Shown here: positions 1 to 64,000 of the stretch, in pieces
How the letters are laid out: each line of letters begins with the position of its first letter
Numbering within the stretch: the first letter of the stretch is position 1
Origin: Robiginitomaculum sp.
GTDB taxonomy: Bacteria > Pseudomonadota > Alphaproteobacteria > Caulobacterales > Maricaulaceae
Assembly: GCA_015485155.1 (NCBI GenBank)
Contig: WFUF01000022.1
Coordinates: forward strand, 1-64,000
Length of the DNA stretch: 64,000 nucleotides
Direction: 5' to 3'
Program-made: the position numbers and the translations under genes
Notes under the pieces: model-generated
What the model was told of the DNA's origin: nothing
What the model saw: the letters and a program-made list of their open reading frames with translations, nothing else
Database searches by the model: none

Positions 1-11
1 GTAATGATCAA

Positions 12-88
12 TGGTACCGCCTCTTGGTCTCGAACCAAGGACCTCCGGTTCCACAAACCGGCGCTCTAACCAACTGAGCTAAGGCGGC
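12..88 (-). tRNA. tRNA-His (anticodon GUG)
   Basis: The reverse strand folds into a full cloverleaf of 77 nt including an encoded CCA. The anticodon loop is TTGTGGA (anticodon GTG, positions 34-36) on a CCGGT/ACCGG stem. The T-arm is CTTGG/TTCGAGA/CCAAG. The acceptor stem pairs GCCGCCT with AGGCGGT, so the first pair is G1:U72. The discriminator is A73, and the base before G1 is A, so no G-1 is encoded. This is the divergent tRNA-His type known from a clade of alphaproteobacteria (Caulobacter for example), not the canonical bacterial type with G-1:C73. Confidence 0.96.
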
Positions 89-154
89 TAACCTTCCATT
101 GCGGCGCGAAACCTAATGCCATGAGACAAATCAAACAAGCACAAAATCATGACT

Positions 155-169
155 GCAGAAAATTTCTGC
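155..169. promoter_or_regulatory. 15-bp dyad upstream of the M48 protease gene
   Basis: GCAGAAAATTTCTGC is a perfect inverted repeat with 7-bp arms around a single A. It sits between tRNA-His and the protease start, about 100 bp upstream of the start codon. It could be an operator or chance AT-rich symmetry; no T-tract follows, so it is not a convincing terminator. Confidence 0.25.
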
Positions 170-266
170 CTAAAAATGGAAATTCTGATACTAACACGCT
201 ATTGCGTCATATCAGAAGTGTTCTATGATGCATGAGGCGGTGGGGGACCGACAGGATAAACAAGCC

Positions 267-1637
267 ATGCGCACCCTGAAACTTTGTTCTGCTTTGCTTG
301 CAATATGGATGTTTGCTGGAGCTGCATTCGCGCAAGGCACGATTCGCGACGCAGAAATCGAAAGCGTCATGCGTCAATATTCCAACCCTATCTTTCAAGC
401 CGCAGGTCTTGTTCCTGAGAATGTAAGCATTTATATTATAGCCGATCCCACAATGAATGCCTTTGTAACCCGTGGGCAAAACATGTTCCTGCACACCGGG
501 ATTATATTGCAGGCCGACTCACCAAATGAACTTAAAGGCGTAATCGCCCATGAAACCGGACATATGTCAGGTGGACACTTAGCTAGGCAATCTGATGCCA
601 TGAAGAAAGCCTCGCGCCCAATGTTGCTGACTATGGGACTGGGGGTGCTGGCCATTGCCGCCGGAGAACCACAGGCTGGAGCCGCCCTGCTCTCCAGCGC
701 CCGGCAGTTTGGCGCTCTTACCTTTTTTACACATTCCAGAATTCAGGAGGCTTCTTCAGATCAGGCGGCAGCCACATTTCTAGAAGCCACAGGTCAATCA
801 GGAATAGGCCTGCTCAAGTTTTATGAACGCTTTAGCTTTCAGGAAATAATGAGTGGCGCCAAGCGCTATCCATATTTCAGGACCCACCCATTATCATCGG
901 CCAGGATCGATTCACTGGCCAGTAAAATTTACGCATCCAAATACGCTAACAAAAAAGACAGTGATGCAGAAATTCTTGAATTACAGATGCTAAAGGCTAA
1001 AATCCGGGGCTTCTTAACCCCCTCACAACAGGTGTTCTCGCGTTATCCTGATACTGATCAGAGCCTGCCGGCAAAATACGCCAGAGCCATTGCCCATTAT
1101 CAAAATGCATCAACCAAGCTGGCTTTGGAGAAAATAGGAGAGCTAATCGAAATTCAGCCGGACAATCCCTATTTTAACGAGCTGTATGGTCAGGTGTTAT
1201 TTGAATCCGGGCGGGCAATAGAAGCAGTGTCATATCACAAAAAAGCCGTGGAGCTGGCACCTGATGAACCTTTATTGCAACTCAACCTTGCGCAGGCACT
1301 GGTGGCAACAAGCAAAGACAGTGACGCAAAACAGGCAAAACAATATCTGGACTTTGTATTAAAACGAGAGCCGGGAAATTCATTTGCATGGTACCAGATG
1401 TCCTTGTTGCATGAGAGAGCCGGAGAACTTGGTCTGGCAAAACTGGCCACCGCCGAGCAGGCTTATGCAATGCATGATTATGGAAGAGCCAGAGGTTTTG
1501 CCATGCGAGCCAGAGAGGATCTGACGCCAAATACTCCACAATGGCGTCGGGCTAATGACATATTGCTGGTGATCGCTGCCGATCCGCAAATTCAGGAATT
1601 CTTACGAAAATCGCGAAAAGGATCCCCCGGACATTAA
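267..1637 (+). CDS. M48 family metalloprotease with C-terminal TPRs (BepA/YfgC-like)
   Basis: Periplasmic zinc metalloprotease of the BepA type, a family that clears or rescues misassembled outer-membrane proteins. The ATG at 267 is chosen because it begins a clean signal peptide (MRTLKLCSALLAIW then a cleavage site near FAQG) with AGGA just upstream; an in-frame ATG at 225 would put hydrophilic residues in front of it. The zinc motif HETGH lies in GVIAHETGHMSGGHL near residue 105, and the third ligand is likely the Glu of IQEASSDQAA. The last 200 residues look like tetratricopeptide repeats (AIAHYQNA.., YHKKAVELAPDEP, YLDFVLKREPGN). The length of 456 aa fits the family. It stands alone on the plus strand after tRNA-His. 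Confidence 0.9.
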   Translation: MRTLKLCSALLAIWMFAGAAFAQGTIRDAEIESVMRQYSNPIFQAAGLVPENVSIYIIADPTMNAFVTRGQNMFLHTGIILQADSPNELKGVIAHETGHMSGGHLARQSDAMKKASRPMLLTMGLGVLAIAAGEPQAGAALLSSARQFGALTFFTHSRIQEASSDQAAATFLEATGQSGIGLLKFYERFSFQEIMSGAKRYPYFRTHPLSSARIDSLASKIYASKYANKKDSDAEILELQMLKAKIRGFLTPSQQVFSRYPDTDQSLPAKYARAIAHYQNASTKLALEKIGELIEIQPDNPYFNELYGQVLFESGRAIEAVSYHKKAVELAPDEPLLQLNLAQALVATSKDSDAKQAKQYLDFVLKREPGNSFAWYQMSLLHERAGELGLAKLATAEQAYAMHDYGRARGFAMRAREDLTPNTPQWRRANDILLVIAADPQIQEFLRKSRKGSPGH

Positions 1638-1940
1638 AGTCTTTATTGATGGGCTTTGGCCAAGCAGTCGTAAGATATGTTATAATTGGAAGGCTGGGGT
1701 GTATCGCATCTGATACAAATGCTCTTTGACAGGTAAATATCTATCCAAAGCCCATAAATCAAGGGTTTTACACGCCAGAATACAAGCAGAAAACTGGCGG
1801 AGCTGTCAGACTAAAACGACACGGCCTCTAAAGGTGTGAGTATTGCTCAATTCATACGGTAAATTGCTTTAATTCTGCTAATGTTAAATCTCGTTGTGAG
1901 GGTTTCTAATTGCAGTTCTGTGATTTTGTTGAGCGTGTTG
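1638..1940. other. Intergenic region with a long-range inverted repeat
   Basis: No gene is seen in these 303 bp between the converging protease and gabD genes. A 10-bp perfect inverted repeat, TGGGCTTTGG at 1650-1659 and CCAAAGCCCA at 1745-1754, could close an RNA stem around 85 nt. Inside it is a smaller dyad GTATC..GATAC near 1701-1716 and a TATAAT at 1681-1686 with no good -35 box. It might be a transcript end or a small RNA, but nothing proves expression. Confidence 0.3.
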
Positions 1941-3395
1941 TCACGATGACTGCTCTATATCAAGACAGATATATTTAGTTTCTAAATACTCCTCGATACC
2001 CTGACGGCCACCTTCGCGCCCCAACCCCGATTGTTTGATGCCGCCAAAGGGCGCAAGTTCAGTCGAAATCAACCCGGTATTGATGCCAACCATGCCGGTT
2101 TCTAGACCTTCGGCAATGGTGTAAGCGCGATTGATATTGCTGGTAAACAGATATGACGCCAAGCCAAAGGGGGTGTCATTGGCCATTGCCAAGACCTCTG
2201 TGTCGGTTTCAAACTTGATCACTGGTGCCAATGGGCCAAAGGTTTCCTCGCGGGTAATTAACATGTCTTGAGAGGCATTGCGCAACACGGTGGGCTCAAA
2301 GAACAGACCGCCCAAGGCATGAGGTGCGCCGCCAGTTTCAACGGATGCACCCTTGGCCAATGCATCGGATAAATGGCTTTGCACTTTGGTCAAAGCGGCC
2401 TCATCAATCAGTGGGCCAAGATCACTGCCTTCGTTTTGTCCAGATCCAACGGTAAGGTCGGCAGCCAATGCGGTGAATTTTTCTACAAACTTATCATAAA
2501 CTCCACTTTGCACATAAAGACGATTAGCACAGACGCAAGTTTGCCCCGCATTGCGAAATTTGCACAAAATGGCTCCGGCTGCAGCCTTATCCACATCGGC
2601 ATCATCGAGCACAATAAACGGAGCATTGCCACCAAGTTCCAACGAGATTTTCTTTACTGTATCGGCGCATTGGCGCATCAAAAGCTGCCCCGTAGCTGTG
2701 GAACCTGTAAAGGTCAATTTACGTACCAGATGGTTTGTTGTTAGCTCGCCACCAATGGCCACCGGATCGCCCGTTATTACCGAAAACACCCCGGCAGGAA
2801 TGCCTGCTTCTTGGCTAAGCACCGCCAATGCCAGTGCAGATAAGGGTGTCTGTTCCGCAGGTTTTACCACCATGGTACATCCCGCAGCCAATGCTGCGCC
2901 GGCCTTTCTGGTAATCATGGCATTGGGAAAATTCCACGGTGTAATAGCGGCAACCACGCCCACGGGCTGTTTAACCGTCATCAAACGCGCGCCGGGCATA
3001 TGGCCGGGAATGGTTTCGCCATAGGTGCGCTTGGCTTCTTCGGAGAACCACTCGATAAAGCTTGCGCCATAGGCAATTTCGCCACGCGCTTCAGCCAACG
3101 GCTTGCCTTGCTCAAGGCTTAGGATTTGCGCTAAATCCTCTTGGTTTTGCATGATTAGTTCATACCAACGGCGCAGGATGACAGCTCGCGCTTTGCCGGT
3201 TTTTGCGCACCAATTTGGTAGGGCTTTGGCGGCGGCTTCAATCGCCGTTCGTGTTTCTTGCGCCCCCATTTTAGGTACATGCGCAATTAAATCGCCATTG
3301 GCTGGATTGTTAACAGTAATGGTCTCGCCGGACAATGCATCAATCCATGTGCCGTCAATATAGGCTTGTTGTTTTAACAGATTTAGTTTCGACAT
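1941..3395 (-). CDS. gabD: NAD(P)-dependent succinate-semialdehyde dehydrogenase
   Basis: Oxidises succinate semialdehyde to succinate, the second step of GABA degradation. It has the aldehyde dehydrogenase fold: the cofactor-binding TPWNFPNAM segment, FTGSTATG, the general-base Glu in LELGGNAPF, and the nucleophile Cys in GQTCVCANR. The C-terminal ELAPFGGIKQSGLGREGG is typical of GabD. The ATG at 3395 (MSKLNLLKQQAYI) is preferred over the upstream in-frame ATG at 3455, which would overlap the end of gabT by about 55 bp. Only 4 bp separate it from the gabT stop codon, so the two are co-transcribed as the last genes of the 11.4-1.9 kb catabolic operon. The length of 484 aa is normal. Confidence 0.93.
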   Translation of the reverse strand: MSKLNLLKQQAYIDGTWIDALSGETITVNNPANGDLIAHVPKMGAQETRTAIEAAAKALPNWCAKTGKARAVILRRWYELIMQNQEDLAQILSLEQGKPLAEARGEIAYGASFIEWFSEEAKRTYGETIPGHMPGARLMTVKQPVGVVAAITPWNFPNAMITRKAGAALAAGCTMVVKPAEQTPLSALALAVLSQEAGIPAGVFSVITGDPVAIGGELTTNHLVRKLTFTGSTATGQLLMRQCADTVKKISLELGGNAPFIVLDDADVDKAAAGAILCKFRNAGQTCVCANRLYVQSGVYDKFVEKFTALAADLTVGSGQNEGSDLGPLIDEAALTKVQSHLSDALAKGASVETGGAPHALGGLFFEPTVLRNASQDMLITREETFGPLAPVIKFETDTEVLAMANDTPFGLASYLFTSNINRAYTIAEGLETGMVGINTGLISTELAPFGGIKQSGLGREGGRQGIEEYLETKYICLDIEQSS

Positions 3396-3399
3396 GGTT

Positions 3400-4692
3400 T
3401 CAAGCCCCAAGCGCATTTTCAAGCATATCCAAACCCTCAGCCAGCATTTCATCACTTATGGTCAGTGGATATAAAAGCCGGATTGTTTCACCTGAAACGC
3501 CGCAACTAAGCAGGATCAGGCCGTTTTTAAAGGCTTTGGCGGTGACAGCTTTGGCTGCTGCTCCATCGGGGATATTACCACCGGGTTTGGTGACCAAATC
3601 AAACGCGACCATTGAGCCAAGGCCGCGTATGGCATCCATTGGGCGTAAGCTCGCATTGGCGGCAAATTCATTGAGGCGTTGCTTGACCATTTTGCCCAGT
3701 TCCACCGAGCGATTGAGCAGGTTCTCATCTTCGATCACATCTAGCACGGCTAATGCCGCGGCACATGCAATCGGCGAACCAGAATAGGTGCCGCCTAGCC
3801 CGCCGGGACCAACGCTGTCCAGAACATCGGCGCGGCCAATAACGGCGGAAAGTGGAAAGCCCCCGGCCAAGGATTTGGCCGCAACCAACATGTCAGGGGC
3901 AATGTCGCTGTGCTCGATAGCAAACAATTTGCCAGTACGGCCAAAGCCGGTTTGCACTTCATCGGCGATCAGCATAATGCCGTGTTGATCGCATATTTTG
4001 CGCAAAGCCTGCATCAACTCAATCGGGGCTGCATGAAAACCGCCTTCGCCTTGAACCGGCTCGATAATAATCGCCGCCACGCGATCGGGAGCAATATCGG
4101 CGCGAAACAAATGTGTCAGCGCATTCAAGCTCGCTTGCACATCAATGCCATAACGCGCAATGGGAAATGGCGCATGATAGACCTCGGCTGGCATTGGGCC
4201 AAACGCGCCCTTATACGGCACCACTTTGCCGGTTAAAGCCATCGTCATCATAGTGCGCCCGTGAAACCCTCCGCTAAAGGCGATAACACCACTGCGACTG
4301 GTGGCGGCGCGGGCAATCTTAACCGCGTTTTCTACGGCTTCGGCGCCGGTGGAGAACAAAACGGTTTTGGCTTTTCCATTGATCGGCGATACGGCGTTTA
4401 GCCGCTCGCAAAGCGTTACATATGGCTCATAAGCTGCCACTTGAAAGGCACTGTGGGTCAGGCGCTGTATTTGTTCATTGGCCGCAGCAATTATTTTGGG
4501 ATGACAATGACCGGTGTTTAACACCGCAATGCCGCCAGCAAAATCAATATAACGTCGTCCTTCAACATCCCATAGGGTCGAGTTTTGTGCGCGCTGCACA
4601 TAAATCGGCGCTGCCGTAGCGATGCCTTTGGCTACAGCATTTTCACGGCGAGCAATTAAGTCTGCATTGGTTTTCATTATTTGGATTTCCAT
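3400..4692 (-). CDS. gabT: 4-aminobutyrate aminotransferase
   Basis: Class III PLP aminotransferase that moves the amino group of GABA to 2-oxoglutarate, giving succinate semialdehyde for the adjacent GabD. Visible motifs are FSTGAEAVENAVKIAR, FSGGFHGRTMM, the PLP-contacting Asp in LIADEVQTGFGRTG, and the PLP lysine in LVAAKSLAGGFPLSAV. The ATG at 4692 overlaps the stop codon of the MFS gene (TAATG). A second ATG at 4677 (MKTNADLIAR) is an equally plausible start, with GGAA about 10 nt upstream. The length is about 430 aa, as expected. Paralogous ornithine or 5-aminovalerate transaminases are possible, but the pairing with gabD favours GABA or a close omega-amino acid. Confidence 0.92.
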   Translation of the reverse strand: MEIQIMKTNADLIARRENAVAKGIATAAPIYVQRAQNSTLWDVEGRRYIDFAGGIAVLNTGHCHPKIIAAANEQIQRLTHSAFQVAAYEPYVTLCERLNAVSPINGKAKTVLFSTGAEAVENAVKIARAATSRSGVIAFSGGFHGRTMMTMALTGKVVPYKGAFGPMPAEVYHAPFPIARYGIDVQASLNALTHLFRADIAPDRVAAIIIEPVQGEGGFHAAPIELMQALRKICDQHGIMLIADEVQTGFGRTGKLFAIEHSDIAPDMLVAAKSLAGGFPLSAVIGRADVLDSVGPGGLGGTYSGSPIACAAALAVLDVIEDENLLNRSVELGKMVKQRLNEFAANASLRPMDAIRGLGSMVAFDLVTKPGGNIPDGAAAKAVTAKAFKNGLILLSCGVSGETIRLLYPLTISDEMLAEGLDMLENALGA

Positions 4693-5882
4693 TATTCTTG
4701 TGTGTTGTTCTGGGCGTTCACTAGATCGAGATTGCGAGCCGGAAACAGCATTAAAAAACCAGAAAGTGCTAAACCGATTAGGGCTAGATTGATCAGCGAT
4801 CCAAAGCCAAGGCCGGCATCTAATACCCGCCCGGCGATCATCGGGCCGGTTGCCAGTCCCATCTTTGAAACAAACCCGCCCAACGCCGACGTGCGCCCGG
4901 ATTTATCAAACTCGGCGGTCATGCCAAAAAGATAGGCAATGGCCATGCCCCACGTAATACCGGTGCCGCAATTGGCCAGCAAATAAGCCCAAGGTGAGGC
5001 GCTAAGGTGAAATAATGCAGTGCCAATCAAGGTTAAAACAATACCGATTGCCAGCGGCCAAAACCGCCCAAATCGCAAGCCAATAACCATCACCCCTAGC
5101 GGCCCGATCAAGGCAATCCATGTGGCCAAGCCCAACGCCATGGAGACAAAATTGGTGTCCAACCCATAACCACGTCCAAGGTGAATGATGAAGGCAAGCA
5201 GAGCCATATTAGCCATTTGAAACAAAAAGATAGCCGCCAATGTTTGCACCAGAGGCAAGGTGCGCACTTTATCCTTATTTACCAAAGGACGACTTACCCT
5301 GTCGGCATCATAGCGATCCAAAAACGGAACCATCAGCAAGGTGGCAAAGCTAAATACTGCCAATGAAAGAAATAAAGCTTGGGTTCCAAAGATCGGCACC
5401 AAGCGCGGTAGGAACATCACGCCCAATCCACCAAGGCCAAACTGCACAAATAACAACATGCCAAAAGTACGGTCAGGGGATTGGGTGCGTGCAATCACAG
5501 AAAAAGCCGTGCCCACCAAAAAACCGCCGATTAGCCCATGAACAAAACGCAATGGCAGCAAAATTTCTGCCGAGCGAATGGCAATGGAGCCAAGATCCAA
5601 TGCAATTAAGCCAATTAAAGCCAGCACCACCATTGGCCTCCACGGGAGGCGTTTGACTACAGCAAAAGCAACAATCCCCCCCAAGGCCGCACCATAAATA
5701 TTGGCCGATCCAATATTGCCTGCCGCGCCTTCGCTAAGACCCATGCCTGATACTAGTCCATCAACAATCGCCGCTAAAATATTGACATAAAACAACCCCG
5801 CCGTGGCCAGAAACGCTAAAAAAACAGCCGCCAACAACCCATCTGGAGCCGCCTTAGGAAAGCGTGATATTGATGTGTTCAT
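4692..5882 (-). CDS. MFS transporter
   Basis: Major facilitator superfamily permease of 396 aa with about twelve hydrophobic segments (starting AVFLAFLATAGLFYVNILAAI and ending ALIGLALSGFLMLF). Between the halves is a charged cytoplasmic loop (FLDRYDADRVSRPLVNKDKVR). Its ATG overlaps the stop of the upstream hydrolase gene by 4 nt (ATGA), and its stop overlaps the gabT start, so it is translationally coupled within the catabolic operon. By position it probably moves the product released by the periplasmic hydrolase across the inner membrane. The substrate cannot be read from the sequence. It is not a classical GABA permease (GabP belongs to the APC family). Confidence 0.85.
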   Translation of the reverse strand: MNTSISRFPKAAPDGLLAAVFLAFLATAGLFYVNILAAIVDGLVSGMGLSEGAAGNIGSANIYGAALGGIVAFAVVKRLPWRPMVVLALIGLIALDLGSIAIRSAEILLPLRFVHGLIGGFLVGTAFSVIARTQSPDRTFGMLLFVQFGLGGLGVMFLPRLVPIFGTQALFLSLAVFSFATLLMVPFLDRYDADRVSRPLVNKDKVRTLPLVQTLAAIFLFQMANMALLAFIIHLGRGYGLDTNFVSMALGLATWIALIGPLGVMVIGLRFGRFWPLAIGIVLTLIGTALFHLSASPWAYLLANCGTGITWGMAIAYLFGMTAEFDKSGRTSALGGFVSKMGLATGPMIAGRVLDAGLGFGSLINLALIGLALSGFLMLFPARNLDLVNAQNNTQE

Positions 5883-8071
5883 TGTGATGGCTCCATAGGA
5901 AATGCGCGGTATGCATTGGCTGCAATAACCGCTTTAGCCCAAGCATATTGATTGTTGTCGCTGATGTAGTAATAGACCATGCCATTGGGCATAAGCACCA
6001 CTGACAAGCCGCCAAAACCGGACATAAAAGGCACCCAAAGTGCAGATTTTTGTTTCAAGGCACCGCTGGCATCCCAAGCCCAAAAGCCATTATTATAGCG
6101 AAAGTCTTTGCTAGGCGCTGGCAGACCGGGATCATTTGAGTCCATTTGTAAGGCGGCGCGTAACACACCAGTATCAATCACACTTTCGCCGTTAATCCGT
6201 CCATGATCCACCGCAATGAATTGACTGATTTTCGCCAGATCATCAGGTGTAAAAGTAAGCCCCCAGCCTACATACGGCTGCGCCACAGCATCACGAGTGC
6301 GCCTGGTTTTATAGCTAAGCGGTGACAGATTTAAAGCTTTCCAAATCGGGTCAACCAACAGGTCTTGGTAAATATCGGCATCAATTCCACGACGTTCACG
6401 CCAAAAACCTTGCATGGCCGTGCCTAAAACATAATGATCCGTAGTATGATAAACCCACTTAGTGCCCGGTTTGCTTTTTCGGGGGTACAAAGAACAAGCT
6501 CGGTTAATTTTGCGCTTATGATCCGGCACAATGAAAAACCCGTCTTGAACTGCGGCGTTTTCATCTTTTTCATTTTTTGCCGATCTATAGCGCCCGGTAG
6601 CCATATCCAGCGCATGGCCAAAACCAATGCCGCTCCATCCAGCCTTGGCGCATTGCGGCACATAGGTTTCGATCAGAGCGCTTTCTACCTCTGGGTATAA
6701 CTTTTTCAGGCGCATCATGCTAAGGCCGGCAAAAATGGATTTTGCTAATGAATAAGAAGGAATAGCCAAATTATCACAAAATGGGTATGGCCCATACCGA
6801 GTCTGGCAACCGCCAAGATAATGCACCCCATCAAGTATCACCCCATAGGCGGTCATGGCTTCTGGAGTTACATCATCTGGCGAAGCAAAAGCACTGATAT
6901 CAAGGCTCGGATGATCGGTGGCAAGCGAGCTAAAGGCGCGGGTTGGCATCTTGTTTTGTAGTTCTTGCATAAAGGCCGCGCGCAAACCCTTGGCATTATC
7001 CACCGCTCCTGGCGCGTAAGTGATACTTCCGGTTCCCCACATATCATATTGAAAGTAAGGGCAGGTTTCGGAGACGATTTGATAGGCAGCACGGGAGGTT
7101 TCGCCATCAGGCTTTATGAGAAAACTCAACACGCCATTATGTGTGCAATTGGCGTTACGTTCTTGTAAGGAAAATGGCAAAGCCGCCCGAGAAAATCCCG
7201 CATCGCCAGATTCACGCCAAATTCGCCCCGTTTCCACTATGATATCCCAAGCCTCATTATCGGTTCGGATCAGGCCGCGGGTTTTTGGCACAAGGCGATC
7301 ACCCACCTGCACAAAGCTAAGATCAAACCCCGGTGGTACGCCCAAGCCTTTTACTTGGTTGTCTAAAAAACCAAAGCGATCGCGCAAAATCTTCATTTGC
7401 GCCGATTTTTCAGAAACATAAAACGACAAACGGCCTTCGATATTGACCGCAGTTTGGCTTGCACCCTCGGCCGCAATATAGGCACTCATGAGCAAGGGGT
7501 TTGCCATGTTCTCTACGCCAGTCAGAAAGTCTGAAGACAGTGCCGTGCGTGCCTGCGGCTCGGTTGTTGTTGTTTGCTTGGGTAAAGCAGTAACGGTAAT
7601 ATTATCTGCCCAACACGTATCATCCTTTTGATTGCCAGCAGCGCGCAAGCGGATCAATAAAGGCGGCCCGCCTTTGGTCTTCGTGTCCAAAATTGCCGAA
7701 CCGGTATATAGGGTCAGTCCATCATCAGCGCCGTCTTCAACCCGCAATACCTCAGTCCATTTTTTGCCGCCAGAAGTCGAGGCCTCTGCAATACAGGCAT
7801 CAGTTTTTTCTAAATTAATTGCCGCAAATGATGCAGATATGCGCACCTGTTCCGGCCCCTCAATATTTAGACCAATCAGCGCACTAGCTGAACGGTTCAG
7901 GCGCAATGAAACATTGCCGTCATAGGTGGTTAGTCGAATATCGCCCTTGCCTGCAGACTGCCAACCATCGGCATTGCCGTCTTGAAAGTCTTCGGCAAAT
8001 AAGGTTTGCGCGTCGGCTGATGTGATAAGAAAAAGCAGGCTAAGCGCACCCAACACGACCTTAATGAGCAT
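5879..8071 (-). CDS. Secreted SxxK serine hydrolase (beta-lactamase/DD-peptidase fold) with N-terminal jelly-roll-like region
   Basis: A 730-aa exported protein. The start at 8071 is chosen because it gives a good signal peptide (MLIKVVLGALSLLFLI, cleavage near SADAQ) preceded by GGAACGAG. Residues about 25-150 (EDFQDGNADGW.., ADNITVTALPK) look like a beta-sandwich carbohydrate/ligand-binding module. The C-terminal half carries the catalytic SLAK of SYSLAKSIF (the SxxK motif), a YHT in WVYHTTDHYVLG at the place of the usual YxN, and FGGLSVVLMPNG near the end. Class C beta-lactamase-like proteins cleave amides or esters, and many in TonB clusters are not antibiotic-resistance enzymes. It lies between the TonB receptor (49 bp away) and the MFS gene (4-nt overlap). 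I infer that it trims the imported compound in the periplasm. Confidence 0.82.
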   Translation of the reverse strand: MLIKVVLGALSLLFLITSADAQTLFAEDFQDGNADGWQSAGKGDIRLTTYDGNVSLRLNRSASALIGLNIEGPEQVRISASFAAINLEKTDACIAEASTSGGKKWTEVLRVEDGADDGLTLYTGSAILDTKTKGGPPLLIRLRAAGNQKDDTCWADNITVTALPKQTTTTEPQARTALSSDFLTGVENMANPLLMSAYIAAEGASQTAVNIEGRLSFYVSEKSAQMKILRDRFGFLDNQVKGLGVPPGFDLSFVQVGDRLVPKTRGLIRTDNEAWDIIVETGRIWRESGDAGFSRAALPFSLQERNANCTHNGVLSFLIKPDGETSRAAYQIVSETCPYFQYDMWGTGSITYAPGAVDNAKGLRAAFMQELQNKMPTRAFSSLATDHPSLDISAFASPDDVTPEAMTAYGVILDGVHYLGGCQTRYGPYPFCDNLAIPSYSLAKSIFAGLSMMRLKKLYPEVESALIETYVPQCAKAGWSGIGFGHALDMATGRYRSAKNEKDENAAVQDGFFIVPDHKRKINRACSLYPRKSKPGTKWVYHTTDHYVLGTAMQGFWRERRGIDADIYQDLLVDPIWKALNLSPLSYKTRRTRDAVAQPYVGWGLTFTPDDLAKISQFIAVDHGRINGESVIDTGVLRAALQMDSNDPGLPAPSKDFRYNNGFWAWDASGALKQKSALWVPFMSGFGGLSVVLMPNGMVYYYISDNNQYAWAKAVIAANAYRAFPMEPSQ

Positions 8072-8120
8072 ACTCGTTCCGTAATAAAATTGCATTGTTA
8101 TAACCAAACCAAGTGTATCG

Positions 8121-10517
8121 TTAAAAACTCACATTCAAGGCCACGCCAATGGTGCGCGGCAAGGTGATGAATTTACGGGCATTGCTACCATAAAAGTCGG
8201 CTGCTGTATTGGGTCCAAAGGCTGCAGGTGTAAAAGATCCAGTCGTGCCTGAAGTGTTGCCAATGTTTTTAACAAATAATGACGCGTTCCATTTATCAGC
8301 AGCCACAGTAAAGGTCATATCCACTACTGCGAAGCCGTCAAATTGTACTGCCTGAAATACATTTTGATCCAGTACATTTTGCGTTGAAGACTGATAAAAT
8401 CCGTCAAAACGACTGATAAAGTTCATGCGATTATTCAAAGGAATGGTGTAATCAGCGGCCACATTAAACGAATGTTTGGCAACACCGGGTAAAGGTGCAC
8501 CATTGGCGGCTACCATCGTTCCCGTGGTAAGGCCAAAACCCGGCGGGGCAATAAAGTCTTTGGTTAACTTTGCATCTACAAGGGTATAGCCGATAGAATA
8601 GTTAAACATGCCATCGTCGCTACTGCCGCTGATTTGTGCCTCAATGCCTTGCGAGCGGGCTTTATCCGCATTGGCCACGGCAAAGAAAAAGCCGTTAGGT
8701 GTCGAGGTGTTAAATTGTGGATTGCTCCAGTCGATATAAAATGCATTCAAATCATATCGAAGACCCGAGGCAATGCCTTTTATACCTACTTCATAATTAA
8801 GGGCTGTATCGGATTGAAAGGTTAGCCAAGCCGGATTATTAGCAAATTGCCCAGTGGTCGGCACGCCATTACTACCACCACGTCGATAGCCCTCAGAAAT
8901 GGTCGCATAAAGCAGGTCGTCATCGCTAAACTCATAGGCGGCGTTTGCTCTGAATAGAATTTTGCTGTCTTCGGCGGTAAAAATGGTATCGGCTTGTCCA
9001 TTGAAGAAGGTATATGGTCCCGCGCGCACAAACGTATTGGTAATGGATTCGTTATCAAAATAACGAAGCCCGCCAGTAAGCTTAAAGCGATCAGTTAAAT
9101 TGGCAGTCAGTTCTCCAAAAATTGCGACTTCTCTGTAATCCTCTTTGCGATCAAAGGTGAATATATTATCGGTAAAAACAAAATCAGTGAGAAAGAAAGC
9201 ATCAGCCCAATCTTCAAAACCCACAAGGTCACTTACTTGTGTTGCTCCGCGAGTTTGATCCTGGTAAAATGCACCCAAAACATAGTCAAAGCGGTTTTCC
9301 CCAATGGAAACCAGACGAACTTCTTGAACAAAAGACTTATCGGAAAAGGTCCGCTTTGCTGTGTAAAGTGGCCGTGGAAAAACAAATGTGGGCGAGACAT
9401 AAAATTGTGCCAGATTGTTGGCAAAAAAGCCGGTGTTATCGGTCTCACTATTGCCTGTGTTTTCGTAATATGATGTGGCTGAAGTCAGGCTAGCAAAGCC
9501 TAAGTCAATATTAGCTTCCAGCGACCCCATATCCAAATTGCGCTTGGCTGGTTCTTCAATCACCGCACCGTTTTCATATTTGCCATAGGCAGCTCCTAGT
9601 CCGTCATTGCCTTGGCTGGGTTGCCGACGACCGCCGCTATCATCCGACTGGTAAAAATAACTAGCCACAAAGTCGACGTTTTCTGTCGGAGCCCAACGCG
9701 CACTAATCCGTGCATAAAGGCTTTGGTAGGTATCGGCATCTTTTTTGGTACGGTATTCTGCTGAATCTGCGCCTAGGTCAAAAATCCCATTAGGCTGGGT
9801 TGGAACGCCATTATTGTCGAGTACATACAGGTTCGTGTAATCAGTGATACCGGGATAATCTTGCCACAACACATTGGCGCGAATGGCAAATTTATCACTT
9901 ACCGGCGCATTAAAAATACCGCCAGCCGAATATCCAAGGCTGCCAGAGCCGTCCACCGAGGATGCTGTTCCAATAAAACTGCCGCTAACTTCGTCGAACT
10001 GCGGCTTGCGGGTGAAATACTTTACTGTTCCACCCAATGCGCCTGAGCCATAAAGCGTGGCTTGTGGCCCGCGTTGCACTTCGACACGATCAAGGTCAAT
10101 TAGTGCCATATTGGCAAAAACAGGGGTTTCATTGACATAAGTAGAGACCGTTGGTACCGAGCCAAGCAGAAAATCCCCAAAAGCCGAGCTATCCACATTA
10201 AGGCCACGAATACGAATGCTGTTGAACTGTATATTACGCTGTCCTTGATCAATCTGACTGACCCCGGGAATGGTGCGCAGTAACTCAGCAGAATCCAATG
10301 TGATTGCATCAGCAATATCGGCACCGGAAACAACAGAAATGTTATACGGTACATCTAAAATATTTTCCTCTCGGCGCTGGGTCGTGACTGTTATTTCATC
10401 CGTAGCCTTTGCTTGTTCACTTTCTTGCGCAAAAGCTAGACCCGGCGTTAGGATTGTGCACCCTAGCAATAGGCTTAGTAGCGAGCGGCTTGTAAGTTTT
10501 TTGCGTGTGTTAAACAT
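8121..10517 (-). CDS. TonB-dependent outer membrane receptor
   Basis: A 798-aa outer-membrane beta-barrel importer. It has a signal peptide (LLSLLLGCTILTPGLAFAQ), then a TonB-box-like start of the plug (DEITVTTQRREENI), plug motifs (VPYNISVVSG, IRIRGLNVDS, VEVQRGPQATLYGSGALGG) and a barrel ending in the aromatic-terminated strand IGVALNVSF. The start has a strong AAGGAGAT ribosome site 8 nt upstream. Only 37 bp separate it from the carbon-nitrogen hydrolase, so the two are in one operon. The ligand is unknown. The downstream GABA genes suggest a compound containing 4-aminobutyrate or a related amide; iron-siderophore uptake is less likely because no iron genes are near. Confidence 0.93.
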   Translation of the reverse strand: MFNTRKKLTSRSLLSLLLGCTILTPGLAFAQESEQAKATDEITVTTQRREENILDVPYNISVVSGADIADAITLDSAELLRTIPGVSQIDQGQRNIQFNSIRIRGLNVDSSAFGDFLLGSVPTVSTYVNETPVFANMALIDLDRVEVQRGPQATLYGSGALGGTVKYFTRKPQFDEVSGSFIGTASSVDGSGSLGYSAGGIFNAPVSDKFAIRANVLWQDYPGITDYTNLYVLDNNGVPTQPNGIFDLGADSAEYRTKKDADTYQSLYARISARWAPTENVDFVASYFYQSDDSGGRRQPSQGNDGLGAAYGKYENGAVIEEPAKRNLDMGSLEANIDLGFASLTSATSYYENTGNSETDNTGFFANNLAQFYVSPTFVFPRPLYTAKRTFSDKSFVQEVRLVSIGENRFDYVLGAFYQDQTRGATQVSDLVGFEDWADAFFLTDFVFTDNIFTFDRKEDYREVAIFGELTANLTDRFKLTGGLRYFDNESITNTFVRAGPYTFFNGQADTIFTAEDSKILFRANAAYEFSDDDLLYATISEGYRRGGSNGVPTTGQFANNPAWLTFQSDTALNYEVGIKGIASGLRYDLNAFYIDWSNPQFNTSTPNGFFFAVANADKARSQGIEAQISGSSDDGMFNYSIGYTLVDAKLTKDFIAPPGFGLTTGTMVAANGAPLPGVAKHSFNVAADYTIPLNNRMNFISRFDGFYQSSTQNVLDQNVFQAVQFDGFAVVDMTFTVAADKWNASLFVKNIGNTSGTTGSFTPAAFGPNTAADFYGSNARKFITLPRTIGVALNVSF

Positions 10518-10554
10518 TGGAAATCTCCTTTTGTCCTCGAAATTGATGGTTTGC

Positions 10555-11430
10555 TCATTGGCTTTTATTGTCTTTGTTGGTGTTCGCTTTTTTGGCCATG
10601 GCTAATGGGCCGAGCGCCGTAAGAGCAGATGAGTCATTGTTGTTCTGATAAATTGAAAAAGGTGTTTTATGGTCACGAAAGCTTTTCAACGGTTGGGCTA
10701 AATTGTGCCAGCCTTGTGTCCGTACCCGGCGCACATATTCCAGATCAATTTCGATCGGTATAATCTCGCGACCCGCACCCGCTTGATGGATAATTTCGCC
10801 GCCAGGCCCAGCGATGATTGAACGTCCAAAAGCCAATTTTCCCGTAGAATTAATATCGAAAAAATAACATTGATTGGTCACAGCACTAGATCTGGCAATC
10901 GCCAATTCCGCATCGCGATCCAAAGTATTGGTTAAGCTGGGGTGTAAAATCACCTCGGCACCCATGGAGACCAATGTGCGTGTGGTTTCAGGAAACCACA
11001 TGTCATAACAAATGGAAACACCAAAACAGCCAACGCCATCAACATCGAAAACCGTGAATTCTTCGCCGCTGGCCACATCAACTTCGTAAGGCAAAAATGG
11101 AAACATTTTGCGGCATCGGGTAACGACTTCACCTGCCGGGTTTATGACCGGAGCAGTGTTGAAAATCTTGTCGTCTTTTTTTTCATACAAACTGCCAGGT
11201 AATATCCATAGTCCGGTTTCTTTGGCCAACGAACAAAAATGCTGCTCTGCGGTACCAGGCATGGTTTGGGCGTGTTTTAGGCCGGTGCCAAAACTTGCCA
11301 GTTCTGCAAGCACAACCATATCGACCCAAGGAAAGCGCTTGTGAACGATCCTGATTTCTTCACACAACAGATCAATGTTGTCTTTGGATTCTAGCTCCAG
11401 TTGTAGAGCGGCAATTGCAAATTTGGACAC
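10555..11430 (-). CDS. Carbon-nitrogen hydrolase (nitrilase/omega-amidase superfamily)
   Basis: Cytoplasmic amidase/nitrilase-fold enzyme of 291 aa. The catalytic Glu-Lys-Cys triad is visible: Glu in VVLAELASFG, Lys in CRKMFPFLP, and Cys in GVSICYDMWFPE. The GTG at 11430 (VSKFAIAALQLELES) is chosen because a perfect AGGAGG lies 4 nt before it; the ATG at 11463 would place AGGAGG inside the gene and add ten non-homologous residues. It is the first gene of the operon leading to gabT and gabD. The likely role is to hydrolyse an amide, nitrile or N-carbamoyl compound to a free omega-amino acid, but the exact substrate is not readable from sequence. Confidence 0.88.
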   Translation of the reverse strand: MSKFAIAALQLELESKDNIDLLCEEIRIVHKRFPWVDMVVLAELASFGTGLKHAQTMPGTAEQHFCSLAKETGLWILPGSLYEKKDDKIFNTAPVINPAGEVVTRCRKMFPFLPYEVDVASGEEFTVFDVDGVGCFGVSICYDMWFPETTRTLVSMGAEVILHPSLTNTLDRDAELAIARSSAVTNQCYFFDINSTGKLAFGRSIIAGPGGEIIHQAGAGREIIPIEIDLEYVRRVRTQGWHNLAQPLKSFRDHKTPFSIYQNNNDSSALTALGPLAMAKKANTNKDNKSQ

Positions 11431-11511
11431 AGCACCTCCTGAATACTTTTCCCCGCTTTGCACGAGGCTATCCTGAGGTTACTTCTATGGGTTGGAGCAG
11501 ACTAATAATAG

Positions 11512-11540
11512 GTCCAGATGAACCTAATCATTGAGTCCAG
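11512..11540. promoter_or_regulatory. Candidate operator: GTCCAG direct repeat and dyad before the catabolic operon
   Basis: Within the 134 bp between the regulator stop and the operon's first start codon, GTCCAG occurs at 11512-11517 and again at 11535-11540, 23 bp apart (about two helical turns). The first copy also lies in an imperfect dyad, GGTCCAGATGAACC (11511-11524). MocR-family regulators commonly bind spaced direct repeats, so this is a reasonable binding site for the adjacent regulator. No footprint or second promoter supports it yet. Confidence 0.35.
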
Positions 11541-11564
11541 TTTTGATAAACCTGAAACCGGATA

Positions 11565-13409
11565 TTACTTCTTGGTACGGCGCACCAATATTGCCCAATC
11601 CACCAGGTGACCATCTTGGTGGAACCATTCGATACGCTCGCCCCGTAACACCACGCGAAAGCGACCCACTTCGCCATACGACCATTCGGACCATTTACGA
11701 CACCAGTAATCACCCTCGACCCACCACGTACCATGGTCGCGATCTTCATTGGCAAAGCCGGCACGACCTTGCATCTCGCCATTACGACTCAGCACGATGG
11801 TGCAAGGATCGCCATATACTGTCTTACATAGTAATTTGGCTCCGTTACAGACGCGCTTAATGGCTGACCCAGAAAGAGCTTGCGCTGCATCAAAGTTAGT
11901 TTTTGAAGGAGTAGGATCCATGGTTTCACGAAAAGCATTTGCAAAAGCAGCAACACCATCTCGAATTTTACTTTCAACAAGACCGGTAATACCTAAACGG
12001 AAAATATTGTTGGGAACCACGCGCGAATAATAATCATGTACTGGCTCGATCAAGACACCGTGAGTTCCGGCGCGTTTCACCAACAACTGGGTGTCTAGGG
12101 TTTTAGGGCCAGTTATCCAAGCTGAAGTTCCAATCCGAGTTGGCAAAAGGGAAATTTTGTTCGGCAGATAATAGTTAAGTGCTTCACGCAAAGCGATCAT
12201 GCGCTTAGCAAACGTTTCTTCAACATGCCTCAGCAGCGCAGCATAATGACCAAGCGCCAACATGTGGGCAAAAGTGCGCTGTATGCTCAAGGCTGGATGG
12301 CGCGCGGTAATGCGGCGCAAATTTCGTGCGGCGCGGATTACTGGGATAGGAGCTACCAGCACCCCCAATCGGATGGCTGGTGCCAATGGTTGGGCTAATG
12401 TCGCCATATATATCACATTTTCCCCGCCCGGAGTACCGCGTAAAGCAGGAGGGGCGTTAGTGCTCAAGCTCGTTTCCCATTGGCAATCATCTTCGACAAT
12501 AATTTTCCCTGATTCTACCGCGGCCTGTAATAGCAAAGCCCGGCGTTCATCGCACAAAGTCGCTCCGGTCGGGCGCTGGCAACCAGGGGATACAAAAATT
12601 ATATCCGCAGCCTGTATTACTTCGGCACTGAATTGCATGCCGTTTTCATCTACATCAAGAGCCGTGATTTGGATTTTCTTTTTTTGCAATAGCATCCGTA
12701 ATTCAGGATGGCAGGGATTTTCCAGAACCACCCTCATGCCATCATGCACCAAAAGATCACATACCAGACTTAATGCTTGTTGCGTGCCCGTGGTCACCAA
12801 AACTTCTTCGGACTGTACGCTAATGCCATTTAACGGCAAAACTTTGCGCCTTAATTCGTCCACTAACATCGGATCATCGGCATCACCGGCATTGCGAGTC
12901 CAAATATTGATTTCTTGAACCGAAAGCGCGCGGCGGCTGGCTTCTCGCCACTGCGCCACAGGAAATAATGAGCGATCAAAAGGGCCGTCGACCAGCGGGT
13001 ATGGATATTGATCCCAATCGGGAGGCAAGACCGAGGTGAAACTAGGCAATGCTACTGGGGCTAAGCGCGCACGCCATACTGATTGGTTTATACTCTGCCT
13101 GGAACCGGTGACCTGTATCGCACCAAGATCGCGTCCGAACATACCCTCACGAACAAACAAACCGCGTCGATCCTTACTGATTAAATGACCATCGGACACC
13201 AGCCGGTCATAGGCCATGATTATGGTGTTTCTAGAGACACCAAGGTCATGGGATAATTGCCTGCTCGGTGGCATACGCGTTCCGGCAATCAATACCCCCA
13301 AGGCAATATCGTCAATAATCTTGCGGCGAATTTGTTCTTGCAGGGAGAGCGAGCTATTGCGCTCAATCGCAATGCGCAGATTTGCAGTATGAGAAGGATC
13401 CGTTATCAT
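11565..13409 (-). CDS. MocR/GabR-type regulator (GntR HTH + aminotransferase fold) lacking the PLP lysine, with C-terminal DUF995-like domain
   Basis: A 614-aa transcription factor. Residues 1-75 form a GntR winged helix (LSLQEQIRRKIIDDI, MPPSRQLSHDLGVSRNTI). Residues about 110-500 are an aminotransferase class I fold. Residues about 505-614 are an added domain rich in Trp and Cys (HGTWWVEGDYWCRKW, RVVLRGERIEWF) that resembles DUF995. In GabR/MocR proteins the PLP lysine sits in TFSKxLxPxxR; here the segment reads TLAQPLAPAIR, with Gln340 (codon CAA) replacing Lys. The usual DDY is DDC, and the PxHQxPTG motif is PGCQRPTG. A covalent PLP aldimine therefore looks impossible. It lies directly upstream of, and in the same direction as, the amide/GABA operon and probably controls it. 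Confidence 0.9.
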   Translation of the reverse strand: MITDPSHTANLRIAIERNSSLSLQEQIRRKIIDDIALGVLIAGTRMPPSRQLSHDLGVSRNTIIMAYDRLVSDGHLISKDRRGLFVREGMFGRDLGAIQVTGSRQSINQSVWRARLAPVALPSFTSVLPPDWDQYPYPLVDGPFDRSLFPVAQWREASRRALSVQEINIWTRNAGDADDPMLVDELRRKVLPLNGISVQSEEVLVTTGTQQALSLVCDLLVHDGMRVVLENPCHPELRMLLQKKKIQITALDVDENGMQFSAEVIQAADIIFVSPGCQRPTGATLCDERRALLLQAAVESGKIIVEDDCQWETSLSTNAPPALRGTPGGENVIYMATLAQPLAPAIRLGVLVAPIPVIRAARNLRRITARHPALSIQRTFAHMLALGHYAALLRHVEETFAKRMIALREALNYYLPNKISLLPTRIGTSAWITGPKTLDTQLLVKRAGTHGVLIEPVHDYYSRVVPNNIFRLGITGLVESKIRDGVAAFANAFRETMDPTPSKTNFDAAQALSGSAIKRVCNGAKLLCKTVYGDPCTIVLSRNGEMQGRAGFANEDRDHGTWWVEGDYWCRKWSEWSYGEVGRFRVVLRGERIEWFHQDGHLVDWAILVRRTKK

Positions 13410-13550
13410 GTGTAACCCGATACATTATTTTATCGAGCAAGCCAATTCTGGCATTATCAGAATCACCGCATGGTGGGTAACTTTAATAAATACCTTGAAG
13501 TAACGAAAAACATTTTGCACGGTTAAACACTATAAAACAAACACCAGTGT
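13410..13550. other. Intergenic: upstream region of the MocR-type regulator
   Basis: AT-rich sequence between the regulator start and the tRNA-Ser-associated element. It should hold the regulator promoter on the minus strand. A short dyad AACACCAGTGTT lies at 13540-13551. I see no coding capacity. Confidence 0.4.
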
Positions 13551-13580
13551 TCAAGGCGGCTGGCAAAGAGGAAGGGATTG
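13551..13580. repeat. Left direct repeat of the tRNA-Ser 3' end (candidate att site)
   Basis: This 30-bp stretch matches 14699-14728 at 26 positions, including an unbroken 14-bp start (TCAAGGCGGCTGGC). The right copy contains the encoded CCA, discriminator and 3' acceptor/T-arm part of tRNA-Ser plus 10 bp beyond it. The left copy keeps TGGC (CCA end) and AAGGGATT but has AAAGAGG in place of GGAGACG. A partial copy of a tRNA 3' end lying 1.15 kb downstream of the intact tRNA is the signature of an integrated element. Confidence 0.6.
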
Positions 13581-13735
13581 ACGCGCTATGAGCGCCACAT
13601 CTGCGCGGCAAAGCCGCTTGTTGTCGAAAAGGTTCCGTCCACCTTTTCTCCTCCACCACCGCTTAAACCTGCTTTGGCCGGTTTTAGCAGCGCTGGCGGT
13701 GAACGCAGTCTCGACCCAAACTGTATCTACCCAAT

Positions 13736-14540
13736 TTCCCTGTTTAACAGGAAATTTACAGGGAAAATATCATTATTTAGATCTAATTTCACTCCCAAGC
13801 CCAATAGTTGATTGAAAATATTAGAGTTTTGTAAGTTTTCCCTAAAAAATTAGCAGGGAATTTTATTTTTAGAACAGGAAAATAAATAAGCTTAACAGGC
13901 ACCAATCCAAACCTGCATTGAGTTAGGTTAAGCTTACCATCATGCTTTCACTATCTGCTCTGGCACAAAGCCTGGGCTGTGACCCAGATGCGCTTAATCC
14001 TGAAAAACTAATAATCAAGGCCGACTTCCAACTTCGTAAAAAAGGCGTGGAAAGCAAAATCATCCTTGGTGATTTTGAAGCCGACCTAGATCAAACTATG
14101 ATCCGGGCTATGACCAAAGCCCATGGTTGGATGAAAGAAGTACGCAAAGACGTATCTGCCGCCGCCATCGGTAGACGACATGGCTGGACCGATGCACCGG
14201 TTCGTCAACGTTTGAAACTGGCGTTTCTGTCTCCCAAAATCACCCGGGCTATTTTGCAGGGAAACAACCCATAGAGCTAACTTTAAAAAAACTCCTGACA
14301 TCGAAGGTTCCTTTAGACTGGGATGAGCAATGGAAGTACTTGGGCTTTGCAGATATAAAACTCCCAAAATAATTCCCTGCTAAGAAAGACAATTACCCTG
14401 ATAGAGATGGAAAAATTCCCTGTTATGTATTTAGGGAAACCACTTGCAAGTCATTGAAAATATGAACTATACGGGGATTTTCAATAGCTATTCCCTGCAA
14501 AAATTACGATTTTCCCTGTATATTCCCTGCTAACAGGGAA
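13736..14540. repeat. Cluster of CAGGGAA/TTCCCTG repeats
   Basis: Exact 7-mers occur as TTCCCTG at 13736, 14373, 14416, 14491, 14512 and 14523, and as CAGGGAA at 13759, 13854, 14257 and 14534. Near matches lie at 13748, 13838, 13875, 14394 and 14432. Ten exact copies in about 800 bp far exceed chance for a 7-mer, which is roughly eight copies over the whole 64-kb window on both strands. The copies are in both orientations, often paired head-to-head, and flank and invade the HTH gene. They look like a protein-binding array, possibly for that HTH protein. Confidence 0.7.
13942..14372 (+). pseudogene. Recombinase C-terminal-like HTH protein, frameshifted
   Basis: The first open frame (13942-14274, 110 aa) has a beta-rich start (IIKADFQLRKKGVESKIIL) followed by a helix-turn-helix (TKAHGWMKEV, AAIGRRHGWTDAPVRQRLKLAFLSP, ITRAILQGNNP). 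This resembles the tail of alphaproteobacterial serine recombinases. The stop TAG at 14272 interrupts it. Reading on in the frame one base earlier gives 33 more residues that carry the family's expected ending (PLDWDEQWKYLGF) before a TAA at 14370-14372. Adding one C to the CCC at 14269-14271 would restore a protein of about 143 aa. An in-frame TAG lies just upstream of the ATG, so no catalytic domain is attached. There is no good ribosome site. A sequencing error in the C-run cannot be excluded. Confidence 0.6.
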
Positions 14541-14545
14541 TATAC
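14518..14545. repeat. Perfect 12-bp inverted repeat built from two CAGGGAA units
   Basis: GTATATTCCCTG (14518-14529), a CTAA spacer, then CAGGGAATATAC (14534-14545). This is the longest and most symmetrical site of the repeat cluster and lies at its right end. It could be a dimeric operator, a recombination or replication site, or a hairpin. The T-tract needed for a terminator is absent. Confidence 0.6.
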
Positions 14546-14698
14546 TGCTACCCGATCTCCGCAAAATGACCAACAGAGATAAAGCCCCTAAATATCATAA
14601 AAACGACCCTGATACGTTGGTCTCAGAACAAGCCAATCACGCTAACCCCCCGTAACGTCGGGGATATAAACGCAGCATCTGATTAGTTATTTGAAAGA

Positions 14699-14728
14699 TC
14701 AAGGCGGCTGGCGGAGACGAAGGGATTC
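14699..14728. repeat. Right direct repeat overlapping the tRNA-Ser 3' end
   Basis: Partner of 13551-13580 (26 of 30 positions match). It covers 10 bp beyond the tRNA plus the CCA, discriminator, acceptor 3' strand and part of the T-stem. This is the copy that preserves tRNA function. Confidence 0.6.
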
Positions 14729-14799
14729 GAACCCTCGAGACGGGAACACCGCCTACTCCCTTAGCAGGGGAGCGCCTTCGACCACTCGGCCACGTCTCC
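14709..14799 (-). tRNA. tRNA-Ser (anticodon GCU)
   Basis: The reverse strand gives a 91-nt class II tRNA with acceptor GGAGACG/CGTCTCC, discriminator G and encoded CCA. The anticodon arm is CTCCC/CTGCTAA/GGGAG (anticodon GCT). It has a long variable arm and T-arm GAGGG/TTCGAAT/CCCTT. Its 3' end is the boundary of the remnant element to its left. Confidence 0.96.
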
Positions 14800-15152
14800 G
14801 TGGATGGGTTTAGCCTTTACAATAAAGGCTTTCAAGCGGTTTCTTGAACAAAATACATTTTGCTTGTTTTGTCGTTTTTTGGTGCAAAACCCATGAATCT
14901 TATCAGAATATGCGGTAAAAGTTCGTGATTTATACGGGTGCTATTTCTATCATGTTCTTTAATGGTCGATCTGGCCCGAACCGATTTACAGGTTCTTACA
15001 TATGAACAAAAAGCAGCTTATTACAGCTTTGGCACCAGAATCCCAAATGATTAAAGTCCCTGATTTACCTAAAATTAAGCACGCTGCTTAACCGACTGTT
15101 GGGCAAGTTTGGTTAGGCTGCTTAATTAACTTTAAGAGTCGGAATAACGATC
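14800..15152. other. Intergenic region upstream of the holdfast locus
   Basis: No well-supported gene is seen apart from a doubtful 29-codon frame listed separately. The stretch should hold the promoter for the plus-strand polysaccharide genes. Close to the hfsE-like start it has TTAA-rich sequence (CTTAACCG near 15089, TTAATTAACTTTAA at 15122-15135) reminiscent of CtrA-type sites, but the spacing does not match TTAA-N7-TTAA. Confidence 0.35.
15002..15091 (+). CDS. Possible 29-aa peptide, doubtful
   Basis: ATG at 15002 to TAA at 15091 encodes MNKKQLITALAPESQ.. with a Lys-rich, Pro-containing second half (IKVPDLPKIKHAA). No convincing ribosome-binding site precedes it (GGTTCTTACAT), and I recognise no family. 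It is listed because it occupies an otherwise empty region just upstream of the polysaccharide genes; it may be chance. Confidence 0.15.
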   Translation: MNKKQLITALAPESQMIKVPDLPKIKHAA

Positions 15153-16715
15153 ATGGTCGCCCAAATTAAAAGTAATTCAGAAAATACGGCTGCGGATCAA
15201 TCGCAAACCCGGCACAGGCCAGACGCCATAGCACCTGCTCCGGCACGGGCAATTACTCTGCACGAAATAAATAAAAACCCAAAAAAAGCTACAGAGTCTA
15301 CCCCACCCTTGCGTTCATCCAAAATAGCCAAAACATTAGCTCTTAGGGCATTTACAGCCGTAGACTTCATTGCTCTTATCGCCATAGCCACATTCGTTTT
15401 TTCTATATTTTCTCCTCCTTCATTGGGCATGGCTCCTTTTGCTATCAGCGCGCCATTTGTGATGATAGCTCCTTTGATAACTCTTGGCCTTCTGATTGCC
15501 GGAGCTTACGGTTTTGCTCATAATGAAACCCTTATCGCACATTGGGGGAAAAGCCTGGTCGGAGTACTTACCGGCTCGGCACTTGTTATTCTGCTTGGGT
15601 TTTGGGGACAAATGCCAGATCAGAAGCTATTGGCCCTGTTACTGGCACTGGCCGGCTCAGCAGTGGCAATTTTGTGCCTGCATGCCATATATATAGCTTT
15701 GATTTACTCATGGGCCAGCTCCGGTGCGCTGGCAACTAATGTGGTAATGATAGGGGCAACAGAAAATGCAAAAAAACTGATAGCTGAAAACGCCAAGACC
15801 GGGGAGCTTAATGTTGCTGGCATATTTGAAGAACGTCTTGCACGGGCCCCAAAGCAAGTCGCCGACATTCCGGTATTGGGAAGTATTGATGATTTGCTGA
15901 ACTGGCCACATCTCCCCAGTATTGACCGCATTATCATTACAGTTACCTCCACGGCAACTGCACGGGTTAGAACAATGATTGATAGATTGCGCAATTTGCC
16001 GCAGGATCTTGTTCTGTTCGTGGACATGGATGATTTTAACCCGCAAAAAACCACACTTGCACAAATAGCTCACGCTCCAATGGCATTTGTCTCCGGAGGA
16101 CCACGCAGTGAAATGCGCATATTGACCAAGCGCATACAGGACATAGTATTTGCAAGCCTGATGCTGGTGGCTTTTGCACCGGTTATGGTGGCTGTAGCAA
16201 TAGCTATTAAACTGACATCCAAAGGCCCGGTATTATTCCGGCAAAAACGCCATGGATTTAACAACCAGATTATTGAAGTATTCAAGTTCCGCTCCATGCA
16301 CGTCGAACAGCCTGACGGCCCGATGCAGCAAGTTACAGATGGCGATGATCGCATCACTCCCGTAGGCCGTTTCATCCGCCGTACTTCTTTGGATGAGCTG
16401 CCGCAATTGATAAATGTTTTGCTTGGAGACATGTCGCTGGTTGGCCCGCGTCCCCACGCCATTGACATGCATACCGGCGATGTTCAAAGCCGATTATTAG
16501 TCGCCGAATATGCCCATCGACACCGGGTAAAACCCGGTCTTACCGGCTGGGCACAGGTCAATGGTTCTCGCGGCCCGTTACACAGTGCCGAAGACGTTCG
16601 TAAGCGGGTGAGGCTGGATGTTGAATATATTGAACGGGCGGACTTCTGGTTTGATTTGTGGATTATGTTGAAAACTGCACCGTGCCTGTTGGGGGATACG
16701 CAAAACACCCGCTAG
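15153..16715 (+). CDS. hfsE: Undecaprenyl-phosphate sugar phosphotransferase (HfsE/WcaJ-like)
   Basis: Initiating enzyme of polysaccharide synthesis: it moves a sugar-1-phosphate from a UDP-sugar onto undecaprenyl phosphate in the inner membrane. Residues about 50-200 hold four to five hydrophobic segments. Next comes a nucleotide-binding-like CoA-fold region (VVMIGATENAKKLI). The C-terminal bacterial sugar transferase domain follows, with its membrane hairpin (IVFASLMLVAFAPVMVAVAI) and motifs KSMHVEQPDG-type (here KFRSMHVEQ), RRTSLDELPQLINVL, MSLVGPRPHA and KPGLTGWAQVNG. At 520 aa it is of usual length. It is first in a cluster whose content matches Caulobacter holdfast genes, hence the hfsE symbol; the assignment rests on context. 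Confidence 0.85.
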   Translation: MVAQIKSNSENTAADQSQTRHRPDAIAPAPARAITLHEINKNPKKATESTPPLRSSKIAKTLALRAFTAVDFIALIAIATFVFSIFSPPSLGMAPFAISAPFVMIAPLITLGLLIAGAYGFAHNETLIAHWGKSLVGVLTGSALVILLGFWGQMPDQKLLALLLALAGSAVAILCLHAIYIALIYSWASSGALATNVVMIGATENAKKLIAENAKTGELNVAGIFEERLARAPKQVADIPVLGSIDDLLNWPHLPSIDRIIITVTSTATARVRTMIDRLRNLPQDLVLFVDMDDFNPQKTTLAQIAHAPMAFVSGGPRSEMRILTKRIQDIVFASLMLVAFAPVMVAVAIAIKLTSKGPVLFRQKRHGFNNQIIEVFKFRSMHVEQPDGPMQQVTDGDDRITPVGRFIRRTSLDELPQLINVLLGDMSLVGPRPHAIDMHTGDVQSRLLVAEYAHRHRVKPGLTGWAQVNGSRGPLHSAEDVRKRVRLDVEYIERADFWFDLWIMLKTAPCLLGDTQNTR

Positions 16716-16793
16716 CTCTTCACGGCAAATTAGTAGGTTTAACTTAAAATCCGCACTGGAGTTTTGATTAGACCACAGTTCAGGGAATACAAA

Positions 16794-18263
16794 ATGCTTT
16801 GGCGCCATTTAATCGGATATCTGCCGTTAAATATCGCTCAAGCTGTAGCTGGCTTTGGCGGAATATTCCTGCTGACCCGCCTGCTAACACCGGAACAATT
16901 CGGCTTGTACAGCCTGGTATTTTCCATAGTGGTGATCTCTCACTCCTTGTGTTTTACCTGGATTGAAGCTGCTGTTGCGCGCTCATATGCCCGCGCCGAG
17001 GCCGATCAGAGGCTGGCTGATCATCTAGCAACTGCATTTCATTTTTTGACCATAGGGGTGCTGATAGTAGGTTTTTTGGGATTTACTGCCATTTTATTGC
17101 TGCCGTTTTCGACTGAATTACAAACAGTGCTTGGCTTTGCCTTGGCCTCCATGCTGCTCCGCAGTTTCTTTATTCTTTCACAAGAAGCCAGAAAAGCCGC
17201 TCGTGAGGTGGCACGTTATTCGATAATGGAATTCTTTTCAGTAATGGCAGGCTTTGGGCTGGGTATTGCAATTGTTTACGCCACACCGCTAAAAGCCGCA
17301 GGGCCATTTGCCGGTGTACTGGTTGCCACTGTGATTGCGCTTTTGTTTGATCTGCCCAAAATGCTATATCGGGCCAAAGGCGGCAAGGCTTCATTTACTG
17401 AATTAAAACAGTTCTTTTCCTATGGCATGCCTCTGTCCTTGTCCCTGATCCTAAGCTATGTGTTGCAAGCTGGCGACAGGTTCGTTATCTCGGCTCTGCT
17501 TGGAAATGGACAGGTGGGTATTTATGCTGCTGGCTATGGTACTGCCAATCGCGGGCTGGACATATTGTTTGTCTGGGCTGGCATGGCCGCCGGGCCGTTG
17601 CTGATTGCGGCTTTGGAACTGGGCAACGCACAAAAAGCCAAGGACATGGCTCGCAAAGCCTTTGCGATCATGGCGCTTCTTACCTTCCCTGCGGCTACTG
17701 GAATTGCGCTGGTGGCCACGCCATTGGCGAATGTTATGACCGGCCCTGAATTTAGAGAGGGTGCTGCCGCCATTATTCCGTGGATAACGCTGGCAGGCTT
17801 AATGAACGGCATTACCACTTATTATCTGGTAGTTGCATTTACCCTGTCAAAACGAACCGTCGCAATGGTTTGGGTAACGGCGGCTCCGGCAGTATTGAAC
17901 ATTGCGCTTAATTTTATGCTTTTGCCCGTACTTGGTTTAATCGGGGCGGTAATTGCTACCATTATTGCCTATGCGCTTGGCATGGTGATGACTGCGTTCA
18001 TCGGGCGCAAATATTTTGAACTTCCCCTGCCCTTTGCAGAAGCCATAAAAAACGGACTTGCCTGCGGTGTAATGGCAATTGCGGTTTTACTATTGCCTGT
18101 GCCTGAAACCATGCCTGATTTTGTCAAATTACTGATTATGGCTGGTGTTGGAGTATTGGTATATGGCGGCGCAGCATGGCTGCTCAATCTGGCTGAATGC
18201 CGGGAAATACTTGTGCAGAAACTGTTAAAACGCTCCGGGATAGCTGCGGAGATCAAAGGATGA
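16794..18263 (+). CDS. hfsF: Polysaccharide flippase, PST/Wzx family (HfsF-like)
   Basis: Multi-spanning inner-membrane protein of 489 aa with about 12-14 hydrophobic segments, starting HLIGYLPLNIAQAVAGFGGIFLL and carrying the family-like RLLTPEQFGLYSLVFS. It probably flips the lipid-linked oligosaccharide to the periplasm. The ATG at 16794 has AGGGA 7 nt upstream and is preferred to an upstream TTG at 16764. Its stop overlaps the next start (ATGA), so the following glycosyltransferase is translationally coupled. Confidence 0.83.
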   Translation: MLWRHLIGYLPLNIAQAVAGFGGIFLLTRLLTPEQFGLYSLVFSIVVISHSLCFTWIEAAVARSYARAEADQRLADHLATAFHFLTIGVLIVGFLGFTAILLLPFSTELQTVLGFALASMLLRSFFILSQEARKAAREVARYSIMEFFSVMAGFGLGIAIVYATPLKAAGPFAGVLVATVIALLFDLPKMLYRAKGGKASFTELKQFFSYGMPLSLSLILSYVLQAGDRFVISALLGNGQVGIYAAGYGTANRGLDILFVWAGMAAGPLLIAALELGNAQKAKDMARKAFAIMALLTFPAATGIALVATPLANVMTGPEFREGAAAIIPWITLAGLMNGITTYYLVVAFTLSKRTVAMVWVTAAPAVLNIALNFMLLPVLGLIGAVIATIIAYALGMVMTAFIGRKYFELPLPFAEAIKNGLACGVMAIAVLLLPVPETMPDFVKLLIMAGVGVLVYGGAAWLLNLAECREILVQKLLKRSGIAAEIKG

Positions 18264-19207
18264 GCAAAGACAAAACAGCAAATGTACAAACAATCAGAAA
18301 CCGGCATTTAGCAACAAAACCCGTGCTTTCAGTGCTCATACCGTATTTTCGTGACAATCCTGTACGGTTAATTGAGGCCCTTTGCGCACAAAGTGTAAAC
18401 GAAGTGGAACTAATCCTGTATGACGATGGAACCTTGGATGAAAACCTGACCACACAGGTTACAAGCAGCTTGCAAAACGCAAGCCTGCCGGTCTGCTTGC
18501 TGATTGCCGATAGAAACGAAGGCAGGAGTGCGGCCAGAAACCGGCTGGAAGCTGCGGCCAAAGCTGATTATCTTTTGTTCCTTGATGCAGATATGATGCC
18601 AAAGTCCAGAGATTTTCTGCAAATCTATATTCATCATATAAAAGCCCACAAACCGGCAATTGTATTTGGCGGATTTGCAGTTGCAGAACAAGCGCAAGAC
18701 AATGAATTTGATCTACATCGCCATTTATCGGCAAGCTCTGATTGCCTGCCAGCCATTGCCCGCCAGGAGCTTGCGGCAAAACATGTTTGTTCGTCCAACC
18801 TGCTGGTACGCAAAGATGTCTTGCAAGCCTGTCCTTTTGATACCGGGTTTGCCGGCTGGGGCTGGGAAGATGTGGAATGGGCCGCCAGAGCCGAAGAACA
18901 GTTTACCATAACTCATATTGATAATCCGGCACTGCACCTTGGGTTGGAAAGCGCCGAAACACTGGTGCGTCGCTATCGGGATTCTGCACAAAATTATGCC
19001 CGCTTTGCCGCACGACATCCAAAACTTGCCAGACAATTGCCAAGTTATAAAACAGCAAAACTGGCAGGCAATATTCCCGGATTACGCTTCATGCTCCCAT
19101 TGTTTGCAGTGCTGGCGATAGATCCATGGCATTTAATTCCCATGCGTCTTCGGATTTTAGCACTAAAAATATGGCGCGCTGGCTGGTATGCGGAGAGGAT
19201 CACATGA
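18260..19207 (+). CDS. Family 2 glycosyltransferase
   Basis: GT-A fold enzyme of 315 aa: VLIPYFRDNPVRLIEAL, the first Asp pair in LILYDDGT, the metal-binding DxD in LLFLDADMMP, and the galactosyltransferase-like FAGWGWEDVEWAAR acceptor motif near the C-terminus. It starts at 18260 with an ATGA overlap to the flippase and ends in an ATGA overlap with the deacetylase gene. In Caulobacter the transferase next to hfsH is HfsG; this gene or the GT2 gene at 19968 could be that orthologue, so no symbol is given. The sugar is unknown. Confidence 0.85.
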   Translation: MSKDKTANVQTIRNRHLATKPVLSVLIPYFRDNPVRLIEALCAQSVNEVELILYDDGTLDENLTTQVTSSLQNASLPVCLLIADRNEGRSAARNRLEAAAKADYLLFLDADMMPKSRDFLQIYIHHIKAHKPAIVFGGFAVAEQAQDNEFDLHRHLSASSDCLPAIARQELAAKHVCSSNLLVRKDVLQACPFDTGFAGWGWEDVEWAARAEEQFTITHIDNPALHLGLESAETLVRRYRDSAQNYARFAARHPKLARQLPSYKTAKLAGNIPGLRFMLPLFAVLAIDPWHLIPMRLRILALKIWRAGWYAERIT

Positions 19208-19971
19208 ACGCTCCTTATATGCCTGATTTAAGTCTAAAGGGAAAAATCCGCCGCAGAATCACCAGATTCTCTGATCGCAAACCTCTGCCGCGCTTTAATG
19301 GCCGCTATGTCAGTTTCACATTTGATGACTTTCCAAAATCCAGTGCCGTAGCTGGCGCCAAAGCTCTTGAGGATCACGACATTCTTGGCACTTATTATGC
19401 CTGTGCCGGACAGATGGGTATCAGCAATCATTTTGGCCAATTGTTTGATGAAGAAGACCTGCTGCGCCTGACAGCTTCCGGCCATGAAATTGGTTGTCAC
19501 ACCCATAGTCACATTGATTGCGCAACCAGCTCAGTGGCTGCCATACAGCGCGATATCATCCATAATCAGGAACAGCTTTCTAGAATTGGCATCCCGGCCA
19601 GCAATAGTTTTGCATTTCCCTTTGGTGATGTGTCTTTCTCCAGCAAACACCTTCTGGCAAACCGTTATGCAACTTTGCGCGGCGTGCAACCGGGAATAAA
19701 TCAAACCGGTGCTGATGCCAATCAATTGCTGGCGGTACCACTTGAGGGCGGTCAGGATGTGGTGAATTATGCCTTATCATTTTTGGGTAAACTCAATGCC
19801 AAACCGGGCTGGCTTATTTTCTTTACTCATGATGTTAGTGAACAGCCCAGCAATTGGGGATGTACACCCAACAATCTGCGTCAGGTAATAGCTGCTGCAA
19901 AATCTAATGGCTTTAACATTGATACGGTTTCTACAGTCTATGAGACAATCCAAAAGGAGATGTCATCATGA
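19204..19971 (+). CDS. hfsH: Polysaccharide (N-acetylglucosamine) deacetylase, HfsH-like
   Basis: NodB-fold deacetylase of 255 aa: FTFDDFPKS holds the catalytic and metal Asp pair, GHEIGCHTHSHIDC the two metal His, FAFPFGDVSF the motif 3 region, and LIFFTHDVS the C-terminal motif. It has no signal peptide, so it should act in the cytoplasm on the lipid-linked chain. In Caulobacter, HfsH partly deacetylates GlcNAc in the holdfast, which is needed for adhesion and cohesion. The ATG at 19204 is preceded by GGAGAGG and overlaps the previous stop. Its own stop overlaps the next gene. Confidence 0.87.
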   Translation: MNAPYMPDLSLKGKIRRRITRFSDRKPLPRFNGRYVSFTFDDFPKSSAVAGAKALEDHDILGTYYACAGQMGISNHFGQLFDEEDLLRLTASGHEIGCHTHSHIDCATSSVAAIQRDIIHNQEQLSRIGIPASNSFAFPFGDVSFSSKHLLANRYATLRGVQPGINQTGADANQLLAVPLEGGQDVVNYALSFLGKLNAKPGWLIFFTHDVSEQPSNWGCTPNNLRQVIAAAKSNGFNIDTVSTVYETIQKEMSS

Positions 19972-20885
19972 AACCAGCGGTTTCAATAGTCATCCCGACA
20001 TTTCGCCGACCAGACAGAATTATCAAAACCATCACTAGTGCCCTGGAGCAAACCGGCATAGATGAACTGGTTGAAATTATAGTGCTGGATAATGATCCGG
20101 AAGCATCGGCAAAATATCCTGTGATGCAACTAACAAAGTCTGAAACCCGCTGGCCGGTGATCTATGGTCATGAGCCAGCACCGGGCGTGGCCAATGCCCG
20201 CAATGCAGCCTTGAAACTGGCACAAGGTGACCTGATTGCCTTTTTAGATGATGACCAATACGCCACCGCCCACTGGCTACAGGAAATGATTGCGGTGCAA
20301 CGCCAGACTAAAGCTGACATTGTTTTTGGCCCGGTGCAGGGCCGAACCCACGATGACATACCGCACAAGGACTATATTGAACGCTCATTCAGTAATTCAG
20401 GGCCAGAGCATTCTGGCATCATCACCCACTTTTATGGGTGTGGAAACTCGCTGTTTAGCCGAAAAAGATTCTTTAATGAATATCTGGTGTTTAACCCGTC
20501 CACCAATGAGACAGGTGGTGAAGATTGTGAACTGTTCTGCCGGGTTGAACAGGAAGGCGCGGTATTTGCGTGGGCAGCATCTGCGCTGGTTTTTGAGGAA
20601 ATTCCTCCCGACCGGGCAAATTTACGCTATAATTTTATCAAAGCCTTTTCCTTTGGTCAGGGCCCAACACAAACCGCATGGCAACAACGCAATTTGGGCC
20701 GCGTTGCTTACTGGATGGCTGTGGGTCTAGCGCAAGCAATCGTCTATGGCACTTTATCAATACCGCTTTGGCTGTTCCGATCTGCCAAACGCGCTGACAT
20801 GACCGACCGTGCCGCCCAGGGTTTGGGTAAACTGCTGTGGTTCAAAGGATTTGAACCCAGATTTTACGGTGCCTCGGTACTTTGA
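19968..20885 (+). CDS. Family 2 glycosyltransferase
   Basis: A 305-aa GT-A enzyme beginning VSIVIPTFRRPDRI, with LDNDPEAS at the nucleotide site and the DxD-like FLDDDQYA, followed by ETGGEDCELFCRV as the acceptor/base motif. A hydrophobic segment near the C-terminus (AIVYGTLSIPLWLF) suggests membrane association. It is the last gene of the plus-strand polysaccharide operon. Its final 129 bp overlap the end of the convergent polymerase gene, which is unusual. It could be the HfsG or HfsL counterpart of the holdfast pathway. Confidence 0.85.
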   Translation: MKPAVSIVIPTFRRPDRIIKTITSALEQTGIDELVEIIVLDNDPEASAKYPVMQLTKSETRWPVIYGHEPAPGVANARNAALKLAQGDLIAFLDDDQYATAHWLQEMIAVQRQTKADIVFGPVQGRTHDDIPHKDYIERSFSNSGPEHSGIITHFYGCGNSLFSRKRFFNEYLVFNPSTNETGGEDCELFCRVEQEGAVFAWAASALVFEEIPPDRANLRYNFIKAFSFGQGPTQTAWQQRNLGRVAYWMAVGLAQAIVYGTLSIPLWLFRSAKRADMTDRAAQGLGKLLWFKGFEPRFYGASVL

Positions 20886-22130
20886 GCCAAAAGCCAATGG
20901 CCGGGCCCCAAACAATTTGGCAGCCGTAGCTGCAAACAAAACCCACCCCAGATTGTTTTGCTGTAAAATATTGCTCTCTGACATGGAAAACAGCAAGAAT
21001 ATCAAGGTGGAAATCAGCGCCCAATAAGTTTCTTTTCCCTTTAACAGGCCGCGCATTGCAGAAAACAGCGCCGTAATATAGGCAAGGGCAAATCCAATAA
21101 CTCCGATAAGACCAATCGAAAGCCAGGTTTCCAGCCAGCCATTATGCGCCGTAGGCACCAGCCATTGGGTTTGTTGTCGTACCCAATAAGCAGGCCCGGT
21201 TTCATCAAGCCAGAAAACCGCATAACCATGTCCAAGCCATGGGCGATGCCTGATCTGCTCGAACAGGGCTGCCCATATTTCGGTTCGCCCCGTCAGTGTT
21301 GGCTCCCGTCCAATCAGGGAAAACATGAACTCAGGATTATACTCCACAGCCAAAAACAGCCCTACCCCTATGACTACCGTCCCATAGACCAGCGGAACCG
21401 CGATTTGTGGCCCCAGACGCAACAAGTACAAACCAAAAACACCTCCAACCGCCAGAAGTAGCGCCGCAAGTGATGTCATCGAAGTTGAAAGTAATACCAG
21501 CGCAACAAGCAGGATAAATGCTGATCCCCAGAGCCACCTGCGACGTGGTTGAAAAATCATGGCGACCAAAGCCAGATGAGCTCCTTTGGCCATATTCATA
21601 CCAAATTGGTTCTTTTCCCAATAGATGCCAGACCACGCTCCGGGGTGAATTTCGCTCATAATGCCGATATCCGGCATAAACGTGACGGTAAAAATACTTA
21701 GCAGTGCTAGAATGAGAAACAATGAAGCAAATAATTCAATAAATTGCGGCCAGTCGAACCTAGATGCCACACAAATGGCAAACAAGGTGGTCATCAATAG
21801 CGCTACTGCTTTTCGCAATGATCCATCGGGATCCATCGACCAGTTCACCGAGGCCAGAGCCAACCCTACGGGTATCAATAAAAGCCAGCACCTGACCAGC
21901 GCATTTGCCGTTGACCACGGCCGTAGCACCAGCAAAACAAACGTCAGAATATATACAGGATAAAACAGGGATCTAAGTAGTGGTGAGCCCTCTACCGTAG
22001 GCTCCGGGGCTAAAAGCGGCCCCAGCAGCCCACCGGAAAACAGAAACATCGCAATTAACAACAGGACGATTTCAACCCGGCGACCAAATTGCGACAAAGT
22101 CAAAGACGAAGATGCGGCAAGGTCTGTCAT
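20757..22130 (-). CDS. hfsC: Polysaccharide polymerase / O-antigen ligase family protein (HfsC-like)
   Basis: Membrane protein of 457 aa with about ten hydrophobic segments and the Wzy/WaaL-type large periplasmic loop (LTGRTEIWAALFEQI, LGHGYAVFW, AHNGWLETWLSIGL). It should polymerise the repeat unit in the periplasm. The ATG at 22130 (MTDLAASSS) lies 5 bp after the hfsB stop; the 25 in-frame residues upstream would overlap hfsB. After the last hydrophobic segment, about 42 residues are read antisense to the end of the GT2 gene. That tail is hydrophilic and unlike the family, so the original stop may have been lost. Confidence 0.82.
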   Translation of the reverse strand: MTDLAASSSLTLSQFGRRVEIVLLLIAMFLFSGGLLGPLLAPEPTVEGSPLLRSLFYPVYILTFVLLVLRPWSTANALVRCWLLLIPVGLALASVNWSMDPDGSLRKAVALLMTTLFAICVASRFDWPQFIELFASLFLILALLSIFTVTFMPDIGIMSEIHPGAWSGIYWEKNQFGMNMAKGAHLALVAMIFQPRRRWLWGSAFILLVALVLLSTSMTSLAALLLAVGGVFGLYLLRLGPQIAVPLVYGTVVIGVGLFLAVEYNPEFMFSLIGREPTLTGRTEIWAALFEQIRHRPWLGHGYAVFWLDETGPAYWVRQQTQWLVPTAHNGWLETWLSIGLIGVIGFALAYITALFSAMRGLLKGKETYWALISTLIFLLFSMSESNILQQNNLGWVLFAATAAKLFGARPLAFGSKYRGTVKSGFKSFEPQQFTQTLGGTVGHVSAFGRSEQPKRY

Positions 22131-22135
22131 ATGAA

Positions 22136-22843
22136 CTACATTTGCGCCTGAAACTGCGAAGGGCCTGATTGCTGATGCCCCGCGTTTAAGATCACACCCA
22201 AACAACGCCCGCCTGCTTGCTCTATTTCTTGTTGCAGCGCAAGGGTTTCAGCCTCATCAGCAACAGGATCAGCGACAAGCACAACACCGTCTACATCTGC
22301 GGCCAATGCCAAAACAGCTCTGGATCGATCAAATGCAGGCACATCAAGCACTGCCAGATCAATGGCATTTCTGACCTGTTGCCAGTAATTTGCAGCGCGT
22401 CTGACCCGAACAGACTGTCCTCTTGACAACCCTTCGGTACGAAATCTTGAAACGAACAGGCGATGCAATCCCACTTGATGAATTGCCAAATACCAGGCGG
22501 ACGAAACTCTTTTCCCATCTTTGCGAACCAGCTCAGGCGAGACATCCCAAAATGGCTTCCTTCCCAAGGTAGGATCCATTGCCTGACCAAGCCTGCCATA
22601 TAATTCGGCCGCTTCTTTGCTTGCAAATGTTGCAAACTGATTGTTGATATAAAAATCAAGATCGAACAGCCAGACCCCCCGGATGGAATTTGGAGCTATA
22701 AGCCTGGAAAATGCCCGTGCATTAGTTGATACACCCCGGCCACTTCTAGCACTTACAAAAGCAAGTACAGCCCCGCGTCTGCGATCAGCTCGAGTTCGGT
22801 ATAAATGCACCAGATTGTGTAGTTCCTCAGTTAAATCCAACAT
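22136..22843 (-). CDS. hfsB: CpsD/BY-kinase-like P-loop protein with degenerate Walker A (HfsB-like)
   Basis: A 235-aa cytoplasmic protein related to the ATPase half of bacterial tyrosine kinases. The P-loop position reads SARSGRGVST (residues 31-40), with Val38 where the invariant Lys of GKS/T should be. A Walker A'-like VWLFDLDF and a Walker B-like LAVLDVPAF follow. There is no C-terminal tyrosine cluster. It lies between the co-polymerase (hfsA) and polymerase (hfsC) genes, as hfsB does in Caulobacter. The ATG at 22843 is chosen over a TTG at 22873. It is probably a structural partner of HfsA that does not phosphorylate. Confidence 0.75.
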   Translation of the reverse strand: MLDLTEELHNLVHLYRTRADRRRGAVLAFVSARSGRGVSTNARAFSRLIAPNSIRGVWLFDLDFYINNQFATFASKEAAELYGRLGQAMDPTLGRKPFWDVSPELVRKDGKRVSSAWYLAIHQVGLHRLFVSRFRTEGLSRGQSVRVRRAANYWQQVRNAIDLAVLDVPAFDRSRAVLALAADVDGVVLVADPVADEAETLALQQEIEQAGGRCLGVILNAGHQQSGPSQFQAQM

Positions 22844-22886
22844 GCCTGCTATTTTTTCGAATCCAAAGGTCAATCATAGCTTTTTT

Positions 22887-22894
22887 ATGGTTAA
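22887..22894 (-). promoter_or_regulatory. Candidate CtrA half-site upstream of hfsB
   Basis: Read on the minus strand, TTAACCAT lies 44 bp before the hfsB start, in the gap after hfsA. It matches the CtrA half-site used by cell-cycle-controlled genes in Caulobacter-like bacteria. A single 8-mer is weak evidence. Confidence 0.25.
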
Positions 22895-22938
22895 CGAGAT
22901 GTGGATGGGCTGATGCGATATAGGCGGATCCCAAGTGA

Positions 22939-24744
22939 TTAACGCCTGCGTCGGGGCCTGCGCCCGACATTTGCCAAAATCGGCAATTGCCCGGTTGCAG
23001 ATCCCATCGGATTGCCGCCATTTTGCACTGGTGCAGCAGGTGCCTGATTTGGAGCCTGAGCGGGGGGAACTTGTGTCTTAACCGTTTCAGGCTGGTTCCA
23101 TTGCTGCGGTGCTGCACCTCCTCCGCCATAAGAAGGTGGCGGCGCAGGAGATGGAGGTACAGGGGCTGCTGGTGGATTGTGTCCGCCAGGTGGATAGCGG
23201 TTCATTTTAGAAACCCGGGCAAAAACCAATCCAAGCCCAATCATAAGGGACGTAAATCCGGCAAATAAAAATGCTAAAATTGCCGCAGGACGCCGCAATG
23301 ACTTACCCTCAAAAGGCACCGTTGGCCGCTCAATTACCCGGATATTGTTAGAGGCCTCTTCGGCTAAATTCCGGCGCGCCTGAAATTCTTCTTCGCGAGT
23401 GGAAAATTGCAAAACAGCCGCCTGTAATACCCCAGCTTTGCTGGAGAGCCGTTGGTATTCGGGGAAAATTCTTTGCAGTTTTTGCTGTTTTTTACGAACC
23501 TGGGCAATCTGCGCCTTAATTACCGAAATACGCTCTCTAACCGATTGGGCTTCAGATTCAAGTGACAGTTTTTCCGACTGCAAAGTTTGATGCACCAGAT
23601 TTACGCCAGTACGAGAAACTCCCAAATTCTTGTTTCCGCCTGCAGCAATAAACTTCTCAAGTCGCTTAATATTTGCCTCCACCGCCAGAACCGGCTTTGA
23701 GCCCGGACGATAGCGTGACAATAATTGCTCCCGCTCAATTTTAAGATTGGCCAATTCGCCAGAAGACGCATCATCCCTGTATTGTAATATTTCCTTTGGC
23801 ACCGATTGCATTTTGCTTTCTCTGGCCATAATTCCGGCATTTATTTCCCGCAACCGCGCATTAGCGGCAAGCAATTGATCGGTTAGCGCCGCAAACCGAA
23901 CACCGGCAGCAGTGCGTTCTGCCAGAAAGTCGCCAATGTTATTCTGGTTCAGAAAATTGGCAAGCTCAGCATTGATCAGGTTTAGCTTTTCTTCGGTTGT
24001 CTGACGCTCCCGGCCAAAGCGCTCCGTACCAGAATCCACCAGAACTTCCCGCCGATATATCAGATATTCATCAATTACCGCGTTTAGAACCTGTGCTGAC
24101 ACCTGCGGGTTCAAATGCTGATAACTAACGGAGATCAAGGGCTGGTTAGGCGCTGTATAAGCATTCAGATTTTTATCAAATTCTGCCAGAGCCTGCCCCA
24201 TAATCTGAGCGCGGGCTGATGGGTCGGCTTCATATTTGGCCGCCAGTTTTGGAAACAACCTGCGCAAGCCGATTTTCTTTAACACTCTTTCTTTTAATAT
24301 TGCTGCAGTAAAAAAACCGACCTCGGCCTGAATCATCTGATCCGTGCTATAGGCGGTTCCCTGCCCTGCTGTTCCGATTATGGGGTTATAGATATATTCC
24401 TCACCGAACTGTACCAGAATTCGCCCATGGGCGGTGTATTTCTTTTCCAGCTTCATCACCCCGAACATGGAGGCCGCAAATAATACAACAAACACGACAA
24501 TCATAACTGGCAACTGCCGCCATAGCTGTGCTATAAGACCGATCATTGAAAGTGATGCAATCCTGTCCCATCCGGTTTCATCGTGCGGATAATAAGGCCC
24601 GTGCCCACCTCCATGCCCTCCTCCATAGCGGGGGGGCATACCTGCCGGTGGCTCTGCGCCTGTATGCCCTGCGCCTGCGTATGATGTCGGTCCAGCGTTC
24701 TGCATGGAGTTGATTTCCACCCGGTAAGATTCGTATTGGTACAT
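22939..24744 (-). CDS. hfsA: Polysaccharide co-polymerase, Wzz/Wzc N-terminal type without kinase domain (HfsA-like)
   Basis: Inner-membrane chain-length/export protein of 601 aa. A Gly/His/Tyr-rich N-terminus (PRYGGGHGGGHGPYY) precedes the first membrane segment (LPVMIVVFVVLFAASMFGVM). A Wzz domain (KYTAHGRILVQFG), a long coiled-coil periplasmic region and a second membrane segment (ILAFLFAGFTSLMIGLGL, about residue 510) follow. The cytoplasmic tail is Pro/Gln-rich and ends RRPRRRR, and no kinase domain follows. The start is uncertain: ATG 24744 or ATG 24705 (MQNAGPTS, with GGTGGAAA upstream). It is divergent from the Wza-like gene and heads the hfsA-hfsB-hfsC operon. Confidence 0.85.
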   Translation of the reverse strand: MYQYESYRVEINSMQNAGPTSYAGAGHTGAEPPAGMPPRYGGGHGGGHGPYYPHDETGWDRIASLSMIGLIAQLWRQLPVMIVVFVVLFAASMFGVMKLEKKYTAHGRILVQFGEEYIYNPIIGTAGQGTAYSTDQMIQAEVGFFTAAILKERVLKKIGLRRLFPKLAAKYEADPSARAQIMGQALAEFDKNLNAYTAPNQPLISVSYQHLNPQVSAQVLNAVIDEYLIYRREVLVDSGTERFGRERQTTEEKLNLINAELANFLNQNNIGDFLAERTAAGVRFAALTDQLLAANARLREINAGIMARESKMQSVPKEILQYRDDASSGELANLKIEREQLLSRYRPGSKPVLAVEANIKRLEKFIAAGGNKNLGVSRTGVNLVHQTLQSEKLSLESEAQSVRERISVIKAQIAQVRKKQQKLQRIFPEYQRLSSKAGVLQAAVLQFSTREEEFQARRNLAEEASNNIRVIERPTVPFEGKSLRRPAAILAFLFAGFTSLMIGLGLVFARVSKMNRYPPGGHNPPAAPVPPSPAPPPSYGGGGAAPQQWNQPETVKTQVPPAQAPNQAPAAPVQNGGNPMGSATGQLPILANVGRRPRRRR

Positions 24745-24803
24745 TATTTCGCAAGGTCTGTTTAACAATTCCTAACCAATTTTATTAACCTTTGGGTTTC
24801 GCG
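24745..24803. promoter_or_regulatory. Divergent promoter region hfsA/hfsD
   Basis: Fifty-nine AT-rich bp between the two start codons must contain both promoters unless transcripts overlap. It has TTAACAATTCCTAACC and a second TTAACC. The first resembles TTAA-N7-TTAA with one mismatch, so CtrA control is possible but unproven. Confidence 0.3.
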
Positions 24804-25619
24804 ATGTTTTATGAGTCTTTTACTGTGAAATTTTTATTTTTGCCCTCGCTATTGATGCTTGCCCTGTCGCTGATCACGGGATGTGTAGGAACTGTGCATG
24901 ATCCAAACCAGCCATACGGCCCTGACTCGCCACAGATGATGAGAAACGCAAACTATGGTTCGGGCAATGCAAACCCAGGATTACGCAGAAGCAGCTTCCA
25001 GCCAGTTCAGTTCCAAGCCTGGGTAAATTCAGATCCTGTGTATCGGCTATTGCCGGGGGATCAGTTGAATATAACTGTGTACTCGGCGCCAGAATTGAAC
25101 CAGACATTGATTGTTGGCCCTGATGGCCGGGTTATTATGCCACTGGCACAACCGGTTATGGCCGCCAATCTTACTATTGAGCAATTGGAGCAGCGATTAA
25201 GCCACGCATTAAGCAGCCAACTGATCGACCCCAAACTTGAGTTATCTCCGCTGTCTTATGGGTCTCAGCGTATTTTTGTTGGGGGCGAAGTAAAGCAACC
25301 CGGTGTCTTTGATCTGCCAGGACAAATAGGCACGCTCGAAGCTGTATTTATAGCTGGCGGGTTTACTGATGTAGCAAAAACCAAAAACGTAGTTTTGATA
25401 CGCAGGCACCCTAACGGTTCCCCAATGATGAAAGTCATCGACCTAAAAGCCTTGTTAAACAATCGCCTCCGCACTGATACCACCCCGCTGCAACGAGGAG
25501 ATATTGTTTATGTGCCGCGTTCTACCATTGGTAATATCAACCTGTTCATGCAGCAATATGTTCGCGATGCGCTTCCGGTTAATTTCGCTCTGACCTATAA
25601 CCTGATTCCGTATCAGTAA
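24804..25619 (+). CDS. hfsD: Outer-membrane polysaccharide export lipoprotein (Wza/HfsD-like)
   Basis: Export channel subunit of 271 aa. The signal peptide ends in the lipobox LITGC. A polysaccharide export (PES) domain (YRLLPGDQLNITVYSAPELNQT, VGPDGRVIMPLA) and SLBB domains (IFVGGEVKQPGVFDLPG) follow. It should form the outer-membrane pore that works with HfsA. ATG 24804 is taken over a TTG at 24792. The last residues lack the long amphipathic helix of Wza and end FALTYNLIPYQ. Confidence 0.88.
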   Translation: MFYESFTVKFLFLPSLLMLALSLITGCVGTVHDPNQPYGPDSPQMMRNANYGSGNANPGLRRSSFQPVQFQAWVNSDPVYRLLPGDQLNITVYSAPELNQTLIVGPDGRVIMPLAQPVMAANLTIEQLEQRLSHALSSQLIDPKLELSPLSYGSQRIFVGGEVKQPGVFDLPGQIGTLEAVFIAGGFTDVAKTKNVVLIRRHPNGSPMMKVIDLKALLNNRLRTDTTPLQRGDIVYVPRSTIGNINLFMQQYVRDALPVNFALTYNLIPYQ

Positions 25620-25669
25620 GATACGCTCTTCTTAAAGCAGCAAAGTGCCTGGATCAGAAAAGAAACAAG

Positions 25670-25685
25670 CTCACGAATTCGTGAG
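25670..25685. promoter_or_regulatory. 16-bp perfect palindrome between hfsD and the DsbA-like gene
   Basis: CTCACGAATTCGTGAG, 50 bp after the hfsD stop and 84 bp before the next start. No T-run follows, so it fits an operator or a processing hairpin better than an intrinsic terminator. Confidence 0.35.
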
Positions 25686-25768
25686 AATCAAAAATTGTTT
25701 GCAGCCATGTTTTTGATGTAAACAGCAACCTAAAATCATTGATTCGACTTCAAGACAAGGACACGTCT

Positions 25769-26554
25769 ATGAACAACTCAGCTTTTGTTACTGCTTTTAT
25801 TTCTGCATTTGTCGCCGCTATTGTTTCAGTTGCAGCCACTTTGGCCTTTGCGCCAAAGCCAAAGAATGAAATGCCACAAGGAAAAGCCGCCAGCGCCTAT
25901 GTAAAGCAAGCCATGCTTGATGACCCGTTGATGCTGGACGAAGTTTTCATAGCACTACAAAACAGCCGGGAAATGCAGGAATTGGCTCAGGCCAGAGAAA
26001 ACATTACCAAGGCTACACCGGCAATTTATTCTGATAGTCGAGATGCCGTATTAGGCAGCAAAACGCCTACATTTACGCTAGTTGAGTTTTTTGATTACAA
26101 TTGCGGTTATTGCAAAATGGCCTCAAAGTGGACGAAAACAATTCTGGAGGAGAACCCAGACACAGTACAGATTATCTTTAAGGATTTTCCCGTACTTGAA
26201 GGGCGAGTTGAAGGCTCAAGAGAATCAAGCCTTGCCGGCATGGCCATTTGGCAGCAAGGCCCAGAAATTTTCCAAAAATATCATTTTGCACTAATGGCTG
26301 CAGAAGGTGGCATGGACAGTGAGCGCATTGATGAATTTGCCAGGGATGCAGGTGCTGATGTGGATATTATGCGCGCAGTAATGGCCGAAAAAGAGGGTGA
26401 ATTTGAGGCTCATATTGCCGACACCATGGCCCTGGCACGAATGCTGAAAATTAATGGAACACCGGCCTTTATCGCCAATAATCAGCTGATCCATGGCGCC
26501 AATACCGAAGCCTTACAAGAGTTATTTGAGCAATCGCAATCCATTGTTGACTGA
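25769..26554 (+). CDS. DsbA-family thiol:disulfide oxidoreductase
   Basis: Periplasmic protein of 261 aa anchored or exported by an N-terminal hydrophobic stretch (FVTAFISAFVAAIVSVAATLAF). The thioredoxin-fold active site is CGYC in EFFDYNCGYCKMA, and the cis-proline loop is NGTPAFI. An N-terminal helical extension (about residues 35-90) precedes the fold, as in Com1/BdbD-type proteins. It probably oxidises or isomerises disulfides of exported proteins. ATG 25769 follows AAGGACA. It converges on thiG with only 18 bp between the stops. Confidence 0.87.
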   Translation: MNNSAFVTAFISAFVAAIVSVAATLAFAPKPKNEMPQGKAASAYVKQAMLDDPLMLDEVFIALQNSREMQELAQARENITKATPAIYSDSRDAVLGSKTPTFTLVEFFDYNCGYCKMASKWTKTILEENPDTVQIIFKDFPVLEGRVEGSRESSLAGMAIWQQGPEIFQKYHFALMAAEGGMDSERIDEFARDAGADVDIMRAVMAEKEGEFEAHIADTMALARMLKINGTPAFIANNQLIHGANTEALQELFEQSQSIVD

Positions 26555-26572
26555 GCCTGCTGTCGCATAATC

Positions 26573-27361
26573 CTATATCAGCCCGCCTAATGGACTTGAA
26601 GGATCGGCATATAATTTTCGCGCCATCCGTCCAGCCAGATACGCTTCCCGGCCAGCGATTACCGCATGTTTCATCGCTTTTGCCATTCGCACCGGGTCTT
26701 TGGCCTCGGCAATTGCGGTATTGGTAATAATTGCATCACAGCCCAGCTCCATTGCCACGGCAGCTTCCGAGGCAGTTCCCACGCCAGCGTCCACAATTAC
26801 CGGCACCGAAGATTGCTCCACAATCAATCTTATATTGACCTGGTTTTGTATGCCAAGGCCTGAGCCGATAGGCGCACCCAATGGCATAATCGCCACACAG
26901 CCAGCATCTTCCAGCTTTTTGGCAAACACCGGGTCATCCGAACAATAGACCATTACATCAAAGCCATCATTAATCAGCATTTCAGCCGCACGCATGGTTT
27001 CACTCATATCAGGATATAAGTGTTTTGGGTCTGACAAAACTTCAAGTTTCACCAATGACCACCCTCCCGCCTCACGAGCCAGCCGCAAGGTGCGAATCGC
27101 TTCTTCCGCGGTAAAACATCCTGCGGTGTTTGGCAAAAAAACGGTTGTCTCAGGGTCGATAAAATCCACCAGCATCGGCTCATCAGGATCTGACAAATTC
27201 ACCCGACGCAAGGCAACCGTCACAATTTCAGCACCGCTGGCTTTTAATGCGTCGGCATTTTGCTGATAGTCCTTATATTTGCCGGTACCAATGATCAATC
27301 GGGAGGAAAACTCCCGTCCTGCCAATATCAGGGGTTTATCCTGCACTTGATTCTTCTCCAA
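26573..27361 (-). CDS. thiG: Thiazole synthase
   Basis: Makes the thiazole ring of thiamine from deoxyxylulose 5-phosphate, dehydroglycine and ThiS thiocarboxylate. It is a TIM barrel of 262 aa with the Schiff-base Lys in [25 protein letters not shown] at the start and the phosphate-binding [18 protein letters not shown] and [17 protein letters not shown] at the end. It lies 3 bp after thiS, in one operon. No thiO, thiC or thiE is near, so the rest of the pathway must be elsewhere. Confidence 0.95.
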
Positions 27362-27364
27362 AAT

Positions 27365-27565
27365 TCAACCGCCGCCAATGAAGCGGACGATCTCGATATG
27401 ATCACCATCTTGTAACTCTGTTTGGCTAAAAAGCGAGCGCGGCACAATCTGTAAATTTCGCTCAATGGCAACTTTTTCAGGTATCAGGCGCAACTCTTTT
27501 AGCATTGCGCTGACTGACAGGCCTTTGGCAAAACAGTGTGGCTCGCCATTTATGAAAACATTCAT
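27365..27565 (-). CDS. thiS: Sulfur carrier protein ThiS
   Basis: A 66-aa ubiquitin-fold protein that starts MNVFINGEPH and ends in the Gly-Gly tail needed for thiocarboxylation (IVRFIGGG). A start at 27577 (MVSKMNVF) is possible, with AGAAAGA directly before it; the longer frame to 27682 runs into aroQ on the other strand and is unlikely. It feeds sulfur to ThiG, its downstream neighbour. Confidence 0.92.
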   Translation of the reverse strand: MNVFINGEPHCFAKGLSVSAMLKELRLIPEKVAIERNLQIVPRSLFSQTELQDGDHIEIVRFIGGG

Positions 27566-27648
27566 TTTTGAAACCATTCTTTCTCGTCGAGATAACTTGT
27601 GGCCAATCCCAATCCGCGATACAAGCATAAAATTCAGATAAGGCCCAA

Positions 27649-28107
27649 ATGACCAAAACAATCTACATATTAAACGGACCAAACCTCAACCTGCTTGGCA
27701 GCAGGGAGCCGGAAATTTACGGAACCCGGACTCTTGCCCAAATTGAGGCTGATTGCCGCAAACTAACAGATGCTGCCGGAATAAATCTGATATTTCGCCA
27801 AACCAATGAAGAAGGTGAACTGGTGCACTGGGTGCAGGAAGCCGCCAAGATGGCCAGCGCGCTTATTATCAATGCTGCAGCCTATACCCATACATCAGTG
27901 GCTGTTTTTGATGCATTAAAGCTGCTGGATATACCAATTATCGAAGTTCATTTGTCCAATCCTTCTGCACGAGAGCCTTTTCGGCAACAAAATTTTATCA
28001 GCCCCGCGGCCACATCAGGTATTTTCGGATTTGGCGCAGTGGGTTATAACATGGCCGTAAAGGCGGTAATAAATCTAACCAACAACCAAAACAATCAATG
28101 GAATTAG
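27649..28107 (+). CDS. aroQ: Type II 3-dehydroquinate dehydratase
   Basis: Dehydrates 3-dehydroquinate to 3-dehydroshikimate in the shikimate pathway. It is 152 aa with the flavodoxin-like motif [19 protein letters not shown] (catalytic Tyr in the lid), [12 protein letters not shown] and [14 protein letters not shown] with the catalytic His. It is first of an aroQ-accB-accC-aat run found in many alphaproteobacteria. Its stop is 3 bp before accB. Confidence 0.96.
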
Positions 28108-28110
28108 CAT

Positions 28111-28599
28111 ATGGCTGCGAGCTCAAAACCAACACTGGGTAAAAACGAACTGTCAAGCATACGAGAACTGGCAGAAATTCTGCGCGAAACCGACCTAAGC
28201 GATATAGAAGTGGAGCGTGGAGACCTGAAACTGAAAATCAGCCGTCGCCCGGCAAAACAGATCATTTCCAGCCAGGTAAGTCCCGGCCCTGCCGCAATTG
28301 CCCAACCGCAACCAATAGCTCCGGAAACCCCGGCACCGGACAGTGCGGTGGACATGTCGGCACATCCAGGCACAGTACGATCACCTATGGTTGGCACCGT
28401 GTATATGGCCCCGGAGCCGGGAAAACCTGCTTTTGTTTCTGTGGGCGACAAAGTCAATGAAGGCGATACGCTGATGCTAATTGAGGCCATGAAAACCTTT
28501 AACCCGATTGCATCTTCCAAATCCGGCGTGGTGAAGGAAATCATCGTCAGTGACGGGCAGCCAGTGGAATTTGATGAACCCTTGATAGTGATCGGCTAG
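28111..28599 (+). CDS. accB: Biotin carboxyl carrier protein of acetyl-CoA carboxylase
   Basis: A 162-aa carrier. An N-terminal helix ([21 protein letters not shown]) and a Pro/Ala linker (residues about 55-80) lead to the biotinyl domain. Its biotinylation motif is EAMKTFNPI, with the modified Lys in the usual EAMK. It supplies carboxybiotin for malonyl-CoA synthesis with AccC, encoded 9 bp downstream. Confidence 0.96.
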
Positions 28600-28608
28600 G
28601 CAACTTGC

Positions 28609-29952
28609 ATGTTTAACAAAGTATTGATCGCCAACCGTGGTGAAATCGCCTTACGAATTCATCGCGCCTGTCAGGAAATCGGCATCCAGACGGTTGCTGT
28701 TCACTCCACTGCTGACCGGGACGCCAAGCATGTTCTTATTGCTGATGAGAGCGTCTGTATCGGCCCGCCACCACCGGCACAAAGTTACCTAAATGTGCCT
28801 GCGATTATGGCTGCGGTGGAAATAACCGGTGCTGATGCTGTGCATCCTGGATATGGCTTCTTGTCAGAAAATGCCAGATTCGCTGAAATCGTTAATTCCC
28901 ATGACATAACATTTATTGGCCCTACTGCCGAGCATATCCGGTTGATGGGGGATAAAATCACTGCAAAACAAGCTGTTATGGATGCAGGAATTCCAGTGGT
29001 TCCCGGATCCAAGGGTGAAATCACCTCTGACTCTCAGGCCAAACAGGTGGCTGAGGAAGTAGGATACCCCCTTTTGGTCAAAGCTGCATCAGGTGGCGGC
29101 GGGCGCGGAATGAAGCTGGCGGCGACGGCTGATGATCTGCTTGAGGCTATATCAACGGCCCGCACCGAAGCACTGGCTGCTTTTGGTGATGGCTCGGTTT
29201 ATCTGGAGCGATATCTTGAACTACCCCGCCATGTTGAGGTGCAGGTTTTGGCTGATAGCCATGGTAATGTGGTACATTTGGGCGAGCGTGACTGCTCATT
29301 GCAGCGGCGTAACCAGAAGATTCTCGAAGAAGCTCCATGCCCGGTTTTGACCGAAGAAGAACGTCAGGAGATTGGCGGCATTGTCGCAAAAGCAATTTCA
29401 AAAATCGGCTATCTTGGCGTTGGCACTATCGAGTTTTTGTATGAAAACGGCGAGTTTTTCTTCATCGAAATGAACACACGATTGCAGGTGGAACACCCGG
29501 TTACTGAAGCTATTACAGGTATTGATCTGGTGCGCGAGCAAATCCGCGTAGCTGCTGGTGAAAAGTTATCCTTCACCCAGGATGATATTAAATTCCGGGG
29601 CCATGCCATTGAATGCCGGATTAACGCCGAGCATCCGCGAACCTTTGTGCCTTCACCGGGGAAAGTGCGTGAATTTCATGCTCCTGGAGGCCTTGGGGTA
29701 AGATTGGACTCTGCTGTCTATGCCGGTTATTCAATCCCGCCATTTTATGACAGCCTGATCGGCAAATTGATTGTTCACGGCGCTAATCGCGAAGAAGCTC
29801 TTATGCGGCTGAAGCGCTCTTTGGACGAAATGGTAATTGCCGGAATCGAAACCACCTTGCCCCTGTTTAGGGATTTGGTGGGAGATCCTGATGTAATAAG
29901 TGGCGACTATCATATCCATTGGCTGCAACATTGGCTGGAAGAGAAAAAATAG
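28609..29952 (+). CDS. accC: Biotin carboxylase subunit of acetyl-CoA carboxylase
   Basis: ATP-grasp enzyme of 447 aa that carboxylates biotin on AccB. It has KVLIANRGEIALRI at the N-terminus, the Gly-rich ATP loop AASGGGGRGMKLA, and the catalytic FIEMNTRLQVEHPVTE. The length matches the family. It lies immediately after accB. Confidence 0.97.
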   Translation: MFNKVLIANRGEIALRIHRACQEIGIQTVAVHSTADRDAKHVLIADESVCIGPPPPAQSYLNVPAIMAAVEITGADAVHPGYGFLSENARFAEIVNSHDITFIGPTAEHIRLMGDKITAKQAVMDAGIPVVPGSKGEITSDSQAKQVAEEVGYPLLVKAASGGGGRGMKLAATADDLLEAISTARTEALAAFGDGSVYLERYLELPRHVEVQVLADSHGNVVHLGERDCSLQRRNQKILEEAPCPVLTEEERQEIGGIVAKAISKIGYLGVGTIEFLYENGEFFFIEMNTRLQVEHPVTEAITGIDLVREQIRVAAGEKLSFTQDDIKFRGHAIECRINAEHPRTFVPSPGKVREFHAPGGLGVRLDSAVYAGYSIPPFYDSLIGKLIVHGANREEALMRLKRSLDEMVIAGIETTLPLFRDLVGDPDVISGDYHIHWLQHWLEEKK

Positions 29953-29977
29953 GGTCAATATTTAAGACTGGACACAA

Positions 29978-30640
29978 TTGACAGATATAAATCCTGAAAT
30001 GGTGCTTGGCCCAGATGAGTTGCTTAGGCTTTATGCCCGTGGCCAGTTTCCAATGGCCGAAAGCCGTAATGCCACGACAGTATCAATTATTGACCCTGAT
30101 CGGCGCGGTATTTTGCCATTGAACTCGCTGCATATCCCAAAAAGACTGGCGCGCACCATACGTCAGGATCGGTTCACGGTTCATATTAACCGCAATTTTG
30201 CAGCCGTAATTGCCCATTGCGCTGAGGTCAGCGCCGGACGTGATGACACCTGGATAAACCCCGGCATTGAAATGCTGTGTCATCATTTGTTTTTACGGGG
30301 CCATGCCCATTCAATTGAATGTTATCAGGACCAGAAACTGGTCGGCGGCTTATATGGCATTTCTCTGGGCGGAGCCTTCTTTGGTGAAAGTATGTTTTCA
30401 AGACAAACAGATGCGTCAAAAGTGGCTCTTTTTCACTTGTGCGCCAGATTAAAAAAACAAGGGTTTTGCCTGCTTGATATACAATTCATAACCAGCCACC
30501 TTGCCCAATTCGGGGCTATCGAAATCAGCCGCAAGCAATATTTGCAACAATTAGATGCAGCAATAGCAAAACCGGCATTGCTTGCACAAGACCCTGCCCC
30601 CTTTAGCGGGCGGGAGGTTTTGCAGCAATTATCCACCTGA
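29978..30640 (+). CDS. aat: Leucyl/phenylalanyl-tRNA--protein transferase
   Basis: Adds Leu or Phe to N-terminal Arg/Lys of proteins, marking them for ClpAP (N-degron pathway). The start appears to be TTG at 29978, with GGA 6 nt upstream; ATG 29999 is the alternative and would remove seven residues. Family motifs are QFPMAES, DPDRRGILPL, WINPGIEMLCHHLFLRGHAHSIE, GGLYGISLGGAFFGESMFS and LLDIQFITSHLAQFGA. The length of 220 aa is usual. It converges on the DUF2155 gene, with 16 bp between stops. Confidence 0.94.
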   Translation: MTDINPEMVLGPDELLRLYARGQFPMAESRNATTVSIIDPDRRGILPLNSLHIPKRLARTIRQDRFTVHINRNFAAVIAHCAEVSAGRDDTWINPGIEMLCHHLFLRGHAHSIECYQDQKLVGGLYGISLGGAFFGESMFSRQTDASKVALFHLCARLKKQGFCLLDIQFITSHLAQFGAIEISRKQYLQQLDAAIAKPALLAQDPAPFSGREVLQQLST

Positions 30641-30656
30641 CATGAGCACACCGGCC

Positions 30657-31043
30657 TTATTTACAGTCTAAAACCCAAACATCATAAACCGGATGTTCCA
30701 AGGGATTGAGCGCCGGACTTGAAGCAAACATCCAGCCATTGAATATGACTTCTCCTTGAATTTCCTGCCCCGAACCATCGGTTTTGCGGTCGGTAATGGT
30801 AAGAAATGCGTAAACTTCCGGGGTTTCCTCCGGCGGGCGCTTGCGACAATATGAGACCTCTATAGTCAAGGAGCCAAAGGTATGAGACTGGCCTGTTTTT
30901 ACCTCAAAATCAGAGGTAATCGCCGTTACCTTGTCCAGCCCGCGCAACACCACGATAGTACCTGGAGCAGATGACAGCCGCCCTTGCGCCAACGCTGAAC
31001 CTGCGAAAAAACTGATAATCAAGGATAGAGCTAAATATCGCAT
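30657..31043 (-). CDS. DUF2155 domain protein (exported)
   Basis: A 128-aa protein with a signal peptide (LALSLIISFFAGSALAQG) and one DUF2155 domain (TAITSDFEVKTG, TIEVSYCRKRPPEETPEVYAFLTI, VIFNGWMFASSPALNPLEHPVYDVWVLDC). Two Cys, in YCRKRP and the C-terminal LDC, are likely disulfide-bonded. The family is periplasmic and common in alphaproteobacteria next to mlaD and aat; its function is unknown. Confidence 0.88.
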   Translation of the reverse strand: MRYLALSLIISFFAGSALAQGRLSSAPGTIVVLRGLDKVTAITSDFEVKTGQSHTFGSLTIEVSYCRKRPPEETPEVYAFLTITDRKTDGSGQEIQGEVIFNGWMFASSPALNPLEHPVYDVWVLDCK

Positions 31044-31106
31044 AGAGCACTCCTGATCGCAAACTCAGGCAGAATTATGTCAGTTTTCTTGTTGATTGCC
31101 ATAGCT

Positions 31107-31568
31107 TTACTCTGAGCTATCTGCACCTGAGCCATTTCCAGCAAATTGCCCTAGCAGGCCCAGTAAATCCACCGCGCCTTGCGTGTACTCAAAGCTGGAG
31201 CCGGCTGCCAGCATATCTTCAGACGCACCCGGTTCAATGGAAATATAAGCCGCACCAAGCAAACCATCGGAAACTATTTTGGCAACACTGTCCTCAGGCA
31301 CCGGAACTCCTGAACGGATACTCAATACCACATTTGCATCATAGGTTTGGGTATCCAGAGAAATATCAGTAACTGTACCTATCTTTACCCCGGCCAACCT
31401 GACATCCGTACCGTTGGTGATACTGCCGATTGAGGAAAAACTTGCAACAACATCAAGCGAATCGCCATTGCCGCTTTTGCCGATTGTAGAAAAGACAAAC
31501 CACGAGAATCCAGCAGCAACAGCCAAAACCAGCAGGCCAACAAGGGTTTCTGTAATCTGATCTTTCAT
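31107..31568 (-). CDS. mlaD: MlaD-type MCE protein (outer membrane lipid asymmetry system)
   Basis: A 153-aa single-pass protein with membrane segment TLVGLLVLAVAAGFSWFVF and one MCE domain (GDSLDVVASFSSIGSITNGTDVRLAGVKIGTV, VLSIRSGVPVPEDSVA, LGAAYISIEPG). It binds phospholipid in retrograde transport with the MlaFE transporter, which is not in this window. The ATG at 31568 overlaps the stop of the NDUFA12 gene (ATGA). Confidence 0.9.
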   Translation of the reverse strand: MKDQITETLVGLLVLAVAAGFSWFVFSTIGKSGNGDSLDVVASFSSIGSITNGTDVRLAGVKIGTVTDISLDTQTYDANVVLSIRSGVPVPEDSVAKIVSDGLLGAAYISIEPGASEDMLAAGSSFEYTQGAVDLLGLLGQFAGNGSGADSSE

Positions 31569-31969
31569 CTTTGATCCGGTGACCATGCTTCATAATCACC
31601 AGTGGCATGGCCACGCTTGCCATCACCGCTCATTGAGCCTTTGCGATGCCAGGCCCAAACAGTGCCGGTCAGATTGGCCTGATGATCTTTTTCCCACTCC
31701 TGCCGCAATAATGGCTGCTCGCTTGGCGGTGCTTCAAAAGTATGGTGTAGCCATCCATGCCAGTCGGAAGGAACTCTCGAAGCATCAGCATAGCCGGTAT
31801 AGGTAACCATGCGCCGTTTTTTGCCGTCAAAACTTGGCTTTTTTTCTTCAAAATAGCGATTGCCAAATTCATCCTCGGCAATAAAGCGGTATTTCCTGAA
31901 CAAAACAAATAATGTCCCGATAGTGGCTCCGTCCCACCATGCAAACATTCGCTTAATAAACTTGAACAT
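31565..31969 (-). CDS. NADH:ubiquinone oxidoreductase 17.2 kDa accessory subunit homologue (NDUFA12)
   Basis: A 134-aa protein with the family signature FAWWDGATIGTLFVLFRKYRFIAEDEFGNRYFE, then VTYTGYADASRVPSDWHGWLHHT. It is an accessory subunit of complex I shared by alphaproteobacteria and mitochondria. The ATG at 31969 has AAGGGG upstream; longer in-frame starts would overlap recO. It is translationally coupled to mlaD. Confidence 0.92.
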   Translation of the reverse strand: MFKFIKRMFAWWDGATIGTLFVLFRKYRFIAEDEFGNRYFEEKKPSFDGKKRRMVTYTGYADASRVPSDWHGWLHHTFEAPPSEQPLLRQEWEKDHQANLTGTVWAWHRKGSMSGDGKRGHATGDYEAWSPDQR

Positions 31970-32034
31970 GTTAAAAGCCCCTTGGGTTGAATGCCTGTTA
32001 TGCCGTGCATCGCAGGTGGCTGTCCATAGGAAAT

Positions 32035-32754
32035 TCATATTTTCAGACGATCCATCATCCGTTCTCTGGCATCTGGTAGTTGTTTGTTTGCCGGCCATAA
32101 TAGTCTTCGCTCCAGGAAGTATGCGCACAGGCGTAAGCCGTTTTTCAGATCATCAGCTTCCAGATCGAATCCCTTGCCTGACAGAAATTGCGGCAAGGGC
32201 AACAGCTTATCAAGATATGGCTCGGCAGCAGATGCGCAAACCGCTCGCCCGGTGCGCGGAGATATATGCGTAAGATTCTCAGTTTCATTGGTGGCTGCGC
32301 ATTTTGACAAGTCCAGCCCATAGCCCAGCTCATCCAGAATTCCCACTTCCAGGCGAATATAAAGGGCAGGCCAGACTTCCAGATTCTGCATTTCCTCCAA
32401 CAAGAATGAAAATGCGTCATACAGGCGTTCATGGGCTTCACGCTCGGGCAGAGTATGATTGATAATTGCGCAAGCTGCCAGCAAGCCCGACAGGGCAACA
32501 GGATCATCAAGCAATGGTGCGGCAAGAGAGCTTCCCCCCTCCACAGTAAACATACCTAAATGCTCTGATAATCTGGCTCGCCAATGTAAATGCAACAAAT
32601 TTCCAGGCTGTAATATTCCGCGCAGCCTTTTACCGCTGGCCCCGCGAACCAGACCGCAATAGCGCCCGTGCTCACGAGTAAAAACATCTATAATGGCACT
32701 GGATTCGCCATGGCGGCGCACTGCAAGCACATAGCCATTTGTCTGCCACTCCAT
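32035..32754 (-). CDS. recO: DNA repair protein RecO
   Basis: A 239-aa mediator of RecA loading in the RecFOR pathway. It has the OB fold at the N-terminus (WQTNGYVLAVRRHGESSAIIDVFTREHGRYCGLVRGA) and a helical C-terminal region in which the zinc-finger Cys are mostly missing (LSKCAATNE, AVCASAAEPY). It sits directly after era with a 1-nt overlap, at the distal end of the rpoZ-to-recO series. Confidence 0.92.
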   Translation of the reverse strand: MEWQTNGYVLAVRRHGESSAIIDVFTREHGRYCGLVRGASGKRLRGILQPGNLLHLHWRARLSEHLGMFTVEGGSSLAAPLLDDPVALSGLLAACAIINHTLPEREAHERLYDAFSFLLEEMQNLEVWPALYIRLEVGILDELGYGLDLSKCAATNETENLTHISPRTGRAVCASAAEPYLDKLLPLPQFLSGKGFDLEADDLKNGLRLCAYFLERRLLWPANKQLPDARERMMDRLKI

Positions 32755-33695
32755 TACTCAAATTCCAGACCAAATTCGGTATAACGTTCGCGATCCTGTG
32801 CCCAATTTGCTACTTTGACATGCAAGAACAAGTGTATTTTCTCACCCAGCATACCCATTAGCTCCCGGCGCGCAGACTGGCCTATAGCCTTGATTACCTT
32901 GCCATTTTTGCCAAGGATAATTTTGCGCTGACTTTCACGTTCAACATAAATTATCTGCCGCACCGTAATAGATTTATCTTTTCGTAACTCCCAGCTTTCA
33001 GTGGTGACCGTTGCCGCATATGGCAGTTCTTCATGCACCCGAAGCATTAGTTTTTCGCGTGTAATTTCTGCAGCAAGCAAGCGCATGGGTAAGTCAGCAA
33101 TTTGGTCTTCTGGATAATGCCATGCCCCAACCGGCATCCGTTGCGCCAGCAAATTCCCCAAATCCTCAACCCCTAGGCCCTTGCTTGCAGATACCATGAT
33201 GATCTCATCATAAATCCCGATCGCATTAAAATGCGCGACCTGTGCCAACAGCGTTTCTTTTTCTATCAAATCAATCTTGTTCAATACTAAAATTGCCTTG
33301 CGCCCCAGGCTGTGCAATTCGTCAATAATACTGTTCGTGTCAATTGCGGCCTTTTTATCCTGGGCGCGGGCAAGTTTTGGATCCTCATGACGATGCCAGG
33401 CGGCGGCGTCAACAATATGCACAATCTGATCTGCTTCTTCAGCTCCCTGCCACGCAGCACGCACCATTGCGCGATCAAGGCGCCGCTTTGGCGCAAATAC
33501 TCCGGGGGTATCCACCAGCACTATTTGGGAATTTTGTTTCAGCATAATCCCGCGCACCCGAAAGCGGGTGGTTTGCACCTTATGGGTGACTATTGATATT
33601 TTGGAGCCGATCAATGCATTGACCAACGTTGATTTACCGGCATTAGGCGCGCCGATCAACGCAGCAAACCCGCATCGTTTTTCCTGATTAGTCAA
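32754..33695 (-). CDS. era: GTPase Era
   Basis: A 313-aa GTPase for 16S rRNA processing and 30S assembly. G1 is GAPNAGKST, G2 TTRFR, G3 DTPG, G4 NKID and G5 SASKG. The C-terminal KH domain carries GKNGKVIKAIG. It overlaps the end of rnc by 8 bp, and its stop overlaps the recO start. Confidence 0.97.
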   Translation of the reverse strand: MTNQEKRCGFAALIGAPNAGKSTLVNALIGSKISIVTHKVQTTRFRVRGIMLKQNSQIVLVDTPGVFAPKRRLDRAMVRAAWQGAEEADQIVHIVDAAAWHRHEDPKLARAQDKKAAIDTNSIIDELHSLGRKAILVLNKIDLIEKETLLAQVAHFNAIGIYDEIIMVSASKGLGVEDLGNLLAQRMPVGAWHYPEDQIADLPMRLLAAEITREKLMLRVHEELPYAATVTTESWELRKDKSITVRQIIYVERESQRKIILGKNGKVIKAIGQSARRELMGMLGEKIHLFLHVKVANWAQDRERYTEFGLEFE

Positions 33696-34377
33696 CGCTC
33701 ACTCCGATCTTGACCAGTAAGGCTTTGGCCCCCAAACGCTCTGCTTCTTGCTTTGAGCCAGCCACACCTTGCGCATTGAATTTTCCTAACAATACCTCTA
33801 CCTGAAATTCGGGCCTATGATCAGGCCCGGTGCGTCCAAGCATTTTGTATTTTGGCAATTCATGGCCATGACTTAGTGCCCATTCCTGCAATGTGCTCTT
33901 GGGGTCTTTAACTCCGGAGCTGATATCAGATAATTGCTCGTCCCAGAACCTGTAGAAAAAATTCTTGGCCGCATCCAGACCGCCATCAAGATACAGTGCC
34001 GCCAATACCGCCTCGCACGCATCACCAAGAATAGAAAGCTTTTCACGGCCGCCGTTTTTCTCCTCAGCCTTTGACAGGTAAAGCGCAGGCCCGATATTGG
34101 CCGCCATTGCCGCCTTGGCACAGGCTTCCTTTCGCACCAAAGCGTTCAAACGCCTGGCCATCTGGCCTTCGCTTTGGGATTGATCCTCTTCAAACAGGAA
34201 TTCAGCCACAATAAGCCCCAAAACCCTGTCACCCAGAAATTCCAACCGTTCATTGTCTGCGACGGCCTTGCCATCGCCCATGGAGCCATGGGTCAATGCC
34301 CGCTGTAAAATGTCGGGACTCTTGAACTTGTAGCCTATATGGGCCTGTAAAGACTGTTCATGTGCAAGTGAGGTCAA
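33688..34377 (-). CDS. rnc: Ribonuclease III
   Basis: A 229-aa double-strand RNA endonuclease. The signature is NERLEFLGDRVLGL (catalytic acids), with LGDACEAVLAALYLDGG as the second metal site and a C-terminal dsRNA-binding domain (DPKSTLQEWALSHGHELPKY, GSKQEAERLGAKALL). It overlaps lepB by 4 nt and era by 8 nt. Confidence 0.97.
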   Translation of the reverse strand: MTSLAHEQSLQAHIGYKFKSPDILQRALTHGSMGDGKAVADNERLEFLGDRVLGLIVAEFLFEEDQSQSEGQMARRLNALVRKEACAKAAMAANIGPALYLSKAEEKNGGREKLSILGDACEAVLAALYLDGGLDAAKNFFYRFWDEQLSDISSGVKDPKSTLQEWALSHGHELPKYKMLGRTGPDHRPEFQVEVLLGKFNAQGVAGSKQEAERLGAKALLVKIGVSVD

Positions 34378-35108
34378 CGGCTTTTCCGTAAACTGACAAA
34401 TCCACGTTTTCTAAAATTAAACCACGTCCATGGCTTTAACAGACGAAAATTCCTGTTGACAGAAAGCAGGATAATCTCGCCGCGCCCTACTAGATTCTCT
34501 GCAGGGACAAAGCCCCATGATCTGCTGTCCAGTGAATTATCCCTATTATCACCCATCATAAAATAATGCCCTTTTGGCACCGTTTCAACAAAGGTGTTAT
34601 CGGCACTGGAAACACGCGCATCCCAGACAATATAGCTTTTGCCATTAGGCAGGGTTTCGCGAATACGGGTGACCACATGCGCAGGGCCGTCATCAGCAAC
34701 TTCCTCGCCAAGCACTTGCGATGGAACCATCTTGCCATTTAGCCATAACCGGCCATTTCGCATCTGTACTGTATCTCCAGGCAGGCCGATCAGCCGTTTG
34801 ATATAGTCGGTCTTGTTATCCCTTGGCCACTTAAACACCACAATATCACCGCGCTTCGGCTTTGGCGCCAGAATGCGACCTGAAAACAGCTTGGGCGCAA
34901 GAGGCAGGGAATAGCGCGAATAGCCATAGGCATATTTTGAACTAATCAGATAATCACCGACTTTTAATTGCGGATACATGCTTCCGGTGGGAATGTGAAA
35001 GGGCTGGAAAAACACCGTGCGTAAAAACAGCGCAATCACCAGCGCCCATAATAAGGTCCAGAACAATTCTACAAATTCTTCTTTTACGGTTTTTTTTACG
35101 GTTCTCAT
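34374..35108 (-). CDS. lepB: Signal peptidase I
   Basis: A 244-aa membrane peptidase that removes signal peptides. It has one N-terminal membrane segment ([21 protein letters not shown]), the catalytic Ser in [14 protein letters not shown], the catalytic Lys in [19 protein letters not shown], and box [12 protein letters not shown]. It lies between acpS and rnc, with 4-nt overlaps on both sides. Confidence 0.96.
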
Positions 35109-35518
35109 ATTCTCACCTGTTCTTGCGGTAGCGCTTCAATCAATACAAATGCCTGCGCCAACGGGTATTCGTCGGTGAGGGTTAGATGAATATGGGCGGT
35201 ATGCCCGTTTGGAGTCAAATCGTCCAGTAGCTTTGCCGCTCCTGCCCGTAATAACAGTCCTGGTTTGCCACCGGGCAGATTGACTACTCCCATATCAGTC
35301 CAGCTTATACCAGATTTTACGCCGGTTCCCAAGGCCTTGGCACAAGCCTCTTTGGCCGCAAATCGCTTGGCATAGGAGGCAGCACTTTGCTGACGCGCAT
35401 CAGATATTTCCTGTTCTGCTTCAGTAAAAACTCTTGACTTGAAACGCGAGCCATAACTCGCAAGAGTTTTTTCAATCCGGCGAATATCGCATAAATCATT
35501 GCCGATGCCCAAAATCAT
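35105..35518 (-). CDS. acpS: Holo-[acyl-carrier-protein] synthase
   Basis: A 137-aa phosphopantetheinyl transferase that activates ACP. Motifs are [14 protein letters not shown] (Mg-binding Asp) and [17 protein letters not shown]. Coupled to pdxJ and lepB through 4-nt overlaps. Confidence 0.96.
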
Positions 35519-36264
35519 TCTGCACCATCTGCTCTGGCCAGAGCGATCAGCTCTTTCATCCTGCTAACAGATCCGTGCAGACCGGAGAAAATCGCATCTG
35601 AGATCAAAAAATGCCCGATATTCAACTCACTAACCTGCTCAATAGCTGCAACCGGGGTTACAGTCTCAAAGGTAAGACCGTGGCCGGCATGAATCTCTAA
35701 GCCACGTTCTGCCCCATAGCTGGCAGCTTTATTCAATTGCTCCAACAATGCTTCTGATTTTGCAAACTCCCCGGCATAAAAAGCATCTGCATACGCCCCG
35801 GTATGCAGCTCCACCACCGGCGCACCTAAGGTAAGTGCTGCATCTATCTGTTTATAATCAGCTTCGATAAACAGGGAAACACGGCTACCATTATCGCGCA
35901 ATTTACGAATAAAAGGTGCCAAATCATCGTACAAACCCGCCGCATCAAGGCCACCTTCGGTAGTGCGTTCCTCGCGCTTTTCAGGAACAATGCAGGCTGC
36001 ATGTGGACGGGCCTTAAGTGCTATTTGCAACATTTCATCAGTGGCTGCGATTTCCAGATTAAGCGGCACGGTCAGGCTTTTGAGCAAACTCTCTATGTCT
36101 GCATCGGAGATATGACGCCGATCTTCGCGCAAATGAGCCGTAATGCCATCAGCGCCCGCACTAACAGCCAATTTGGCAGCATGCACCGGATCAGGATATT
36201 GGCTGCCCCTTGCATTTCTTATGGTGGCCACATGGTCGATATTAACACCAAGGCGTGGAATCAC
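35515..36264 (-). CDS. pdxJ: Pyridoxine 5'-phosphate synthase
   Basis: A 249-aa TIM-barrel enzyme that condenses deoxyxylulose 5-phosphate with 3-amino-2-oxopropyl phosphate in PLP synthesis. Motifs are [28 protein letters not shown] and [12 protein letters not shown]. PdxA for the preceding step is encoded in this window at 50.8 kb. Confidence 0.97.
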
Positions 36265-36848
36265 TGGCTTAACTCCCGGCTGCCCGGTTTTATTGCTGCA
36301 ATGGCCGCCAGTTCTTCCGGGATTTCATCTGGTTCATAAGTGGGAAAATCCACCTGTGCCAAAGAAATAAGCGGCGCCCCCACATCAGCCTTACCCCCAG
36401 AACGATCAATCAGGCATGCTTCGGCCACAACCTTCGCGCCAAGCTCCCTAACCGCCGTGATACATTCACGTGAAGACAAGCCGGTCGTGACAATATCCTC
36501 AACAATCAGAACCCTTGCCCCCGGCTTTATGGTAAATCCTCGGCGCAGACAAAACTTTCCCTGTTCCCGCTCCACATACATGGCCGGCAGGTTCATATGG
36601 CGGGCAGTCTCATACCCAGGTATCAAACCGCCCAATGCCGGAGAAATAATTACGTCAAACGGGCCAAGACCGGACGCCTTTACTTTCTCAGCCAATGCTT
36701 TGCACAGCTTCTCCGTTGCGCCCGGATTCATAAAAACAAAGGCTTTTTGCAAGAAGAATCCGCTGTGCCGGCCGGATGACAGAATAAAATGCCCCTCCAG
36801 CAATGCCCCTGCGCGCCGAAACTCATCCAATACCATTGATGTATTCAT
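36261..36848 (-). CDS. pyrE: Orotate phosphoribosyltransferase
   Basis: A 195-aa enzyme forming OMP from orotate and PRPP. The PRPP motif is [34 protein letters not shown] lies at the N-terminus. It overlaps spoT and pdxJ by 4 nt. Confidence 0.96.
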
Positions 36849-39073
36849 TCTTGATCCTGTTCTATTTCATGACCCTTGGCCCTGTCAGCACTGTCGACAC
36901 AGGCACATGCTCTAATTGCTGCCAGAATATTCCACAAATGCTTTGCGTCCAGAACTTCTATATCAAAAGACATGTCAAAAAAATCCTCACCGCGGCTCAA
37001 GGTTTTAACATCCATAATATTGCCCTTGGCACGGCCCACCGCATCAGCAATTTCGGCAAGTGAGCCAGAGCGGTGAATAACCGTAGCTACAATCCGGCCA
37101 ACCGATGCTCCTTCGGTGGTGGCATGGGGGCGCCAGCTTAAATTTATGGGCTCAGCTCCTGCTTCAATTGCTGCCACCACTCTTTCACAATCTACAACAT
37201 GAGCCGTAAACCCACGCCCCTTACTGGGAATTGCGATGATACGATCTCCGGGAATAGGTGTACAGCATTTGGCCAGATGAATGGAAACACCGCGCGACAA
37301 ACCCTCCCCGCCGATATAAAAGTCTGCGGTCTCATCAGTGATCAACTCACGGGCAGTAAAGCTCTTAAGCGCCTCACGATCACGTCCGGGGAACAAAGCA
37401 TTTAGAAACTCTCCCCCCGATATCAAACCACGTCCCATTTGGATATAAAGCTGGTTCACTGTACCTGCTTCCAGCCGTTTTGCAGCCTCGCCAAGCTTCA
37501 CCTTGCCCACCAGATCGTTGCTAACCAGAACCCGCTCGACCAGCCGCTTGCCCAATTGGCGAAATGACTTTCTATCGGATTGTCGGATAAGTCTGCGAAT
37601 AGCTGAGCGGGCGCGCCCCGTAACAACCATGCTCTCCCAGCCAGGATTAGGCTCTTTGCGCCCCCCACGGATGATCATAACTGAATCACCATTTTGTAAT
37701 GGTGTACGCAAAGGACGTTCGCGACCATTGATTCTCACGCCCACACATTCATCACCAATATCCGTATGCACAGCATAGGCAAAATCAATTGCTGTTGCTC
37801 CTTCAGGCAAAGCGATCAGCTTTCCGTCTGGAGTAAAGGTAAACACCTGATCCTGAAACATTTCCAGACGGGCATGTTCTAAAAAGTCATCGGGATCACC
37901 GCCATGCTCAACGATCTCAAGCAACGGCTTTAACAATTCAATCGGGTTGCCGCCAGTATCCGTGTCAAAACTGTATTCGCCTTGTTTATAACGCCAATGT
38001 GCGGCAACACCCTGTTCGGCAATACGGTGCATTTCCTTGGTTCTGATTTGTAATTCAATACGAATATTTCCCTTGCCTATCACCGTAGTATGCAAGGATT
38101 GATAATGATTGGGTTTGGGAACAGAAATAAAATCCCTAAAGCGATCCGGCACACAGCGCCATGATGTATGAATAAGCCCTAGAACCGCGTAACAATCCTG
38201 AACCTTGTCTACAACGATCCGAAACGCATATACATCTGCCAGCTGATTAAAAGTGATGTTTTTTTGCTGTAACTTTCGCCAGATTGAATAGGGGCGCTTC
38301 TCCCGTCCATAAATAGTTGCTCCCAAACCGCTATCCATCACCAAATGCGTAAGATCTGCCGATAATTGCTGTACCGACTTCATGTGCGTCTCACGAACCA
38401 TCTGCAATCGTTTGGTGGTGGTCACATAGGCCTGCGGGTCAAGGAACTGAAACGCCAGATCTTCCAGTTCCGAACATATTTTCTGCACCCCGATACGGCG
38501 GGCAAGTGGCGCATAGATTTCCAGAGTTTCGCGGGCAATGCGAATACGTTTGGAAGATTTTTGAATATGGTGCAATGTTCGCATATTATGCAAACGATCC
38601 GCCAGTTTTACCAATAACACCCGCACATCACGAGTGATCGCCAGCACAAATTTTTGTAAATTTTCGCCCTGTCGGGAGCGAGTGGATTTCAACTCCAACT
38701 GCGTAAGCTTTGTCACCCCGTCCACCAGATCAGCAATTTCAGGACTAAAAAGATCTGAAATTTCAGCTAAAGTAGCATCTGTATCTTCTACGGTGTCATG
38801 CAACAATCCAGTGATGATAGAAGCGCTATCAAGGTGCAGTTTGATCAAGATCGCAGCTACATTTACCGGATGCGCATAATATGGCTCCCCGGATTTTCTG
38901 GTCTGGGTTCCGTGTTTTTGTTTGGCATAGGTATAAGCCAACCGCAATTGCTCTTTATCCGCATCCGGATCATAAGCAAGCACCGCCTCTATTAAATCAT
39001 CGCAGGTCAAAAATGACGAGTGAATACCCCCGGTATACCCGGCCTGGGTCGGGGATGCTGTCTCCCCAGTCAT
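36845..39073 (-). CDS. Bifunctional (p)ppGpp synthetase/hydrolase, RelA/SpoT family
   Basis: A 742-aa Rel protein controlling the stringent response. The HD hydrolase domain ([20 protein letters not shown]) looks intact. The synthetase domain ([58 protein letters not shown]) also keeps its key motifs, so both activities are likely. TGS ([21 protein letters not shown]), a Cys-containing zinc region (CCTPIPGD) and a C-terminal ACT domain follow. The gene starts 5 bp after rpoZ and is the first large gene of the long overlapping operon. As the only Rel protein in the window it may be the single long Rel typical of alphaproteobacteria. Confidence 0.95.
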
Positions 39074-39078
39074 TGCAC

Positions 39079-39447
39079 CTAGAAACGGCTGTCCGAAGAA
39101 CCGTCACGATCAGCAGTCAATGCCCGCATCATATCCAGCTCATTCACAGGTTTTTGCTCTTCGGCCTGATGTTCAATTGCAAGCGGTTCGTCAAGAATTT
39201 CTTCTTCCATATCTTCTTCAGGCATGGTGCGCTGCAATCCACTGACCAGACTTTCTTCCAGAGTTGCAGAATCAATCACTTCATCAGCAATTTCCCGCAA
39301 GGAAATAACGGTTTCCTTGTCATTATCACGCTCAACCAGCAAAGGCGCTCCTGACATGATTGCCCGCGCCCGGTGGGCGGCCAATAATACAAGATCAAAC
39401 CTGGTATCAACTTTATCAATACAGTCTTCGACAGTGACGCGGGCCAT
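39079..39447 (-). CDS. rpoZ: RNA polymerase omega subunit
   Basis: A 122-aa omega subunit. The conserved N-terminal part is [30 protein letters not shown], and an acidic tail ([13 protein letters not shown]) follows, common in alphaproteobacteria. It is first of the rpoZ-spoT-pyrE-pdxJ operon; its promoter must lie in the 110 bp before folK. Confidence 0.94.
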
Positions 39448-39558
39448 AGTATTCTCTTAGCAAAATTATGAAGCAACAGAAGCGATCCCCTTACCTGTTC
39501 ACAGGAGCAAGTGCAATGTTTTATTCAGGCAAAAGTGCTTTTTTTACATACAAGGTGC

Positions 39559-40083
39559 TTATATCGTATCTGAAATCCGGGTTGCCTCTATATCTTCTGC
39601 GGGAAGCCCTGCAATCAAGTCAGATAGACTTTGCCTCGATCCGGGCATTGTCCACAAAGGGTCCAGTTCAAATAGGGGCAATAGAACAAACGCCCGCTCA
39701 TCCAGCCGTGGATGAGGCAATTTCACCCTCCCGGTTGCGGATAGCTGCTGGCCATAGGAAATCAAATCAATATCAAGTGAGCGCGGAGCATTTCTTCTGG
39801 CGGGAACGCGGCCAAATTTCTGCTCGATCTTCTTAAAGCGGTTAAGTAATCGCAATGGAGTAAAGTGGCTCATAAACAGTGCAACTGCATTATAAAATAC
39901 CGGATCACTTGCGTCTGGCCATGCTGGAGAGCGCCAAAGCGAAGATGCCTCCACAAACTGCAAATCAGCACAATCAAGAGTTTTTAGAGCTTGCCTGATG
40001 TTTTGCTGTGGGCTCTTATCAGCAAATGGAAGGTTGGCCCCGAGCGAAATATAGGCTTTTCTAAACTTGATTGGCTGATTCAT
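39559..40083 (-). CDS. folK: 2-amino-4-hydroxy-6-hydroxymethyldihydropteridine pyrophosphokinase
   Basis: A 174-aa kinase of folate synthesis. Motifs are YISLGANLP, VEASSLWRSPAW and the signature RNAPRSLDIDLISYG, then LPHPRLDERAFVLLPL. Start ATG 40083 (MNQPIKFRKAY) or 40095 (MSVKMNQ); neither has a clear ribosome site. It is divergent from the NYN gene, whose start is only 21 bp away. Confidence 0.93.
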   Translation of the reverse strand: MNQPIKFRKAYISLGANLPFADKSPQQNIRQALKTLDCADLQFVEASSLWRSPAWPDASDPVFYNAVALFMSHFTPLRLLNRFKKIEQKFGRVPARRNAPRSLDIDLISYGQQLSATGRVKLPHPRLDERAFVLLPLFELDPLWTMPGSRQSLSDLIAGLPAEDIEATRISDTI

Positions 40084-40104
40084 TTTAACGGACATATTTT
40101 GCAA

Positions 40105-40650
40105 ATGGCTTTTTATCCAGAGGAACGAATAGCGCTTTTTATAGATGGCGCAAATTTTTATGCAGCATTGCGCGCCTTGGACATTGAAATTGATTATCAA
40201 AGATTACTGAAGGAATTTCAAAATCGGGGCAAGCTTATACGAGCAAATTATTACACGGCTTTGACCAATGATCAGGAATACTCCGCACTAAAACCATTGG
40301 TGGACTGGCTTAGCTATAACGGCTTTTCGGTTATAACCAAATCAGCAAAGGTCTTTGAAGACCACGAAACCGGAAAAAAAAGAACCAAGGGCGATATGGA
40401 TGTGGATCTGGCCGTTGATGCCCTGATAGCTGCGGACTGGCTTGATCACATTATTTTATTCTCTGGCGACGGCGATTTTTGTGCTCTGGTAAAGGCCATA
40501 CAAGCCAAAGGGGTTCGGGTTTCTGTAGTATCCACCAGTCGCAATCACCCTCCCATTATTGCCGATGAATTAAAACGGCAGGCTGACAATTTTATCGAGC
40601 TGGCTGAATTAGCCTCTCTGATCGAAAAGCCTGACGAGCAGGATCAGTAG
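40105..40650 (+). CDS. NYN domain protein (LabA/DUF88-like)
   Basis: A 181-aa protein of the PIN-like NYN nuclease family. Conserved acidic motifs are ALFIDGANFYAALR, TKGDMDVDLAVDAL and ILFSGDGDFCALVKAI. It is probably a metal-dependent RNase, but the substrate is unknown. ATG 40105 is chosen because the family starts just before RIALFIDG; the open frame extends upstream into folK. A 1-bp gap separates it from the uracil-DNA glycosylase gene. Confidence 0.88.
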   Translation: MAFYPEERIALFIDGANFYAALRALDIEIDYQRLLKEFQNRGKLIRANYYTALTNDQEYSALKPLVDWLSYNGFSVITKSAKVFEDHETGKKRTKGDMDVDLAVDALIAADWLDHIILFSGDGDFCALVKAIQAKGVRVSVVSTSRNHPPIIADELKRQADNFIELAELASLIEKPDEQDQ

Positions 40651-40651
40651 A

Positions 40652-41302
40652 ATGAGCCAGGTCATCCCCCCCGAAGCACCCTTTTCCTGTACGCTTTGCC
40701 CACGTCTTGTAGCCTATCGCAAAGAAATAACCACTGCCGAGCCAAATTGGCACAATGGCCCCGTAGATTCATTCGGCCCCCAAAATGCCCGGCTGCTGGT
40801 GGTGGGTATGGCTCCGGGTCGCGGCGGAGCAAACCGAACCGGACGGCCATTCACCGGTGATGGCGCCGGAGATTTATTATACAAAGCCCTGCTCAAACAT
40901 GAGTTTGCTACTGGCGTATATGATAAACGACCTGATGATGGACTGCAGCTTGTAAACTGCATGATTACCAATGCGGTGCGATGTGTGCCGCCACAAAACA
41001 AGCCAATTGCAGCAGAGGCAAATGCCTGTCGTAAATTCCTGATAAGCCGGATTGCCAATCTGCCTGAGCTTACCACTATTCTGGCCTTGGGACACATTGC
41101 CCACAATAATGTTCTTACAACCTTAAATGTTCGCAAGAAAGATCATCCATTCGCCCATTGCGCCTCCCACAAAATTACATTTTCTGGCCGCAAACTGCTA
41201 TTGGTAAACAGCTATCACTGCTCCCGTTACAACACCAATACCGGACGGCTGACAGAAGCAATGTTTGATGAAGTTTTTGAACTTATCAAAGCTGGCATGT
41301 AA
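40652..41302 (+). CDS. Uracil-DNA glycosylase, family 5 (UDGb) type
   Basis: A 216-aa base-excision enzyme with an iron-sulfur cluster. Cys in FSCTLCPRL and later Cys residues likely bind 4Fe-4S. Motif A reads GMAPGRGGANRTGRPFTGD, without the usual catalytic Asp/Asn at the family 1/4 position, as is known for family 5. The C-terminal motif is NSYHCSRYNTNTGRLT. It removes uracil and some other deaminated bases. It is in an operon with the NYN gene. Confidence 0.9.
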   Translation: MSQVIPPEAPFSCTLCPRLVAYRKEITTAEPNWHNGPVDSFGPQNARLLVVGMAPGRGGANRTGRPFTGDGAGDLLYKALLKHEFATGVYDKRPDDGLQLVNCMITNAVRCVPPQNKPIAAEANACRKFLISRIANLPELTTILALGHIAHNNVLTTLNVRKKDHPFAHCASHKITFSGRKLLLVNSYHCSRYNTNTGRLTEAMFDEVFELIKAGM

Positions 41303-41371
41303 ACCGGCCAAGGCCATGCCCCCTGAAGCATTTTAGGCTTGAAACATTTCAAATTTGCCACAAATCTTTGT

Positions 41372-41857
41372 TTATCCACGGTCACGCAGTAATCGCGACT
41401 GGTCCCGTTTCCAGTCGCGTTCCTTGGTGGCAATACGTTTGTCATGAAGCTTTTTTCCCACTGCGATTGCAATTTCAAGTTTAACCAGCCCACGCTTGCC
41501 AAAATAGAGCTTTAGCGGGACAATAGTTCGTCCTTTTCGCTCAATGGCGGCGGTAAGCTTTTGGATTTCCTTTTTATGTAATAGCAGTTTTCTTGGTCTG
41601 GTTGGCTCGTGATTAAACCGGTTGGCTGCATGAAATATGGGAAAATTAGCATTTATCAGGGTTAAAGCTCCGTCCTCTAAAGAGACATATGACTCAGCAA
41701 TATTGGCCCTGCCCTCACGCAATGCCTTAACTTCAGTCCCGACCAATACCAACCCGGCTTCAAAAACATCCTCCAGATGATATTCATAACGAGCCCGCCG
41801 GTTATCTGCGATCAGTGTCTTTCCATCTTTTTTCTTTCGCCCTTTGGAAGCCATCAT
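41372..41857 (-). CDS. smpB: SsrA-binding protein
   Basis: A 161-aa tmRNA-binding protein needed for trans-translation. The OB-fold motifs are [31 protein letters not shown], followed by [16 protein letters not shown] and the basic C-terminal tail ([19 protein letters not shown]). It is 6 bp after dapA. No tmRNA gene is seen nearby. Confidence 0.96.
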
Positions 41858-41863
41858 AAAGCC

Positions 41864-42730
41864 CTATGCCTGAAATTCTGACCACACCTGATCAATACTT
41901 GCCACAGCATGCGCACTGGCTGGCACCATAGGTAAACGCAATTCATTTTTTATTTTACCCATTTTAGACAATAGGTATTTGGCCGGAGCTGGGCTGGCGT
42001 CAGCAAACATCACCTTGTGAACTGCGGACAGCTTTTGATCCAGCTTTTTAGCAACCTCCATATTATTTTCACGCAGGGCAATCTGAAATTTGGCACATTG
42101 TGCGGGCAATACATTTGCCGTTACCGAAATACAACCAAGTCCTCCTTGCTCATGAAATTCAAAAGCCGTCGGGTCATCACCGGACAATTGTACAAAATCA
42201 CCGCCACAAGCCGCCCTTTGCTGTTTCACCCTTTGCATGTTTCCTGTGGCATCTTTAATCCCTACTATACTGGTAAGGCTGGAAATTCGCCCAAGAGTGT
42301 CCACATCAATATCAACAGCTGTTCGTCCTGGGACATTATAAACGATCACCGGAATACCCACTTTGGAAATTGCGGCAAAATGCTGAAAAATTCCTTCCCT
42401 AGAGGGTTTGTTATACCAAGGCGCCGCCACCAGTATTGCATCGGCTCCGGCCTCACGCGCCATTTTTGCAAGTTTAACAGCCCGGTGCGTGGCATTGGAG
42501 CCGGCACCGGCAATTACCGGCACCCGGCCTTTGGCCTGTCGCACACAGGCCTCGACCACTTGTCTGTGCTCATCAAAGCCAAGTGTGACCGCCTCGCCGG
42601 TAGTTCCGCAAGGCACCAGGCCGTGACTGCCACAGGATATCTGCCATTCTACAAAATCGCAAAAAGCAGGAATATCCAGATCACCGTCACGAAACGGCGT
42701 CACCAAAGCTGGAATTGAACCAAAAAACAT
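41864..42730 (-). CDS. dapA: 4-hydroxy-tetrahydrodipicolinate synthase
   Basis: A 288-aa aldolase-fold enzyme in lysine and diaminopimelate synthesis. Motifs are GSIPALVTPF, CGTTGEAVTL, YNVPGRTAVDI (catalytic Tyr) and the Schiff-base Lys in IVGIKDATGNM. The start is ATG 42730 (MFFGSIP) or 42742 (MRISMFF). Confidence 0.95.
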   Translation of the reverse strand: MFFGSIPALVTPFRDGDLDIPAFCDFVEWQISCGSHGLVPCGTTGEAVTLGFDEHRQVVEACVRQAKGRVPVIAGAGSNATHRAVKLAKMAREAGADAILVAAPWYNKPSREGIFQHFAAISKVGIPVIVYNVPGRTAVDIDVDTLGRISSLTSIVGIKDATGNMQRVKQQRAACGGDFVQLSGDDPTAFEFHEQGGLGCISVTANVLPAQCAKFQIALRENNMEVAKKLDQKLSAVHKVMFADASPAPAKYLLSKMGKIKNELRLPMVPASAHAVASIDQVWSEFQA

Positions 42731-42965
42731 AGAAATTCTCATTGGTTTAATGCTGATGTTGTATTTTCAGGCTTTAGCTTCGCAGGTTTTGAAACAAGCC
42801 TGTTTTAAGTTTGGTTGGTATAGCACCTTCTTGGTGTGGTCAAATCCACCAGACTATAATTTTAACCAAAAGTATATATGATCCACGGCATTAGCCAGCG
42901 GGGGTTTATTCTCCTTTCAAGTTTTTTTGCTAGTAGTTTTGCATAATTTTTTGTTAGAAATAGCC

Positions 42966-44972
42966 ATGCGATTTTTCATCCTCTTATTTTTGCTGATGGC
43001 GTTTGCTCCATTTGCCTGGGCAGATGCGCTGTCGCCTTCGCTAAAACCGGTGCCGCATAATACTTCCAAGCTTCTGCAGGATACTGAATTCACTCATTTT
43101 CGCAAAGCCATACAGGCAGCAAATGATAAACGCTGGAATGAGGCCAGAGGTTATCGCGCCGGCGTAATGCATCCAGCCGCAGCAGGACTGATCGACTGGA
43201 AGATTGCCCTTAATGATGAAAATGCCAGCTATTTTGAATTGGCTCTGGCTGTGCAGTCTTTGGAAGACTGGCCACGACACAGAAAAATCCGTCTGCTGGC
43301 TGAAGAAAAAATTTCCGGATCCGGCATGCAAGCCAGCGCTATCGCCGATTGGTTCTCCTTGTGGCCAGCAATATCAGGATCAGGGAAAATAGCCGAAGCC
43401 GAAGCCCTGCTTGCTCTGGGCAAATCTGATGATGCCAAATCTATTTTAACAGATGCCTGGCGCAATGACTTTCTACCCAAAAAGGTATTTTATGAAACGC
43501 TTAGAAAACACGGCAATCTACTTACACAAGAGGATCATATTGCCAGAGTTAATATGCTGCTGTGGGCACAAAGAGCGACCGAGGCGCAAAAACTGCTATC
43601 GAGATTACCAAAAGATATCAAAGCCTTAAACTCTGCCCGCATTCGCCTGATGCGCCGTAACCGTGGTGTTGACAAGGCGCTGGCCAAAGTACCAACAAAG
43701 TTACAAACTCATCCCGGCCTGCTCTACGAACGAGCAGTATGGCAAAGAAAAGCCGGACGGAATAAAAAAGCCTTGCAGTTAATTCTGGCGATCCCGGCCA
43801 AGGTCGGAAATGCTGCCGGTCAAAAAAGATTGTGGAAAGAGCGGCACCTGCTTGCTCGCAAGGCCCTAAAAGACAATGATTATAAAACTGCCTACGAACT
43901 GGCCAAAGCCAATGGATTTGAGCGGGGGGGAAGTTTTGCCGAAGGAGAATGGCTGGCTGGCTGGCTGGCATTAAGAAAATTAAATAAGCCGGAGCTTGCA
44001 CAGACTCATTTTGAAAAGCTGGCCCAAAATGTACGCACACCAATTTCAATGGCCAGAGCCCATTACTGGCTTGGCAAATCCTTGCAAGCTCAGAACAAGG
44101 AAGAAGCTGCTGCTGTTGAATTTGATACTGCCTCCAGGTTTTATTTCACATTTTACGGACAATTGGCACAGCAGGAAATTGGCCCAGGATATATCACCAT
44201 GGGTAATGACCCGGAACCGGATCAATGGGCAGTTATCGTTTTTGAAAACCACCCGCAGGTTCAAGCCCTAAAACTACTGGCTTTGGTGGGCGACACCACA
44301 GCGTATCGAAGGTTTAGCTATCATCTGGATGATCTGTTACCAGGGGCTGTAGATCATGTAATGCTGGCCCGCCTCAATCGCGAAAACGGCTATAATGGAA
44401 TTGCCGTTCGCGCAGCCAAGGCCGCCCTGTATCGCAATGAAATACTGCCCGAAAGCCAGTGGCCATTGATAGATATAGGCCAACATATCAAGCAACCTGA
44501 ACCGGCTTTGGTGTTGGCATTGTCACGACAGGAAAGCGAGCTTAACCCCAAAGCAATAAGCCATGCCGGAGCCCGTGGACTAATGCAGCTAATGCCAGGA
44601 ACTGCAAAATCAACAGCGCGGCAAAACGGTGTAAAATACCGCAAAAGCTGGTTGATTGATGATCCGGAATATAATCTTAAGATTGGAGCTTTTCACTTGC
44701 AGGAACTACTTGAGGAGTTTGATGGCTCCTATATTTTAAGTGCTGCTGCCTATAATGCAGGGCGCTCACGCGCTCATAAGTGGATTGAAGAATACGGTGA
44801 TCCACGTCTGGCTGTTGATCCGGTTGATTGGCTGGAAAGTATACCTTTTTCTGAAACCAGAAACTATGTGCAACGGGTTCTGGAAAACATACAGATTTAC
44901 CGAAACCGCCTGTCTGACCGACCATCCCTTATCAGGCTCAATGAGGACATTAATCGCGGAAGAACCGGATAA
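42966..44972 (+). CDS. Soluble lytic transglycosylase
   Basis: A 668-aa periplasmic murein hydrolase with a signal peptide (FFILLFLLMAFAPFAWA). The long helical superhelix (U/L-type repeats, residues about 30-450) precedes the Slt catalytic domain: ALSRQESELNPKAISHAGARGLMQLMPGTAK, with the catalytic Glu in RQES. An upstream ATG at 42927 is in frame but would add residues before the signal peptide. It ends back-to-back with the dehydratase gene; no base separates the two stop codons. Confidence 0.93.
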   Translation: MRFFILLFLLMAFAPFAWADALSPSLKPVPHNTSKLLQDTEFTHFRKAIQAANDKRWNEARGYRAGVMHPAAAGLIDWKIALNDENASYFELALAVQSLEDWPRHRKIRLLAEEKISGSGMQASAIADWFSLWPAISGSGKIAEAEALLALGKSDDAKSILTDAWRNDFLPKKVFYETLRKHGNLLTQEDHIARVNMLLWAQRATEAQKLLSRLPKDIKALNSARIRLMRRNRGVDKALAKVPTKLQTHPGLLYERAVWQRKAGRNKKALQLILAIPAKVGNAAGQKRLWKERHLLARKALKDNDYKTAYELAKANGFERGGSFAEGEWLAGWLALRKLNKPELAQTHFEKLAQNVRTPISMARAHYWLGKSLQAQNKEEAAAVEFDTASRFYFTFYGQLAQQEIGPGYITMGNDPEPDQWAVIVFENHPQVQALKLLALVGDTTAYRRFSYHLDDLLPGAVDHVMLARLNRENGYNGIAVRAAKAALYRNEILPESQWPLIDIGQHIKQPEPALVLALSRQESELNPKAISHAGARGLMQLMPGTAKSTARQNGVKYRKSWLIDDPEYNLKIGAFHLQELLEEFDGSYILSAAAYNAGRSRAHKWIEEYGDPRLAVDPVDWLESIPFSETRNYVQRVLENIQIYRNRLSDRPSLIRLNEDINRGRTG

Positions 44973-45953
44973 TTACTGCGCTTTGGCCTCAATCGCCTGT
45001 TGAAACATATCCGAATCAACATTACCGCCTGTAGCTACCACACAGACAGGGCCATTTCCCGGGGCTTTTCCATTTATGACCGCCGCCAGCGATGCGGCAC
45101 CGCCCGGCTCAAGTACCAGTTTCAAATGAAAAAAAGCAGCCCTCATCGCCGCCAGCACTTCACCGTCGCTTACCATCAAACCGCCTGCAACCCGATCCTT
45201 GTTTATTGCAAAGGTCATCTCGCCTGGTGTTTGCGCCATCAATGCATCGCAAATCGAACCTTCGAGCATATGATTCTTCTCCCGAATCCCTGAAGAAAAG
45301 GAACGGCGATGATCATCAAAATTTTCCGGCTCACAGGTGAAAATATCACAATCCGGTAATTCTTCCTGCAAGGCCAAAGCAATTCCGGCTGTTAGCCCGC
45401 CACCTCCGGCATTGGTAATGACAGATTGTAAATCAAGATTATGCTTTTTGCTGTATTTTGCAATTTCCATCCCGACACTTCCCTGCCCGGCTATTACCTG
45501 TCTGTCCTCATAAGGTGCAATTAAAAAGGCCTCTCTTTGCCTGGCTATTTTCTGGGCAATTATTTCTCTTTGCTCATGTAAGCGATCATAAAAAAATACC
45601 TCCCCGCCATATGCCTTAACCCCGTCTACTTTAACTTTTGGAGTATCCTGGGGCATTACAATCAAGCAGCAAATACCCTGACGAAGCGATGCCAGAGCCA
45701 CCCCTTGTGCATGATTCCCCGATGAATATGCCACCAAGCCATTGGCCAGTTGATCTGCAGACAAGGTCAAAATCCGGTTTATCGCCCCCCGGTATTTGAA
45801 AGAACCAGTGTTTTGCAGACATTCAGCCTTTACCCATACTTCTCGCCCCGCCATTTGATCTATGCGTTCACTGCGCAGCATTGGCGTTTCAACCACGTCA
45901 CCTGTCAAACGCAAAGCCGCAGCTCTAACATCCCGAAATGTCGGCAGATCCAT
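44973..45953 (-). CDS. Threonine/serine dehydratase (PLP)
   Basis: A 326-aa fold-type II PLP enzyme. The PLP Lys is in NTGSFKYRGAIN, the phosphate loop is NAGGGGLTAG, and Asn is in SSGNHAQGVAL. It has no C-terminal ACT regulatory domain, so it resembles the catabolic or short threonine/serine dehydratase rather than full-length IlvA. Serine racemase is an alternative. Confidence 0.87.
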   Translation of the reverse strand: MDLPTFRDVRAAALRLTGDVVETPMLRSERIDQMAGREVWVKAECLQNTGSFKYRGAINRILTLSADQLANGLVAYSSGNHAQGVALASLRQGICCLIVMPQDTPKVKVDGVKAYGGEVFFYDRLHEQREIIAQKIARQREAFLIAPYEDRQVIAGQGSVGMEIAKYSKKHNLDLQSVITNAGGGGLTAGIALALQEELPDCDIFTCEPENFDDHRRSFSSGIREKNHMLEGSICDALMAQTPGEMTFAINKDRVAGGLMVSDGEVLAAMRAAFFHLKLVLEPGGAASLAAVINGKAPGNGPVCVVATGGNVDSDMFQQAIEAKAQ

Positions 45954-45971
45954 TAAATGCTCCTCGCTACA

Positions 45972-48275
45972 CTATTTTGTAAGCCGCAATGTACGTTCGG
46001 CAATTGATTGAAAGGTTTCTTCTAGCTGAGCTGATTTAATATTAAAGGCCCGCTTTGGATCACCAGCACATTCCTTTAGAAGTCCAATAGCAGACGGCTT
46101 ATTGATATCCACAGCAATCGTATAAAGATCAATCCCATACTCATCAGTCATCGCCCGGCAGGTTGCCAGCATCAAATTATCAAGGGTCTTCTTATCCAGC
46201 TTCACAGTTCCGGGATGTTTCCAGCATTTTCCGGCTATTCCAGTGCGGTTTTTATCATTGCAGCCCATATAGCCTTCAAAATCAAACGGAGCTACATTTT
46301 CACCATCGGTAAGCAAAATCGCTACTTTTCTGGTTTTTTTAGGGTCCCAGTTTCTAGCAGCACTATTACCGCTTTGCCCCCAAAAGTTCTTCCATTGCGA
46401 GCGGGGCGATAAGGTGCGAAGCCCCCACAGCAGACCCAAATGGGCCTGAGTGCCGCCGGGAACCGGATACATATGTTCCAGTTTTTGTTGAATTTGGCTG
46501 CGATTGCTAGACAATGGCAACATGGCTGTTGGGCAGTTTAGGTTTGGCCCGGAAATACCCTTATTTGTATTCCACGGTAGCACCTTTTTCTGCCATGGGC
46601 ATAATTTTCCACCAGATGAAACCCAGGCAAATTCATTTGGATCAGATACGCATGCTTGTAGCCTTCCAGTTTTTTTGCCGTATTTGCTATCATTTGAACA
46701 ATCCTGGGTTTTTGGAACATACATATTACGTTGCCAGCCCTTTGGATCCTGCCAGCACTTTAACATTCCAGAATTATACCATTTACCGCATTTCTCTCCA
46801 GGGTTTGGACCCGGTCTTGGCCTTGGTTTTGGCTTTGGCCTGGGTCTTGGCCTAGGCTTGTGCTTGGGCCTTGGCCTGGGCTTGTGCTTGAGCTTGGATC
46901 TATTTTTTTCATCACTTACTTGCCATAAACCGGCCTCTTGCTCGATGGTTGCATCAATGGTGTTTCTTCCGGCAAAATCCGGTGATGTCGGCCAATGATT
47001 TAATCCGGTTATTGGTGTCATCATGGCTGCGTTTTGCAGTCTGGTTTCGTGTTGTTGCAATAAGGCATATTCAGGTTTCTCACTGCCCGGAATATCCAGT
47101 AAGAACCCCTGTGGCCCCGGCTTGGGCTTGGGCTTGGGCTTGGGCTTAGGTTTTGGTTTTGGTTTTGGCTTGGGCTTGGGTTTTGGTTTGGGCTTAGAGT
47201 CGGGTTTAGGTTTAGGCTTAGAGTCGGGTTTAGGTTTAGGCTTGGGCTTGGGCTTGGGCTTAGGTTTTGGTTTGGGCTTTGGGCAGGAAAACCGATAATA
47301 CCGATTAGAAATTTCCGGCTTTACCCAGCCAACAGGCCAACGCATGGAAGCAACCGGCTGATCGGTAACTGGCTTGCTGACATTTCCTGATGCATTGGTT
47401 TTCACCTCATTGGGTGCCGCACGTACACAGCCTCGCCAACCCACCGGCGCAAACATGGTTTTTAAGGCACTGGATGACATTGGCCTACCGGTATCAGGGT
47501 GACTTACATTTGAAGTTCTGCTTGAAAATGGACTATTGGGAACTTTACGCGATCCAGCAGCTGGCAGGCGGCCCCACGCATATTTACTGCCATCAGCAGG
47601 TTTTACTGCTTCTGACTTAATGTTGACCATTACCGACCACGGCACTACTGAGATCTTTACTAATTCCGCACTTGGACTTTCATCATACATCGTATCGACA
47701 AAATTCATTGCTGCTTCGCGCATGATTACAAACCGGTTACTGGAAAACATGGAGGCGGTATTATCCAGTATGAGGGCAACCTCTACCACACGGGTATCGC
47801 CGGCCATGGCTCTGGCTTCAGATTTGATGGTAACTGAATTTACGCCCAGCAAGCCGCCAAACATGGTTTCAACATTGGCCTTTCCCCTGGCTATAATCTC
47901 ATTATCAGCGGTATATGAAAATGAAACTTCCGGTTTTGAGATTCTGTTGCTGCGCTCGGATACAACTGCCTTAAAAAAATCTGATCCTACCTGAGTGGCA
48001 TTTTGCTCACGCTTGGCCTTGTTCATGCTTGCGCCCAGCAAATGAGCGCGTCCTGCAGCCAGAACCGCAGAATCCAAAGCATCGCGCAGACGAGAACGCT
48101 CCACATAAGCCCGTTGAAAATCTACAGAAACTCCGATCACAGTCACAATCGGTATAATTGACAAGGCAAAAATCATCGCCGTATTTCCGGAACGGGCATT
48201 GGCAAAATGCCTGCAAAACCGACAAATTATTGAAATAAGGTTCGTTTTTATGTTCAACACGGCAAGACTCATCAA
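45972..48275 (-). CDS. TadG-like Flp pilus/vWA protein with Lys/Arg-Pro repeat linkers
   Basis: A 767-aa envelope protein. A short cytoplasmic start leads to the TadE/TadG pseudopilin-like membrane segment (NTAMIFALSIIPIVTVIGVSV, residues about 31-51). A von Willebrand A domain begins at residue 165 with a MIDAS-like LILDNTASM (D171) and finishes around ILLTDGENV (654-660). Between them is a large insert with two repeat tracts: KP repeats at residues 332-388 (nt 47112-47282) and K/R/H-P repeats at about 457-493 (nt 46797-46905). Several Cys flank the second tract. It is probably secreted or anchored for surface adhesion. No other tad genes are adjacent. The start is one of two tandem ATGs. 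Confidence 0.8.
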   Translation of the reverse strand: MMSLAVLNIKTNLISIICRFCRHFANARSGNTAMIFALSIIPIVTVIGVSVDFQRAYVERSRLRDALDSAVLAAGRAHLLGASMNKAKREQNATQVGSDFFKAVVSERSNRISKPEVSFSYTADNEIIARGKANVETMFGGLLGVNSVTIKSEARAMAGDTRVVEVALILDNTASMFSSNRFVIMREAAMNFVDTMYDESPSAELVKISVVPWSVMVNIKSEAVKPADGSKYAWGRLPAAGSRKVPNSPFSSRTSNVSHPDTGRPMSSSALKTMFAPVGWRGCVRAAPNEVKTNASGNVSKPVTDQPVASMRWPVGWVKPEISNRYYRFSCPKPKPKPKPKPKPKPKPKPDSKPKPKPDSKPKPKPKPKPKPKPKPKPKPKPKPKPGPQGFLLDIPGSEKPEYALLQQHETRLQNAAMMTPITGLNHWPTSPDFAGRNTIDATIEQEAGLWQVSDEKNRSKLKHKPRPRPKHKPRPRPRPKPKPRPRPGPNPGEKCGKWYNSGMLKCWQDPKGWQRNMYVPKTQDCSNDSKYGKKTGRLQACVSDPNEFAWVSSGGKLCPWQKKVLPWNTNKGISGPNLNCPTAMLPLSSNRSQIQQKLEHMYPVPGGTQAHLGLLWGLRTLSPRSQWKNFWGQSGNSAARNWDPKKTRKVAILLTDGENVAPFDFEGYMGCNDKNRTGIAGKCWKHPGTVKLDKKTLDNLMLATCRAMTDEYGIDLYTIAVDINKPSAIGLLKECAGDPKRAFNIKSAQLEETFQSIAERTLRLTK
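46797..46905. repeat. Coding repeat: Lys/Arg/His-Pro tract of the TadG-like gene
   Basis: A hexamer-based repeat (variants of CTTGGG/CTTGGC on the plus strand) encoding alternating basic residue and proline (HKPRPRPKHKPRPRPRPKPK). It is less regular than the tract at 47112. Confidence 0.75.
47112..47282. repeat. Coding repeat: Lys-Pro tract of the TadG-like gene
   Basis: Tandem hexamers such as GGCTTG and GGTTTT on the plus strand encode about 25 KP dipeptides, interrupted twice by DS (PDSKPKPKPDSKPK). Copy-number changes of a hexamer keep the frame, so the linker length can vary without loss of the protein. Confidence 0.85.
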
Positions 48276-48345
48276 GAAACTGTTTTTGTTACTTGATGAT
48301 ATTAAAATTGACCTAACTCTTCCCTAAAATAAAAGCAAAATAAGT

Positions 48346-49491
48346 CTATGGAGTTCTTTGTACAAATTCAGGCCGCAACTGGCTGATTTTTTCACAACCA
48401 AGTAAAGTCATATCACGATCAAGTTCGGCACGAAACAACCCAAGCACCCGCTCAACCCCGGCCTGTCCAGCTGCGGCCAGTCCATAAAGATAAGGCCGCC
48501 CAAAAGCGCAAGCATCAGCACCAAGCGCCAAAGCCTTTAGCACATCCGTTCCCCGACGAATTCCACCCTCCACAATCAATTCTAGATCATTACCCACGGC
48601 CTCGCGAATTGGCTGGATCATATCCACCGGTGCCGGCACGCAATCTAATTGTCGCCCGCCATGATTTGAGATCATCACTGCGCTGGCACCATGATCGCGT
48701 GCCAATATTGCGTCCTCGGGTGTCATAATCCCTTTTATTGCAAACGGGCCGCCCCACTCAGCGGCCAGCCATTCAGCATCTTTCCATGTAAGAGAACGAT
48801 CGAATTGATCGTTAATGTATTTGGCAACACCGCCAGCCTGATCGCCCTGTACCCGATGCGAAATATTAACCATATCAAACCCGCCACTGGTAATTGCATG
48901 ATAAACCCATGCTGGCGACAGGACAAAACTAAGCAGGCTGGTAATGGTAAATTTAGGTGGCATCGCCATGCCGGTAACCAGATCCCGTTCGCGATTGCCA
49001 GCAACCGGGGTATCAACAGTCAAGCACAGGGCCGTATATCCGGCCTGTTTGCATCTGGCCACCAGTTCACGGGTCAGGCCGCGGTCCCGCAATACATAGG
49101 TTTGAAAGAGTTTTGGACCTGTACAGACCGAAGCAATATCCTCGATGCTGGCCGTAGCTACTGTGGAAACCCCATACATTAAACCGAATTTTTGCGCGGC
49201 ACGGGCCACACCTAATTCATGATCATGATGAAACAGGCGCGACATGCCCGTAGGCGCCAGATACACAGGCATTGCCATTTTTGTACCCAATACGGTTATA
49301 GACAAATCAACCGTTTCCACTCCGCGCAATGCGCCCGGCAGCAGCTCATATTTGCCAAACGCATTTTGATTATTAGCTAATGACCATTCATCATCCGCCG
49401 CCCCTTCCATATAATGGAACACTGGATCTGGTAATTTACGCCGAGCCAGTTTACGAAAATCAGCAAGGGTAAAACATCTGGAAAGCTTCAT
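48346..49491 (-). CDS. FMN-dependent alpha-hydroxy-acid (L-lactate-type) dehydrogenase
   Basis: A 381-aa TIM-barrel flavoenzyme. Catalytic residues are visible: Tyr in HYMEGAADDE, the His and Arg of ISNHGGRQLDC, and Lys in FAIKGIM. VEGGIRRGTDVLKALALGADA binds the FMN phosphate. It oxidises L-lactate or a similar 2-hydroxy acid and probably feeds electrons to quinone (LldD type) because a loop consistent with membrane association is present (TSLLSFVLSPAWVYHA). It is 10 bp after the dipeptidase gene in the same direction, so the two are likely an operon. Confidence 0.88.
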   Translation of the reverse strand: MKLSRCFTLADFRKLARRKLPDPVFHYMEGAADDEWSLANNQNAFGKYELLPGALRGVETVDLSITVLGTKMAMPVYLAPTGMSRLFHHDHELGVARAAQKFGLMYGVSTVATASIEDIASVCTGPKLFQTYVLRDRGLTRELVARCKQAGYTALCLTVDTPVAGNRERDLVTGMAMPPKFTITSLLSFVLSPAWVYHAITSGGFDMVNISHRVQGDQAGGVAKYINDQFDRSLTWKDAEWLAAEWGGPFAIKGIMTPEDAILARDHGASAVMISNHGGRQLDCVPAPVDMIQPIREAVGNDLELIVEGGIRRGTDVLKALALGADACAFGRPYLYGLAAAGQAGVERVLGLFRAELDRDMTLLGCEKISQLRPEFVQRTP

Positions 49492-49501
49492 ATTATTTGC
49501 C

Positions 49502-50638
49502 CTAACCGCTTATTTGACGCCATAGACGAATAAAATTTCCACCAATTATCTTGGCGGTTTCCCTTTGGCTCAAGCCTCGCGCCAGCAAGCCCGCCACCAA
49601 TACCGGCATTTGGCGATAATTATCCATTACCGGCTTGTAATTGGCATCCATATCGGTTCCCAAACCAACATGATCAATGCCAACCGCATCAATCAGCTCA
49701 AACACCCTGTCGATAAACCCGTTCAGGCTAAAAATGCCAATACCAGCCGGCCATGCGCCAATTATACCCCCGCCTCCAGCAATCTCCCTTGCCAGTTCCA
49801 AAGAAATAAATCGCGGGTGTTCGGGGGCATTTTCGCGAATAATATGGGTATGGGAACAAATCACCGGATGCTGGCTTGCAGCTAAAATACCATAGGCAGT
49901 CGGCTGTGAAGCATGAGCCACATCGATTACCATCATTAGATCATTCATTGCCAGCACAATGGATTTTCCTGCCGGGGTCAGACCATAATGGGTCTGTTTG
50001 CTGGTAATGCTGTCACCAAGTTCCGAGGTGCGAAAATGCATTAAGGTAATACAGCGCAATCCCATATCATGGGCTTCGTGCAGGCGCTGGACGCTGGCTT
50101 CCAGAAAGTCCGCACCTTCAGCGCTGAACCATGCTCCAGGCTGCTTATTATTGCGGGCGGATATTAAGTCACTGGGACTTGCAAGTGGCGCAAACAATCC
50201 TTTTTCGATTAGTTTTTGCATGTTGGAATTTTGCAGCACAAAGCTATTCCATGCCTCTCCAGGTGCAAATTCACGAACCACCTGCAAAACACTGTCCCTT
50301 GCATCAAGCACGTTAAAGTCTGAAACACTGGCAAAGGCCGCTCCGGCCACGCCCCCGGCCCGCATATCCGCTGCGGACCTTTTCTCAAAGGTACCCAGAG
50401 CCTGATATAATTTTAGCTTTGGCGCCAGGCCTTTAGCTCCGCGCACAAAGGTGCGTCCCGGATGCGCGTGCATATCAAAGGCCGGGTTTTGCTGCAAAAA
50501 TATCTGGGCATCAGCCAATTGCTGTTCATCAAGTTGAAAACCAATGGGTGCTGGCTTTTTGCGAAAACCCCAAATAGCACCGGCTCCCAATGCAGCTATT
50601 GCACCGCCACCAACTAAAACTGTTCGTCTTGAAAACAT
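49502..50638 (-). CDS. Tat-exported membrane dipeptidase (peptidase M19)
   Basis: A 378-aa zinc dipeptidase of the renal dipeptidase family. The Tat signal is SRRTVLVGGGAIAALG, and the ATG at 50638 (MFSRRTV) places it at the N-terminus. The zinc ligands include FDMHAHPG and the histidines in ICSHTHIIRE and IDHVGLGTDMD. M19 enzymes cleave dipeptides, including D-amino-acid ones. It lies upstream of the hydroxy-acid dehydrogenase gene. The Glu of the family's bimetal centre is not certain by eye. Confidence 0.86.
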   Translation of the reverse strand: MFSRRTVLVGGGAIAALGAGAIWGFRKKPAPIGFQLDEQQLADAQIFLQQNPAFDMHAHPGRTFVRGAKGLAPKLKLYQALGTFEKRSAADMRAGGVAGAAFASVSDFNVLDARDSVLQVVREFAPGEAWNSFVLQNSNMQKLIEKGLFAPLASPSDLISARNNKQPGAWFSAEGADFLEASVQRLHEAHDMGLRCITLMHFRTSELGDSITSKQTHYGLTPAGKSIVLAMNDLMMVIDVAHASQPTAYGILAASQHPVICSHTHIIRENAPEHPRFISLELAREIAGGGGIIGAWPAGIGIFSLNGFIDRVFELIDAVGIDHVGLGTDMDANYKPVMDNYRQMPVLVAGLLARGLSQRETAKIIGGNFIRLWRQISG

Positions 50639-50777
50639 AATCTGTCCCGTTTTCGGGTTTTCTATCATATTTTACCACCAACGCTCCATTCTTTTATTCA
50701 AAACCAATAAAATCCTTTGAAAAAAACATGTTTTTCCTGCACCTTGCGCTCAAACCATCCTGTGACGGAACAAGCCA

Positions 50778-51815
50778 ATGACTTTTGCGCAAAATCCAGC
50801 CCACACTCTGCCCATTGCCCTAACCATGGGAGATCCTGCCGGTATCGCTCCTGAGATTACTGCCGCCGCATGGCAGCAATTACGGGATACGGGTTTTGTG
50901 TTTTTTCTTATCGGCGATCTGCAAATTACAGCGCAGGCTCTGTCCAGATTCAATCTGCCACCTCCGATATCGATCAACGATCCCGGACAATGTATTGATA
51001 GCTTTGCTGACGGGCTTCCAGTGTTACCGTTACATCTAACCAATGCTGTTATCCCCGGCGCAACAGACCCAAAGAACAGCCAGATGGTGATACAATCTAT
51101 TTCCATGGCTGTAGACTTTTGTAAGAACGGGCAGGCCAGCGCAATAGTGACCAATCCAATTTCAAAAACCAGCCTTTATCAGGCCGGGTTTGCTCATCCC
51201 GGACATACGGAATTTTTAGGCAAACTGGCCAGCCGTTTTCCTGGCTGGTCGCAGCCAAGAGGCCCGATAATGATGCTGCATGGCGGTGGTTTGCGGGTGG
51301 CTTTGGCAACGGTGCACTGTGCTTTGCATGAAGTACCAAAATTGATAAATCAGGGGCGGATTGTAAATTCTTTACAGGTTTTGCACGCCAGCCTGCGCCA
51401 TGACTTTGCCATAGCTGATCCTAAAATAGCTCTTTGCGGATTAAACCCTCACGCCGGTGAGGATGGCGCCCTGGGTAATGAGGAGCAGAATATTCTAAAT
51501 CCAATAGCTGCAGATTTGCGAAACCAGGGCCTGCAAATTACTGATGCGCTACCTGCTGATGCCCTGTTTCGTGAAGACGCGCGCAAACAATATGATGGTG
51601 TTTTGGCCATGTATCATGATCAGGGACTTATACCGGTAAAAACCCTCGACTTTCATGGCGGCACCAATATCACCCTTGGCCTGCCATTTGTGCGGGTTTC
51701 TCCGGATCATGGCACCGGGTTTGACATTGCCGGCAAGGGCATAGCCCGCGCTGACAGTCTTATTGCCGCCTTATCCATGGCCAGCAATATTGCCCATAAC
51801 CGGGCAAGAAGCTGA
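50778..51815 (+). CDS. pdxA: 4-hydroxythreonine-4-phosphate dehydrogenase
   Basis: A 345-aa enzyme of PLP synthesis that makes the partner substrate of PdxJ. Motifs are TMGDPAGIAPEI, IVTNPISKTSLYQAGFAHPGHTEFLG, and MYHDQGLIPVKTLDFHGGTNITLGLPFVRVSPDHGTG. Its stop overlaps the rsmA start (TGATG). Confidence 0.96.
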   Translation: MTFAQNPAHTLPIALTMGDPAGIAPEITAAAWQQLRDTGFVFFLIGDLQITAQALSRFNLPPPISINDPGQCIDSFADGLPVLPLHLTNAVIPGATDPKNSQMVIQSISMAVDFCKNGQASAIVTNPISKTSLYQAGFAHPGHTEFLGKLASRFPGWSQPRGPIMMLHGGGLRVALATVHCALHEVPKLINQGRIVNSLQVLHASLRHDFAIADPKIALCGLNPHAGEDGALGNEEQNILNPIAADLRNQGLQITDALPADALFREDARKQYDGVLAMYHDQGLIPVKTLDFHGGTNITLGLPFVRVSPDHGTGFDIAGKGIARADSLIAALSMASNIAHNRARS

Positions 51816-52666
51816 TGCCCGGACACAGCCTTCCCACCATTGCAGAAGTGCTGCAGGCTCATGGCCTGCGCACACAAAAGAAATTCGGACAGCATTTCCT
51901 GTTCGATCTGAATTTAACGGAAAAAATCGTGCGTATGTCCGGAGTCAAGACCAATGATCTGGTGTTTGAAATTGGCCCCGGCCCCGGTGGTTTAACCCGG
52001 GCGCTTCTAATGGCAGGAGCAAATGTCTTTGCTATTGAAGCTGATACTCGGTTTGAGCCTGTTTTACAGCAAATACAAACTCATTTTGAGAGCGGTCTGA
52101 ACTGGGTATTTTCTGATGCCCTGCAGGTTAGTCTTGAAGATCTTTCCAAAGGTAAACCATATTCAATAATAGCCAATCTGCCATATAATGTGGGAACCGC
52201 TTTACTGGTACAATGGCTGACAGGAAAAAACCCGGGCTGGACTTCAATGACATTGATGTTTCAGCTTGAAGTAGCAAAGCGCATAATTGCCAAGGCCAAA
52301 AGCCCGCACTATGGCCGTTTATCTATTCTAACCGGAGCAGTGGCAACAGCAAAACAAATCATGCATGTGCCGGCCTCGGCTTTTACACCGCCGCCAAAGG
52401 TTGAATCGGCAATAGTGCAAATAACCCCCCTACCCGTGTCTGAACGATTTGAGCAATTGCAGACACTGTCGCATATTACCGCTTTGGCATTTGGGCAGCG
52501 GCGAAAAATGCTGCGGGCCAGCCTAAAGCCATTGTCGATTGATCTTGATGTAAACATTTCCAACTGGCTGACAGAGCTTGATATCGATCCCACTGCTCGC
52601 CCCGAAACCCTGACCCCCGCCAAATTCATGCAAATGGCAAAAAAACTGGCTGAAACTAAGTCCTAA
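51815..52666 (+). CDS. rsmA: 16S rRNA adenine dimethyltransferase
   Basis: A 283-aa enzyme (KsgA) that dimethylates A1518 and A1519 of 16S rRNA. The N-terminal KKFGQHFLFDLNL and SAM motif IGPGPGGLTRAL are followed by the catalytic NLPYNVGTAL and a C-terminal domain with FTPPPKVESAIV. It converges on the PHA depolymerase gene with a 4-nt overlap of the ends. Confidence 0.96.
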   Translation: MPGHSLPTIAEVLQAHGLRTQKKFGQHFLFDLNLTEKIVRMSGVKTNDLVFEIGPGPGGLTRALLMAGANVFAIEADTRFEPVLQQIQTHFESGLNWVFSDALQVSLEDLSKGKPYSIIANLPYNVGTALLVQWLTGKNPGWTSMTLMFQLEVAKRIIAKAKSPHYGRLSILTGAVATAKQIMHVPASAFTPPPKVESAIVQITPLPVSERFEQLQTLSHITALAFGQRRKMLRASLKPLSIDLDVNISNWLTELDIDPTARPETLTPAKFMQMAKKLAETKS

Positions 52667-53550
52667 GCCGCTTCTGATGCATTGCCCTTACCAGGAAGAC
52701 ACGAGCCGCGGAAAAGCTCAGGATGGCTGAATGCGTCCGGGCCGTTAAAAAACTCACGCATTACCGGGACAATTTCTCTGGCCCTGGAAACCATGAATAA
52801 ATGCCCTGCGCCTTTTACTACATATATTTGCGGATACTTTAATGCCATTTTCAACAATTTCACATTGGCCAGCGGGACAATATTGTCCCGATCTCCCGCC
52901 ATGATAAGTACCGGCATTTTCAGAAACGGCAGTAAAGGCAGGCTCGACCAGCCGGAAAACGCCAGCATTTGATAAAAATACCCTCTTGGATGCGGCGGCA
53001 TTAATTCCAAAATGTGCTTATCAGCCTTTTCACTCTCATCGCCATAAAGCGTTTCAAAATTCTTACGCATATAATCAGGATCAATATAGCGTCTGGGATT
53101 GGTCATTTTTGACAAGGCTGACATTTTACCAGGTATCATGGTTACACCTGGTGAAGTAGCTGCCAAAATCAGTTTTCCCACACGCTTTTTATACTGAAAA
53201 GAGAACTGCTGTGCCAGTGCACCACCCCAGCTCACCCCCATTACATCCATATGCTCATAGCCAAAATGATCCATCATTTTACGGGCAAGCTTTGCCATTT
53301 GCCACGGACGATAAGGTAAAAGCGGAGCCGAAGACCTGCCAACACCTGGCACATCAAATGTAACAATATCACGGCGGGTGAACGCCTCACCCAAAGGGGC
53401 TGCCAGTTCCAGGTTGGCCCCAATACCGTTAAAAAACAATAGCGGCCTGACATTGTCATCACCATTACCCAGCCACCTTGCTGTGCGTATTTTATGGCTC
53501 CCGATAACTGGATATCGAATTTCGGGATAGCGCTTTTCGCCAATTGACAT
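52663..53550 (-). CDS. phaZ: Intracellular PHA depolymerase (PhaZ, medium-chain type)
   Basis: A 295-aa alpha/beta hydrolase with LLFFNGIGANLELAAPLG, the nucleophile elbow GVSWGGALAQQFSF, IMAGDRDNIVPL with the Asp, and GAGHLFMVSRA with the His. These segments match the intracellular mcl-PHA depolymerase of pseudomonads more closely than generic hydrolases. It lies 25 bp after the PHA synthase gene, in the same direction. Confidence 0.85.
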   Translation of the reverse strand: MSIGEKRYPEIRYPVIGSHKIRTARWLGNGDDNVRPLLFFNGIGANLELAAPLGEAFTRRDIVTFDVPGVGRSSAPLLPYRPWQMAKLARKMMDHFGYEHMDVMGVSWGGALAQQFSFQYKKRVGKLILAATSPGVTMIPGKMSALSKMTNPRRYIDPDYMRKNFETLYGDESEKADKHILELMPPHPRGYFYQMLAFSGWSSLPLLPFLKMPVLIMAGDRDNIVPLANVKLLKMALKYPQIYVVKGAGHLFMVSRAREIVPVMREFFNGPDAFSHPELFRGSCLPGKGNASEAA

Positions 53551-53575
53551 ATGCTAATTTTGTCCTGTTTTACAA

Positions 53576-55261
53576 TTACTCAAATACATAGGAGCCGGGG
53601 GCTTTTAGTAATGGCGGGTATGACTTTTGCCCCAGTTTCACCGGTGCCTTTTTCTCTTCGCCGGAGCGCTCATGCAGCCATTGCACCCATTCCGGCCACC
53701 AGCTTCCCTCCTGCCTGCTGGCATTTCCCATCCATTCATCGGCAGTTTCGGGCGTTTCGTCTGAGGTAAAATAGCTCGCCTTAGGGTTCCCCGGGGGATT
53801 TATCAGCGATTGAATATGACCTGAATTAGCCAAAACAAACTTAATATTTTTGCTGCCCATCAAGCCAATAGTCCGGTAACAGGCTTTCCACGGAGTGATG
53901 TGATCAGTAGTTCCGGCCACTATGAACAAATCCTGCTTGACCTGCCCCATATCCAGCTCATGGCCGGCAAAACTGGTCGGGCCCGGCGTAACAAACGGCT
54001 TTAAGTGATAAATATCCAGATAATCCGAATGTAATGCCGCTGGCAAATTTGTTGTGTCATTATTCCAGTACAACACATCAAATGGCGGAGGATCCTCGCC
54101 CAGCAGATAATTGTTAACCACATAATTCCAGATCAGATCATTAGGTCGCAGCCATGCAAACACTTTGGCCAGATCGTCACCGGCCAAAATTCCCTTTGAC
54201 TTTGATGCTCGTCTGGCAATTTCGATACTGCGCTGAGAGACAAATACGCCTATTTCTGAGTCAGAAGGATCAGAATCCAGCACGCAAACCTGTAGGGTAA
54301 ATGCATTTACCCGTTTATCACCCTTGGCCGCCATAGCGCTTACAAAACTGGATGCGGTAATACCACCGGAGCAGGCCGCTGTTACGTTTATTTTCTTCTG
54401 ACGAGTGATTTTCATTACTACATCAGAGGCCTCTTCTACGGCCCTGACATAATCCGCCAGCCCCCAGTTGGCATGTTTTTTCGTTGGATTACGCCATGAA
54501 ATTACAAATAACTGAATTCCCTGCGACACCAAATAACGCACTATGCTTTTGTTCGGTGTTAGGTCAGCTACATAAAACTTGTTGATTTGAGGCGGTATCT
54601 GCAACAAGGGAATTTTGCGAACGGTTTTGGTCTTGGGAGCATATTGAATAAGCTCCAGCATTTCATTCCTGAAAATTACGGCCCCTTCAGAAGTCGCAAG
54701 GTTTTTGCCTACCTCAAATGGGCGTTTATCCACCTGACTTGGCATGCCGCCATTGGTGGTAATATCAAAATAAGCGTTTTTCAAACCGCGTATCAAAGAT
54801 ACGCCGCCCGTGGCATAAGCCTGTTTCATTGCAGACGGATTACCAATCAAGGTATTAGTAGGGGCTAGCGCATCCGTAACCATTCCCAGCAAAAATCTGG
54901 CTCTCGCCCGCTCTAGCTCCCCCATTTTCAGGTCCGAGGCCCATTCATCAACTGACTGGCACCATGCCATCCAGTATTGCAATCCTGCACGGTAAAACGG
55001 ATTGCTCTTCCAGACAGGATCCTTAAACCTTCGGTCTTTGGGGTGTGGTTCTAATTCTGATTTTCCACGAATGATTTTGATAGTTTCCTTACCCAACTTA
55101 CCAACATGCCGGACGGTAATCATCGGGCTAGAAATTGATGAGCGCAATAACCCGCCAAGCGCCCGCAATAACTCTTCCTTTGAGATACCGACTATGGAAT
55201 TCATCGTAGAGGGATGATCCATCGCCTCTTTCCCGGCGTACTTAGCTGAATCCTTGACCAT
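53576..55261 (-). CDS. phaC: Poly(3-hydroxyalkanoate) synthase, class II-like
   Basis: A 561-aa polymerase of storage polyester. The nucleophile Cys is in TAACSGGITAS, Asp in TTDHITPWKAC and His in NSGHIQSLINPPGNPKA. Segments WNNDTTNLPAALHSDY and the ending KKAPVKLGQKSYPP resemble the Pseudomonas class II (medium-chain) synthases rather than the usual class I PhaC of alphaproteobacteria. The synthase box reads AACSGG, where class II normally has GACSGG. ATG 55261 follows GGGGAAGC. Confidence 0.87.
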   Translation of the reverse strand: MVKDSAKYAGKEAMDHPSTMNSIVGISKEELLRALGGLLRSSISSPMITVRHVGKLGKETIKIIRGKSELEPHPKDRRFKDPVWKSNPFYRAGLQYWMAWCQSVDEWASDLKMGELERARARFLLGMVTDALAPTNTLIGNPSAMKQAYATGGVSLIRGLKNAYFDITTNGGMPSQVDKRPFEVGKNLATSEGAVIFRNEMLELIQYAPKTKTVRKIPLLQIPPQINKFYVADLTPNKSIVRYLVSQGIQLFVISWRNPTKKHANWGLADYVRAVEEASDVVMKITRQKKINVTAACSGGITASSFVSAMAAKGDKRVNAFTLQVCVLDSDPSDSEIGVFVSQRSIEIARRASKSKGILAGDDLAKVFAWLRPNDLIWNYVVNNYLLGEDPPPFDVLYWNNDTTNLPAALHSDYLDIYHLKPFVTPGPTSFAGHELDMGQVKQDLFIVAGTTDHITPWKACYRTIGLMGSKNIKFVLANSGHIQSLINPPGNPKASYFTSDETPETADEWMGNASRQEGSWWPEWVQWLHERSGEEKKAPVKLGQKSYPPLLKAPGSYVFE

Positions 55262-55412
55262 ATGCTTCCCCTGCTTCGCAAACCATCTGTCATTTTTAAT
55301 TTATTACGCAGATTTTTAGTTTGAGAAGCCGACAATAACGTCTTTTCCGAGCTTTGTCATCTTACAAGACAATAAAGCTAAAGCTGTATTGCCCCGCATA
55401 AGATATGCCAGC

Positions 55413-55489
55413 TGGCGACCCCGGTACGATTCGAACGTACGACCTATTGATTAGAAGTCAATTGCTCTATCCAGCTGAGCTACGGGGCC
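55413..55489 (-). tRNA. tRNA-Arg (anticodon UCU)
   Basis: A 77-nt cloverleaf on the reverse strand with acceptor GGCCCCG/CGGGGTC, D-arm GCTC/GAGC, anticodon arm ATTGA/CTTCTAA/TCAAT (anticodon TCT), T-arm GTACG/TTCGAAT/CGTAC, discriminator G and encoded CCA. The 257 bp to its right, up to the protease gene, hold no gene I can support. Confidence 0.96.
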
Positions 55490-55746
55490 ATAAAAGCAGG
55501 AGCTGTTATTATAGTATTTTTTTTATCGTTTGAACCTAAATTTACATTGGAGATGCAAAAAACATTTCGGCAATTATAATGCTTAAGCCCAAACTCAAAA
55601 TCACGCCCATAGCATTTTAGGTTCAAGATTTCTAAAATTCTCTCTCTAACCTTTGTTTTCTCGCATTTATTCAACCGCAAAACCGCGCGTAAAATAGCCG
55701 CTAGGCGATAGCGCAAATAAAGCTTCCCACTTTTGCTAAAAATGCT

Positions 55747-57165
55747 CTAGCCGCGAATCCGAATTGTGCCCGATACTTCCCGTCCGCCACGCTCTATCCT
55801 TATCGGCCAACGCCAACTGTTCTCTCCGGCACGTATTGCCCGCTTTACATCCTCTACCTGATCAATGCGAACACCATTAAGATCAAGAATAATATCACCG
55901 GGGCGAAGCACGCCATAATATCTGGCCGCAGATCGTGACGGGACATTTAATACCACAACGCCTTTGGCAAACGGATCAAAACTTCTCTCCTCGGCCAAGG
56001 CCGGAGACAAATTGGCAATTTCAGCTCCGCCAAACGGATGAGTTCCCTCAATTCTTGTATTGTTGCGTAAAGGAATTTCTGGTGCAGCGCGGGTTGATAA
56101 CTTCCTTGTTATCTCTTTGCCATCACGAAAAATAGTGATGGGAATTTTTTTGCCAATTTTGTGAATTGCCAATTGAAAGCGTAAGCCCTGTTCCGAGTTT
56201 ATACTTTTGCCATCAATCGCCAATATCACATCACCACGCTTGACCCCGGCTTTGGCAGCGGCACTTTTGGGATAGATCTCAGAAACCAAAGCCCCGCGCG
56301 GGCGATCCAGCCCCAAAGAAGCTGATAAATCGCGATCAATATTTTGCAATCTGGCACCAAACCATGGCCGTACAACCTCACCATCAGCAATCGCAGCTTC
56401 AACCACCCGGCGCACCATTGATGCCGGTATCGCAAACCCAATCCCGTTAGAGCCTCCAGAGCGGGAGAGAATAATTGTATTGACTCCCAGCAGCTTGCCT
56501 TGCATGGAAACCAGCGCTCCACCTGAATTTCCTGGATTGATCGCAGCATCAGTCTGAATAAAAAAGGCATAGTCACTAGCCCCAACATCAGTGCGGGCCG
56601 TGGCCGAAACAATACCAGAAGTTACGGTCTGGCCTACCCCAAATGGATTACCAATAGCTAAAACCAGATCACCCACTTCGGCTTCTTCATCAGGAAATGG
56701 CATGCTTGGCAGAATTTCGCCATCGGTTTTGATACGCAGTACCGCCAAATCAGTTTTTTCATCGGCCAAAAGCAGTTTTGCATCAAATTCACGCCGATCA
56801 GACAGCACTACACGCAATTCATCAGCGCCTTTTACCACATGATTATTGGTAACAATTACACCATCTTCACCAACGATCACTCCGGAGCCAAGGGATTGCT
56901 GTACCCGTTCCTGTGGCCCAAAAATCCCAGGTCCAAACATGCGCTCGAATAAGGAGCCACTAAATCCACTGCCTGCCGTTTGCACGGTTCGTTTAGAATA
57001 GACATTAACCACCGCCGGCGCTGCCTCGCGGACAATTGGTGCGTAGCTTAATTGTATTTGTGCTTGATCAATTGGAATTTGCCGCAAAGCATCAGCATGA
57101 GCTTTGCCCGACAATAAAACCAACGCCAACACAATAAACAGATTTATAGCTTTCATGAATGACAT
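55747..57165 (-). CDS. Do-like periplasmic serine protease (DegP/DegQ family)
   Basis: A 472-aa HtrA-type protease/chaperone. The signal peptide is MKAINLFIVLALVLLSGKAHA. The trypsin-like domain carries the His in IVTNNHVVKGADE, the Asp in DEKTDLAVLRI and the Ser in INPGNSGGALV. Two PDZ domains follow (GALVSEIYPKSAAAKAGVKRGDVILAIDG and VVVLNVPSRSAARYYGVLRPGDIILDLNG). ATG 57165 follows GGAGAAAG. It lies downstream of the ribosomal operon but is separated from it by a strong terminator. Confidence 0.94.
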   Translation of the reverse strand: MSFMKAINLFIVLALVLLSGKAHADALRQIPIDQAQIQLSYAPIVREAAPAVVNVYSKRTVQTAGSGFSGSLFERMFGPGIFGPQERVQQSLGSGVIVGEDGVIVTNNHVVKGADELRVVLSDRREFDAKLLLADEKTDLAVLRIKTDGEILPSMPFPDEEAEVGDLVLAIGNPFGVGQTVTSGIVSATARTDVGASDYAFFIQTDAAINPGNSGGALVSMQGKLLGVNTIILSRSGGSNGIGFAIPASMVRRVVEAAIADGEVVRPWFGARLQNIDRDLSASLGLDRPRGALVSEIYPKSAAAKAGVKRGDVILAIDGKSINSEQGLRFQLAIHKIGKKIPITIFRDGKEITRKLSTRAAPEIPLRNNTRIEGTHPFGGAEIANLSPALAEERSFDPFAKGVVVLNVPSRSAARYYGVLRPGDIILDLNGVRIDQVEDVKRAIRAGENSWRWPIRIERGGREVSGTIRIRG

Positions 57166-57227
57166 TTCGTAGCTTTCTCCGGCAAAATCAAGGCAGAAAC
57201 ACAAGCGTAACCAAATTGTAATCAAAC

Positions 57228-57259
57228 AAAACCGCCCGGCACAGATACCGGGCGGTTTT
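57228..57259 (-). terminator. Intrinsic terminator after rplQ
   Basis: Perfect 12-bp inverted repeat AAAACCGCCCGG (57228-57239) and CCGGGCGGTTTT (57248-57259) around an 8-nt loop, with a T-rich run (TTTTGTTTG) on the minus strand. It lies 31 bp after the rplQ stop and ends the alpha operon. The symmetric A/T tails would also allow it to work on the plus strand. Confidence 0.9.
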
Positions 57260-57289
57260 AATTTTCATCAATACGGAACAAAGTCAGAC

Positions 57290-57709
57290 TCAGCCTTCAG
57301 CAGCTTCCTCAGCGGCCAGTCTTTCACGATCACCTTTACCTTTGGCTTCGACATCACGATCCACCAGCTCGATAACTGCCAGCGGCGCATTATCACCAAA
57401 GCGAAACCCGGCCTTTAGAACCCGAGTATATCCACCCTGCCGATCCTTATAGCGCTCACCCATTATGGCAAATAATTTTTTGACAGCCTCTTCATCGCGG
57501 ATTTTGGAAATAGCGCGACGACGTGAAGCCAGATCACCCTTTTTGGCCAAAGTGATCAACTTATCCACAATTGGCTTTAGCTCTTTGGCCTTGGGCAAGG
57601 TGGTTGTGATCTGCTCATGGGTGATGAGTGACGCAGCCATATTGGCAAACATTGCTTTGCGGTGCGAATGAGTGCGATTGAGTTTGCGGTGGGCAAATCC
57701 GTGTCGCAT
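57290..57709 (-). CDS. rplQ: 50S ribosomal protein L17
   Basis: A 139-aa large-subunit protein with [29 protein letters not shown] at the start. It is last in the alpha operon, after rpoA, and is followed by the terminator at 57228-57259. The tail is acidic ([10 protein letters not shown]). Confidence 0.98.
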
Positions 57710-57757
57710 GTGAATTCTCCTAGCGTTGCCGCCCCTTAAAACAGCAGGGCGGTTAAA

Positions 57758-58774
57758 TTAAATCAGGTCTTCAAACTTTTTAGCAAGCTCTTCAATGTTC
57801 TCAGGCGGCCAGCTTGGGGCATCCATGCCCAGATGCAAACCCAAACCAGACAATACTTCCTTGATCTCGTTCAAAGACTTGCGACCAAAGTTCGGAGTGC
57901 GCAGCATCTCTGCTTCGGATTTTAGGATCAGATCACCAATGTAGACAATATTATCATTCTTCAGGCAATTTGCCGAACGAACTGACAACTCCAATTCATC
58001 AACTTTTTTGAGCAGTGTTGGATTGAAATCCAATGGCTGCGAATCAGCAGATGACTTATCATCTTCGGGTTCTTCAAAATTGATGAATACCTGAAACTGA
58101 TCCTGCAAGATGCGCGCAGCAAATGCTACCGCATCTTCCGGAGTGACCGATCCATCAGTAACTACATCCAAAATCAACCGGTCGTAATCCAGAACCTGAC
58201 CATCTCTGGCATTTTCAACTGTATAGGAAACCCGCTTTACCGGAGAAAACAGGCTGTCAATTGCAACCAGACCAATCGGCGCATCTTCAGGGCGGTTCTT
58301 GTCAGCAGGCACATAACCCTTGCCGTTACCTACTGTAAACTCCATGCGGATTTCCGCACCATCATCAAGCGTACAAAGTACATGATCCTTGTTCAGAATA
58401 TCAATATCGGCAGTTTCTTCGATCATGCCAGCGGTAACTTCACAAGGGCCGGTTGCCTTTAGAACCACCCGACGCGAGCCTTCAACATGCAATTTCAGGG
58501 CAATTTTTTTGATATTCAGGACAATGTCCGTCACATCTTCGCGCACCCCTTGAATTGATGAAAACTCATGCACAACACCATCAATTTGAACAGCCGTAAC
58601 AGCCGAACCCTGCAAGGAGGATAACAGAACCCTGCGAAGAGCATTACCGATTGTTGTGCCAAAACCACGCTCCAGCGGCTCAGCAATAATCTTTGCGCGA
58701 TAAGTTCCATCACCCTTCGGCTCAATGACCGGTTTCATTGGGTGGATAAGTTCCTGCCAATTTTTTTCCAGCAT
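57758..58774 (-). CDS. rpoA: RNA polymerase alpha subunit
   Basis: A 338-aa subunit. The N-terminal dimerisation domain has [25 protein letters not shown]. The C-terminal domain (residues about 250-325) has [21 protein letters not shown] and [15 protein letters not shown] 58774 (MLEKNWQEL) is chosen since it matches the alphaproteobacterial start and has AAGGA upstream; the open frame continues upstream into the rpsK end. Confidence 0.98.
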
Positions 58775-58839
58775 TTGGCTGATCCTTCCATTTGACAATC
58801 CAGACGCAATCCGCAGCGTCTGATCATCGTTAAAATAAT

Positions 58840-59235
58840 TTATACGCGGCGGCGTTTCGGCGGACGACATCCATTGTGTGGAATAGGCGTTACGTCGCGA
58901 ATGGTTGTGATGGTAAAGCCGATTGACTGCAAGGCACGTAGCGCTGACTCACGACCGGAACCGGGCCCGCAAACATTGACTTCCAACGTTTTCATACCAT
59001 GCTCCTGGGCCTTTTTGCCAGCATCTTCCGCCGCCATCTGGGCCGCAAAAGGCGTTGACTTGCGCGAACCCTTAAAACCCATCGTTCCAGCCGTTGACCA
59101 GGCAATCGTGTTGCCCTGAGCATCGGTGATGGTAATGATGGTATTGTTAAACGTCGCACTTACATGAGCGACACCCGAAGTGATGTTCTTGCGATCAGCG
59201 CGACGGACGCGGGATGCGGTAGGTTCTTTTGCCAT
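58840..59235 (-). CDS. rpsK: 30S ribosomal protein S11
   Basis: A 131-aa platform protein with [22 protein letters not shown] and the C-terminal [19 protein letters not shown]. It lies between rpsM and rpoA. Confidence 0.98.
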
Positions 59236-59247
59236 GCTTAGCTTTCC

Positions 59248-59616
59248 CTATTTCTTCTTGCCAGCAATGGCCCGGGCTGGGCCTTTGCGAGTGCGAGCAT
59301 TCGTATGAGTGCGCTGTCCACGAACAGGAAGCCCTCTACGATGGCGCAAACCTCGATAATTACCCAGATCCATCAAACGCTTGATGTTCATCGAGGTTTC
59401 ACGTCGCAAGTCACCTTCGACCTTGTAATCACGGTCAATGGTTTCGCGAATTGCAAGCGTTTCTGCATCCGTCAAATCACTGACTCGGCGCTCTGCTGCA
59501 ATATTATTTTTTTCGCAAATGTCCTTTGCACCCGCAGGACCAATCCCGTGAATGTAAGTCAATGCAATTACGACCCGTTTACTGGTCGGAATGTTTACAC
59601 CGGCGATACGTGCCAA
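59248..59616 (-). CDS. rpsM: 30S ribosomal protein S13
   Basis: A 122-aa head protein with [23 protein letters not shown] and the signature [22 protein letters not shown] 137-bp gap separates it from adk upstream, so an internal promoter for rpsM-rpsK-rpoA-rplQ is possible. Confidence 0.98.
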
Positions 59617-59753
59617 GATGCTTCCTCCATATCAAAACCGCAAGAACAAACACCCCGATCACCTCCGTGGCGCCGGGTATGCCTTAATCCTCTCGCGGGA
59701 GGCGCTTTTATAACTGTACAAGGCGTTGCGTCAACTGCCAGACAGCGATAAAT

Positions 59754-60320
59754 TCACCCTCCATCCAGCACATGGGCAACGCTAAGGGCGACCTCATCGA
59801 TTGCACACATGCCATCCACTTCCTTTAACAACCCCTTATCTGCATAATATGGCAGTAACGGAGCCGTTTGCTTATTATATGTCCCAAGACGAACCTGGAA
59901 TGATTCCGGATTGTCATCCTTGCGACCTTGTTCTTTGAAACGAACAGTAATTCGCTTCAAAAGAGCTTCGTCATCAACAACCAGCCGAATCACCGCATCC
60001 AGTTTCATCGACTTGTCATTCAAAAGCTTGTCCAGTGCCTCCGCCTGCTCAACGGTGCGCGGAAACCCGTCAAAAATAAAACCGGACGCATCCGGGTTTG
60101 CATCAATATTGCCTGCAATCATTGCGCAAACAATTTCATCGGAAACCAGATCGCCAGCCTTGATGATTGCTTCCACCTGTTGCCCAATAGCTGATGATGC
60201 AGCTATTTCTGCCCGCAACATGTCCCCGGTGGACAACTGAACCAGCCCGCGATCCTGTACCAGACGTTTGGCCTGTGTGCCCTTACCGGCACCTGGAGGC
60301 CCAAAGATCACTAAATTCAT
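59754..60320 (-). CDS. adk: Adenylate kinase
   Basis: A 188-aa short-form kinase with P-loop FGPPGAGKGTQA, FDGFPRTVEQA and the short lid (EQGRKDDNPESFQVRL) lacking the zinc-Cys insertion. It overlaps secY by 4 nt. Confidence 0.97.
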   Translation of the reverse strand: MNLVIFGPPGAGKGTQAKRLVQDRGLVQLSTGDMLRAEIAASSAIGQQVEAIIKAGDLVSDEIVCAMIAGNIDANPDASGFIFDGFPRTVEQAEALDKLLNDKSMKLDAVIRLVVDDEALLKRITVRFKEQGRKDDNPESFQVRLGTYNKQTAPLLPYYADKGLLKEVDGMCAIDEVALSVAHVLDGG

Positions 60321-61648
60321 CTGCGCCGACCTCGCATGCGTGATTTCTTGATCAATCCCTCATACTGATGGGCAACCAGGTGCGACTGAATCTGCGCAAC
60401 CGTATCCATAGTCACCGAAACCACAATCAGGATCGAAGTGCCACCCAGATAATAAGGAACCGCATATGCGTTCATAATAACAACAGGCATCAAACAAACC
60501 AGTGTCAAATAGAGAGCACCAATAGTAGTAAGGCGTGTCAATACATAATCCAGATAGGCTGCGGTGCGTTCTCCGGGACGAATTCCCGGCAAAAACCCGC
60601 CGTTCTTGCGCAAATTATCAGCGGTTTCTTGCGGATTAAACACAATGGAAGTGTAAAAGAAAGCAAAGAAAATAATGCCTACAGCATAAACAATCATGTA
60701 AAGCGGCTTGCCATTTCCAAGTTCAGCCACCACTACGCGCAACCATTCGGGGCCAGACTGGGAGGAAAACCCGGCCAATGTGGCAGGAAGCAACAAAAGA
60801 GAAGAGGCAAAAATCGGCGGGATCACGCCCGGAGTATTTAATTTTAGCGGTAAAAAGCTGCTATCGCCGCCCATCATTTTATTGCCATGCTGACGTTTGG
60901 GGTATTGGATCAGCAAACGACGCTGTGAACGCTCAACAAATACGATGAACAAGATTACACCAACAGCCAACACAAACAAAACAAGCAGTGCAATAGGAGC
61001 CAAAGATCCTTGTTGGGCCATCTGCAGGGTTTGCACAACAGCACCGGGTAAAGCGGCCACAATACCTGCGAAAATGATAAGTGAAATACCATTACCCACG
61101 CCACGAGCGGTAATTTGCTCACCCAGCCACATCAGGAACATGGTACCGCTAACCAGTGTAATCACGCTTGAAGCCCGAAAGAACCAACCCGGATCAATCA
61201 CCACCCCCGGTGAATTTTCCAGACCAATGGCAATGGAAAATGACTGCACAATCGCCAGTACAACGGTTAAATAACGGGTATATTGATTCAGGGTTTTGCG
61301 CCCGGTCTCACCTTCTTTTTTCAATGCCATCAAAGACGGCACCGTTGCTTGCATCAATTGCATAATAATAGATGCGGAAATGTAAGGCATAACCGTAAGC
61401 GTAAATACCGCAAGACGGCCCACTGCCCCTCCTGAAAACGTATTGATCATGCCCAACAGGCCGTTGGACTGGTTTTCAAAAATCTGCGCATATGCTTCGA
61501 TATTGATGCCAGGCATTGGAATATAGGTTCCAAGCCTGTAGACAACCAGTGCAATTATCGTAAACCAAATTCGCTGTTGCAGCTCCTTGGCCTTACTAAA
61601 AGCGCCAAAGTTCATATTGGCAGCAAGTTGTTCCGCAGCTGAAGCCAT
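60317..61648 (-). CDS. secY: Preprotein translocase subunit SecY
   Basis: A 443-aa channel with ten membrane segments. Signatures are YRLGTYIPMPGI, the plug-region FSGGAVGRLAVFTLTVMPYISASIIMQL, and the cytoplasmic KRQHGNKMMGG and IRPGERTAAYL loops. It lies between rplO and adk as in most alphaproteobacteria. Confidence 0.98.
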   Translation of the reverse strand: MASAAEQLAANMNFGAFSKAKELQQRIWFTIIALVVYRLGTYIPMPGINIEAYAQIFENQSNGLLGMINTFSGGAVGRLAVFTLTVMPYISASIIMQLMQATVPSLMALKKEGETGRKTLNQYTRYLTVVLAIVQSFSIAIGLENSPGVVIDPGWFFRASSVITLVSGTMFLMWLGEQITARGVGNGISLIIFAGIVAALPGAVVQTLQMAQQGSLAPIALLVLFVLAVGVILFIVFVERSQRRLLIQYPKRQHGNKMMGGDSSFLPLKLNTPGVIPPIFASSLLLLPATLAGFSSQSGPEWLRVVVAELGNGKPLYMIVYAVGIIFFAFFYTSIVFNPQETADNLRKNGGFLPGIRPGERTAAYLDYVLTRLTTIGALYLTLVCLMPVVIMNAYAVPYYLGGTSILIVVSVTMDTVAQIQSHLVAHQYEGLIKKSRMRGRRR

Positions 61649-61699
61649 AATAACGCCGGTTCCTTACACCTTATTCACTCAAAATCCGCCCACAACGCG

Positions 61700-62182
61700 T
61701 CAGCCCTTTGTCTCAGCGGGCTTTGCCTCTGGCAGATTTACCTTGCCACCGGCTTTTTCAACGGCTGCGATAGCAGCGGCAGTTGCACCGGCAACACTGA
61801 TCTCTATTTTGGCCTTCAACTCACCTTTTGCAAGCAGGCGAACACCATCTAATTCGCGACGGATCACACCAGCAGCAACCAATGCCTTGCCGTCTATGGG
61901 CTTTTTGGCATCAATTTTTTTTGCATCAATGGCAATTTGCAACCGGCCAATGTTAACTTCGGCCCAGCGTGCGCGATTTGGTTTATTAAAGCCACGTTTA
62001 GGCAAACGCATATGCAGTGGCATTTGACCACCCTCAAAACCGTTGATCGCAACACCGGAACGAGACTTTTGCCCCTTCATACCGCGACCGGCAGTTTTGC
62101 CCTTGCCAGAGCCGGGGCCACGGCCAAGACGTTTGGCAGTCCGGTTAGAGCCGGGATTGTCGGATAATTCGTTCAAACGCAT
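61700..62182 (-). CDS. rplO: 50S ribosomal protein L15
   Basis: A 160-aa protein with [41 protein letters not shown]-type N-terminus (Gly/Lys-rich, residues 1-45) and [17 protein letters not shown]. An Ala/Lys-rich C-terminus follows. Confidence 0.97.
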
Positions 62183-62223
62183 CTTATTCTCTCCGCAGGC
62201 AGCCTATTGACCAGCCCAATCGT

Positions 62224-62415
62224 TTAATCTTTTACAATCTCGACCATGTGCGAGATCTTGTTAATCATACCGCGAACAGAAGGAGTATCCTCCAGAACAC
62301 GGGTTCTGCCGATTTTACCTAAGCCCAGTCCAACCAGAGTTGCCCGCTGATCTTGCGGGCGCCTGATGGCAGAACCAGTTTGACGAACGGTAATGGTTTT
62401 TTTTGCTTTAGCCAT
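62224..62415 (-). CDS. rpmD: 50S ribosomal protein L30
   Basis: A 63-aa protein ([46 protein letters not shown]). ATG 62415 (MAKAKKTI) is taken over an upstream frame start at 62439 that overlaps the rpsE end by more. Confidence 0.96.
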
Positions 62416-62428
62416 AATCTTTCTCTTC

Positions 62429-63010
62429 TCAGGCTTCACTGTTTATTGCGTCTGGGGCGCTGGCGCCATCTTGACGACGAGCCACCAGATCAGACACTTT
62501 TTTACCGCGCTTGGCAGCAACACCACGAGGGCTGTTTTGCTCTCTTAGTGCATTTAGTGTCGCCTGAACCATATTATATGGATTGGATGAACCCTGACTT
62601 TTGGCAACAATGTCCTGAACCCCAAGACATTCAAACACGGCGCGCATCGGCCCACCGGCGATAATACCAATACCTGGAGGAGCTGCCCGCAGTAAAACCT
62701 TGCCAGATCCATGACGACCCTTACTGTCATGGTGCAAGGTGCGCCCTTCACGCAAAGGAACCCGGATCAGGGTCTTCTTGGCAACTTCAGTGGCTTTACG
62801 GATTGCCTCTGGAACCTCACGGGCTTTGCCGTGTCCATAACCAACCCGGCCATTTTGGTCGCCAACAACGACCAGAGCCGCAAAACTCATGCGTCTGCCA
62901 CCTTTGACGGTTGCCGCAACCCGGTTGATGAATACCAGCTTGTCGATAAACTCGTCACGTTCTTCTTCATTACGCCGCTTGCGGCCTTTGTTTTCGTTTG
63001 CACGTGCCAT
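62429..63010 (-). CDS. rpsE: 30S ribosomal protein S5
   Basis: A 193-aa protein with [43 protein letters not shown] and [22 protein letters not shown]. It has short alphaproteobacterial N- and C-terminal extensions. Confidence 0.98.
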
Positions 63011-63022
63011 TTGTACGGCCCC

Positions 63023-63385
63023 CTAAAACTGTAGACCAGCGTCACGCGCGGCATCTGCCAACGCTTTAACGCGACCATGATAGATGTAACCACCGCGATC
63101 AAAGACCACTTTTTCTACACCTGCTTTTTTTGCACGCTTGGCAATCAAACTGCCAACCTCGCTTGCTGCCTTGATGTTACCGGTTGACTTGGCTGCTTTT
63201 GCCACATCCTTTTCCAAAGATGAAGCATGAGCCAGGGTTGTACCATTGGCATCATCAATTAACTGCACATAAATATATTTATTCGAGCGAAATACTGACA
63301 GGCGCGGACGACCATTTGCCAGCTTTTTCAGGCGCGTACGAGAGCGCATAGCGCGCCGAGCATGAGTTTTTCTTGTATTTTTCAT
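63023..63385 (-). CDS. rplR: 50S ribosomal protein L18
   Basis: A 120-aa 5S rRNA-binding protein with [20 protein letters not shown] and the C-terminal [28 protein letters not shown]. Confidence 0.98.
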
Positions 63386-63388
63386 GGC

Positions 63389-63922
63389 CTATTTCTTCTT
63401 GCCTTCTTTACGACGGACATATTCACCTTCATAGCGGACACCCTTGCCTTTATATGGCTCTGGCGGACGATAACTGCGAATTTCTGCGGCGGTTTGCCCT
63501 ACAACCTGCTTCTCGATACCAGATACCTTGATCTGTGTAGGCTTGGCAACCGTCAGGGTAATGCCGGCAGGTGGCTGATATGTCACATCATGGGAAAAAC
63601 CCAGTTGCAAAGCCAGCGCTGTCCCCTTTAGTGATGCACGATAACCAACACCATGTAGCTCAAGGTTTTTCTCAAAACCCTTGGTGACACCTTCGATCAT
63701 ATTGGCCGCCAGTGTGCGTTGCATGCCCCACATGGAGCGGGCTCGTTGACTGTCATCAATGGCCTTTACGGTCAATAATGTGCCATCCAGTTCAACATCA
63801 ACTTCACGAACGAATGTTAAGGAAAGTTCACCCTTTGGCCCTTTGACCGAAAAGTCTTTCCCGTCCAGAGTGGCTGTGACACCAGCTGGGATCTCAATAG
63901 GCTGTTTGCCGATACGTGACAT
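63389..63922 (-). CDS. rplF: 50S ribosomal protein L6
   Basis: A 177-aa protein with [26 protein letters not shown] and the C-terminal [24 protein letters not shown]. It is 3 bp before rplR in reading order. Confidence 0.98.
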
Positions 63923-63934
63923 AGCTTTTGTCCC

Positions 63935-64000
63935 TTAACTGATATGACAAAGGATTTCGCCACCTACATTGTGCTCACGGGCTGCATTGTCCGACATCAC
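63935..64000 (-). CDS. rpsH: 30S ribosomal protein S8, C-terminal end (partial)
   Basis: The last 21 codons plus TAA (63935-63937) read VMSDNAAREHNVGGEILCHI then Ser. This is the conserved S8 ending; the rest lies outside the window. Its stop is 12 bp before the rplF start, in the expected spc-operon order. Confidence 0.95.
   Translation of the reverse strand: MMSDNAAREHNVGGEILCHIS

Follow-up and report, generated by a model that had tools for sequence, protein, structure and literature searches.

Introduction

The MocR regulators are the textbook example of how cofactor chemistry can make a sensor out of an enzyme. GabR of Bacillus subtilis, which is linked to gabT and gabD, joins a winged helix-turn-helix (wHTH) to an aminotransferase-fold domain, has Lys312 and acts through a PLP-GABA external aldimine. 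The ectoine regulator EnuR/EhuR has the same two domains, and EnuR controls a catabolic operon; its Lys302 was conserved in all 278 EnuR proteins that the authors inspected and is required for induction, and a Lys302His variant loses PLP, is not inducible and behaves as a constitutive repressor (PMC8739950). The equivalents of GabR Lys312 and Asp279 are reported to be conserved in all MocR clusters (PMC6677901). In the open-access literature, outside which many subscription papers lie, we found no description of MocRs that lack the lysine or carry a barrel tail.

Here we analyse a regulator encoded in a 64,000-nucleotide stretch of a Robiginitomaculum sp. genome, hereafter the window. A preliminary description, made from the sequence alone, had presented it as a GabR-type protein with glutamine in place of the PLP lysine. 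The regulator gene and its features are as follows.

11565..13409 (-), MocR-type regulator without the PLP lysine, 614 amino acids, ATG start, likely first gene of an operon
13152..13343 (-), GntR winged helix-turn-helix, residues 23-86 (PF00392, E 9.7e-14)
11988..12977 (-), aminotransferase-fold domain, residues 145-474 (PF00155 Aminotran_1_2, E 2e-7; GabR and PdxR alignments; fold match)
12489..12491 (-), codon 307, Asp, opposite GabR Asp279 in the alignment, kept
12390..12392 (-), codon 340, CAA (Gln), opposite GabR Lys312 in the phmmer alignment
11568..11879 (-), predicted C-terminal barrel domain, residues 511-614, conserved across the tailed family

Results

A MocR-type regulator without the cofactor lysine

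The regulator, besides which no other GntR-family protein was found in the source genome, has the N-terminal GntR wHTH and the large C-terminal domain of the fold-type-I aminotransferase type that characterise MocRs, and at Asp307 it keeps the residue that in GabR (Asp279) faces the PLP pyridine nitrogen. It resembles GabR over residues 13-417 and lies, like GabR, in one gene run with gabT and gabD; PdxR (7pq9) aligns over the whole aminotransferase domain. However, where GabR has Lys312, PdxR keeps its lysine and EnuR keeps an invariant one (PMC8739950), the window protein has Gln340 (phmmer against 4n0b/4mgr, E 2e-32). In the same alignment Arg347 corresponds to GabR Arg319 and Cys277 stands opposite His248, whereas GabR Tyr205, Arg207, Phe250 and Tyr281 are replaced by His234, Glu236, Arg279 and Cys309. 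A C-terminal tail distinguishes the protein from both GabR and PdxR, and the operon of PdxR is a different one. The label 'GabR-type' proved too specific, as the best NCBIfam profile is that of PdxR (275 bits, below the equivalog cut-off of 320) and the GabR profile scores 149 bits against a cut-off of 600. Judged by its sequence, the regulator is a MocR descendant with MocR architecture that lacks the defining lysine, and we do not file it among the PLP-aldimine regulators.

Glutamine at this position is not peculiar to one assembly. Codon 340 is CAA in the window and CAA or CAG in relatives from the genus, and Gln340 recurs in four other Robiginitomaculum genomes (96, 85, 75 and 71% identity) and in three more distant loci. 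Together with dN/dS, the five genomes of the genus rule out a sequencing error or a pseudogene. Comparisons inside the genus with unsaturated synonymous change give a dN/dS of about 0.04-0.19, alike for the wHTH, the aminotransferase domain and the tail; the closest pair gives up to 0.21, on few changes. The regulator is under strong purifying selection, in agreement with the earlier view that it is not simply decaying. It could be argued that PLP sensing has ceased to matter and that the protein is heading for decay through ordinary relaxation, since several cofactor-contact positions are unlike those of GabR. However, with glutamine fixed over about 50% protein divergence, dN/dS this low, and the reading frame and operon intact in every genome seen, this explanation is largely refuted and we consider it very improbable.

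The preliminary description had also held that an internal aldimine is impossible, and that a conserved lysine elsewhere in the pocket would overturn this. A scan of residues 100-510 in the alignment of the Gln clade found no substitute pocket lysine. Only one lysine, Lys189, is common to the tailed family and its Gln clade; it also occurs in members that keep Lys340, and none of the aligned cofactor motifs contains it. Lys244, Lys418 and Lys445 are clade-specific and scattered. Since the PLP lysine is gone and the alignment offers no replacement, the claim stands for the usual PLP internal aldimine, which on this evidence cannot form in the window protein. Two further changes that had been stressed, DDC for DDY and PGCQ for PxHQ, are both present but carry little weight, because lysine-bearing tailed relatives also depart from GabR there and PGCQ is confined to two genomes. 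DDC (Cys309) is a feature of the genus, and most of the tailed family, lysine-bearing or not, has Phe in place of the Tyr. PGCQ (Cys277) is confined to the window and the neighbour at 96% identity, other relatives having PGRQ, PSRQ or PSHQ. Lysine-bearing tailed relatives likewise differ from GabR at the positions of Tyr205, Arg207, Phe250 and Tyr281.

Lysine loss among tailed relatives

The tail, a 104-residue domain that the preliminary description did not mention, is shared by the full-length orthologues but missing from GabR, PdxR and ordinary MocRs. Among 54 non-redundant tailed proteins, the lysine position is occupied by Lys in 32, Gln in eight, Arg in seven, Glu in three, Ala in two, and Asp and Asn in one each. 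The lysine is thus absent from 22 of 54 tailed proteins against two of 129 tailless ones; two tailed proteins found later have Lys and Ser. The lysine-less proteins include those of the cultured strains Luminiphilus syltensis (Asn) and Novosphingobium chloroacetimidivorans (Arg), and the lysine-bearing ones those of Maricaulis salignorans and Euryhalocaulis caribicus. All 38 tailless relatives have Lys (L085, with Arg, was excluded from this count as its contig ends before the tail), as do 89 of 91 further alphaproteobacterial MocRs, the other two having Arg. These two (L213 and L236) are tailless, and rare losses therefore occur outside the tailed family too. Viral contigs gave no match.

In trees made without the motif columns, the gain of the tail falls on one branch as one change, showing a single origin of the tailed architecture, and the lysine position changes at least six times, with Lys kept in the basal tailed lineages. 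A single clade of all lysine-less proteins was rejected (p-AU 4e-38), which rules out one loss for all of them; a clade uniting the Gln proteins, one Arg group and the Glu/Asp proteins was not rejected. Because these three may share one origin, we count at least five independent losses and not six, a minimum that the trees place on a secure footing. The survey thus upheld the loss noted in the window and showed that its protein is not a one-off but one among several such cases in the tailed subfamily. The existence of lysine-bearing tailed members indicates that the tail is by itself no substitute for the lysine.

The Glu/Asp clade also lacks the equivalent of Asp279, at the Asp307 position. 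In another family of the same order, four tailed MocRs (L131, L133, L134 and L135) have Glu or Asp for the lysine and Ile for the Asp279 equivalent, a cofactor loss that goes beyond that of the window protein.

The tail and its constraint

No Pfam domain matched the tail even at E 10, which rules out DUF995 or any other Pfam domain, and it apparently represents an unnamed domain family. An AlphaFold model built from 56 aligned tails (pLDDT 93.2) has one helix and eight strands, and the tail is accordingly predicted to be a lipocalin-like eight-stranded barrel. The closest solved folds are lipocalin-like bacterial barrels (4gzv, 4i95, 4iab and 4u3q; VIA Z about 10, rmsd 2.6-4.2 over 88-99 residues), although Z values near 10 may stem from a common arrangement and the fold compared is a predicted model; the best Foldseek E value was no lower than 7e-3. 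Those barrels share about 10% identity with the tail and are separate, mostly exported proteins, whereas the tail is fused to a regulator. Small exported proteins also contain stretches related to the tail, as do alphaproteobacterial Ser/Thr kinases at their C-terminal end (L101, L103, L105, L108, L110, L113, L116 and L252). The full-length model of the regulator had a low pLDDT (62.8), and contacts between tail and pocket were therefore not read from it.

To compare rates, branch lengths were re-estimated per domain on one fixed topology and subtree lengths were compared by clade; divergence-matched pairs were compared as well. The ratio of tail to aminotransferase subtree length was 0.66, 0.70, 0.72, 0.48 and 0.78 in the five lysine-less clades, where the tail is thus the slower of the two domains; the eight lysine-bearing clades, where it is mostly the faster, gave 0.90-2.12 (Mann-Whitney p 0.0008). 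The clades were delimited after the tree was seen, and some may not be independent, three of them possibly sharing one loss. The tail/wHTH ratio was 0.21-0.76 in lysine-less and 1.03-6.2 in lysine-bearing clades, and the aminotransferase/wHTH ratio did not rise where the lysine was absent. Because the tail ratios are lower in lysine-less clades and the aminotransferase/wHTH ratio is not raised, these substitution rates show that the tail, and not the aminotransferase domain, gained constraint where the lysine went.

A GABA-linked operon

Downstream of the regulator in the window lie the following genes.

10555..11463 (-), carbon-nitrogen hydrolase of the nitrilase superfamily (PF00795, E 3e-32)
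8121..10517 (-), TonB-dependent receptor (PF00593, PF07715)
5879..8107 (-), SxxK serine hydrolase, beta-lactamase fold family (PF00144, below the cut-off here and above it in the orthologue L034)
4692..5882 (-), MFS transporter (PF07690)
3400..4692 (-), gabT, 4-aminobutyrate transaminase (TIGR00700, over the cut-off)
1941..3455 (-), gabD, succinate-semialdehyde dehydrogenase, whose true start may be further in (TIGR01780, over the cut-off)

Since the genes from the regulator to gabD all run in one direction and either overlap or are separated by short gaps, they likely form one operon headed by the regulator. It had been stated that the regulator sits beside gabT and gabD; the two are not adjacent to it, but they are the last two genes of the run that it begins. 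A carbon-nitrogen hydrolase lies directly 3' of the regulator in 39 of the 40 tailed loci with downstream sequence (L053 having a fragment only) and in none of 38 tailless loci. Longer stretches have the order regulator, hydrolase, TonB receptor, TPR-sulfotransferase, serine hydrolase, MFS transporter and gabT/gabD in either order, with the TPR-sulfotransferase absent from the window and its nearest relative. Both gabT and gabD are found in 14 of 21 long tailed loci and one of the two in five more; in the loci with Glu at the lysine position, gabT starts divergently upstream of the regulator. Gene order and content are independent of the presence of the lysine. This GABA-linked uptake operon (window 1941-11463; L136-L156), with its TonB receptor, TPR-sulfotransferase, SxxK serine hydrolase and carbon-nitrogen hydrolase, is conserved and apparently undescribed.

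On plasmids, homologues of the nitrilase lie with agmatinase and 5-guanidino-2-oxopentanoate decarboxylase in Shinella and with gabT in Roseobacter ponti, which hints that amides of GABA or guanidinobutyrate may be the substrate of the operon. Because of the operon content and these neighbours of the hydrolase homologues, the effector is probably GABA, or an amide of GABA or guanidinobutyrate.

Alignment and word counts gave no convincing operator 5' of the regulator, where a promoter-like TTGGCT...TATCGTAT is common to the genus. Further upstream, 10 of the window's 21 TTCCCTG/CAGGGAA words (about nine expected in the whole window) fall within 805 bases (13736-14540) between the regulator and a tRNA-Ser(GCU) gene at 14709-14799, surrounding a 110-residue open reading frame (13942-14271) with no significant Pfam match. 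By eye, a stretch like the 3' end of the tRNA gene recurs near 13556 (13556-13600 against 14697-14799), which resembles the outcome of an old integration at a tRNA.

Discussion

Since EnuR Lys302His cannot be induced (PMC8739950), a lysine-less member that remains under selection needs another way to respond. In our model, the regulator heads an operon that takes up and degrades a compound from which GABA is released, probably an amide or conjugate. A small lipocalin-like barrel would have been fused to the C terminus of an ancestral regulator; with the barrel present, the PLP-aldimine lysine would have become dispensable and been lost several times, and lysine-less lineages, that of the window included, would no longer sense their effector through a PLP aldimine. 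The aminotransferase domain would stay as a dimer scaffold, relaying to the DNA-binding heads, and effector binding would most likely fall to the barrel. Ligand binding by the barrel, with the aminotransferase domain still dimerising, is what we infer for these lineages, and we put the chance that fusion of the barrel made covalent PLP sensing dispensable in this way at about even. More tentatively, we propose a class of one-component regulators in which the fused barrel has repeatedly taken over sensing from the PLP aldimine, with the aminotransferase domain left as a cofactor-free scaffold, on one conserved operon.

The preliminary description had reasoned that the protein must sense something else or bind a ligand or PLP non-covalently, and the emptied pocket is indeed a candidate sensor, though not the sole one now that the C-terminal barrel is another. 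The aminotransferase pocket might still be the sensor through non-covalent binding of PLP, PMP, a preformed PLP-amine adduct or a carboxylate, the tail having a structural or DNA-related role. The Gln clade and most of the other lysine-less clades retain Asp307, Gln210, Glu230, Arg347 and Arg471. Every tailed protein has Arg471, which varies among tailless ones, and in lysine-less clades the pocket columns are better conserved than the remainder of the domain. The retention of Asp307, Gln210, Arg347 and Arg471 in the Gln clade argues against a hand-over that left a pure scaffold, which would not need them. Nevertheless, the Glu/Asp clade has lost Asp307 besides the lysine, EnuR Lys302His loses its PLP along with induction, and it was the tail whose constraint rose after the losses, so that we regard a pocket sensor as the less likely reading, though the main rival to the barrel.

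It has also to be considered that the lysine-less proteins are blind to any effector, acting as constitutive DNA binders that hold operon expression constant or tie it to growth, or that shape nucleoid architecture at the promoter, as the constitutive repression by EnuR Lys302His might suggest (PMC8739950). Yet the aminotransferase domain and tail are under strong purifying selection and the tail is more constrained in lysine-less clades, which would not be expected of an effector-blind protein, and we judge this reading improbable.

The cofactor lysine has been described as universal in MocRs, and the tailed subfamily has lost it repeatedly with the same target operon. Lysine-less members beside close lysine-bearing relatives amount to paired natural mutants, in which a change of the sensing part without loss of the genes can be tested. 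If our reading is correct, the tailed subfamily would offer a natural series of sensor hand-overs, before and after the loss of the cofactor lysine, on one conserved operon.
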